Origin: Paludibacteraceae bacterium
GTDB taxonomy: Bacteria; Bacteroidota; Bacteroidia; Bacteroidales; Paludibacteraceae
Reading direction: 5' to 3'
DNA: 33,172 bases
NCBI GenBank assembly: GCA_017444065.1
Contig: JAFSXJ010000001.1
Span: forward strand, 1 to 33,172
The notes under the pieces were generated by a model that saw nothing but the letters and a program-made list of their open reading frames with translations, ran no database searches and had not been told where the DNA came from. The first letter of the stretch is position 1. Every line of letters begins with the position of its first letter. The translations under genes were made by a program, and so were the position numbers. Below, piece by piece: positions 1 through 33,172 of the stretch.

Positions 1-757
1 AAGGTGTACGTGTACTGCGCCGTAGCAGGCTTGCTCGGGTCAGCAGGTGCGACAGGCGTTGCGCCGTATTCGTACTTGGCAGAGGCAAGCACTGTCGTGC
101 CGTCCTCGTCCACGAACGTCACGGTATATTTGTTCACCGTGCTGCTGTACGTAGCCCTATACGTAGCATCGCCCGTGACAGTCGTCACCTCAGGCGTCCA
201 TCCTGCAAAGGTGTACGTGTACTGCGCCGTAGCAGGCTTGCTCGGGTCAGCAGGTGCGACAGGCGTTGCGCCGTATTCGTACTCGGCAGAGGCAAGCACT
301 GTCGTGCCGTCCTCGTCCACGAACGTCACCGTGTACTTGTTTACCGTGCTGCTGTACGTAGCCGTGTACGTTGCATTACCTGTGACAGTAGCCACCTCAG
401 GCGTCCAGCCTGCAAACGTGTACGTGTACTGTGCCGTGGCAGGCTTGCTCGGGTCAGCAGGAGCAACAGGTGTAGCACCATATTCATGCTCGGCAGAGGC
501 AAGCACGGTTGTGCCGTCCTCGTCCACGAACGTCACTGTGTACTTGTTCACCGTACTACTGTACGTAGCCGTGTACGTTGCATCGCCTGTGACAGTCGTC
601 ACCTCAGGCGTCCAGCCGCTGAAAGTGTACGTGTATTGCGCTGTAGCAGGCTTGCTCGGATCAGCAGGCGGTACAGGCATAGCATCGAGCTTCACTTGCG
701 ACTGCTGCAAGATGGTCGTCCCGTCCTCATCAACGAACGTAATGGTGTACTTGGGCC
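1..757 (-). repeat. Four tandem 207-bp (69-aa) B-type repeats
   Basis: The same segment recurs every 207 bp; for example its gtgtac landmark falls near 4, 211, 418 and 625. Each unit encodes 69 residues of a Listeria-Bacteroides repeat. The three copies nearest the window edge are almost identical at the DNA level, while the copy nearest the PKD region is more diverged, with QQSQVKLDAMP replacing the usual ASAEYEYGATP. This pattern suggests recent expansion or gene conversion at the distal end. The array continues past the edge, so the copy number is a minimum. Confidence 0.9.
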
Positions 758-2906
758 GTTGCATGACGGTAAATGTCGCCTGCGTCTCAGCCGTACAGCC
801 GTGCTCACTGGTCACAACATACCGCAAGGTGTGCTCGCCTTCGCCCACGGTGTTCGCGCGGATGAATGAAGTCTGCGTTGTTGCACCGTCGAGGTAGAAC
901 TTGCCGCCTGCCGGTGTAGCGTAGCTTGCCAGTTGCACGATGCCCGCATCGGTATAGATAATCGCTGGCAAAGCAAGCACAGGCTCAGGCAACGGGTGAA
1001 TAACCATCGTCACCGGCTCGCTGGTCACCACAGGCTGCGCAGCGCATGGGTTGTCCGCCGTGAGACGTACCGCCGCCTTGTCGCCATTGGCAAACGCGCT
1101 GTACGCGAACGTTGGTGCGGTTGTCGTACCTATCACACGGTTGTTGCACAGCCACTCGTACTGCGGTGTGCCACCGGGGTTGGCAGGCGTAGCAGTCAGT
1201 GTCATTTCCGTGCCGACACATACGTTGTTCGTCACGCTCAGCGATACAGTCGGATTGGCACTGCTGTTGACAACTACCTCCTGCGAGTACGTCGCCTCGC
1301 ACTCTCCGTTCGTAACGGTCAGACTGACTGTATATGTACCTGCCGAAGCATACGTGTAGGTCACGCCGCCGGCATCGGTGTAATCGGTCACGCCGTCGCC
1401 GTTCATATCCCATGCGTATGTGGTAGAAGCGTCTGAATTAGCGGTCATGTCTTCGAAATACGTCACTTGTCCCTCGCAAACGGCGTCATTGATAATCTCG
1501 AACGCCGGTTCAGCGGTCTTGCACACATCGTAGGTGCGAATGATACTCTCACGTCCGTCAGCTGTAACACGCAGGTGAAGCAGGTGCTTGCCGTTAGTCA
1601 GACTTGTAGCGTCCATCGCATAGTTGCTGACGGTTGCCACACCATCGCTCCATGTGAACGGAACAGCGGCCGGAGATGCCTGGTCGTTATCCCACCATGC
1701 TTCTACCTTCTCCACCTTCATTTGGGCTTCGATGTCCGCATTCAGGAACGAACGGAAATAGGTCTGACTCCAGTTGCCGCCTTTCTTTACGCGCAGACCT
1801 ATCCTGTGCCAGCCGTCGGATAGTTTGTCAAGGTTGTTCAGGTTGAACGAGATGGTGCTTGCGTCCGCCGTGAACGGAATAGACGAACCTTTGCCGAAGC
1901 CCGGGTCTGTATCTAGGAAGTATTCCGCGGCGGTGATGCCGGTGGAACTGTTGGCATCGGTGTAGAACGCGTAGCGGTAGGTCTGGCTCCAGTTGCCGCC
2001 TTTGCGTACACGCATACCTATTGTATGCCAGCCGTTAGCCAAAGCATTCAGATTGTCAAGGCTGAACGTGATGGAACTTGCGCTTGGCGTGAACGGAATG
2101 TCCGAACCGTTGCCGAGCCCTGGGTCGCTGTCTATATAGTACTCCGCATCGGTGATGTCGGTTATGGCATGCCCGTTGGTGTAGAACATGTACCGGTAGG
2201 TCTGGCTCCAGTTGCCGCCTTTGCGTACACGCATACCTATTGTATGCCAGCCGTAAGCCAATGCGTCAAGGTTGTCCAAGCTGAACGTGATGGAACTTGC
2301 GCTTGGCGTGAACGGAATATCCGAACCTTTGCCCAATCCAGGGTCTGTGTCGATATAATACTCCGCATCGGTGATGTCCGTTATGGCATGACCGTTGGTG
2401 TAGAACATGTACCGATAGGTCTGGCTCCAGTTGCCGCCTTTGCGTACACGCATACCTATTGTATGCCAGCCGTCGGCCAACGCATTGAGGTTGTCAAGGC
2501 TGAAGGCAATCGTGTTGCTGCTCGGCGTGAAGGCGATAGACGTGCCTTTATCCAGTCCGGGGTCATCATCAATGTAGTACTCTGCAGCAGTGATGTCAGT
2601 CACGGCATACTCCTCGGAGTAGAACATGTAGCGGTAGGTCTGTGACCAACGCACGTTGTTCCTCGCACGCAACCCCATGGTGTGCCAGCCGTCTGCCAGT
2701 GCGCTGGTCGGGATATTTGCCTGAACAGACCCTGCCGCGACTGCCAACGCCGTGGCACGACCAAGACCAGGGTCATTGTCCACCCAGTATTCGGCGCGGT
2801 ACGATTGCGCTGTAGTTATCTGTATAGTGGTTAACCAAAGAATGCAGAACCACAGCCATCGGCGCCGGAACGGACTGTTATGCTGTGTTAACTGATTCTT
2901 ATTCAT
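1..2906 (-). CDS. Repeat-rich secreted surface protein (partial, C-terminus off left edge)
   Basis: Translating the minus strand from the ATG at 2906 gives one open frame of 968 codons with no stop before the window edge. The N-terminus has a basic stretch and a hydrophobic segment ending near TTAQS, like a signal peptide. Next come about five tandem 73-residue units carrying AEYYID-DPG and GWHTIGMRVRKGGNWSQTYR motifs, then a PKD domain (AWDMNGDGVTDY, YTVSLTV), an Ig/PKD-like domain and four 69-residue Listeria-Bacteroides (InlB B-type) repeats with FVDEDGTTVL and AGWTPEVTTVTGDATY. A type IX secretion sorting domain could follow but is not visible. The start overlaps the stop of the upstream beta-helix gene by 8 bp, so the two are translationally coupled. 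The family suggests surface display or adhesion; the ligand is unknown. The open frames on the plus strand here are shadows. Confidence 0.9.
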   Translation of the reverse strand, partial: MNKNQLTQHNSPFRRRWLWFCILWLTTIQITTAQSYRAEYWVDNDPGLGRATALAVAAGSVQANIPTSALADGWHTMGLRARNNVRWSQTYRYMFYSEEYAVTDITAAEYYIDDDPGLDKGTSIAFTPSSNTIAFSLDNLNALADGWHTIGMRVRKGGNWSQTYRYMFYTNGHAITDITDAEYYIDTDPGLGKGSDIPFTPSASSITFSLDNLDALAYGWHTIGMRVRKGGNWSQTYRYMFYTNGHAITDITDAEYYIDSDPGLGNGSDIPFTPSASSITFSLDNLNALANGWHTIGMRVRKGGNWSQTYRYAFYTDANSSTGITAAEYFLDTDPGFGKGSSIPFTADASTISFNLNNLDKLSDGWHRIGLRVKKGGNWSQTYFRSFLNADIEAQMKVEKVEAWWDNDQASPAAVPFTWSDGVATVSNYAMDATSLTNGKHLLHLRVTADGRESIIRTYDVCKTAEPAFEIINDAVCEGQVTYFEDMTANSDASTTYAWDMNGDGVTDYTDAGGVTYTYASAGTYTVSLTVTNGECEATYSQEVVVNSSANPTVSLSVTNNVCVGTEMTLTATPANPGGTPQYEWLCNNRVIGTTTAPTFAYSAFANGDKAAVRLTADNPCAAQPVVTSEPVTMVIHPLPEPVLALPAIIYTDAGIVQLASYATPAGGKFYLDGATTQTSFIRANTVGEGEHTLRYVVTSEHGCTAETQATFTVMQRPKYTITFVDEDGTTILQQSQVKLDAMPVPPADPSKPATAQYTYTFSGWTPEVTTVTGDATYTATYSSTVNKYTVTFVDEDGTTVLASAEHEYGATPVAPADPSKPATAQYTYTFAGWTPEVATVTGNATYTATYSSTVNKYTVTFVDEDGTTVLASAEYEYGATPVAPADPSKPATAQYTYTFAGWTPEVTTVTGDATYRATYSSTVNKYTVTFVDEDGTTVLASAKYEYGATPVAPADPSKPATAQYTYT
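1740..2800 (-). repeat. Tandem 219-bp (73-aa) repeats
   Basis: The landmark gtctggctccagttgccgcc, or a close variant, recurs at 1762, 1981, 2200, 2419 and 2638, exactly 219 bp apart. Each unit encodes a 73-residue module beginning around AEYYIDxDPGLGKG and ending with WSQTYRY. The middle units are near-identical in DNA, and the first and last are diverged. I do not recognise a named domain with confidence. Confidence 0.88.
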
Positions 2907-3942
2907 TGCTGCCTGCTACTTTGAAGGATATACTCAGACTGTTGTTGGTTGTGTGCTTGGGCACGTTGATGTCGTACAAGTAGGGCACACCTGCGGGACG
3001 GCCGTGCAGTTGGTACGGATGTTCGCCACCGAACGCGCCGCACTCGCCGCCATTGGCATCAGCCGTCTTGGCTGCTGCTCCGGCTTTCACTTGGTAGTAC
3101 ATTGCATCGTCTGTGATGCCTGTTTCGATGTGGCGAGTGAAGGTGTTCTCAATTGTAGCACCGATGGTGTTCTGCGAAACGAAATTGGCATATCTTGCTT
3201 CATCGTCTGCCACTGTTGCTGCCGTCATGGATACAACATTGTTCATAATCGGATATTGTGAGGTAAAGGCTTCATCCCGGAAGAAACTGCTGTTGTTCGT
3301 GTTGATTAAGATGTTGTTGGTAACAATCGTTTTCAGCGATGTTAAGTAGTCTACTCCGTAATTACTTACACAGATGGTGTTATGGTCAATCACCAGACGT
3401 ACATCCGGATATGCTATATTGAAGGTGCCTATGATTATGTTCCCTTCTATTGCGCCCGACACCGGCCCAGAGGATAGCCATAAAGTAGATAAATAGTTAT
3501 TCCGTATTACCAAATCGCTCACTTTGGTGCACTCTAAATAAGCTTTACATCTTTCTATGTAAGCATGTGTGGCACTGGACCAAATACGCAAGTATTCATT
3601 ACAAACGATGCCTTGAATGGAAATAGAGTCTGCGCTCAGTCGGATGTCATTCAGGAAGATTGCACTTTCTACATCCAGCAAGGTGTTCGTTGACGACTGG
3701 AATCCCCAACCCGGACCGATGATGGTGCAGTTCTTATTTGCTGTGTTCTGCTCCGCGCTACCGCGATGAATACCCGGCTCCACATAGATGGTGTCACCTG
3801 CGTTGAACTTCGCACTGCCGGTCGCGTCCTTCAAGGTCTGGAAGTCCGCAGTTTCGGGTTGGTCGTAATTCACTCGCCATACTTTGGCGTTGGCGGCAAC
3901 AGACAGTACAACAGTTGCCGCAATAAGAAAGATTCTTTTCAT
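2899..3942 (-). CDS. Secreted right-handed parallel beta-helix protein
   Basis: This 347-residue protein starts with a clear signal peptide (MKRIFLIAATVVLSVAANA) and continues with DTIYVEPGIHRG, the usual entry to a pectate-lyase-like parallel beta-helix. Short hydrophobic rungs rich in N, S and I follow (residues about 75-260), such as IQGIVCNEYLRI, LVIRNNYL, GNIIIGTFNI, LVIDHNTI and IVTNNILINT. No catalytic residues of a named polysaccharide lyase family can be assigned from sequence alone. The product is expected outside the cytoplasm. It is the first gene of an operon with the repeat surface protein: its last codons and TAA overlap the next start by 8 bp (ATGAATAA). A good Bacteroidetes promoter lies about 106 bp upstream of the start. 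It could be a polysaccharide-binding or -degrading protein, or a structural surface protein. Confidence 0.85.
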   Translation of the reverse strand: MKRIFLIAATVVLSVAANAKVWRVNYDQPETADFQTLKDATGSAKFNAGDTIYVEPGIHRGSAEQNTANKNCTIIGPGWGFQSSTNTLLDVESAIFLNDIRLSADSISIQGIVCNEYLRIWSSATHAYIERCKAYLECTKVSDLVIRNNYLSTLWLSSGPVSGAIEGNIIIGTFNIAYPDVRLVIDHNTICVSNYGVDYLTSLKTIVTNNILINTNNSSFFRDEAFTSQYPIMNNVVSMTAATVADDEARYANFVSQNTIGATIENTFTRHIETGITDDAMYYQVKAGAAAKTADANGGECGAFGGEHPYQLHGRPAGVPYLYDINVPKHTTNNSLSISFKVAGSNE

Positions 3943-4047
3943 GTTAAATAATGTTTATTGGGTTGGTTATTCGTTTACAGTGTGTATAAATGATGTTGAC
4001 AAGGTTTGTCGTTGGCTGGGTTGGTGCTTCACTACCGTTTGCGAATG

Positions 4048-4078
4048 CAAAGGTACTCAAAAAATCTGACATTTGCAA
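4048..4078 (-). promoter_or_regulatory. Promoter of the beta-helix/surface-protein operon
   Basis: On the minus strand, TTG (4078-4076) is followed after about 20 bp by TACCTTTG (4055-4048). This matches the Bacteroidetes sigma-ABfr pattern of a TTTG-like -33 box and TAnnTTTG -7 box. It predicts an untranslated leader of about 100 nt. Confidence 0.75.
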
Positions 4079-4303
4079 GCGTCTTGCTAATAAAGTGGTG
4101 AAAAATCTATATTTGTCTATATTTTTTTTTCGGCGACAGGTTGCTTATTGCCACTTTACCCCGCTTGTTTGCACTTTCAGGTCTCTCGTTTCATATCCAA
4201 AAATCCACAGCGGACAAAAAGATACGAAAAAAAAATGACATATGCAAATAAATTTTGCACAATTCCATTTTTTCAACCAACAATATAAAAAAATCACAAA
4301 GTA

Positions 4304-4335
4304 TTTGCATATTTGGAAAAATTGTCGTATATTTG
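4304..4335 (+). promoter_or_regulatory. Promoter of topA
   Basis: TTTG at 4304-4307, a 20-bp spacer and TATATTTG at 4328-4335 match the Bacteroidetes consensus. The box lies 30 bp before the topA ATG, giving a very short leader. It is divergent from the promoter of the beta-helix operon; about 225 bp of very AT-rich DNA separate the two. Confidence 0.8.
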
Positions 4336-4365
4336 CAGCCGTTTTTTCAGACAACTGTATCGTAA

Positions 4366-6690
4366 ATGAGCAAAAATTTAGTAATTGTAGAGTCTCCGGC
4401 TAAGGCAAAGACGATTGAAAAATTCTTAGGCGCAGACTATCATGTGCTGTCGTCACAAGGTCATATACGTGACATCGAGGGCACGGGCAAACGAAATATC
4501 GGTATCGATTTTGCGCATGGCTATGCCCCGAACTATGTGCTTGAGCCGTCCAAACTCCATCTGATAGACACTCTCCGCAAGGAAGCCGCCAAAGCCTCAA
4601 CGGTATGGCTGGCATCCGATGAGGACCGTGAAGGTGAAGCCATAGCCTGGCACCTGAAGGAAGTACTCAAACTCCAACCCGAGCACACGCACCGTATAGC
4701 GTTCCACGAGATAACGGAGACCGCTATCAAGGAGGCTATCGCCCATCCGCGAGACATTGATTATAATCTCGTTAACGCGCAGCAGGCGCGACGAGTGCTC
4801 GACCGTATAGTAGGTTTTGAGCTCAGCCCCGTGCTGTGGCGCAAGGTGTCTGCCGGCCTGAGTGCAGGACGCGTGCAGTCGGTGGCGGTACGTCTGGTGG
4901 TTGAGCGCGAACGAGAGATAGAGCAGTTCGTTCCTGCCGTCCAATACAAGGTGTCGGCAGACTTCACAGGCAAGGACAACCAGGGGGCAAAGGTAACCCT
5001 CCACACCGAGCTTAACCACCGTTTTGCTACGGAAGAGGAGGCACGCGCGTTCCTCATGAGCTGTGCGGACACGACCTTTACCATCCAGTCGATACAGAAA
5101 CGCCCCGTACGCCGCACGCCGGCACCGCCGTTCACCACCTCGCTCCTGCAGCAGGAGGCGGCACGCAAACTGCGTTTCCCCGTCTCAAAGACCATGCGTC
5201 TGGCACAATCGCTCTACGAGGCGGGACATATAACCTACATGCGTACAGACTCGGTCAACCTCTCCTCGCTTGCCATCGGGACAGCCAAGAAGCAGATCAT
5301 CGAAACCTATGGCGCAGAGTACCACAAATCACGCCAGTACCACACCACGTCCAAAGGTGCACAAGAGGCGCACGAAGCTATCCGTCCGACCTATATCAAC
5401 CACGTTACAGCCGGCAGCAGCGAGGATGAGCGCAAACTCTACGACCTTATCCGCAAACGCACGCTCGCCTCGCAGATGGCGGATGCCGAACTGGAGCAGA
5501 CGCGCATAGAGATAACCGCACAGGACTCACCCTACCTGTTTGTAGCCAGTGGCGAAGTGGTGCTGTTCGACGGATTCATGCGCGCATACGTGCAGTCCGC
5601 CGACGATGACGCTGAGCAGGAAAGCAGTGGCTTGATGCCACCTATGGACGAAGGTGCAGCACTGAAGTTGGACAAGTGCGTATCACGCGAGAGTTTCACC
5701 ACTCCGCCGTCACGTTACAACGAGGCAACACTCGTCAAGAAGATGGAGGAATTGGAAATCGGACGTCCGTCCACCTACGCTACCATTATCGAGACTATTC
5801 AGGCGCGCGATTATGTGCACCGGGGCAACGTAACCGGTACCAAACGCACCTATACCACCCTGACGCTGAAGAACGGTGTCATCGCTGAAAAGAAGCAGCA
5901 GGAGAACATCGGTGCAGAGTCGCAACGTCTGCTGCCGACTGACCTTGGACGACTGACCAACGACTTCCTCGTTGAGCAGTTCCCTGCTATACTCAGTTAC
6001 GATTTCACCGCAAAAGAGGAGCAGAACTTCGACCGTATTGCCGAAGGCAAAGCCGACTGGACAAAGGTCGTGGATGCGTTCTACAAGACCTTCCATCCGC
6101 TCATCGACAAAGTGCCTACAGGCAAGATTGCCGGACGTTCGCTCGGCATCGATCCGCAGACGGGCGAGGAGGTGATAGTCCGCATAACGAAGAACGGGCC
6201 GTGTGTACAGATTGGTAACACCGAGGGCGAGAAACCACGGTTCGCATCACTGCAGAAAGGACAGTCAATCTTCACGATCACCCTTGACGAGGCATTGCAA
6301 CTGTTTGACCGCGCATTACCAATCACCCTGGGTGACTACCAAGGCGACGAGGTAGTGGTGGCAGACGGCAAGTACGGACCGTACGTACGCATCGGTAAGA
6401 CCTTTGCCTCACTGCCCAAGGGGGCTGACCCCTTCAGCATGACACTCGAGGATGCCGTTGAGCTCGTCGAGCAGAAGCAGAACGCCTCGCTGCCTATCCA
6501 TGATTGGGGAGACATCAAGGTGCTGCGCGGACGCTTCGGTGCGTACATCAAACAGGGTGAAACGAACTATCGTATTCCTAAATCGACCGATGTTGAGCAT
6601 CTGACCAAGGACGATGCGATAGCCCTCATCCAGGCGGCACCCGCAGAAACAGAAGCGAAGAAACGCTTTGTGCGTCGCCGGAGCAAATAG
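4366..6690 (+). CDS. topA: DNA topoisomerase I (type IA)
   Basis: This cytoplasmic enzyme relaxes negative supercoils by cutting one strand through a 5'-phosphotyrosine. The 774-residue length is normal for Bacteroidales. The N-terminal Toprim domain shows VIVES with Glu9 and the metal-binding SDEDREGE segment (residues 84-91). The type IA core has GLSAGRVQSVAVRLV (residues 164-178) and the active-site motif YMRTDS with Tyr291. Three to four C-terminal topoisomerase repeats follow (for example residues 590-760, with KYGPYVRIG, FASLPKGADP and RFGAYIKQG) in place of zinc fingers, as is usual in this phylum. The start at 4366 directly follows a strong promoter. It is first in a run with yraN (5 bp gap) and mnmG. 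Confidence 0.98.
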   Translation: MSKNLVIVESPAKAKTIEKFLGADYHVLSSQGHIRDIEGTGKRNIGIDFAHGYAPNYVLEPSKLHLIDTLRKEAAKASTVWLASDEDREGEAIAWHLKEVLKLQPEHTHRIAFHEITETAIKEAIAHPRDIDYNLVNAQQARRVLDRIVGFELSPVLWRKVSAGLSAGRVQSVAVRLVVEREREIEQFVPAVQYKVSADFTGKDNQGAKVTLHTELNHRFATEEEARAFLMSCADTTFTIQSIQKRPVRRTPAPPFTTSLLQQEAARKLRFPVSKTMRLAQSLYEAGHITYMRTDSVNLSSLAIGTAKKQIIETYGAEYHKSRQYHTTSKGAQEAHEAIRPTYINHVTAGSSEDERKLYDLIRKRTLASQMADAELEQTRIEITAQDSPYLFVASGEVVLFDGFMRAYVQSADDDAEQESSGLMPPMDEGAALKLDKCVSRESFTTPPSRYNEATLVKKMEELEIGRPSTYATIIETIQARDYVHRGNVTGTKRTYTTLTLKNGVIAEKKQQENIGAESQRLLPTDLGRLTNDFLVEQFPAILSYDFTAKEEQNFDRIAEGKADWTKVVDAFYKTFHPLIDKVPTGKIAGRSLGIDPQTGEEVIVRITKNGPCVQIGNTEGEKPRFASLQKGQSIFTITLDEALQLFDRALPITLGDYQGDEVVVADGKYGPYVRIGKTFASLPKGADPFSMTLEDAVELVEQKQNASLPIHDWGDIKVLRGRFGAYIKQGETNYRIPKSTDVEHLTKDDAIALIQAAPAETEAKKRFVRRRSK

Positions 6691-6695
6691 CTGCT

Positions 6696-7121
6696 ATGGC
6701 ACTGCATAACGAGATAGGACACCTGGGCGAGAATGCCGCGTGCGAGTATCTGGTGCAACACGGATACAGGATTCGCGAGCGCAACTGGCGACTCGGGAAC
6801 ATTGAGATTGACATCATTGCCGAAAACAAGACCTCCATCGTTTTTGTGGAAGTAAAGACCCGCACAACAACCTTTGCAGGTGTCAATCCTGAGCTGTACG
6901 TGGATGAGCATAAGCGTAGATTCATGACCGTCGCGGGAAACGCATACCTCAAGCAGAACCGGATAGACAAGAACCTGCAGTTTGACATTTGCGGCATCCT
7001 ATGGGACAGTGCGACAAACGCGCCCAAAGAGATACATTATTACGAGGACGCTTTCAGTCCTAAACTGCGCACAAGAAACGCCAACTCATTCAACGGACAA
7101 TGGCGGTGGCATCGCCGCTAA
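6696..7121 (+). CDS. yraN: YraN/UPF0102 family putative endonuclease-fold protein
   Basis: This 141-residue cytoplasmic protein of the UPF0102 family has a restriction-endonuclease-like fold. The characteristic pieces are visible: GHLGENAACEYLV near the N-terminus (Gly11, Glu12), NIEIDIIAE with Asp39, and FVEVKTR with Glu52 and Lys54, giving a D...ExK arrangement. The biological role is not settled in the family. It starts 5 bp after topA and ends 8 bp before the preferred mnmG start, so it is probably cotranscribed with both. Confidence 0.9.
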   Translation: MALHNEIGHLGENAACEYLVQHGYRIRERNWRLGNIEIDIIAENKTSIVFVEVKTRTTTFAGVNPELYVDEHKRRFMTVAGNAYLKQNRIDKNLQFDICGILWDSATNAPKEIHYYEDAFSPKLRTRNANSFNGQWRWHRR

Positions 7122-7129
7122 CCATGCCA

Positions 7130-9007
7130 ATGGCTGACTTTGAATATGATATTATCGTTGTAGGTGCAGGCCACGCAGGTTGCGAGGCTGCTTCGGCTGC
7201 GGCACGTCTTGGCAGTCGCACACTGCTCATCACCATGGATATGAATACCATCGGTCAGATGAGTTGCAATCCTGCCGTTGGTGGCATAGCTAAGGGGCAG
7301 ATTGTCAGGGAGATTGACGCGCTTGGCGGACAGATGGGTATCGTTACGGACCGCTCCGCCATCCAGTTCCGCATGCTCAACAAGAGCAAAGGACCCGCCA
7401 TGTGGAGTCCGCGAAGCCAGAGCGACCGCAAGCAGTTCATACAGCAGTGGATACGCTGCCTCACAACTACCGACAACTTATCCGTCTGGCAGGATGAGGT
7501 CGTTCGCCTAATCATTGACAACCAGTCTGTTGCGGGCGTTGAGACGCGTCTGGGAGTGCTGTTCAAGGCGCAGGCGGTCATACTGACCAATGGTACGTTC
7601 CTTTCCGGACTGCTTCATTTCGGGCGCACACAGATACCCGGAGGACGCATTGCCGAGAAAGCCAGTGTAGGACTGACGGAGCAATTGGTTGCTCTTGGTT
7701 TCACTTCTCACCGCATGAAAACAGGCACGCCGGCTCGTTTGGACAAGCGCAGCATTGATTTCTCAGCCATGCAGGAGCAACAGGGTGACCTTACAGAGGA
7801 GAAGTTCAGTTATCTGCCTTCCGTGCATCGCGAACTCAAGCAGATGAGTTGCTTTATCACCTACACCAATCCTACCACACACGATATACTCCGCCGTGGA
7901 CTGCCTGACTCCCCGTTGTACAATGGCCAGATACAGAGTATAGGTCCCCGTTACTGCCCGAGTATAGAAACGAAGATAATCACCTTTGCCGACAAGGACC
8001 AACACCAGCTCTTCCTGGAGCCCGAAGGAGTGGATTCTAATGAGTATTATGTCAACGGTTTCAGTTCGTCTATGCCCTGGCAGGTTCAGCTCGAAGCTCT
8101 GCACAGCGTTCGCGGACTGGAGCATTGCGTGATGTATCGCCCGGGCTATGCCATCGAGTATGACTACTTCGACCCTACCCAACTCCATCAGACCTTGGAG
8201 ACCAAACTTATCCGTAACCTCTTCTTTGCCGGGCAGATTAATGGCACGACAGGATACGAGGAGGCGGCAGGTCAAGGTATAGTTGCAGGCATCAACGCTC
8301 ATCAGAACATTACGAACGGAAAGCCGTTGATATTGTCACGTGACGAGAGTTATATCGGCGTACTCATCGACGATTTGACGCACAAAGGCGTGGATGAGCC
8401 CTACCGTATGTTCACCTCGCGTGCTGAGTATCGCATCCTGCTTCGTCAGGACAATGCCGATGAGCGCCTGACCACTCTGTCCTACAATCTTGGTCTGGCT
8501 GATGCCGAGCGCTATCGACTCTATTGCTACAAGCAAGAGGTCAAGCAGCGCATCGTTCATTACTTGCAATCGACATCCTCTGCAACGCCCGTCTTCCGCT
8601 CGCTCCTTGAGCAGCAAGGCTATGCAGCCACTTCCGCTCACGGCTCGCTTCATGACATGCTTATGCGTCCGAACATCAATCTGCAGGATATAATTGCCAT
8701 TGATGGTTCGCTAGCAGAGATTATCTCCTCTCTCCCGAACCGTCAGAATGAGATAATCGACAGTGTCGAGATTGACATTAAATACAGCGGCTACATCGCT
8801 CGCGAACGACTCGCTGCCGATAAGCTTCGCCGGCTTGACACGATAAAGATACCTGCCGGTTTCCGTTATGGCGAACTGCAATCTCTCTCTACCGAGGCGC
8901 GCCTAAAGCTTACAGCCCTGCAGCCCAAGACCATCGGCGATGCTTCGCGTATACCCGGCGTTAGCCCGAACGATATTAGCGTGCTCCTTGTGCTGTTGGG
9001 CAGATGA
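7130..9007 (+). CDS. mnmG: tRNA uridine-34 carboxymethylaminomethyl synthesis protein MnmG (GidA)
   Basis: This FAD protein works with MnmE to install the cmnm5 group on wobble U34 of tRNAs. The N-terminal dinucleotide-binding loop GAGHAG (residues 12-17) follows a beta strand, and MSCNPAVGGIAKG, GGRIAEKAS, KTGTP and GLFFAGQINGT-like segments match the family. The length from 7130 is 625 residues, as expected. Possible starts are 7100, 7124 and 7130. I chose 7130 (MADFEYD) because family members begin a few residues before the FAD strand, and 7100 would overlap yraN by 22 bp. The parS site lies just downstream. Confidence 0.97.
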   Translation: MADFEYDIIVVGAGHAGCEAASAAARLGSRTLLITMDMNTIGQMSCNPAVGGIAKGQIVREIDALGGQMGIVTDRSAIQFRMLNKSKGPAMWSPRSQSDRKQFIQQWIRCLTTTDNLSVWQDEVVRLIIDNQSVAGVETRLGVLFKAQAVILTNGTFLSGLLHFGRTQIPGGRIAEKASVGLTEQLVALGFTSHRMKTGTPARLDKRSIDFSAMQEQQGDLTEEKFSYLPSVHRELKQMSCFITYTNPTTHDILRRGLPDSPLYNGQIQSIGPRYCPSIETKIITFADKDQHQLFLEPEGVDSNEYYVNGFSSSMPWQVQLEALHSVRGLEHCVMYRPGYAIEYDYFDPTQLHQTLETKLIRNLFFAGQINGTTGYEEAAGQGIVAGINAHQNITNGKPLILSRDESYIGVLIDDLTHKGVDEPYRMFTSRAEYRILLRQDNADERLTTLSYNLGLADAERYRLYCYKQEVKQRIVHYLQSTSSATPVFRSLLEQQGYAATSAHGSLHDMLMRPNINLQDIIAIDGSLAEIISSLPNRQNEIIDSVEIDIKYSGYIARERLAADKLRRLDTIKIPAGFRYGELQSLSTEARLKLTALQPKTIGDASRIPGVSPNDISVLLVLLGR

Positions 9008-9035
9008 GGCAATATGCCATGCGATAAGAACAGAA

Positions 9036-9051
9036 TGTTTCACGTGGAACA
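9036..9051. promoter_or_regulatory. parS: parS chromosome-partition site (ParB binding)
   Basis: The 16-mer TGTTTCACGTGGAACA is a perfect match on the minus strand to the bacterial parS consensus TGTTNCACGTGAAACA (N is C), a near-palindrome bound by ParB. It lies in the 78-bp gap between mnmG and apt, the only sizeable gap in this part of the operon. parS sites cluster near replication origins in most bacteria, so this segment may be origin-proximal; that part is inference. Confidence 0.85.
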
Positions 9052-9085
9052 AATAGTGTTTTAGAATAATCGAACGCTTAACAAT

Positions 9086-9625
9086 ATGACTTTAGAACAA
9101 CTTAAGAAGGACGTACGCAACGTGCCTGACTTCCCGAAAAAGGGAATCCAATTCAAGGACATCACGACCATCATTGCCGATCCCGGGGAACTGCGCTTCA
9201 TGCGCGACCGGCTGGCTGCCATCTACCGCGGCAAAGGCATCACTAAGGTGGTGGGCATCGAGTCGCGCGGGTTCATCCTGGCGCCGGCGCTGGCTATGGA
9301 GCTTGGTGCGGGGTTTGTGCCTATCCGCAAGCACAACAAGTTGCCGGCAGAGACCATAGAAGTCAGCTATGAGAAGGAGTATGGTACTGACACCATCCAG
9401 ATTCACAAGGATGCCCTCTCGCCGGATGATGTGGTGCTTATTCATGACGACATCCTCGCCACGGGCGGCTCTATGCTGGCTGCTGTTGAACTGGTGCGCA
9501 AACTGGGCGTCAAAAAGATATATGTCAACTGTCTCATCGAACTGGAAGGGCTGAATGGAAAGGCATTCCTGGCTGCACATGGCGTGGATGCTGAATGCCT
9601 TATGGGCATAGAGGTTGACGAGTAA
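9086..9625 (+). CDS. apt: Adenine phosphoribosyltransferase
   Basis: This enzyme salvages adenine, joining it to PRPP to make AMP in the cytoplasm. The 179-residue length is typical. The family signatures are VVGIESRGFILAPALA (residues 55-70), the RKHNKLPAET loop (81-90) and the PRPP-binding loop VVLIHDDILATGGSM (116-130). The start gives the standard short N-terminus (MTLEQLKKDVRNVPDFPKKGI). It is followed after 3 bp by uvrC, so the two are cotranscribed. I saw no consensus promoter in the mnmG-apt gap, so it may be read from the topA promoter. Confidence 0.97.
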   Translation: MTLEQLKKDVRNVPDFPKKGIQFKDITTIIADPGELRFMRDRLAAIYRGKGITKVVGIESRGFILAPALAMELGAGFVPIRKHNKLPAETIEVSYEKEYGTDTIQIHKDALSPDDVVLIHDDILATGGSMLAAVELVRKLGVKKIYVNCLIELEGLNGKAFLAAHGVDAECLMGIEVDE

Positions 9626-9628
9626 CCT

Positions 9629-11449
9629 ATGAGCGCCAGAGGCGAACATATTGCCCTGCTCCTCCAGCGCCTGCCGGAGCAACCGGGAGTATATCAGTAC
9701 CTCAATAGTGAGGGAACGGTTATCTATGTGGGCAAGGCCAAGAACCTCAAGCGGCGCGTAAGCAGTTATTTCAACAAAGATCAGGCGTCGCTCAAGACGC
9801 GCCAGCTCGTCGCACATATAGCCGACATCAAATATGTGGTGGTCGGCAGTGAGCAGGACGCATTTCTGCTGGAGAACAATCTGATCAAGCAGTATCAGCC
9901 TCACTACAATATCCTGCTCAAGGACGGCAAGAGCTATCCGTATATCTGTATCACGCGCGAGGCGTACCCGCGCATCTTCAAGACCCGCCAAAAGGACAAG
10001 CGTGGCGGGGAGTATTTCGGACCGTACAGCTTTGCTAATGCAGCGGATGCGGTGCTCGAACTCATTCATAAGCTATATCCTGTCCGCACCTGCAATACAC
10101 CCATGACGGCTGAAGGGGTGCAGAAGGGTAAGTACAAGGTCTGCCTCAAGTACCACATCAAGAAGTGCTGTGGCATATGTGAGCAGCGTGTGTCTGCAGA
10201 GCAGTACGACGAATATATTCGTTCTGCCAAGCAGATTATCCGTGGCGATGCGCACGAGATAAGCCGGCAACTAATGGAGCAGATGCAACAACTCTCTGCC
10301 CGGATGCGTTACGAGGAGGCGGAACGTGTCAAGCAGCAGTATCTGCTCGTGGAGAAGTTCCGCTCAAAAACGGTAGTGACCAATACTTCCATCAGCGAAC
10401 TGGACGTGTTCGGCTATGATGAGCAGGACGACCAGATATATATCAGCATGCTGCATGTGCACAATGGCAGTATAGTGCAGGGACGTACGCTGGAGTGCAA
10501 ACGCAAATTGGATGAAAGCAAGGAAGAGCTGCTTGCACAAGGCATAACAGCACTCCGCGAACTGCTTGAGAGCACAACCAAGGAGATACTCGTTCCGTTC
10601 CTACCGGACTTTGTGGGCGAGGATATACGCATCAATATTGCCACAAGCGGTGACCGCAAGAAACTTCTTGCTCTCGCTGAGCAGAATGTGCACCAGTACA
10701 AAGCCGACCGCTTGAAGCAGGCTGACAAGCTCAATCCGGACCAACGGGCAGTTCGCATTTTGACCGAACTGCAGAAACTAATCGGTTTGCCGGTACTGCC
10801 AATGACAATTGATGCGTTCGACAATTCCAGCATTCAAGGCTCAAGCGCTGTTTCAGCGTGCGTGGTGTTCAAGAAGGCCAAGCCCAGCAAAAGCGATTAC
10901 AAGCGCTTTGAGATAAAAGAAGTAGTCGGACAAGACGATTACGCCAACATGCGTGAGGTGGTAAGACGACGGTACCAACGGATGATTGATGCCGGTGAGA
11001 AGCTGCCCGACTTGATAGTAGCTGACGGTGGCATCGGACAAATGCACGCCATACGTGAGGCGGTGGAAGAGCAGTTAGGATTGTCAATCCCCATCGCCGG
11101 ACTGAAGAAAGATGACAAGCATCGCACGCAGACTTTGCTATACGGCTTCCCTCCGATGGAGTTCGGCATGCCTGTCACGAGTGAGACCTTCCGACTGCTC
11201 ACCCATATACAGGATGAAGTGCATAGGTTTGCCATCACGTACCATAAGCAAAAGCGAAGCAAGCAGCAGATTCATAGTGAACTCGATGATATTCAGGGAG
11301 TTGGTCCTGTCATAAAGAAAAAGATTCTCCAACATTTCGCTTCTGTCCGTCGCGCTGGTTCAGCAGAAATGACTGAGTGGGTCGATTTGCTCGGAACTGC
11401 CAAAGGGACAATGCTTTACGAGTATTTTCAGTCAAAAATAACGCGCTGA
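9629..11449 (+). CDS. uvrC: Excinuclease ABC subunit C
   Basis: UvrC makes the two incisions flanking a lesion in nucleotide excision repair, after UvrA/UvrB damage recognition. The 606-residue protein has the N-terminal GIY-YIG nuclease (GVY at residues 20-22, YVG at 33-35, then KNLKRR), a Cys-rich segment after NTPMTAEG (KVCLKYHIKKCCGICE), a UVR helix pair near residues 205-250 (MRYEEAERVKQQYLL), the RNase H-like C-terminal nuclease (DNSSIQGSSAV with Asp398, then KRFEIKEV and DLIVADGG) and terminal HhH motifs (DIQGVGPVIKKKIL). All expected parts are present. It sits 3 bp after apt and just before tsaE. Confidence 0.98.
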   Translation: MSARGEHIALLLQRLPEQPGVYQYLNSEGTVIYVGKAKNLKRRVSSYFNKDQASLKTRQLVAHIADIKYVVVGSEQDAFLLENNLIKQYQPHYNILLKDGKSYPYICITREAYPRIFKTRQKDKRGGEYFGPYSFANAADAVLELIHKLYPVRTCNTPMTAEGVQKGKYKVCLKYHIKKCCGICEQRVSAEQYDEYIRSAKQIIRGDAHEISRQLMEQMQQLSARMRYEEAERVKQQYLLVEKFRSKTVVTNTSISELDVFGYDEQDDQIYISMLHVHNGSIVQGRTLECKRKLDESKEELLAQGITALRELLESTTKEILVPFLPDFVGEDIRINIATSGDRKKLLALAEQNVHQYKADRLKQADKLNPDQRAVRILTELQKLIGLPVLPMTIDAFDNSSIQGSSAVSACVVFKKAKPSKSDYKRFEIKEVVGQDDYANMREVVRRRYQRMIDAGEKLPDLIVADGGIGQMHAIREAVEEQLGLSIPIAGLKKDDKHRTQTLLYGFPPMEFGMPVTSETFRLLTHIQDEVHRFAITYHKQKRSKQQIHSELDDIQGVGPVIKKKILQHFASVRRAGSAEMTEWVDLLGTAKGTMLYEYFQSKITR

Positions 11450-11465
11450 GATTTGTGTGAAAATC

Positions 11466-11930
11466 ATGAACATGATAACTTATACACTCCAAAAATCTGA
11501 AAATTCCGCTCTTTTGCTGCTAAATGAGCAGGGACAGGCAGTCAGTGCCCTCGATGTGCTTAGGTTGGCTGAGCCGCATCGCGTGTTTGCCTTCGATGGT
11601 CAGATGGGTGCCGGTAAGACTACATTCATCAAGCAGCTCTGCCAAGAGATGGGTACAACCGATGTGGTCAACAGTCCGACGTTTGCCATCGTCAATGTGT
11701 ACGATGTTACCCGACCCTGTCAGGGCGAGGTATATCATTTCGACTGCTACAGGCTGAAAGATATCCGTGAGGCGATGGATTTCGGAGCGGAGGAATATCT
11801 CTACTCCGGCAATTACTGCTTCATCGAGTGGCCGGACAAGATTGAGCCGATCCTGCCCGACGATACGGTTTATATCCGCATCACTCCCCAAGCTGATGGC
11901 ATACGACTGCTGACGATTGACAATTTGTAA
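11466..11930 (+). CDS. tsaE: tRNA threonylcarbamoyladenosine biosynthesis ATPase TsaE
   Basis: TsaE is the small ATPase that, with TsaB and TsaD, forms t6A37 on ANN-decoding tRNAs. From 11466 the protein is 154 residues. It shows the P-loop GQMGAGKTT (residues 45-53), NSPTFAIVN in the switch region and a YHFDCYRL strand, followed by FIEWPDKI, all typical of the family. A GTG at 11457 and a second ATG at 11472 are alternative starts; the true N-terminus is uncertain by a few codons. It lies 16 bp after uvrC, so cotranscription is likely. Confidence 0.93.
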
Positions 11931-11956
11931 CAATTTTGCACTTTCTTGGCAGTCGA

Positions 11957-11988
11957 TTTGCAAATATCAAAATAAAATCGTATCTTTG
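11957..11988 (+). promoter_or_regulatory. Promoter of the LolD-like/gldB operon
   Basis: TTTG at 11957-11960, a 20-bp spacer and TATCTTTG at 11981-11988 match the Bacteroidetes consensus. The -7 box is 19 bp before the ATG at 12008, so the leader is very short. It also argues against the upstream in-frame start at 11936. Confidence 0.82.
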
Positions 11989-12007
11989 CAGTCACAAATA
12001 TATAAGT

Positions 12008-12664
12008 ATGATAGAAGTTAAGGACATATACAAGTCTTTCGGCAGTCTGCGCGTACTGCAAGGCGTATCGCTCACGATTGAGAAAGGCGAGATAGTTGCT
12101 ATCATCGGCAAGTCCGGTGCAGGCAAGACGACTTTGCTGCAGATCATCGGCACGTTGGACAAACCCGATAGTGGCAGTGTGCTGATTGACGGGACGGATA
12201 TGTTGCACTTGAAGGAGGCTGCATTGGCGGAGTACAGGAACAAGCATATAGGTTTTATCTTCCAGTTCCACCAGCTCCTGCCGGAGTTTACAGCGTTGGA
12301 GAATGTGATGATGCCCGCATTGATTCATAAGGACGACGAGCGCGAGGTGCGTACGCGCGCACAAAACCTGCTGACAGACCTCGGTCTGGCGGAACGCATG
12401 AATCATAAGCCCAACGAACTCAGCGGCGGCGAGAAGCAGCGCGTGGCTGCTGCACGGGCGATGATGATGAGCCCGGATGTGATACTTGCCGACGAGCCTT
12501 CGGGCAGTCTGGATGAGGCGAACAAACATGAACTCCACGCCTTGCTGCAGGATATGCGCAGCCGCTTCGGACAGACGATAGTTATCGTCACCCACGACAA
12601 GGAGCTGGCTGCTATATCGGACAGGATAATTGAACTGAAAGACGGAAAAGTGGTCAATGGTTAA
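12008..12664 (+). CDS. lolD: LolD-like ABC transporter ATP-binding protein
   Basis: This 218-residue ABC ATPase is of the LolD/MacB type, which powers lipoprotein release or other envelope extrusion when paired with a FtsX-like membrane partner. Walker A is GKSGAGKTT (residues 34-42), the Q-loop lies at [16 protein letters not shown], the signature is LSGGEKQR (138-145) and Walker B is VILADE (158-163), followed by the D-loop SGSLD and the H-loop VTHD. An upstream start at 11936 would add 24 residues but would overlap the promoter, so 12008 ([12 protein letters not shown]) is preferred. No permease gene is adjacent. The stop overlaps the gldB start by 8 bp. The LolD assignment rests on sequence type; the substrate is not proven. 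Confidence 0.85.
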
Positions 12665-13673
12665 CACAGGCAGGATATTTTGGCTGACGGCGGCGTGTCT
12701 GCTTGTCATGGCGGGCTGTCATCCCAAGCGGCAGTATTACCCGCGCACGATGCCCGAACGGACAGTGGAGATTATCCGCTTCGATTCAGCATTGCTGTCT
12801 ATCCGTGCCGACCATGCCGCCGATGATGTGCAGGCGCTCTATGATACATATCCTGCGTTCATGCCGACCTTTGCCGAGCAGGCGTTGGGTGTGAATGCGA
12901 TGGATACCGATTACTTGGCAGAAGCATTTCCGCTATTCATCAGCGATACGCTGTATGGTTTTAGTAAGACGAACCAACTCGTGCTGGAGACCTTTGCCGA
13001 CATGCGCGGCATCCGGCAGGAACTGTCGCAGGCGTTCACCCGGTTGGCGTACCTCTATCCGGAGATTTCCGTACCGCAGATATACACCTTCGTGAGTGGC
13101 TTCAATGCCTCGGTGCTGTTCCTTGAGGATGGCAATATGGGCATAGGGCTCGATATGTACCTCGGCAGCGATTATCCGTATTACAATCAGGTGGTGTATA
13201 ACTACCAGAAGCAGACCATGCGCAAGGAGTGTATCCCCGGTGATGTGGTCAGCGGATACCTGTTCATGCACTTCCCCTATGCAAGCACCAAGAGCCGCCT
13301 GATTGACAACATGCTCTATCGAGGCAAGTTGATGTACGTCTGCTCCACCCTGCTTGACGAGCCGGATTTCGAGGTTATGGGCTACACCAGGGAGCAATGG
13401 CAGTGGTGCGAGCGGTACGAACGGCAGGTGTGGAACCGTATGATGGACAAACGCGACCTGTTCAAGACCGAACAGATGCTCCTTACCTCCTACCTCAACG
13501 ACGGACCGTTCACCAGCGAGATATCGCAGGAGGCTCCGCCGCGCATAGGAACATGGATTGGCTGGCGCATCGCTGAAAGCTACATGGAGCATCATCCGGA
13601 AGTCAGTCTGCAGCAGCTCATCGCTAACAACGACGCAGAACAAATCCTCCGCGATAGTTACTACAAACCATAA
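12657..13673 (+). CDS. gldB: GldB-family lipoprotein
   Basis: The 338-residue protein carries a lipoprotein signal with lipobox VMAGC (Cys21), so it should be anchored to a membrane outside the cytoplasm. The body resembles GldB of the Bacteroidetes gliding/type IX secretion gene set: [11 protein letters not shown] near the N-terminus, [17 protein letters not shown], a [12 protein letters not shown] segment and the C-terminal [14 protein letters not shown]...LRDSYYKP. GldB is essential for gliding in Flavobacterium; in non-gliding Bacteroidales its job is unclear. It overlaps the ABC ATPase by 8 bp and precedes sufS by 34 bp. The gap holds an 18-bp perfect palindrome. Confidence 0.82.
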
Positions 13674-13676
13674 CCC

Positions 13677-13694
13677 TCAGCCAAATTTGGCTGA
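13677..13694. promoter_or_regulatory. Perfect 18-bp palindrome before sufS
   Basis: TCAGCCAAATTTGGCTGA is identical to its reverse complement and has no loop. It begins 4 bp after the gldB stop and ends 13 bp before the sufS ATG. A gapless palindrome fits a dimeric repressor or activator site better than a terminator, and no T-run follows. Its role as an operator is inference. Confidence 0.55.
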
Positions 13695-13707
13695 CCCCGA
13701 CAGCACA

Positions 13708-14925
13708 ATGAACAGATCCGATTTTCCCATATTAGACCAACAGGTGCACGGCCGACCGCTCGTGTACTTCGACAACGCAGCCACCTCACAGAAGCCGCAG
13801 TGTGTGATGGATGCTATCACTGAGGCGTACACCACTTGGAATGCCAATATCCACCGCGGTACGCACCACCTCAGCCAGCTCGCCACTGCCAAGCACGAAG
13901 AGGCACGAACCACTCTCGCTAAATTCATCGGCGCCGAACATAGCCGCGAGATACTCTTCACACGTGGCACAACCGAAGGACTGAACATGCTCGCCTTCTG
14001 CTTCGGCGAGGCGTTCATCCATGAGGGCGACGAGATTATCGTCTCCGCTCTGGAGCACCACTCGAACATCGTCCCTTGGCAGATGCTCTGCGAGCGCAAA
14101 CATGCAGTGCTCCGCGTCATACCGCTCAATCAGGATTTGACAATCGATTTATCAGCGTTCAAACAGCTTTTGAACACCCGCACCAAACTGGTCAGCGTAG
14201 CACACGTCAGCAACGTGCTCGGCATCATCAATCCCGTTGAGGAGATAATCCGCATCGCACATGAGCATGGTGTACCCGTCTGCATCGACGGTGCACAGTC
14301 CGCGCCGCATCTGCCCGTCAACGTACGCACTTTGGATTGTGACTTCTTCGTCTGCTCCGCCCATAAGATGTACGGACCCACAGGTATCGGTCTGCTCTAT
14401 GGCAAGCAGCAATGGCTGGAGCAGTTACCACCGTATCAGGGCGGTGGCGAGATGATCGAGCATGTACGCTGGTCGGGCACTACCTACAACGAGCTGCCTT
14501 ACCGCTTTGAGGCAGGCACACCCGACTATGTAGGTTCGTATGCCTGGGGCGTAGCGGCACAATACATGCAGGACTGCGGCATCTCATCCATCGCTGTACA
14601 TGAGCAGGAACTCACCGCCTACGCCGAGCAGCAGCTCTCGCAGATAGCCGGCGTTCGCATCTACGCCGCCGCACAACCCAAAACCGGTGTCCTCTCATTC
14701 AATATCTACGACGCCAACGGTAAGCTCATTCACCCGTTCGACCTTGGCGCCCTGCTCGACCAGCAAGGCATAGCTGTCCGCATCGGACACCACTGCGCCG
14801 AGCCGCTCATGGACCACCTCGCTATCCCCGGCACCGTCCGTATATCCTTCGCTCTCTACAACACTCGCGAGGAGATTGACCTGTTCATTGCTGCATTGCA
14901 GCGTGCGATCAAGATGTTAGCGTAA
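13708..14925 (+). CDS. sufS: Cysteine desulfurase SufS (group II)
   Basis: This PLP enzyme strips sulfur from cysteine to give alanine plus a persulfide for Fe-S cluster assembly. From the ATG at 13708 it is 405 residues, the standard SufS length; the reading frame is open further upstream but that part overlaps gldB and is not family-like. Visible residues are the PLP lysine in SAHKMYGPTG (Lys220), ALEHHSN (His118), CIDGAQ with Asp194, the group II active cysteine in RIGHHCAEP (Cys363) and the arginine in VRISFALYNT (Arg378). No sufBCD or sufE/U lies beside it, so this copy is detached from the usual suf operon. Confidence 0.95.
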   Translation: MNRSDFPILDQQVHGRPLVYFDNAATSQKPQCVMDAITEAYTTWNANIHRGTHHLSQLATAKHEEARTTLAKFIGAEHSREILFTRGTTEGLNMLAFCFGEAFIHEGDEIIVSALEHHSNIVPWQMLCERKHAVLRVIPLNQDLTIDLSAFKQLLNTRTKLVSVAHVSNVLGIINPVEEIIRIAHEHGVPVCIDGAQSAPHLPVNVRTLDCDFFVCSAHKMYGPTGIGLLYGKQQWLEQLPPYQGGGEMIEHVRWSGTTYNELPYRFEAGTPDYVGSYAWGVAAQYMQDCGISSIAVHEQELTAYAEQQLSQIAGVRIYAAAQPKTGVLSFNIYDANGKLIHPFDLGALLDQQGIAVRIGHHCAEPLMDHLAIPGTVRISFALYNTREEIDLFIAALQRAIKMLA

Positions 14926-14928
14926 ATT

Positions 14929-17670
14929 ATGTTCAGACGTTGGGCATATATCGTCTTGCTGTGGCTGGCAATCGTGCCGGTATATGGTTTTCGCATTGTG
15001 TCATACAATGTCGAAAACCTTTTTGATTGTACGCCTGACAGCCTGCACGACGACGGTGAGTTTACGCCCGATGGGTTGCGGTATTGGACGCCGGCACGCT
15101 ACTACCTCAAGCGCGAACACATAGCCCGCACCATTGCCAATATCGGCGGATGGGACGGTGTGGCGATAGTCGGGTTGTGCGAGGTGGAGAACGAGCAGTG
15201 CGTCCGCGACCTGTGCAGGCAGAACCTTGGCAACCTGCCCTACTCGTATATCCATTTTGACAGTCCTGATGTGCGCGGCATTGATGTAGCGATGCTCTAC
15301 CGTACTGACCTTTTCCGATTGCTTGAAACCTACCCTATCCGTGTACCTGTTGCCGAGGGCGAACGTCCCACACGCGACATCCTCTATGCCTCGGGCACGA
15401 TGCCGGAGGGCGACACCTTGCATGTGTTTGTCTGCCACCTGCCCAGTCAGTTGGGCGGCGCATCGATCGCTTCGTCTCTGCGTCGGCGCGCGAAGCAGAC
15501 TGTGGCTGCACACACGGACAGTCTGCTACGCCTCAATCCGCAGGCGCGGATAGTAGTCATGGGCGATATGAATAGCGCGCCGCAGCAGGATATATATGGT
15601 ATGACTAACCTTATGTCAGCCAAAGAGAAACAGGGTTTAGGTACATACAAGTATCAGGGAGTATGGAGCTGTATCGACCAGTTCTATGTGTCCGCCGCAC
15701 TGGCTGACACCGTACAGGCAAGCATCTATGATGCGCCGTGGCTGCTCACAGCCGATGAGAGTTACACGGGCTACAAACCTTACCGCACGTACAACGGCTA
15801 TCAGTACCAGCCTGACGGTTACTCCGACCACCTGCCTATCGTACTGGATATACCTTCCGAGGCAGAGAACATCATGACCGGCGTACCTCTGACAAGCATC
15901 ATCGAGGATATCTACTCGCAAATAACCGAGGATGCTGCCAACGGCACCGATCAGGACTTTGAAACCCTGTCGGAGGACTTGCTCGCCAAGACGAGCACTC
16001 CCGTAACGCTCAACAGCGACGACTACGATGCACTGGCTGAACTGCCGATGCTGAGTGAGGAGCAGGTCAGTGCTATACTACTGAAAGCGCGCGACCTGCC
16101 GTTCAACAGCCTGTACGAACTGCAGCTCGTTCGCGGACTGAAGGACTATGAGATACGCAACCTGCTGCCGTTCGTTGAGGTCGGTCAGCCGCAGCGCGAA
16201 CCGTTCTACTGGCGTGAATTGGCTGCCTATGGTCGGCACGAGATAAGCCTGCGCACCGATGTCAGGAACATTGAAGCCTACACCGGTACCGACCCCATAT
16301 ATATCCAGGCGAAGTACGGCTATGCCTACAAGCGGAAAGTGGCAGCCGGTGTGACCGTTCGCCGTCCCGCAGGCGGCGAGTGGTCCGACCTGCAGTACGG
16401 CGGATACAACCAGCTCAGCAATGTAGGTTGCCTCAAGCGTCTGGTGGGCGGCTGCTATCAGGCACGTTTCGGACAGGGACTGGTGACCAACCATTTCTTC
16501 CACACCGGCAAGAGCAGCCGTGTGATGCAGATGGGCAATGACCGTCCGGGACTGAGCAAGGTCTCCTCCGCCGGCAGCGAACGTTACCAGGGCATCGGTG
16601 CCACATTCACGGCAGGCAAGCATACGGAGGTCAGCGGCTGGTACTCGGTCGATAACAACAAGGTCTGGCACCACGTCATCGGTGCCAACGTCAGCATGAA
16701 CTTCAGCCGGCTACGTGTCGGTATAACCGTAATGGAGCATCTCTACTCCGACTCATTGCCGGTGCGTAACGCGTACTACAATCAGGCATATTTCCGTGGC
16801 AAGCATCAGTGTATTATTGGTGCGGATTTCAAGTACACATTCCGCTGGTTGCAGTTGTTCGCCGAGGCTGCTGCATCGGAGAACAGCAACTGGGGCTACG
16901 GTGCCATAGCCGGACTCCGTCTCACACCGCTGCCGGATCTGGGGCTGGTGGCGCTCTACCGTTACTACTCGCCCATGTTCGACAACCGGTTTGGTTACGC
17001 GTTCTGCGAAGGTTCGCGTCTCGGCGACGAACAGGGCGGCTATTTGGGTGTGGAATACAAGGGGTTCAGGCGTTGGCGCCTGTCCGCCTACGGCGATGTA
17101 TTCCACTTCAAAGGACCGAAGTACGGCATCCGCGAGTCGGGAACGACGGGTTTTGAGGTGTTGGGTCAGGCGGAGTACCTCGGTTCGCGCAGCACCGTCA
17201 TGCTGCAACTGCGCAGCCGCACCAAGGGCAACGAGCGCACCCATCGTGCACGGGCGGAATATGCCTATAACACGGGCGGCTGGCGTTTTCGCACGCGCGC
17301 CGATGCCTCGCTGGTGCATGGTACGGACGCCTCGCAGCCCCTCACCTGCGGAGTGAGTGCCATGCAGGATATAGAGTATCATATCCGTGCCATACCGATG
17401 GTCATCCAGCTGCGGCTGCAGGGCTTTGATGTGCAGAACTGGGCGAACCGCATCTACACTTACGAGAACGATGTGCTCTATGCCTTCAGCATCCCTGCCA
17501 CTTACGGCTTGGGCGGACGATGGTACCTGAATATGCGCTATAGGATAACCGAACAACTGTCTCTATACGCCCGCGTGAGCGAGACAATCTATCATCCGTC
17601 GTGGGCAACACTCAAGTCCCGTCCGGTAAGCAAGACGGATATACATATCCTGCTGCGCGCACACATGTAA
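14929..17670 (+). CDS. Secreted endonuclease/exonuclease/phosphatase fused to HhH domain and outer-membrane barrel
   Basis: The single 913-residue frame has three parts. After a signal peptide (residues 1-20) comes an endonuclease/exonuclease/phosphatase domain (about 21-310) with SYNVEN, Glu85 in GLCEVEN, Asp213 and Asn215 in GDMNS, and Asp300-His301 in YSDHLPIV, so the catalytic set is intact. Next is a helix-hairpin-helix segment (about 362-416; LSEEQVSAILLKARDLPFNS, LVRGLKDYEIRNLLPF), of the kind found in Bacteroidetes ComEA-like outer-membrane proteins. The remaining about 490 residues are alternating aromatic/polar strands typical of a beta-barrel (YYSPMFDNRFGYAF, LNMRYRITEQLSLYARVSE). 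It lies 3 bp after sufS. A role in cleaving extracellular DNA or phosphorylated substrates at the outer membrane is inference. Confidence 0.85.
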   Translation: MFRRWAYIVLLWLAIVPVYGFRIVSYNVENLFDCTPDSLHDDGEFTPDGLRYWTPARYYLKREHIARTIANIGGWDGVAIVGLCEVENEQCVRDLCRQNLGNLPYSYIHFDSPDVRGIDVAMLYRTDLFRLLETYPIRVPVAEGERPTRDILYASGTMPEGDTLHVFVCHLPSQLGGASIASSLRRRAKQTVAAHTDSLLRLNPQARIVVMGDMNSAPQQDIYGMTNLMSAKEKQGLGTYKYQGVWSCIDQFYVSAALADTVQASIYDAPWLLTADESYTGYKPYRTYNGYQYQPDGYSDHLPIVLDIPSEAENIMTGVPLTSIIEDIYSQITEDAANGTDQDFETLSEDLLAKTSTPVTLNSDDYDALAELPMLSEEQVSAILLKARDLPFNSLYELQLVRGLKDYEIRNLLPFVEVGQPQREPFYWRELAAYGRHEISLRTDVRNIEAYTGTDPIYIQAKYGYAYKRKVAAGVTVRRPAGGEWSDLQYGGYNQLSNVGCLKRLVGGCYQARFGQGLVTNHFFHTGKSSRVMQMGNDRPGLSKVSSAGSERYQGIGATFTAGKHTEVSGWYSVDNNKVWHHVIGANVSMNFSRLRVGITVMEHLYSDSLPVRNAYYNQAYFRGKHQCIIGADFKYTFRWLQLFAEAAASENSNWGYGAIAGLRLTPLPDLGLVALYRYYSPMFDNRFGYAFCEGSRLGDEQGGYLGVEYKGFRRWRLSAYGDVFHFKGPKYGIRESGTTGFEVLGQAEYLGSRSTVMLQLRSRTKGNERTHRARAEYAYNTGGWRFRTRADASLVHGTDASQPLTCGVSAMQDIEYHIRAIPMVIQLRLQGFDVQNWANRIYTYENDVLYAFSIPATYGLGGRWYLNMRYRITEQLSLYARVSETIYHPSWATLKSRPVSKTDIHILLRAHM

Positions 17671-17713
17671 CAACAGATAAATGTTCCAATTACGTAACTT
17701 TTCGTGGTAAATG

Positions 17714-17745
17714 TTTGCTAATGTCAAATATTTTTAGTACCTTTG
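17714..17745 (+). promoter_or_regulatory. Promoter of the RlmI-like methyltransferase gene
   Basis: TTTG at 17714-17717, a 20-bp spacer and TACCTTTG at 17738-17745 match the Bacteroidetes consensus. The -7 box is 17 bp before the ATG at 17763, which fixes that start over upstream in-frame starts at 17601 and 17721. Confidence 0.82.
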
Positions 17746-17762
17746 CCGAAAATTTTCAAACA

Positions 17763-18977
17763 ATGACCACTATCATTCTCAAGCCCCGTAAGGAAGAGTC
17801 CGTCCTGCGTTTCCATCCTTGGGTGTTCAGCGGCGCTATAGCGCGTATCATCTTGGATGCCGATCATCGTGCCTCTGAGCCCGATGAAGGCGAACTGGTG
17901 CGCGTGCTCAGTGCCGACCGGCAGGTGCTTGGTGTCGGGCATTGGCAGGTCGGCTCGATTGCTGTACGGCTGCTTGCCTTCAAGACCGATGAACTGCCTG
18001 CTACGTTCTGGCACGACCGCATCGCGGCGGCGTATGCCATGCGCCAACGGCTCGGGCTGTTGCGACCCGACAACAACATCTACCGCCTTATCCACGGCGA
18101 AGGCGACATGCTCCCCGGACTGGTGGTGGATGTATATGGCACGACGGCTGTTGTGCAGGCGCACTCCGTAGGCATGCACCTGCATCGGCAAGAGATTGCA
18201 GAGGCTGTCGTGGCGAATGTACCCGAAGTGGAGGCGGTGTATAATAAGTCCGACGACACACTGCCCTTCAAAGCTCAGATTGATGGCGATAAGGCAGGTT
18301 GGCTCATACCGCCATCCAAAGTGAGCGACCAATATTGGGCGCTTGAAAACGGTATCGAGGTACGTATCGACTGGCTGACCGGACAGAAGACGGGTTTCTT
18401 CATCGACCAGCGTGAGAACCGTGCGCTCGTCGAACGCTACGCTGCCGGCAAAACGGTGCTGAACATGTTCTGTTACACCGGAGGATTCTCGCTCTACGCC
18501 TTGCGTGGCGGTGTCAAACTCGTGCACTCCGTCGATGTCAGTCAGAAAGCCATCGACCTCGTCAACGCCAACGTGGCGCGTAACTTCCCCGACTGCACCA
18601 ATCACCGTGCTGTGGCAGCGGATGCTTTCGACTACCTGAGTGAACAGCTGGCAACAGGGCAGCAGTTTGACTTGATTATTCTTGACCCTCCTGCCTTTGC
18701 CAAGCACCGTGATGTTGTCAGGAATGCTTTGCGCGGCTATCAGCGCATCAATGCCAAGGCGATTGAGATGATTCGTCCGGGCGGTATCCTGTTCACGTTC
18801 AGCTGCTCACAGGCAGTGGACAAGGAGGCTTTCCGCCTCGCGGTGTTCAGTGCTGCCGCGCAGACAGGTCGCAGGGTACGCATCCTGCATCAGCTTCATC
18901 AGCCGCAGGACCACCCCGTCAACATCTACCACCCCGAAGGAGAGTACCTGAAAGGCTTGGTCCTCTACGTGGAATGA
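17763..18977 (+). CDS. rlmI: RlmI-family 23S rRNA m5C methyltransferase
   Basis: This 404-residue class I SAM-dependent methyltransferase has an N-terminal PUA-like domain (about residues 1-85, ILKPRKEESVLRFHPWVFSGAI), an EEHI-like middle domain and a Rossmann catalytic domain. SAM motif I is NMFCYTGGFSLYAL starting at Asn234, the acidic ribose-binding residue is in HSVDVSQKAI, motif IV is DPPAFAK (Asp308) and the motif VI cysteine lies in FSCSQ (Cys348). These match RlmI/RlmK-type enzymes that make m5C1962 in 23S rRNA; the exact target in this organism is inferred. It has its own promoter and no close downstream gene, so it is probably a single-gene unit. Confidence 0.92.
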   Translation: MTTIILKPRKEESVLRFHPWVFSGAIARIILDADHRASEPDEGELVRVLSADRQVLGVGHWQVGSIAVRLLAFKTDELPATFWHDRIAAAYAMRQRLGLLRPDNNIYRLIHGEGDMLPGLVVDVYGTTAVVQAHSVGMHLHRQEIAEAVVANVPEVEAVYNKSDDTLPFKAQIDGDKAGWLIPPSKVSDQYWALENGIEVRIDWLTGQKTGFFIDQRENRALVERYAAGKTVLNMFCYTGGFSLYALRGGVKLVHSVDVSQKAIDLVNANVARNFPDCTNHRAVAADAFDYLSEQLATGQQFDLIILDPPAFAKHRDVVRNALRGYQRINAKAIEMIRPGGILFTFSCSQAVDKEAFRLAVFSAAAQTGRRVRILHQLHQPQDHPVNIYHPEGEYLKGLVLYVE

Positions 18978-19129
18978 TGCAGCCGTTTCTCCTCTGTTGT
19001 TCCCTTCTCGCGGCTATTCCCGCGAGTCTTTGTGTCCTTTGCTCGGCGTTTCCAACGTCGAGTTTTCCCCCGATTCCGCGTAAAATCGCATTTTTCTGTA
19101 TGTTTTTCGTAAAAAAATACATACGGCTC

Positions 19130-19160
19130 TTGCATTTTTCATTTTTATTTTGTACCTTTG
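19130..19160 (+). promoter_or_regulatory. Promoter upstream of a structured noncoding region
   Basis: TTG at 19130-19132, a 20-bp spacer and TACCTTTG at 19153-19160 match the Bacteroidetes consensus. Transcription would begin near 19167. No convincing coding frame follows for more than 500 bp, so the transcript is a noncoding RNA or a very long leader. Confidence 0.75.
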
Positions 19161-19272
19161 CATCGCAGAATGAATATTCTGTGGGATTCACCTGCGCCGG
19201 CTCACTTTGTGTGAGAGGGTTAGAGGGGATTCTTTACATATTGAAATAGCGTTTATTGACGTTTTGCGTTCT
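19161..19272 (+). other. Noncoding leader between promoter and 6S-like hairpin
   Basis: This 112-bp stretch has no credible coding frame. It contains a hairpin right at the predicted transcript start (CAGAAT 19166-19171 with ATTCTG 19176-19181), a second small hairpin (CTCAC/GTGAG around TTTGT) and a repeated GGGATTC. It may be the 5' part of the same RNA, processed off later, or a separate small RNA. Confidence 0.4.
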
Positions 19273-19445
19273 ACAACTTGAAACTTCGCAACTTTCAACC
19301 AGAACCAGATCCATTACGTACAAGTGAACGCCTATGGGTATGACTATACCCTGCTTTGTCTTATAGGGCAAAGCAGTTCGTCATATCGGCGTAGGTTTCA
19401 TTGTTGTTTATTTGGTTCTCAGGCAATGCGAAGGCCTCAAGTTGT
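19273..19445 (+). ncRNA. ssrS: Long interrupted hairpin RNA resembling 6S RNA
   Basis: The two sides of this 173-nt region pair in nested order: ACAACTTGA 19273-19281 with TCAAGTTGT 19437-19445; CTTCGCA 19284-19290 with TGCGAAG 19427-19433; AGAACCA 19301-19307 with TGGTTCT 19413-19419; and ACGCC 19328-19332 with GGCGT 19388-19392. The apex holds two small hairpins (GGGTAT/ATACCC at 19336-19351, and TGCTTTGTC/GGCAAAGCA at 19352-19375). Between the third and fourth helices lies a large open bubble. A single long rod with a central bubble and about this length is the architecture of 6S RNA, which mimics an open promoter to bind RNA polymerase. An alternative 3' hairpin at 19435-19462 uses the same strand as the closing stem. 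The pairing is read directly; naming it 6S is inference, and a different structured RNA is possible. Confidence 0.5.
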
Positions 19446-19462
19446 GAGTAAGCAACATGAGG

Positions 19463-19714
19463 TCTGCGCTTTCTTTATGTGCATATGTGTCACCAAATAT
19501 ATATTATTATGGATTGTGTGCACGCGCGTGTAAAGAGGTTGAAATTTCGGGTCAAAAAGGTCGGAAAAAGTGAGTAAACCCTAGGAAAACTCCTACTCCA
19601 TTCCTCTCCGATTCCTTCTGGCCCCGCCTTAGCCGAGAGGATAAAAAAGAAATAGATACATGGAGGATGCCGAAAAGCCACAAGTGAGTAGGTAAACAAA
19701 AAACAGAAACAACC
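19463..19714 (+). other. Intergenic region upstream of the envelope gene run
   Basis: There is no credible gene here. It contains the first copy of a leader repeat (19662-19696) and a weaker relative around 19560-19580 (aaaaagtgagta). I could not find a TAnnTTTG promoter in front of the gene at 19715. Confidence 0.5.
19662..19696 (+). repeat. Leader repeat, copy 1
   Basis: The sequence ggaggatgccgaaaagcca, then caagtgagtaggtaaa, recurs with small changes at 20096-20128. Each copy stands about 20 bp before the ATG of a small secreted-protein gene. In this copy the embedded ATG opens a six-codon frame (MPKSHK) that stops at once. Confidence 0.75.
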
Positions 19715-20089
19715 ATGTCAATGAAATCGTTATTGCTGATGCTTGTTTTATATGCATCATTATGTACGCTCCATGCCCAAGAAGCACCTTTCAACAATGC
19801 GGAAGAAGTACCTGTTCCGTGTTTGCAAGAGTCATTCGACACCGAAGATGCCGTTGCAGCATGGGGCGTAGGAAAATCAACAGACAGGCGTGAGTCGGCG
19901 ATGTTAGCCATACAAGATGCAATCGCTATTATTGCGCAACGTTTTCACATTAACAGTACCGCAATTGAACCATATGCCAATCAATGGTGCCGGACAACAT
20001 CTATTAATGCAAATAATGAATGTGTGACATATGTCAGCATTCATGTGCCGAAAACAATTATATATAATGCCATATCAGTTGGAAAATAA
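19715..20089 (+). CDS. Small secreted protein, weakly LPP20-like
   Basis: This 124-residue protein has a signal peptide (hydrophobic core LLLMLVLYASL, likely cleavage after LHA). The mature part contains AWGVGKSTDRRESAMLAIQDAIAIIAQRF, a glycine turn followed by an alanine-rich helix like the LPP20/FlgT-N type fold seen in small envelope proteins. A second in-frame ATG at 19721 is an equally good start. It is the first of eight co-directional genes for exported proteins and, with its leader repeat, looks like a relative of the next gene. The function is unknown. Confidence 0.75.
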   Translation: MSMKSLLLMLVLYASLCTLHAQEAPFNNAEEVPVPCLQESFDTEDAVAAWGVGKSTDRRESAMLAIQDAIAIIAQRFHINSTAIEPYANQWCRTTSINANNECVTYVSIHVPKTIIYNAISVGK

Positions 20090-20095
20090 ATTATA

Positions 20096-20128
20096 AGGAG
20101 TATGCCGAAAAGCCAAGTGAGTAGGCAA
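20096..20128 (+). repeat. Leader repeat, copy 2
   Basis: This is the second copy of the leader at 19662-19696, lacking two bases (agccaagtgag instead of agccacaagtgag). The embedded ATG at 20102 is here in frame with the gene that follows, so an automatic call could wrongly start that gene 16 codons early; the signal peptide begins at 20150. Confidence 0.75.
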
Positions 20129-20149
20129 AAATCTAAAATTAACAAAACA

Positions 20150-20920
20150 ATGAAAAGATTTATGTTATTAGCTACGGTAGTAGCAATGTCATTCGTTTTG
20201 GCCATGCCTATGCAAGCCCAAACTCGCAAAGAAAAGAAACAAGCTCAAAAGGAGCAGTGGGAAAGAGAACAGCGTCAGAAAGCAGAAGAAGATGCCCTCC
20301 GTCACCAAATGCGTATGGACAGTCTTAAAAACGCTCAAGCTGAGCAAGCAGCTGCTACGGCTAAGGCTAAAGCTGATCAAGCAAAGAGAGACGCTGAAGC
20401 TGAAATCATCCGTCAGCAGCAATTGGTTGCAGAGATGCCGTGTCAATCGTATGATGATGCTGATTGGTTCTACGCTACAGGAGTGAAACGCTTTAAGCCC
20501 AATCAGATCAACTTAACTCCAACAACATTGTTGCGTTCCACCCGCCAACAACTATTACAAAAGTTACAAGGCAAGTATCAGCAAGTTATTGATGATTATT
20601 TTGATCAGATGGAAACGGAGGACGGCGAATATGCACGTCAGCATATTGAGAGTGCAGGCCGTCAGGTTATCAACCAGTTGATAAACGAGACGTATGAGGT
20701 ATGTCGCAAACAAACGCAGTTGGCAGATGCTGAAGGCTACTATACAATGTACATGGCCATAAAGGTGAGTAAAAAAGAAGTTATCGAAAAAACTATTGAT
20801 AAGATTTCAGACGATCAAGAGATGAAAACACGTTTTAATGAGAAGAAATTCCGTGACAGTGCTTTCAAAGTTTTTGAAGAGGAGAACAAGAAAGAGTATG
20901 AGGAATACAAACAACAATAA
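20150..20920 (+). CDS. Secreted coiled-coil protein with LPP20-like domain
   Basis: From the ATG at 20150 the protein is 256 residues. It begins with a signal peptide (MKRFMLLATVVAMSFVLA, cleavage near MQAQ), followed by a highly charged coiled coil (residues 24-90; many KEKK, EREQ and AEAE stretches), then a domain with WFYATGVKRF, LLRSTRQQLLQKLQGKYQQVIDDYFDQM and YTMYMAIKVSKKEV. The last part is paralogous to the next gene (shared YFDQM, INETxExCRKQT, YMAI+V, RxNEKKFR-SAFKVF). The coiled coil is an insertion relative to that paralog. The function is unknown; a periplasmic or surface location is expected. Confidence 0.8.
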   Translation: MKRFMLLATVVAMSFVLAMPMQAQTRKEKKQAQKEQWEREQRQKAEEDALRHQMRMDSLKNAQAEQAAATAKAKADQAKRDAEAEIIRQQQLVAEMPCQSYDDADWFYATGVKRFKPNQINLTPTTLLRSTRQQLLQKLQGKYQQVIDDYFDQMETEDGEYARQHIESAGRQVINQLINETYEVCRKQTQLADAEGYYTMYMAIKVSKKEVIEKTIDKISDDQEMKTRFNEKKFRDSAFKVFEEENKKEYEEYKQQ

Positions 20921-20940
20921 CATCTAAAATCCCAACAACA

Positions 20941-21540
20941 ATGAAAACTATTAAAATTGTAACCGTTTTGACGGTTTTAATCTGTAGTATGCTTGCGGTT
21001 AAAGCACAAACACCACAAGAAAAAAGATTGGCAGAACTACAAGCCAGACAACAACTTGACAAAGGCGCATATGAAACGCAATGTACCATATACGACGATG
21101 ACCAATGGTATACCGCTTTTAATCAAAAATTAGGAGAAGAAGGTGACCCTCAATTGGCAAATAGTCTTCTGCGAACATGCCAAGAACAACTTCGCAACAA
21201 GTTGGCAGGAAAAGTACAACAGATAACGACTGCCTATTTTGATCAAATGGACATAAATGGCAAGAGTTCTGCTGCTGAACATATCGAAGGAGCAAGCCAG
21301 ATTGCAGTAGAACAATTTATTAATGAGACTCGTGAGTATTGCCGTAAACAAACAATCTCTTATGACCATGAAGGAAAAATAGTGTTGTATATGGCTATTC
21401 GTGTAAAAAAATCAGACATACTTCAGGTAATGGATGAAGCTATCAAAAATGATTCGGAAGCGAAAGTTCGCTACAATGAAAAGAAGTTTAGAGAATCCGC
21501 TTTCAAAGTGTTTAATGAAGATAAACCTCAAAACGATTAA
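20941..21540 (+). CDS. Secreted paralog of the preceding gene
   Basis: The 199-residue protein has a signal peptide (cleavage near AVKAQ) and a domain clearly related to the C-terminal half of the gene before it: YDDDQWYTAF, LLRTCQEQLRNKLAGKVQQITTAYFDQMD, INETREYCRKQT, LYMAIRVKKSDI and RYNEKKFRESAFKVF. It lacks the long charged coiled coil. The 20-bp gap to the upstream gene and 3-bp gap to the downstream gene indicate one transcript. The two look like a tandem duplication that has diverged. The function is unknown. Confidence 0.82.
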   Translation: MKTIKIVTVLTVLICSMLAVKAQTPQEKRLAELQARQQLDKGAYETQCTIYDDDQWYTAFNQKLGEEGDPQLANSLLRTCQEQLRNKLAGKVQQITTAYFDQMDINGKSSAAEHIEGASQIAVEQFINETREYCRKQTISYDHEGKIVLYMAIRVKKSDILQVMDEAIKNDSEAKVRYNEKKFRESAFKVFNEDKPQND

Positions 21541-21543
21541 GTC

Positions 21544-22272
21544 ATGAAAAAGATAATATTATTTCTTTTTGTAATTATGCTTTCTCCGCTTGTGTTCGCT
21601 CAAGCGGAGAAAGCAAAGCCAGATTGGGCGGCTCATCCTGTTCATTATGAAGGGCAGATTTCGAAAGTCGTTACCATAAGCGAATATGGCACCACAAAGG
21701 AAAACACCAAATCTCGTGCTTTCAAGACATTAGAAGATGGCGGTCGCAGACTCAATGACGGTTATCGAATAATCGAGGAATATTGGGAATATAAGGGAGA
21801 TTGGGCTTATGGCTATTTTCTGGTCCAAATTAGTAATGACCTCTCATGTACAAAATGGGAAAACGTGGATATGAATACCACTAAATATCCATTCTCTGCT
21901 CGTTGCTTTGTACCTGGTATGGCTCAAATTTATAAAGGTACTAAAGTGAAAGGTGGACTTATTATTGGTGGAGAAGCTCTTGGCGTAGTAGGAATTGTAA
22001 CCTGTTATAGCATGAAAGCTTCGTATGAGAAACTGATGTTGGAAGATCCGAAACACAAAGCAACTTATAGCCAAAATGCTGATATGTGGCAAAACATTGG
22101 TATAGGCTGTATAGCATTTACTGCAGCCGTTTATATCTATAACGTTATTGATGGCGCTATCGCTCCTGGTAAACCTCATGTTCAGATTGGCTCAAAAAGT
22201 TATGATGTGGCATTCGCCCCAATGGCAACACCTCATGGTGATTTTGGTCTTGCAATGCAAGTGAAATTTTAA
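21544..22272 (+). CDS. DUF5683-type envelope protein
   Basis: This 242-residue protein has a signal peptide (LFVIMLSPLVFAQA). Its C-terminal half carries the DUF5683 hallmark FVPGMAQIYKGTKVKGGLIIGGEALGVVGIV, followed by a second hydrophobic helix (IGCIAFTAAVYIYNVIDGAIAP), so it probably sits in a membrane with the N-terminal half exported. DUF5683 proteins are common in Bacteroidetes and have no assigned job. It is 3 bp after the LPP20-like pair and 19 bp before a lipoprotein gene, so it belongs to this operon. Confidence 0.82.
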   Translation: MKKIILFLFVIMLSPLVFAQAEKAKPDWAAHPVHYEGQISKVVTISEYGTTKENTKSRAFKTLEDGGRRLNDGYRIIEEYWEYKGDWAYGYFLVQISNDLSCTKWENVDMNTTKYPFSARCFVPGMAQIYKGTKVKGGLIIGGEALGVVGIVTCYSMKASYEKLMLEDPKHKATYSQNADMWQNIGIGCIAFTAAVYIYNVIDGAIAPGKPHVQIGSKSYDVAFAPMATPHGDFGLAMQVKF

Positions 22273-22291
22273 CAATTAAAAATTTATCTAT

Positions 22292-22621
22292 ATGAAAAAA
22301 ATCATTATTATGGCAATGATTTGCATGCCAATTCTTCTCAGTTCATGTGCAAAAACTGTTGTTGACACAGGTGTTACCATTTATGGTACCGTTTATGATG
22401 CAACTACATTCAGCCCTATTCAAGGCGCAATGCTTACCCTTCAGCCCAGTGGTAGAAGTTGCTACACTGGCAGCGATGGAGCATTCAATTTTGAAGAAGA
22501 TTTGGATCCGCTGCAGTATACGATTACAGCGCAAGCAGATGGCTATCGTACAGACCGGAAAACCGTAAAACTCACTCCTGGTGAGAGTTCTGAAGTCACA
22601 TTTGCTTTGAAAAAGGAATAA
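22292..22621 (+). CDS. Small lipoprotein with carboxypeptidase-regulatory-like domain
   Basis: The 109-residue protein starts with a lipoprotein signal (lipobox LSSC, Cys19) and consists of one carboxypeptidase-D-regulatory-like beta-sandwich: GVTIYGTVYDATTFSPIQGAMLTL, SGRSCYTGSDGAFNFEE, YTITAQADGYRTDRKTVKLTPGE. This fold is a common surface or periplasmic module in Bacteroidetes. It is the shortest of four lipoproteins here that begin with the same fold and may be the minimal form. The ligand is unknown. Confidence 0.85.
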   Translation: MKKIIIMAMICMPILLSSCAKTVVDTGVTIYGTVYDATTFSPIQGAMLTLQPSGRSCYTGSDGAFNFEEDLDPLQYTITAQADGYRTDRKTVKLTPGESSEVTFALKKE

Positions 22622-22641
22622 TTTATTAATAATGGATTTTT

Positions 22642-24186
22642 GTGAAAAAGTTTTTTTATTTAATATGCTTGTATAGCATAATTTTAGGTTTTGCAGCTTG
22701 CGATAAAGAGAAAGTACCAGAAAAAGAATTAGGCTCTATCTATGGATGTGTGACAGACTTTGCCACTGGCGAGCCAGTACAGAACGCCAATGTGCAGTTG
22801 CGTCCATCTGGAGAGACTACGCTTACTGGATATGACGGAATGTATGAGTTCTTGGATATTCAAGATGGGAACTACTCTATTACGGTGTCTAAGGCAGAAT
22901 ATACAGATTTGATAGATGACTATGTTATTTCTGTCAAAAATGGGCGCCGTATGAGGCGAGATGTGCAGATTGAAAAAATACCCACCTATATACGGTTTAC
23001 CGACATGATGGGCAAAGATATCTCGACTTTGGATTTTGGGGATAATTCATCTGTAAATATGCTATCGTTTAATATTTATAACAATGGCACAGTAAAGATA
23101 AATTGTCAGGTAGTAGAATCTTGTGATTGGATTACCTCTGTATCTCCCGGTTCTTGTTCTATTAATCCAGGACAAAATACAATGATTTCCGTACAGATAG
23201 ATCGTGCAAAATTAGCTTCAGGGGAAAATGTGACTAAATTATACATTACTTCAAATAATGGTAGCAATGTTATAAATGTAAGAGCGATTAGTTCTTCAGG
23301 GAATCCTCCCTCTGTTCAAATTTCGCCAGCCGAAGTTCTGTCTGAAACTTCTGTTAAATGCACGGGTCAAGTATTGGATAATAATGGAGGCACGATATCA
23401 GATTGTGGTTTTTGTTATAGTAAAACTACTCAACCGACTATTTCAGACCAAGTTGCGAAATTAGGCCCAAAATCAGGGACATTTTCGTATACAATAACAA
23501 ATCTTCAATCTGGTACGACATATTATATTCGAGCTTATGCAACCAGTAATTTAGGCACCGGCTATAGTTCTGTAGTGTCTGTCTCGACTACTACTGGTTT
23601 ACCTACTTGTGGAGAGACTTCGATAACAAATCTCGATCCAACCACAGCAAGGGGGCAAAGTTCTGCATATAGCAGTGGCAGTGGTAGAATTACAGAGAAG
23701 GGATTTTGTTGGAGCGCAAGTCATACTCCTACTATAAATGATTCCAAAGTCTCTTGTGGGAGCGGAGATGGTGCAATAAGTGGATATCTATCTTCTTTGC
23801 AACCGAGTACTACGTATCGAGTGAGATCTTATGCTAAAAGTGAGTATGGAACAGCATATGGAGAAGAATTGATTTTTACCTCGCTATCAGGATTGGCAAC
23901 AGTAACAACCAGTTCTGCCCGTTTGTCGGGTGATGAAATAATAACAGGAGGAACTGTAAAAGATAATGCAGGTACTGTAGTTATAGATCGAGGAGTGTGT
24001 TATGGCGCGAGTCAAAATCCTAATCTTTCTTGGAATTTTGAGCATACTTATGACGGAGACGGAACAGGTTCGTTTACATCTAGGATTCCTAAGCCGTCAA
24101 ATAGAGGATACATATATATAAGAGCCTATGCGACTACTAAATATGGAACTTCGTACGGAGACCAAGTTTCGTTATATGTGCAGTAG
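22642..24186 (+). CDS. Surface lipoprotein: regulatory-like domain, BACON-like domain, three FN3-like domains
   Basis: The frame begins at a GTG (22642); the nearest ATG at 22632 is out of frame, and the GTG gives a proper lipoprotein signal with lipobox GFAAC (Cys20). In order come a carboxypeptidase-regulatory-like domain (about 30-105; GSIYGCVTDFATGEPVQNANV), a BACON-like domain (about 105-215; FNIYNNGTVKINCQV, CDWITSVSPGSCSINPGQN) and three fibronectin-III-like repeats with G(F/V)C(Y/W) and YIRAYAT motifs (about 220-315, 316-418, 420-514). The first about 215 residues are close to those of the next gene. Such proteins in Bacteroidetes are often surface-exposed and carbohydrate-related, but no polysaccharide-utilisation genes lie nearby. 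Confidence 0.85.
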   Translation: MKKFFYLICLYSIILGFAACDKEKVPEKELGSIYGCVTDFATGEPVQNANVQLRPSGETTLTGYDGMYEFLDIQDGNYSITVSKAEYTDLIDDYVISVKNGRRMRRDVQIEKIPTYIRFTDMMGKDISTLDFGDNSSVNMLSFNIYNNGTVKINCQVVESCDWITSVSPGSCSINPGQNTMISVQIDRAKLASGENVTKLYITSNNGSNVINVRAISSSGNPPSVQISPAEVLSETSVKCTGQVLDNNGGTISDCGFCYSKTTQPTISDQVAKLGPKSGTFSYTITNLQSGTTYYIRAYATSNLGTGYSSVVSVSTTTGLPTCGETSITNLDPTTARGQSSAYSSGSGRITEKGFCWSASHTPTINDSKVSCGSGDGAISGYLSSLQPSTTYRVRSYAKSEYGTAYGEELIFTSLSGLATVTTSSARLSGDEIITGGTVKDNAGTVVIDRGVCYGASQNPNLSWNFEHTYDGDGTGSFTSRIPKPSNRGYIYIRAYATTKYGTSYGDQVSLYVQ

Positions 24187-24212
24187 AAATGATAATCGTA
24201 TTGTAAATAATT

Positions 24213-25190
24213 ATGAGAAAGTTATATAATATATTACTGTTGTCAATATGCTTGTTGTTGTTTGGATGCAAGAACAAAGAAACAGTTGATAGCAACGGTA
24301 GCATATATGGAGTCGTTACTGATTTCGCCACTGGAGAACCTGTCTCAAATGCAAATGTGCAGTTACGTCCATCTGGAGAAACTACACTTACGGGCTACGA
24401 TGGGACATATGAGTTTTTGGATATTCTTGATGGAAACTATTCAATTACAGTTTCTAAGGCAGAATATACTGATTTGGTGGATGACTATGTTATTTCGGTC
24501 AAGAATGGACGACGCATGCGTCGAGATGTGCAAATAAAGAAAACGCCAACATATATTCGTCTTACAGACATGCTTGGTGATGATATTCCTTGTTTGAATT
24601 TTGGATCTGATGCATCGACAAACATCTTATCCTTTAACATTTACAATAATGGCACATCCAAAATATCATGTCAAGTGACTAAATCTTGTGAATGGATTAC
24701 TTTGGTATCTCCAGAATCGTGCTCCATAACTCCTGGACAAAATGTAATGGTTACGGTTCAAATAGACCGTTCTAAACTGGCCGCAGGAAATAATGAAACT
24801 TATGTATATGTAACGTCCAATAATGGTAGTAATGTCCTGAAAGTTTTGGCTATAGGACAAGATGTCTTGCCTAATGTTTTAACATTGCCGGTCACCCGTC
24901 CAGACGGAACCATCAACCAATGGTGCAACACATTTCACGCAAATGTGACAACAGAGGGAAATCCCGCTTATCATAAGCGTGGATTTTGCTTCTCATCAAC
25001 GACATCTACTCCGACAATTAATGATAACCGAATTGATGTTACAGGAAATGGTTTAGGAGAATATAGTTATACTTATTGGGATTTTCCACCTCAAACAAAT
25101 ACATACTATGTCAGAGCGTGGGTAATGTATGATTCAGACAATAAAATTCAATATGGAAATGTGGTATCTTTTACGTACAATGATTTTTAG
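24213..25190 (+). CDS. Surface lipoprotein, N-terminal paralog of the previous gene
   Basis: The 325-residue lipoprotein (lipobox LFGC, Cys19) repeats the regulatory-like and BACON-like domains of the preceding gene with few amino-acid changes over the first about 215 residues. Its tail is shorter and different: a single FN3-like domain (HKRGFCFSSTTSTPTINDNRI, TYYVRAWVMYDSDN). Codon third positions differ widely between the two genes while the protein is kept, so the duplication is not recent and the N-terminal scaffold is under selection. It overlaps the next start by 11 bp. Confidence 0.85.
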   Translation: MRKLYNILLLSICLLLFGCKNKETVDSNGSIYGVVTDFATGEPVSNANVQLRPSGETTLTGYDGTYEFLDILDGNYSITVSKAEYTDLVDDYVISVKNGRRMRRDVQIKKTPTYIRLTDMLGDDIPCLNFGSDASTNILSFNIYNNGTSKISCQVTKSCEWITLVSPESCSITPGQNVMVTVQIDRSKLAAGNNETYVYVTSNNGSNVLKVLAIGQDVLPNVLTLPVTRPDGTINQWCNTFHANVTTEGNPAYHKRGFCFSSTTSTPTINDNRIDVTGNGLGEYSYTYWDFPPQTNTYYVRAWVMYDSDNKIQYGNVVSFTYNDF

Positions 25191-25938
25191 ACGACAGATT
25201 GCTTTCGTCTTATTGTCATTCACCCTTGTACTTGTGGGGTGTAAGGACCGTTCATATGAGTTAACAAAAGGATGTCAGATCAATGGCGTTATCAATTCCT
25301 ATGATGATAAAAACAATGGATTTAAGATTACATTGGAAGATGTTCATGACGCAGTCATACAACACGTAGTTGTTTCTGATTCTTATGGAAATTTTATGTT
25401 TAATGACATAGCAGCAGGAGAGTATAATATAAATGCGGCAAAACAAGGATATGAGTGGGTGCTAATGATTGATGACGGGAAGCAAAATCCATATAGTAAC
25501 AATATCAAACTCGAGGACGGTCAAGTGAAGGACATTAAAATCATTATGAAGAATACATCCTCTTATACATCTGATTTCGATTTGGAACTTACTGATTCTT
25601 ACGGCAATCCTATAAATGGAAGTGTTTCTGTGCCAAAATATGCGACAACTATTTCTTTCCGTTTGTACAACGGAACAGGAAGTCATAAAAGTTGGAGTGT
25701 CTATGATACTGATAAATGTGTAGTTTCTGATGATATTGGTGCTTATTATGAGTACATTTTTAGTTCTTTTAGCCAAACGTCAGGTACATTAAGCCCTGGT
25801 CAAAGTGTGTTGTTGATAGGTAACATTAATCCCGACATTTTCAGTATTTATTCAAATTATCCTCGTTATGTGATAAATACGCTTAGCTTTTATAGTGGTT
25901 ATTATCATAAGGAGATTACCTTGAATATAGATTTTTAG
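25180..25938 (+). CDS. Surface lipoprotein with regulatory-like and BACON-like domains
   Basis: The start at 25180 lies inside the end of the upstream gene (11-bp overlap) and gives a clean lipoprotein signal with lipobox LVGC (Cys21); an in-frame ATG at 25129 would bury that signal. The 252-residue product has a carboxypeptidase-regulatory-like domain (about 30-120; INGVINSYDDKNNGFKITL, SYGNFMFNDIAAGEYNINAAKQGYEW) and a second domain resembling BACON in outline (SFRLYNGTGSHKSWSVYDTDKC, SGTLSPGQSVLLIGNIN). It is the last gene of the AT-rich run; a broken gene follows. Confidence 0.8.
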   Translation: MIFRRQIAFVLLSFTLVLVGCKDRSYELTKGCQINGVINSYDDKNNGFKITLEDVHDAVIQHVVVSDSYGNFMFNDIAAGEYNINAAKQGYEWVLMIDDGKQNPYSNNIKLEDGQVKDIKIIMKNTSSYTSDFDLELTDSYGNPINGSVSVPKYATTISFRLYNGTGSHKSWSVYDTDKCVVSDDIGAYYEYIFSSFSQTSGTLSPGQSVLLIGNINPDIFSIYSNYPRYVINTLSFYSGYYHKEITLNIDF

Positions 25939-25957
25939 ACTATGGAGAAGTTTATAA

Positions 25958-26236
25958 TATTGCTGCGAAAATGTTAATGATTCCAAAACTTCGGTAATAT
26001 TACCCCCAATAAGACTAAAATCATCATATTGCGAGAGAGAAAAGGTCAAGAGCAAGTGGTTCAATATCTGCCACGGCGGCTGTCTGCATGACGGTTTTCA
26101 TGCTTCAGGAGATTTCAGGTACAAGACGTTCCTATGTCCGGCATACAAGAAGATATTCGCACATATAGAAAAACGCCTGCAAGAAGGCGGTATGCAGAGT
26201 TTGCAGGGAAAGTCTGCAAATGGAGAGCCGGAATAA
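25958..26236 (+). pseudogene. C-terminal remnant of a radical-SAM (anaerobic sulfatase-maturase type) protein
   Basis: The frame ending at the TAA at 26234-26236 reads WFNICHGGCLHDG, FRYKTFLCPAYKKIFAHIEKRL, which is the SPASM tail of anaerobic sulfatase-maturating enzymes. Only about the last 65 residues resemble the family, and nothing upstream in frame does. Of the usual C-x2-C-x5-C-x3-C cluster only the last C-x3-C remains; the earlier two positions are Lys and Ser. There is no start codon with a plausible N-terminus. The fragment ends 9 bp before copy 1 of the 174-bp repeat, so an insertion or deletion there probably removed the rest. Confidence 0.75.
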
Positions 26237-26244
26237 GAAAGATT

Positions 26245-26418
26245 GTTCCAACCACATGACCATCACGGGATGGAGAAGCCAATTGACTTTTGGCTTCGAA
26301 CAGGGAAAGGCGGGCGGGGAGCCCATGCCGACCGAGAAGTCCCAAGAACGTCATAAGAACGATGCAAAAAAATAGTCCCTCATGGGACTAAATGGGGTCT
26401 TTGAAATATTGTCGAATC
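26245..26418 (-). repeat. 174-bp structured 3' element, copy 1
   Basis: This segment is repeated at 28964-29138 with one substitution and one extra A in a poly-A run. It contains a small hairpin (CCATC/GATGG, 26260-26273), an 8-bp-stem hairpin (GAAGCCAA/TTGGCTTC, 26275-26297), a GC-rich block and an intrinsic terminator for the minus strand. It abuts the stop codon of the first ATPase gene. Short open frames inside it are probably not genes. I recall similar translated fragments in other Prevotella/Bacteroides annotations, which suggests a multicopy element, but this cannot be checked here. Confidence 0.85.
26366..26390 (-). terminator. Intrinsic terminator of ATPase gene 1
   Basis: On the minus strand, TAGTCCC pairs with GGGACTA around a 4-nt loop and is followed by seven T residues. 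It lies 27 bp past the ATPase stop codon, inside the 174-bp element. Confidence 0.85.
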
Positions 26419-27622
26419 AATAAAGCAAACCGAACAACCATAACGGAATGCGGTTGAAATGACCGGATTCAATATCAGCTATGGCAAGGAAAGAGTCGGG
26501 CTCATCTCTTATCTGGTCGAATGTCTTACCCTTTCCTCCAACCTCAAACAGATATTTGCGGTTAATCATGAAGTCGCCTTGCTTAGGCATCAGAACTTCT
26601 GCCACATTATGTAACTGGTTGTAGAAGAATGTTTCGCGCAGTGTTCCTTTGTCAATGTGCGTGCTTAGACAATACATCAGATTAGTGTTGTCAAGATATA
26701 ATTTGTCGGGTTTGTTCAAACTGTTAAGATTGATTACTTCATGCGAATAGAGCGGTAGCAAACCTGCTTTGGCAAGCAATCCCAACATGCGCATACCGTT
26801 CTCACGATTCGTTTCCAGTTCGCGGTAGAGTTCAGCCATCTTGGGCATAAACGGCACGCGTTCCGCCAAGATCATCAGCATGCGCTTAGTTTTCTCGACA
26901 GTTGTATAGGATACATCCTCCACTTGGGGCAAATCGTTCTCCAGTACATGCAACACCACACCATGCAGCCGCTCGTTAAAACTATCGCCCTTTTCTTTAT
27001 AGAACGGATAGCAACCGTGCTCCAGATAAGCGTCAAACAATGGGAGTATTTTTTTGTCACGAGTGATGCGAGCGCTAATCTGCGTATGCTCCTTGAGCAG
27101 GTTCTCCAGAGATATGGCTTCACCAATCTCGTATCCTTCGAAGTTAAGGTATTCGCGGAACGACATGCAATGTAATGTATATATACGCTGTCTGCGACCA
27201 AGGTCAACTTCATGTCTGGAAATATCCAACATGGATGAACCGGTATATACTACATGCAGATCATTATAGTCATCGTAACAACTTTTAATGTACTCTGCCC
27301 AATGCTTCAGATGATGCACTTCGTCAAGAAATATATGTGTTCCACCGTGAGTATAGTGATATTCAATCAAGTCCATTAGATTATGCGTCTTGAACCACAT
27401 GTTGTCTAAACGGACATAGAGAACCTTGTTCCGATCAGGAAAGGCTTCCTTGATGTGTTGTAGCATCAATGTAGTCTTACCGACACCGCCACCGCCTTTG
27501 ATGCCGATGATGCGATTTTCCCAGTTAATCTGGTTGAACAGATACCGATGGAACGCTGTGCTAACCTCATTTATTTTGCGTTCGCTAATGATGTACAATT
27601 GCTCAATTTCAGAATAGTCCAT
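26417..27622 (-). CDS. AAA_14/DUF4143 family ATPase (1)
   Basis: This 401-residue ATPase has Walker A GGGGVGKTT (residues 43-51), Walker B HIFLDEVHH (about 96-104) and sensor-1-like VVYTGSS, then the CMSFREYLNF segment that marks AAA_14, and a DUF4143 C-terminal domain (ETFFYNQLHNVAEVLMPKQGDFMINRKYLFEVGGKGK ending IPLWLFGLLY). Family members are multicopy in Bacteroidetes genomes and have no settled function. There is no signal peptide, so it is cytoplasmic. It has its own promoter, three 32-bp-spaced repeats upstream of that promoter, and a terminator in a repeated element. It is not in an operon. Confidence 0.88.
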   Translation of the reverse strand: MDYSEIEQLYIISERKINEVSTAFHRYLFNQINWENRIIGIKGGGGVGKTTLMLQHIKEAFPDRNKVLYVRLDNMWFKTHNLMDLIEYHYTHGGTHIFLDEVHHLKHWAEYIKSCYDDYNDLHVVYTGSSMLDISRHEVDLGRRQRIYTLHCMSFREYLNFEGYEIGEAISLENLLKEHTQISARITRDKKILPLFDAYLEHGCYPFYKEKGDSFNERLHGVVLHVLENDLPQVEDVSYTTVEKTKRMLMILAERVPFMPKMAELYRELETNRENGMRMLGLLAKAGLLPLYSHEVINLNSLNKPDKLYLDNTNLMYCLSTHIDKGTLRETFFYNQLHNVAEVLMPKQGDFMINRKYLFEVGGKGKTFDQIRDEPDSFLAIADIESGHFNRIPLWLFGLLY

Positions 27623-27667
27623 AATGTTATTTGCTAATTAGTCGTTTGTAAAATTGGCTTGACGTTG

Positions 27668-27698
27668 CAAAGGTACAAAAAATAATTGAATAATGCAA
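27668..27698 (-). promoter_or_regulatory. Promoter of ATPase gene 1
   Basis: On the minus strand, TTG (27698-27696), a 20-bp spacer and TACCTTTG (27675-27668) match the consensus. The -7 box is 45 bp from the ATG. Confidence 0.8.
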
Positions 27699-27712
27699 GT
27701 TTTTTTTAGACA

Positions 27713-27793
27713 AAAAAGACTTTGAAAGGTTTATTTTTCTAAAAAAAAAGACTTTTGAAAGTCTATTTCTGTCGACAAAAAGACTTTTGAGAG
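27713..27793. repeat. Three direct repeats with exact 32-bp period upstream of ATPase 1
   Basis: AAAAAGACTTTTGAAAG, or a one-base variant, starts at 27713, 27745 and 27777, exactly 32 bp apart (about three helical turns). Copy 1 lacks one T and copy 3 has GAGAG for GAAAG. The array begins 15 bp upstream of the -33 box of the ATPase promoter. Each unit is partly self-complementary (GACTTT/AAAGTC). The spacing points to protein binding sites on one face of the DNA. Confidence 0.8.
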
Positions 27794-27883
27794 TTCTTTC
27801 CGAACATTATGTATGATTGATTCGGCAATATTTCACCGGCAGTGACAGATAAAGAAAACATGATAAGACGAATATATTAATAA

Positions 27884-28978
27884 ATGAAAAGAAACATTCT
27901 GTATTTGCTCCTATTGGCAGCAAGCATGGCTGTGGGGCAAACAACACCCAACTGGTATGACAACGACATGCGGCGGTCGTTCTATCCCGCCGGGCAGTAC
28001 TTCATAGGTTTTGCCGAGGGTAACCGGCGCAACGGCGAAAGTCTGGAGATTGCCACACAACGCCTGAAGGACGCCGCACGCACTGAGGCTGTTAGCACTA
28101 TACGCGTGCACGTGCAGAACACGACCGTCAACCACTCGCTCAGCCAGACACTGCGCACGATGGAAGGTACGTTCCGGCAGTCGGCACGGGAGTTCGAATC
28201 AACGACCACCACTTCCGTGGATATGCAGATTCCCGGCTTGCAGGTCGAGGCGTGGACGAACCCTGCCAACGGCAATATAGCCGCCTTCGCATACGTCAAG
28301 AAAGTAACGCTTATACGTCAGTTGGAGAAGACTATCATCGTCGTACTGACGAAGATTGAGACCTCGCTTGACCAGGTGGACCAGCTCATCGCCAACGGGC
28401 AGAAGATGCAGGCGCGAGACGTGGCAAGCAAGACGCTGCCGCAGTTCGCCGAGGTTGATGAGGCGCAAAAGACCCTTGCGGCGGTGGATGAGAACGCCGA
28501 CGAGGAGAGCCTGCAATTGCAAGAGACACGCGACCTGCAACGCCGCCTGATAGCGTTTGTCACACAACTGAAGAACGGGATAAACATCTACCTGCAATGC
28601 ACGGCGGATATGTTCGGCACGAACTATGGGGCGTTGAAATCCGAGATACAAGGCGAGCTGTCCAAGTTAGGGTGTACGTTCGTAAGTTCACCTGACGAGT
28701 CGGACTGGGCGGTATATGTCAAAGCTCCCGCACGACAGTACAACAAGGCGGATTTTGGTGGAACAAGTTCGTACTTCTCGTATGTGGATGCAACGATAAC
28801 GATTGACAAGACAACCACGGGTCAGCGCATCTTCGAAGACCAGATAAGCGAGAAAGGCGGGCACACGCACAACTTCGAGCAGGCTGCGCGCGATGCGTAC
28901 AAACATATATCGCCGAAGATAAGTGCCCTCATCAAAGAGCAGATACAGCAATATAGATATTTCGTTCCAACCAAATGA
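27884..28978 (+). CDS. Secreted LPP20-like protein
   Basis: The 364-residue protein has a signal peptide (MKRNILYLLLLAASMAVGQ). The N-terminal half shows the LPP20-type layout: PNWYDND, YFIGFAEGN, then a helix of regularly spaced alanines (LEIATQRLKDAARTEAVSTIRVHV), and GNIAAFAYVKK. A middle helical region (about 155-235) is followed by a second domain with WAVYVKAP and VDATITIDKTTTGQRIFEDQI, like a LptE/lipoprotein-associated fold. It is richer in GC than the envelope genes at 19.7-25.9 kb. The last four codons and TGA lie inside copy 2 of the 175-bp repeat, so the native C-terminus may have been replaced. No consensus promoter was found. Confidence 0.82.
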   Translation: MKRNILYLLLLAASMAVGQTTPNWYDNDMRRSFYPAGQYFIGFAEGNRRNGESLEIATQRLKDAARTEAVSTIRVHVQNTTVNHSLSQTLRTMEGTFRQSAREFESTTTTSVDMQIPGLQVEAWTNPANGNIAAFAYVKKVTLIRQLEKTIIVVLTKIETSLDQVDQLIANGQKMQARDVASKTLPQFAEVDEAQKTLAAVDENADEESLQLQETRDLQRRLIAFVTQLKNGINIYLQCTADMFGTNYGALKSEIQGELSKLGCTFVSSPDESDWAVYVKAPARQYNKADFGGTSSYFSYVDATITIDKTTTGQRIFEDQISEKGGHTHNFEQAARDAYKHISPKISALIKEQIQQYRYFVPTK

Positions 28979-29138
28979 CCATCACGGGATGGAGAAGCCA
29001 ATTGACTTTTGGCTTCGAACAGGGAAAGGCGGGCGGGGAGCCCATGCCGACCGAGAAGTCCCAAGAACGTCATAAGAACGATGCAAAAAAAATAGTCCCT
29101 CATGGGACTAAATGGGGTCTTTGAAATATTGTCGAATC
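28964..29138 (-). repeat. 175-bp structured 3' element, copy 2
   Basis: This is the second copy of the element at 26245-26418, nearly identical in DNA. It joins the end of the secreted LPP20-like gene directly to the region just past the stop of the second ATPase gene, which begins 8 bp further on. It carries the same hairpins and minus-strand terminator. Confidence 0.85.
29085..29110 (-). terminator. Intrinsic terminator of ATPase gene 2
   Basis: This is the same TAGTCCC/GGGACTA hairpin as downstream of ATPase 1, here followed by eight T residues on the minus strand. Confidence 0.85.
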
Positions 29139-29145
29139 GAATGAT

Positions 29146-30288
29146 TTAGAAATATAATCCTTGCCAAAGGGCTTTGAGAAAATCATTGATATAGATAATC
29201 TCAATCCCATCATCAGTACGGCGGGTTATCGTGTCCAGAGAAACAACCATTTTATGCGCTTGCGGATAATCTTTTGCGAAAGAGCGCAGATTTTTCAGGT
29301 GTTTGTTTTGAATATCTTCAGCGGATTTGATTTCGATTGCAATATCCGCATTACCGATTACCGCATCCACCTCAATGCCGGTTCCTGTTTTCCAGTATGA
29401 TAATTTTTTGTCATTCCGGGTATAACCGATATATGCAATCAATTCCTGTATAACAAAATGCTCAAATGCGTGACCATATTCCTTTGTTCCACGTTTCAAT
29501 TCCTTTCTTTGCAGCAGATGATTCACGACGCCTATATCAAAGAGGTAGAATTTCGGGGACTGAATTACGCGGCGTTTGGGAGTTTTCGTATAAGCGGGAA
29601 CCATGTAGCCGATGAGAGTATCTTCCAGGATGGAAAAGTATTCCTTTGCGGTGTTGGCACTAACCGAACAATCCGAAGCGATATTGTTGTAATTGACGAT
29701 TTCCCCGTCGGTCATCGCGGCGGTCTCCAGAAACTTGCGGAAACTATGCAAGTTGCGAACCAATGATTCAGCCCGGATTTCTTCTTGCAGGTAAACATCC
29801 ACGTATGCAGTCAAGCCTTTCCATGGTCTGGATGACAAGTAAAAAGGAGGAAGCATACCCTGCGTGACAACTTTGTCAATATCAAGTTCTCCTATCTCCA
29901 CACTGACTAATGGATACAAATAGCAGGGAAGGGCTCGTCCGCCTAAGGTATTGTACCCCTTACGCCTCAGCTTGCGTGCACTGGAGCCACAAAGGATAAA
30001 ACGTATCTGCTTATGCACAATCAATCGCTGCACCTCATTCAGCAGTTCCGGAATTTGTTGGATTTCATCGATGATAACAATGGTATCGCGGTCTTTGTCC
30101 TGTAATTGTTCGTACAAAAGAGAAGGTCTGGCAATATATCGGTTGAACACGTTGGTATCCAGTAAATCAATGTATATAGCTTCGGGAAATTGCTGAAGAA
30201 GCATGGTGGTTTTACCCGTTTGTCTTGCGCCGAAAAGGAAAATGCTCCCCTCCAGTTCTTCTTTTAAGTTGTAATAACGTGTTAACAT
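29146..30288 (-). CDS. AAA_14/DUF4143 family ATPase (2) with nuclease-like C-terminus
   Basis: The 380-residue protein begins almost at its P-loop: GARQTGKTT (residues 20-28), Walker B IVIIDEIQQ (70-78), sensor CGSSARKL, then an AAA_14 lid and a winged-helix-like stretch (NIASDCSVSANTAKEYFSILEDTLI). The DUF4143 part ends with FEHFVIQEL and YWKTGTGIEVDAVIGNADIAIEIKSAE, where Glu306, Asp308, Glu319 and Lys321 form a PD-(D/E)xK nuclease-like arrangement. It is cytoplasmic by sequence. It shares the family but little direct identity with ATPase 1, yet has the same 3' element and an analogous upstream repeat array. The function of the family is not known. Confidence 0.88.
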   Translation of the reverse strand: MLTRYYNLKEELEGSIFLFGARQTGKTTMLLQQFPEAIYIDLLDTNVFNRYIARPSLLYEQLQDKDRDTIVIIDEIQQIPELLNEVQRLIVHKQIRFILCGSSARKLRRKGYNTLGGRALPCYLYPLVSVEIGELDIDKVVTQGMLPPFYLSSRPWKGLTAYVDVYLQEEIRAESLVRNLHSFRKFLETAAMTDGEIVNYNNIASDCSVSANTAKEYFSILEDTLIGYMVPAYTKTPKRRVIQSPKFYLFDIGVVNHLLQRKELKRGTKEYGHAFEHFVIQELIAYIGYTRNDKKLSYWKTGTGIEVDAVIGNADIAIEIKSAEDIQNKHLKNLRSFAKDYPQAHKMVVSLDTITRRTDDGIEIIYINDFLKALWQGLYF

Positions 30289-30322
30289 ATGCTTGAAAAT
30301 TACTGTTTATTGAAAAGTTAAT

Positions 30323-30404
30323 ACATTGCAAATCCGCAGTGTGATTGCTAATTTACATTGCAAATCCGCAGTAGCACCTCTGATATTCCTTTCAAATCTG
30401 CAAC
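30323..30404. repeat. Three direct repeats with exact 32-bp period upstream of ATPase 2
   Basis: ACATTGCAAATCCGCAGT occurs at 30323-30340 and 30355-30372; a looser copy at 30387-30404 keeps CAAATCTGCA at the same phase. The period is exactly 32 bp, the same as at ATPase 1, though the repeat sequence is different. The array lies between the promoter and the ATG, and the third copy ends at the -7 box, so a bound protein could block transcription. Confidence 0.8.
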
Positions 30405-30435
30405 AAAGTTACGACTTTTTTATGAAATATGCAAA
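30404..30435 (-). promoter_or_regulatory. Promoter of ATPase gene 2
   Basis: On the minus strand, TTTG (30435-30432), a 20-bp spacer and TAACTTTG (30411-30404) match the consensus. The predicted leader of about 105 nt spans the repeats. Confidence 0.8.
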
Positions 30436-30512
30436 TTTTATGGAAGAAAAATGAGAAAATTTATTCATTTTGATTCGGCAGTATGCAAATAACCATGTAA
30501 ACTAACAAATAT

Positions 30513-32012
30513 ATGAAGAAACAAATAATTCTACTACTGCTTTCAGCTTTGCCTATGGCAACAATGGCGCAGACCAGTTTTGACGAGTTCCGCAAGCAGC
30601 AGCAGGCGGAGTACAGCCAGTTCAAGGAAAAGTCGCAGGCGGAATACGATGAGTTCCGCAGGAAGGCGAACGAGGAGTATGCCGAGTTCATGCGTCAGGC
30701 GTGGGAGGCGTTTCCTGTGCATGAGGCGGTGAAACCTGTTGAGGAGAAAACTCTGCCGCCGGTGGTATATAAAGAACCTGCACCGCAGCCAAAGCCTCAG
30801 CCCAAGCCGAAAGAGGAAGAGAAACCTGTGCAGATTGTCGTGAAGCCGAAAGTGGTGGTAGTGCCAGCCCCACACCCGGCACCGGAACCTATCGCGCCCG
30901 TCAAGCCGAAAGAAGAACCATACAAGAAAGTGTCGGTCGGGTACTTCGGAGCTGTCATCACTGTAGGATTCCCGGTGAACGACAACCTGAAGTTGCGCGC
31001 GCTGGAGGAGAATGCCATAGCCGATGCATGGAAGCAACTGTCGGACAGCCGCTATGACATAACGGTCAGCACGGCACTCAACGCCAGAAAAGCCAACGCG
31101 CTGTGCGACTGGGCGTACATGAAGATGCTGCAGGCGGTAACGGAAAAGCAGTACGGCAAGACAAACGAAGCGGTGCTGGCGCAGGCGTTTCTGATGACGC
31201 AGTCGGGCTACCGCGTGCGCCTGGGAATGAGCGAGACGAAACTGTACATGCTTGTCGCCAGTCTGTACGACATATTCAACCTGCGGTACTACGACATCGA
31301 CGGGACGAAGTTCTACAACGTGAGCGGTGACAAGAATGTGAAGATGCAGATAACCCAAGCCAGTTACGGCAAGGAGAAATCGCTGTCGCTGCAAATGACC
31401 AAACTGCCGCAACTCGGCAGCGACCTTACGCCCAAACGGACTCTGACCTCCAAGAAAGGCGTCACGGCTTCCGCCAGCGTGAACAAGAACATGATAGATT
31501 TCTTCAACACTTATCCGCAGGCATGCTTCAATGGTGACCAGACAACCCGCTGGGCGGCATACGCCAACACACCTATAGAGAAATCCGTCAGGGACATGCT
31601 CTATCCGCCGCTGAAGAAAACCATCACAGGCATGAGCGAGAAGGATGCTGTAGGTATTCTGCTCAACTGGGTGCAGACGGCATTCGAGTACGGCTATGAC
31701 GACCAGATATGGGGTGGTGACCGCGCGTTCTTTGCTCAGGAGACGCTTTATTACCCGTACTGCGACTGCGAGGACCGTGCGATTCTGTTCTCACGTCTGG
31801 TGCGTGACCTCGTCGGGCTGGATGTGGTGCTGCTGTACTACCCCGGACATCTGGCGACAGCGGTGGCTTTCAACGGCGAGGTGAAAGGTGACTATTTGAC
31901 ATACAAGAACCGCAAGTATGTGGTATGCGACCCGACATTTATCAACGCCGGCGTAGGGAGAACCATGCCGACGATGAACAACAAGCAGGCGCAGGTTATT
32001 GCGCTGAAATAG
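30513..32012 (+). CDS. Secreted transglutaminase-like protein with Pro/Lys-rich linker
   Basis: This 499-residue protein has a signal peptide (cleavage near TMAQ), a short coiled coil with repeated Q-AEY--F/DEFR- units (about 22-65), a proline/lysine/glutamate linker (about 72-140; PQPKPQPKPKEEEKP) and a large globular domain. The C-terminal part carries a transglutaminase/papain-like triad: Cys419 in CDCEDRAILF, His446 in YPGHLATAV and Asp473 in VVCDPTF. Such domains may act as cysteine proteases, amidases or crosslinkers; the reaction is not known. The linker suggests it spans or binds the cell wall. It is 8 bp ahead of a small membrane-anchored gene. Confidence 0.85.
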   Translation: MKKQIILLLLSALPMATMAQTSFDEFRKQQQAEYSQFKEKSQAEYDEFRRKANEEYAEFMRQAWEAFPVHEAVKPVEEKTLPPVVYKEPAPQPKPQPKPKEEEKPVQIVVKPKVVVVPAPHPAPEPIAPVKPKEEPYKKVSVGYFGAVITVGFPVNDNLKLRALEENAIADAWKQLSDSRYDITVSTALNARKANALCDWAYMKMLQAVTEKQYGKTNEAVLAQAFLMTQSGYRVRLGMSETKLYMLVASLYDIFNLRYYDIDGTKFYNVSGDKNVKMQITQASYGKEKSLSLQMTKLPQLGSDLTPKRTLTSKKGVTASASVNKNMIDFFNTYPQACFNGDQTTRWAAYANTPIEKSVRDMLYPPLKKTITGMSEKDAVGILLNWVQTAFEYGYDDQIWGGDRAFFAQETLYYPYCDCEDRAILFSRLVRDLVGLDVVLLYYPGHLATAVAFNGEVKGDYLTYKNRKYVVCDPTFINAGVGRTMPTMNNKQAQVIALK

Positions 32013-32020
32013 TAGAAAGA

Positions 32021-32503
32021 ATGAAACGTAAGGTTTGGCTCGTAGTCTATTGCGCTGTGGCTGTGCTTGCTGTGGCTATAGGTGCAGGAATTTATATCTC
32101 GCAGACGCGCGAGAAGTCGAATGATATTCTTTCCACTGAAGGCGCCGGATATGCAGAAGAGGATATACCGCATGCTGATCCGGCTATCGTCGGCAAGTGG
32201 CAGAACAATGTCAATCCGCAGTGGTTCCGTGTCTATTACGACGATTATGACGGTGACGGCTTCTTCTGGGGCAAAGAGTGGGATGAAGCCGATGATGTGC
32301 ATGAGGAAGACCTCAACTATCACGGCAACGGCTGGTTTCGTTGGCGCAGGGATGGTAAGCAATTACTTGAGATGCATACGATGGATGTGCAGGATGTTCC
32401 TATTCCTAAATGCTGGAAAGTACATACCGAGTCATTACCTCAAAATCTAATCCTGACAAGCATTGATGCTAACAATAATTGTCTCCAATTCACTCGTATG
32501 TGA
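32021..32503 (+). CDS. Small membrane-anchored protein of unknown function
   Basis: From the ATG at 32021 the product is 160 residues: a short positive N-terminus, one transmembrane helix (VWLVVYCAVAVLAVAIGAGIYI), then an acidic extracytoplasmic domain rich in D, E, W and Y (VGKWQNNVNPQWFRVYYDDYDGDGFFWGKEWDEADDV). The VGKW opening and the aromatic pattern suggest a small beta-barrel, lipocalin-like fold, but this is a guess. An open frame continues upstream to 31925 but overlaps the preceding gene and lacks the membrane helix at its start. It is probably cotranscribed with the transglutaminase-like gene. Confidence 0.78.
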   Translation: MKRKVWLVVYCAVAVLAVAIGAGIYISQTREKSNDILSTEGAGYAEEDIPHADPAIVGKWQNNVNPQWFRVYYDDYDGDGFFWGKEWDEADDVHEEDLNYHGNGWFRWRRDGKQLLEMHTMDVQDVPIPKCWKVHTESLPQNLILTSIDANNNCLQFTRM

Positions 32504-32595
32504 GATATGCAATAATCATTTGAGCGTTAGCGAAATAAGAAAAATCGTTCGAACGTATGTGAGATGAGAACGCAGGCGTTGGAGTTCCTCTATTC

Positions 32596-32625
32596 AAAAA
32601 GGATGGCCGTATGACCATCCTTTTT
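32596..32625 (+). terminator. Strong intrinsic terminator
   Basis: AAAAAGGATGG pairs with CCATCCTTTTT across an 8-nt loop; the stem ends in a T-run on the plus strand and an A-run on the 5' side, so it could work in both directions. It ends the transcript of the transglutaminase-like and membrane-protein genes. Confidence 0.85.
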
Positions 32626-32626
32626 C

Positions 32627-32653
32627 GTCGAGAAGAGGCGACTCGAACGCCCG
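32627..32653 (-). repeat. tRNA-T-arm-like repeat, copy 1
   Basis: On the minus strand this reads GGGCG, TTCGAGT, CGCCT, then CTTCTCGAC, which looks like a T-arm plus the 3' side of an acceptor stem. A related copy lies 68 bp further on. No matching 5' half of a tRNA is visible. Confidence 0.45.
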
Positions 32654-32694
32654 AACGGTGAAATTCAGGCAGTTAGAATCTTTCAAACCTCTCA

Positions 32695-32721
32695 GTCGAG
32701 AAGATGTGACTCGAACACGCG
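32695..32721 (-). repeat. tRNA-T-arm-like repeat, copy 2
   Basis: This copy shares 23 of 27 positions with the one at 32627-32653, including TTCGAGTC and CTTCTCGAC on the minus strand, but its T-stem is less well paired. It may be a tRNA-derived remnant or an unrelated small repeat. Confidence 0.45.
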
Positions 32722-32909
32722 ATTTATGACAATTCGCTGATTCTTAATGGTCTATCTCGATCGTCTCGAATAGTACTTGTTTAGTTTTCAGCCCTGTAAC
32801 GACTATTTGTTAATAATCGTTGTTATTTCAATTGACGAAACAGTAGTGTCCACTAAAAATTTCGGAATAGTTCTTTGACGTATTGAAAATTAGTTATTTA
32901 CGAGAAAAA

Positions 32910-32941
32910 TTTGTGTCAACGGATTTGATTTTATAACTTTG
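32910..32941 (+). promoter_or_regulatory. Promoter of the transposase gene
   Basis: TTTG at 32910-32913, a 20-bp spacer and TAACTTTG at 32934-32941 match the Bacteroidetes consensus. The -7 box is 21 bp before the ATG. Confidence 0.78.
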
Positions 32942-32962
32942 TAGGCAAATTTATAATTGTCT

Positions 32963-33172
32963 ATGAATCAAGCCAAATACGTTTTCTCACAAGTTGTTGA
33001 GGTCCTTGATCGGAACCACTTCAACTACCTTGTTCGTAAGTACAACGGCGACCATTATGTAAAGAGCTATTCCTGTTGGAATCAGTTACTTACGTTGATT
33101 TTTGGTCAATTAGGGCGTTGCCCCAGTTTGCGCGATTGCGTTATAACGCTTCAGGCACATTGCGCTAAATTG
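32963..33172 (+). CDS. IS4-family transposase, N-terminal DUF4372 domain (partial)
   Basis: Seventy codons are visible before the window ends. The sequence (MNQAKYVFSQVVEVLD, FNYLVRKYNGDHYVK, SCWNQLLTLIFGQL, SLRDCVITLQAH) matches the DUF4372 domain that opens many Bacteroidetes IS4-type transposases. The DDE catalytic domain would lie further on. Whether the element is intact cannot be told from this window. Confidence 0.85.
   Translation, partial: MNQAKYVFSQVVEVLDRNHFNYLVRKYNGDHYVKSYSCWNQLLTLIFGQLGRCPSLRDCVITLQAHCAKL

What the first reader, a model, noticed from the sequence alone, without database searches (positions are those of the whole stretch)
26245..30435. Two divergent AAA_14/DUF4143 ATPases share one cassette layout: phased repeats, ATPase, common 3' element
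The two ATPases belong to one broad family but are only distantly alike, yet each has three 32-bp-spaced direct repeats in front and the same 174/175-bp structured element behind. Shared flanks around unlike genes suggest that the flanks define the unit and the ATPase inside is exchangeable. This could be a mobile or selfish cassette, an autoregulated segregation-like module or a defence-type locus. The sequence layout is direct observation; the function is inference.
Basis: partly seen in the sequence, partly recalled or inferred. Interest (0 to 1): 0.8.

Follow-up and report, generated by a model that had tools for sequence, protein, structure and literature searches.

The report
Gene cassettes with rRNA read-through signal
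In a genus of rumen bacteria, accessory genes (ATPases, toxin-antitoxin pairs) sit inside operons as cassettes that begin with the antitermination signal of ribosomal RNA operons and have mutually complementary ends, which probably lets the host's own transcripts run straight through them.

Summary
In detail: two unlike ATPases, each with ~32-bp phased repeats in front and a 99%-identical ~174-bp element behind. The element is composite. About 80 bp of it are a dispersed repeat; what recurs around other genes is its last ~25 bp, GGTCTTTGAAATATTG-TCGAATC.

GATCTTTGAMATATTG occurs 130 times in 178 congeneric genomes (reversed control 0). It matches the Bacteroidales rRNA boxA antiterminator: 14 of 30 order-wide loci fetched with it are rrn operons. 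After it lies an arm T whose complement A1 stands further on (71 of 106 sites; 2 of 106 shuffled). T differs between units but matches its own A1. Of 66 units, 58 hold one or two genes; AAA_14 and toxin-antitoxin families dominate. Neighbouring genes run with boxA (right 52 of 54, left 41 of 48). Near-identical units occur at different loci; at one locus four genomes carry different ATPases.

Best reading: boxA-guarded cassettes. Host-operon RNA carries boxA and T, is protected from termination, and T:A1 pairing bypasses the cassette; the cassette's own transcripts lack T. Architecture well supported for the class (the window's second unit only by G.U-tolerant pairing); mechanism inferred. DNA-level inverted-repeat mobility is the main rival.

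The parts
25129..25938 (+). left host gene (269 aa)
   Evidence: SdrD_B and CarboxypepD_reg matches below their cut-offs
26246..26418 (+). element copy 1 (composite: dispersed core + hairpin + boxA-like motif + most of arm T)
26261..26340 (+). dispersed structured repeat R1 inside copy 1
26374..26389 (-). hairpin with an A-run on its left, i.e. terminator-like for the minus-strand ATPase 1
   Evidence: sequence
26396..26411 (+). boxA-like motif GGTCTTTGAAATATTG of unit 1 (one base off GATCTTTGAMATATTG)
26402..26421 (+). arm T of unit 1 (overlaps the end of the boxA-like motif)
26417..27622 (-). ATPase 1 (401 aa, AAA_14), antisense to the host genes
27702..27798 (.). three ~32-bp phased repeats upstream of ATPase 1's -7 box; one contains a palindrome with 7-bp arms
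27816..27835 (+). arm A1 of unit 1; 20-bp duplex with T (19 Watson-Crick, 1 G.U); -28.7 kcal/mol, best elsewhere within ~2.4 kb -14.4
27884..28978 (+). host gene (364 aa); relative to its paralog the stop is lost ~11 nt before element copy 2 and eight codons are added
28965..29138 (+). element copy 2 (R1 core 28980-29059, hairpin 29094-29109)
29116..29131 (+). boxA-like motif of unit 2
29126..29144 (+). arm T of unit 2
29146..30288 (-). ATPase 2 (380 aa, AAA_14 + DUF4143; E276, D308, E319, K321 invariant in 30 aligned sequences), antisense to the host genes
30306..30401 (.). three 32-bp phased repeats between -7 box and start of ATPase 2
30465..30484 (+). arm A1 of unit 2; -23.6 kcal/mol with T, best elsewhere within ~2.4 kb -16.4; not found by the identity-based scan (needs G.U pairs)
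30513..32012 (+). right host gene (499 aa); 37 nt from the 364-aa gene's homolog in G296, and without an ATPase between them in an own-genome paralogous operon

Best explanation
Each ATPase lies in a 'boxA-guarded cassette'. The host genes 25129, 27884 and 30513 read on the + strand. Ahead of each inserted gene lies an rRNA-type boxA antiterminator followed by arm T; behind the gene lies A1, the complement of T. Shown for the class: boxA identity by sequence, T/A1 complementarity, cargo of one or two genes with its own promoter motif, orientation with the host genes, exchange of cargo. Inferred: RNA polymerase transcribing the host operon makes boxA, loads NusB/S10 (Nus complex) and becomes resistant to Rho over the ~1.4 kb of untranslated RNA opposite the ATPase (the window case) or over the cassette. 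When A1 emerges it pairs with T, held near the polymerase by the boxA tether. In many sense cassettes this also breaks the cassette's own terminator, which uses A1 as its 5' arm; in antisense cassettes it closes off the insert as a loop. Transcripts started at the cassette's own promoter lack boxA and T and terminate normally. The cassette is thus near-neutral for the operon it sits in, which would explain how ATPases and toxin-antitoxin genes persist and interchange there. The 32-bp phased repeats are probably the ATPase's own operators.
For: boxA: 130 exact GATCTTTGAMATATTG in 70 of 178 genus genomes, reversed control 0 (rows summed by hand); order-wide GWTCTTTGAMATATTG 71 matches in 46 of 247 genomes, control 1; 14 of 30 fetched loci are rrn operons, 13 in front of 23S and 1 in front of 16S; TCTTTGA in 20 of 24 16S leader sequences, some from the same operon. 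T/A1: score >=11 at 71 of 106 sites, shuffled 2 of 106; arms outside the TTACC class (23 of 66 units) also match their own A1. 66 units: 40 with one ORF >=60 aa, 18 with two, 1 with three, 7 with none; median 80% coding in those 59. Cargo AAA_14 19 of 57, plus ParE, YoeB, PIN, MqsA, RelB, Fic; all 73 flank proteins: AAA_14 2. Right gene with boxA 52 of 54, left 41 of 48, where a gene >=110 aa lies within 600 nt (p 2e-13, 6e-7). -7 motif inside the unit: 31 of 38 sense (4.1 expected), 16 of 18 antisense (2.2 expected). Terminator at A1: 25 of 37 sense, 4 of 17 antisense, p 0.004; T:A1 stronger than the local hairpin in 32 of 37 sense units (A1 was chosen as best complement). Window: T:A1 is stronger than every other window tested over the next ~2.4 kb for both units (480 and 473 windows). 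A locus of another family has the same plan (L287).
Against: No transcript data. The window's second unit fails the identity scan (score 8 with another place; 65-70 of 100 shuffles as good), passes only with G.U pairing, and is not among the 66 units. Mismatches in T:A1 lean to G.U over A.C (13 v 5) but p=0.10, so RNA pairing over DNA inverted repeats is not proven. The one congeneric 16S leader read (G134, L251) lacks a recognisable boxA. The window motif starts GG, not GA/GT. 35 of 106 sites have no T/A1 at score >=11, and one of the 71 lies far off (2.3 kb). In motif-only loci, cargo is antisense in 2 of 28, so the window's orientation is a minority. Antisense cargo is not clearly richer in an opposite-strand terminator left of the motif (9 of 17 v 13 of 37, p=0.25). 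A hairpin left of the motif is clear in half the sites only (z<-2 in 51% of 81 v 11% control). Of eight unit pairs without long left homology (three of them one ATPase), four begin inside the unit, not at boxA. Of 16 non-rrn order-wide loci only one shows the plan, five having under 320 nt to the right.
Confidence: 0.55

Rival explanations
1. T and A1 are terminal inverted repeats of a non-autonomous mobile DNA element moved by a recombinase acting in trans; boxA is a passenger or a target-site feature.
For: Inverted ends bracket one- or two-gene units; ATPase C unit 97.9% identical over 1,443 bp at unrelated loci of two genomes, identity starting at boxA base 1; near-empty units of 73-205 bp without an ORF of 60 aa exist (4 of 66); in 43 of 49 site pairs with shared left flanks, similarity stops within 15 nt after the motif.
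Against: T sequences differ widely between units while matching within the unit, unlike ends read by one transposase; orientation follows the host genes (52 of 54, 41 of 48); no transposase or integrase among the 25 cargo families shown of 42 (the other 17 not seen). Target-site duplication not tested.
Confidence: 0.25
2. Integron-like site-specific cassettes: the stretch left of boxA is an attC-like recombination site shared by cassettes of one genome.
For: Same-genome sites share about 50-110 bp left of the motif with different genes on the right; a direct array of TA units (L188).
Against: The shared left stretch differs between genomes and is sometimes low-complexity; both cargo orientations occur; units carry their own promoter motif. 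attC core sites and an integrase were not searched for.
Confidence: 0.1
3. boxA serves to repress expression of the sense cargo from read-through RNA (as Nus factors repress suhB and a ParE-like toxin), rather than to protect the host operon.
For: PMC5725501 (passages read) shows boxA/Nus repression of a ParE-like toxin gene of Citrobacter koseri in E. coli; ParE (6) and YoeB (3) are among the cargo here (57 proteins).
Against: Antisense cargo, including both window ATPases, has boxA as well (and sequence); it does not explain A1 or its overlap with the terminator.
Confidence: 0.1
4. Ordinary flanks: the first reader's 174-bp element is a recent duplication with no function linked to the ATPases.
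For: Its core is a dispersed repeat mostly without a matching ATPase nearby.
Against: Its last 25 bp are boxA-T, which recur around unrelated cargo.
Confidence: 0.03

Closest known systems
rrn antitermination leader (boxB-boxA-boxC) with leader-trailer helix
   Same: hairpin (about half of sites), boxA, then one arm of a long-range helix whose other arm lies far downstream; PMC10250234 (passages read) describes this order and the helix in E. coli
   Different: here the loop is an accessory gene unit between protein-coding genes, arms differ between units, and A1 often doubles as the 5' arm of the cargo's terminator
boxA-regulated ParE-like toxin genes of gamma-proteobacteria (PMC5725501, passages read)
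   Same: boxA near a TA gene
   Different: there boxA lies in the leader of the toxin gene's own transcript and represses it; here it lies upstream of the cargo's promoter motif and comes with T/A1
boxA in CRISPR leaders (eLife 2020, recalled; not held)
   Same: boxA ahead of long untranslated RNA; two order-wide hits follow cas1/cas2-like ORFs (L297, L315; gene names recalled, not scanned)
   Different: not a gene cassette
Integron gene cassettes (general knowledge)
   Same: small exchangeable units rich in TA genes
   Different: boundary is boxA-T/A1, own promoter motifs, both orientations; attC and integrase not examined
PDC-S01 candidate defence ATPases
   Same: both window ATPases match PADLOC PDC-S01 models; PMC13356809 (passages read) calls PDC-S01 the most frequent individual locus in its cattle-rumen set
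   Different: the passages read say nothing of boxA or flanking arms

Membership tests
Nus-type boxA antitermination element | sequence equal to the rRNA boxA of the lineage | tested here: met
   14 of 30 order-wide exact matches are in rrn operons; 20 of 24 leader sequences hold TCTTTGA; met at the level of the order, but the one congeneric leader read does not show it
Nus-type boxA antitermination element | motif runs with the host genes (transcribed strand) | tested here: met
   right gene 52 of 54, left gene 41 of 48; transcription itself not shown
Nus-type boxA antitermination element | boxB-like hairpin upstream | tested here: inconclusive
   z<-2 in 51% of 81 sites v 11% control
Nus-type boxA antitermination element | binds NusB/S10 and suppresses Rho | not testable with these tools
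   needs binding and reporter assays
TIR-bounded transposon or MITE-like element | inverted ends | tested here: met
   71 of 106 sites v 2 of 106 shuffled
TIR-bounded transposon or MITE-like element | ends conserved between copies of one family | tested here: not met
   TTACC class in 43 of 66 units, TCGAATC 5, TAGAGA 3, 15 with other arms; only the boxA part is common to all
TIR-bounded transposon or MITE-like element | target-site duplication | not tested
   no strain-level empty site at nucleotide resolution
Integron gene cassette | attC core sites and IntI integrase | not tested
   no search made
AAA_14/DUF4143 ATPase (PDC-S01) | AAA_14 domain with Walker motifs | tested here: met
AAA_14/DUF4143 ATPase (PDC-S01) | DUF4143 (PD-(D/E)xK-like) domain | tested here: inconclusive
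   met for ATPase 2 (D308, E319, K321 invariant in 30 sequences; the nuclease reading is recalled); no DUF4143 hit for ATPase 1
AAA_14/DUF4143 ATPase (PDC-S01) | anti-phage activity | not testable with these tools
   PDC-S01 is a candidate class

The most novel reading that the evidence does not exclude
A class of gene cassettes, common in one Bacteroidales genus and seen once in another family, has adopted the rRNA antitermination signal plus self-complementary ends, so that host-operon transcripts, and only those, read through the cassette and its terminator. This makes ATPases and toxin-antitoxin genes nearly cost-free passengers that can be swapped at fixed slots in operons.
Probability: 0.45. 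Interest if true: 0.95.

Novelty: categorically new. Interest (0 to 1): 0.85.

Why it matters
Genes inserted into an operon normally block the genes behind them. A shared boxA-T...A1 frame around unrelated accessory genes would be a general answer to how toxin-antitoxin and candidate-defence genes settle in operons, link Nus antitermination (known for rRNA and phage, and, from recall, CRISPR arrays) to gene turnover, and give a simple sequence handle (boxA plus complementary arms) for finding new accessory genes. It also makes the function of the two arms testable by reporter swaps.

Tried and rejected
The 174-bp element as a known RNA: Rfam gave nothing in the window at gathering score, and over 26100-30600 at E<=10 seven sub-threshold matches, none on the elements. 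No match in plasmids or phages. The element as an ATPase-linked 3' flank: rejected. Simple transposon with fixed terminal repeats: an inverted-repeat scan of ATPase-homolog and motif loci gave 12 of 62 rows with at most 1 of 100 shuffles as good, some of them terminator palindromes. boxA near the 16S of G087 (L252) could not be read: that contig carries TTTGGGG repeats. Solved structures: none for the ATPase 2 profile, seven P-loop-region matches for ATPase 1. G.U versus A.C asymmetry is only suggestive. Palindromes: repeated at 32-33 bp in some ATPase 1 homologs (e.g. GAGTTTNNAAACTC three times in L082 and L083), not evident for ATPase 2. Phased-repeat control: 15 of 51 flank genes also reach p<=0.05 against mononucleotide shuffles, but only 4 at lag 31-33.

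All 73 were then scanned: AAA_14 2, DUF4143 2, YhcG_C 3, Bro-N 2, one each of YoeB and Gp49. The window's second unit was re-scored.

Literature: searches in the held open library; the titles and abstracts listed (capped lists) showed no description of boxA with complementary arms around gene cassettes. Passages of PMC10250234, PMC5725501, PMC13356809 and PMC12988326 were read; other papers were seen in listings only; the eLife 2020 CRISPR-boxA paper is recalled (not held).
Full report
What is there. The window (contig C109 of the own genome) holds two ATPase genes on the minus strand, each between plus-strand genes. The elements behind them (26246-26418, 28965-29138) are 98.9% identical over 175 columns. 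ATPase 1 matches AAA_14 only; ATPase 2 matches AAA_14 and DUF4143; BLASTP finds little more than the P-loop in common. Each has three repeats at 32-33 bp (sequence for 30306-30401). The period is conserved: the best lag is 32/33 in 21 of 30 ATPase-1 homologs (18 of these at p<=0.05) and 31/32 in 25 of 28 ATPase-2 homologs (21 at p<=0.05); among 51 flank genes 15 reach p<=0.05 but only 4 at lag 31-33, and among 26 other cargo genes 5 and 1. The repeats lie upstream of the promoter in the ATPase-1 family and between promoter and start in the ATPase-2 family (by reading), and are palindromic in part of the ATPase-1 family. Autoregulatory operators are the natural reading (inference).

The element is composite. 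About positions 12-100 are a structured dispersed repeat: in 34 aligned copies 11 of 17 predicted pairs show a kept change on both sides; its covariance model finds it in 83 of 178 genomes of the genus, up to 14 scored copies each. Only 6 of 43 copies outside the window have an ATPase matching my two profiles within 1.5 kb, and of 64 sources searched (window and 63 loci fetched around boxA sites, ATPases or host genes) only the window and L197 hold it. In G239 a copy ends 13 nt before a boxA, so the pairing is not unique to the window. On the whole the core does not define the unit; the end of the element does.

The end of the element is boxA. GATCTTTGAMATATTG has 130 exact matches in 70 of 178 genomes and none for the reversed control. 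With W at position 2 it has 71 matches in 46 of 247 genomes sampled from the order (control 1); of 30 loci fetched, 14 are rRNA operons, with the motif between 16S and 23S (13) or before 16S (1). TCTTTGA is the most shared 7-mer of 24 Bacteroidales 16S leader sequences (20 of 24, some from the same operon). The window copies read GGTCTTTGAAATATTG, one base off. The single congeneric 16S leader that could be read (G134) shows no such motif, which is a gap. The 24-mer GATCTTTGACATATTGGATTACCG has 46 stretches in the named genome collection, all titled Bacteroidales or Paludibacteraceae.

The ends are complementary. Right after the motif lies an arm T that matches, in reverse complement, an arm A1 further on: score >=11 at 71 of 106 sites against 2 of 106 with shuffled sequence (the window's first site counts twice). 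Requiring T to lie near the motif leaves 66 units of 73-1,741 bp: 43 with a TTACC-type arm, 5 TCGAATC, 3 TAGAGA and 15 others. Because different T arms each match their own A1, the match is maintained within units. In the window, unit 1 is among them. Unit 2 is not: an identity-based scan does not find its arms, and only G.U-tolerant pairing shows them. As RNA duplexes the two are -28.7 and -23.6 kcal/mol, stronger than each of 480 and 473 other windows over the next ~2.4 kb (next best -14.4 and -16.4). Mismatches within 44 distinct pairs are 13 G.U, 5 A.C, 7 other (p=0.10).

The units hold one transcription unit. 40 units have one ORF of at least 60 aa, 18 two, 1 three, 7 none; in the 59, ORFs fill a median 80%. 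Non-redundant cargo (57 proteins): AAA_14 in 19, DUF4143 in 14, ParE 6, YoeB 3, PIN_3 3, PIN 2, MqsA 2, RelB, RelE, Fic and others (first 25 of 42 families shown). All 73 flank proteins: AAA_14 2, DUF4143 2, YhcG_C 3, Bro-N 2, glycosyltransferase 2, LRR_5 2 and the like (first 25 of 43 shown), some of these belonging to neighbouring boxA units; an earlier flank scan of 57 is. The cargo set is enriched in ATPases by my search route; in 38 units found by motif searches alone, 11 have a gene of >=330 aa, 21 only smaller genes, 6 none. A -7 motif stands between the unit end and the first gene in 31 of 38 sense (4.1 expected) and 16 of 18 antisense units (2.2 expected), so the cargo's own RNA should start after T.

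The motif follows the host genes. The right-hand gene runs with boxA in 52 of 54 units and the left-hand gene in 41 of 48, counting genes of >=110 aa within 600 nt. In the motif-only loci 38 of 49 nearest left genes run with it. Cargo is sense in 37 and antisense in 17, but 26 and 2 in the motif-only set. Sense units carry an intrinsic terminator at A1 in 25 of 37, antisense in 4 of 17 (p=0.004); an opposite-strand terminator left of the motif is found in 9 of 17 antisense and 13 of 37 sense units (p=0.25). T:A1 is stronger than the local hairpin in 32 of 37 sense units (A1 was selected as the best complement, so this leans towards T).

Units and slots exchange. In G187, G197, G168 and G208 a homologous left gene (fragmentary in G197 and G208) is followed by boxA and then by different ATPases, two sense and two antisense; the G187 and G197 left flanks are 92% identical. 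ATPase C is 97.9% identical over 1,443 bp in G168 and G208 at unrelated loci, identity starting at the first base of boxA; ATPase E is 98.7% identical over 1,307 bp starting one base before boxA. Of eight unit pairs without long left homology, four begin within 8 bp of boxA and four inside the unit; three of the eight concern one ATPase. In 43 of 49 site pairs with shared left flanks, similarity stops within 15 nt after the motif. In the window, the homologs of the 364-aa and 499-aa host genes that flank ATPase 2 are 37 nt apart in G296, and in a paralogous own-genome operon (G000:C41) they are separated by a small open frame without boxA or ATPase. The window's 364-aa gene loses its stop about 11 nt before the shared element begins and gains eight codons.

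Mechanism. From established knowledge, boxA recruits NusB/S10, makes RNA polymerase resistant to Rho, and rRNA operons combine boxB-boxA with a long leader-trailer helix (PMC10250234, passages); Nus factors are proposed to form a loop between boxA and polymerase and can repress a ParE-like toxin (PMC5725501, passages). The cassettes reproduce this plan around an accessory gene. I therefore propose that host-operon RNA, which alone carries boxA and T, is antiterminated and closes T:A1 over the insert, while the cargo's own RNA terminates normally. Shown: sequence identity of boxA, complementarity, orientation, promoter and terminator placement, exchange. Inferred: Nus loading, T:A1 pairing in vivo, terminator disruption, neutrality. 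The main rival is a DNA element with inverted ends; it explains exchange but not the orientation, the variety of arms, or the use of boxA.

Standing. Not filed under integrons, transposons or known boxA systems: for transposons the conserved-ends test fails; integron attC and integrase were not tested; for boxA the sequence test is met at the level of the order and the function is untested. One of 16 non-rrn order-wide loci (L287, another family) has boxA-T around a small pair that reads as AbrB-like and PIN (not scanned), with A1 and a terminator, so the plan is not confined to one genus.

Noticed in passing
26261-26340, 28980-29059; L003-L046, L317-L346: A ~80-nt dispersed structured repeat (two hairpins, loop TTGACTT and loop GGGGA, covarying stems) in 83 of 178 genomes of the genus, without an Rfam match in the window and with no clear gene association.
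   Followed up: partly
L297, L315 (order-wide boxA hits): Exact boxA directly after cas1/cas2-like ORFs, as if in a CRISPR leader (gene names recalled from sequence, not scanned).
   Followed up: no
L252 (G087:C40): A 16S-like match on a contig carrying TTTGGGG repeats; possibly contaminating eukaryotic or organellar DNA in that MAG.
   Followed up: no
L183 (G000:C41): A paralogous copy of the host operon (364-aa gene in part and 499-aa gene, 80% and 82% identity) in the own genome, with a 155-codon open frame and non-coding DNA where the window has ATPase 2.
   Followed up: partly
L188 (G167:C11:225000-235000): A direct array of three boxA motifs with small gene pairs that read as RelBE/ParE-like and HigBA-like; the gene after the last unit has a promoter region resembling that of the third unit.
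   Followed up: partly
L220, L170, L189:5339, L232: Near-empty boxA-T...A1 units of 73-205 bp without an ORF of 60 aa.
   Followed up: partly
26000-26245: Open frame left of element copy 1 with no good match among the fetched loci (best other hit E 0.018), perhaps a gene remnant.
   Followed up: partly
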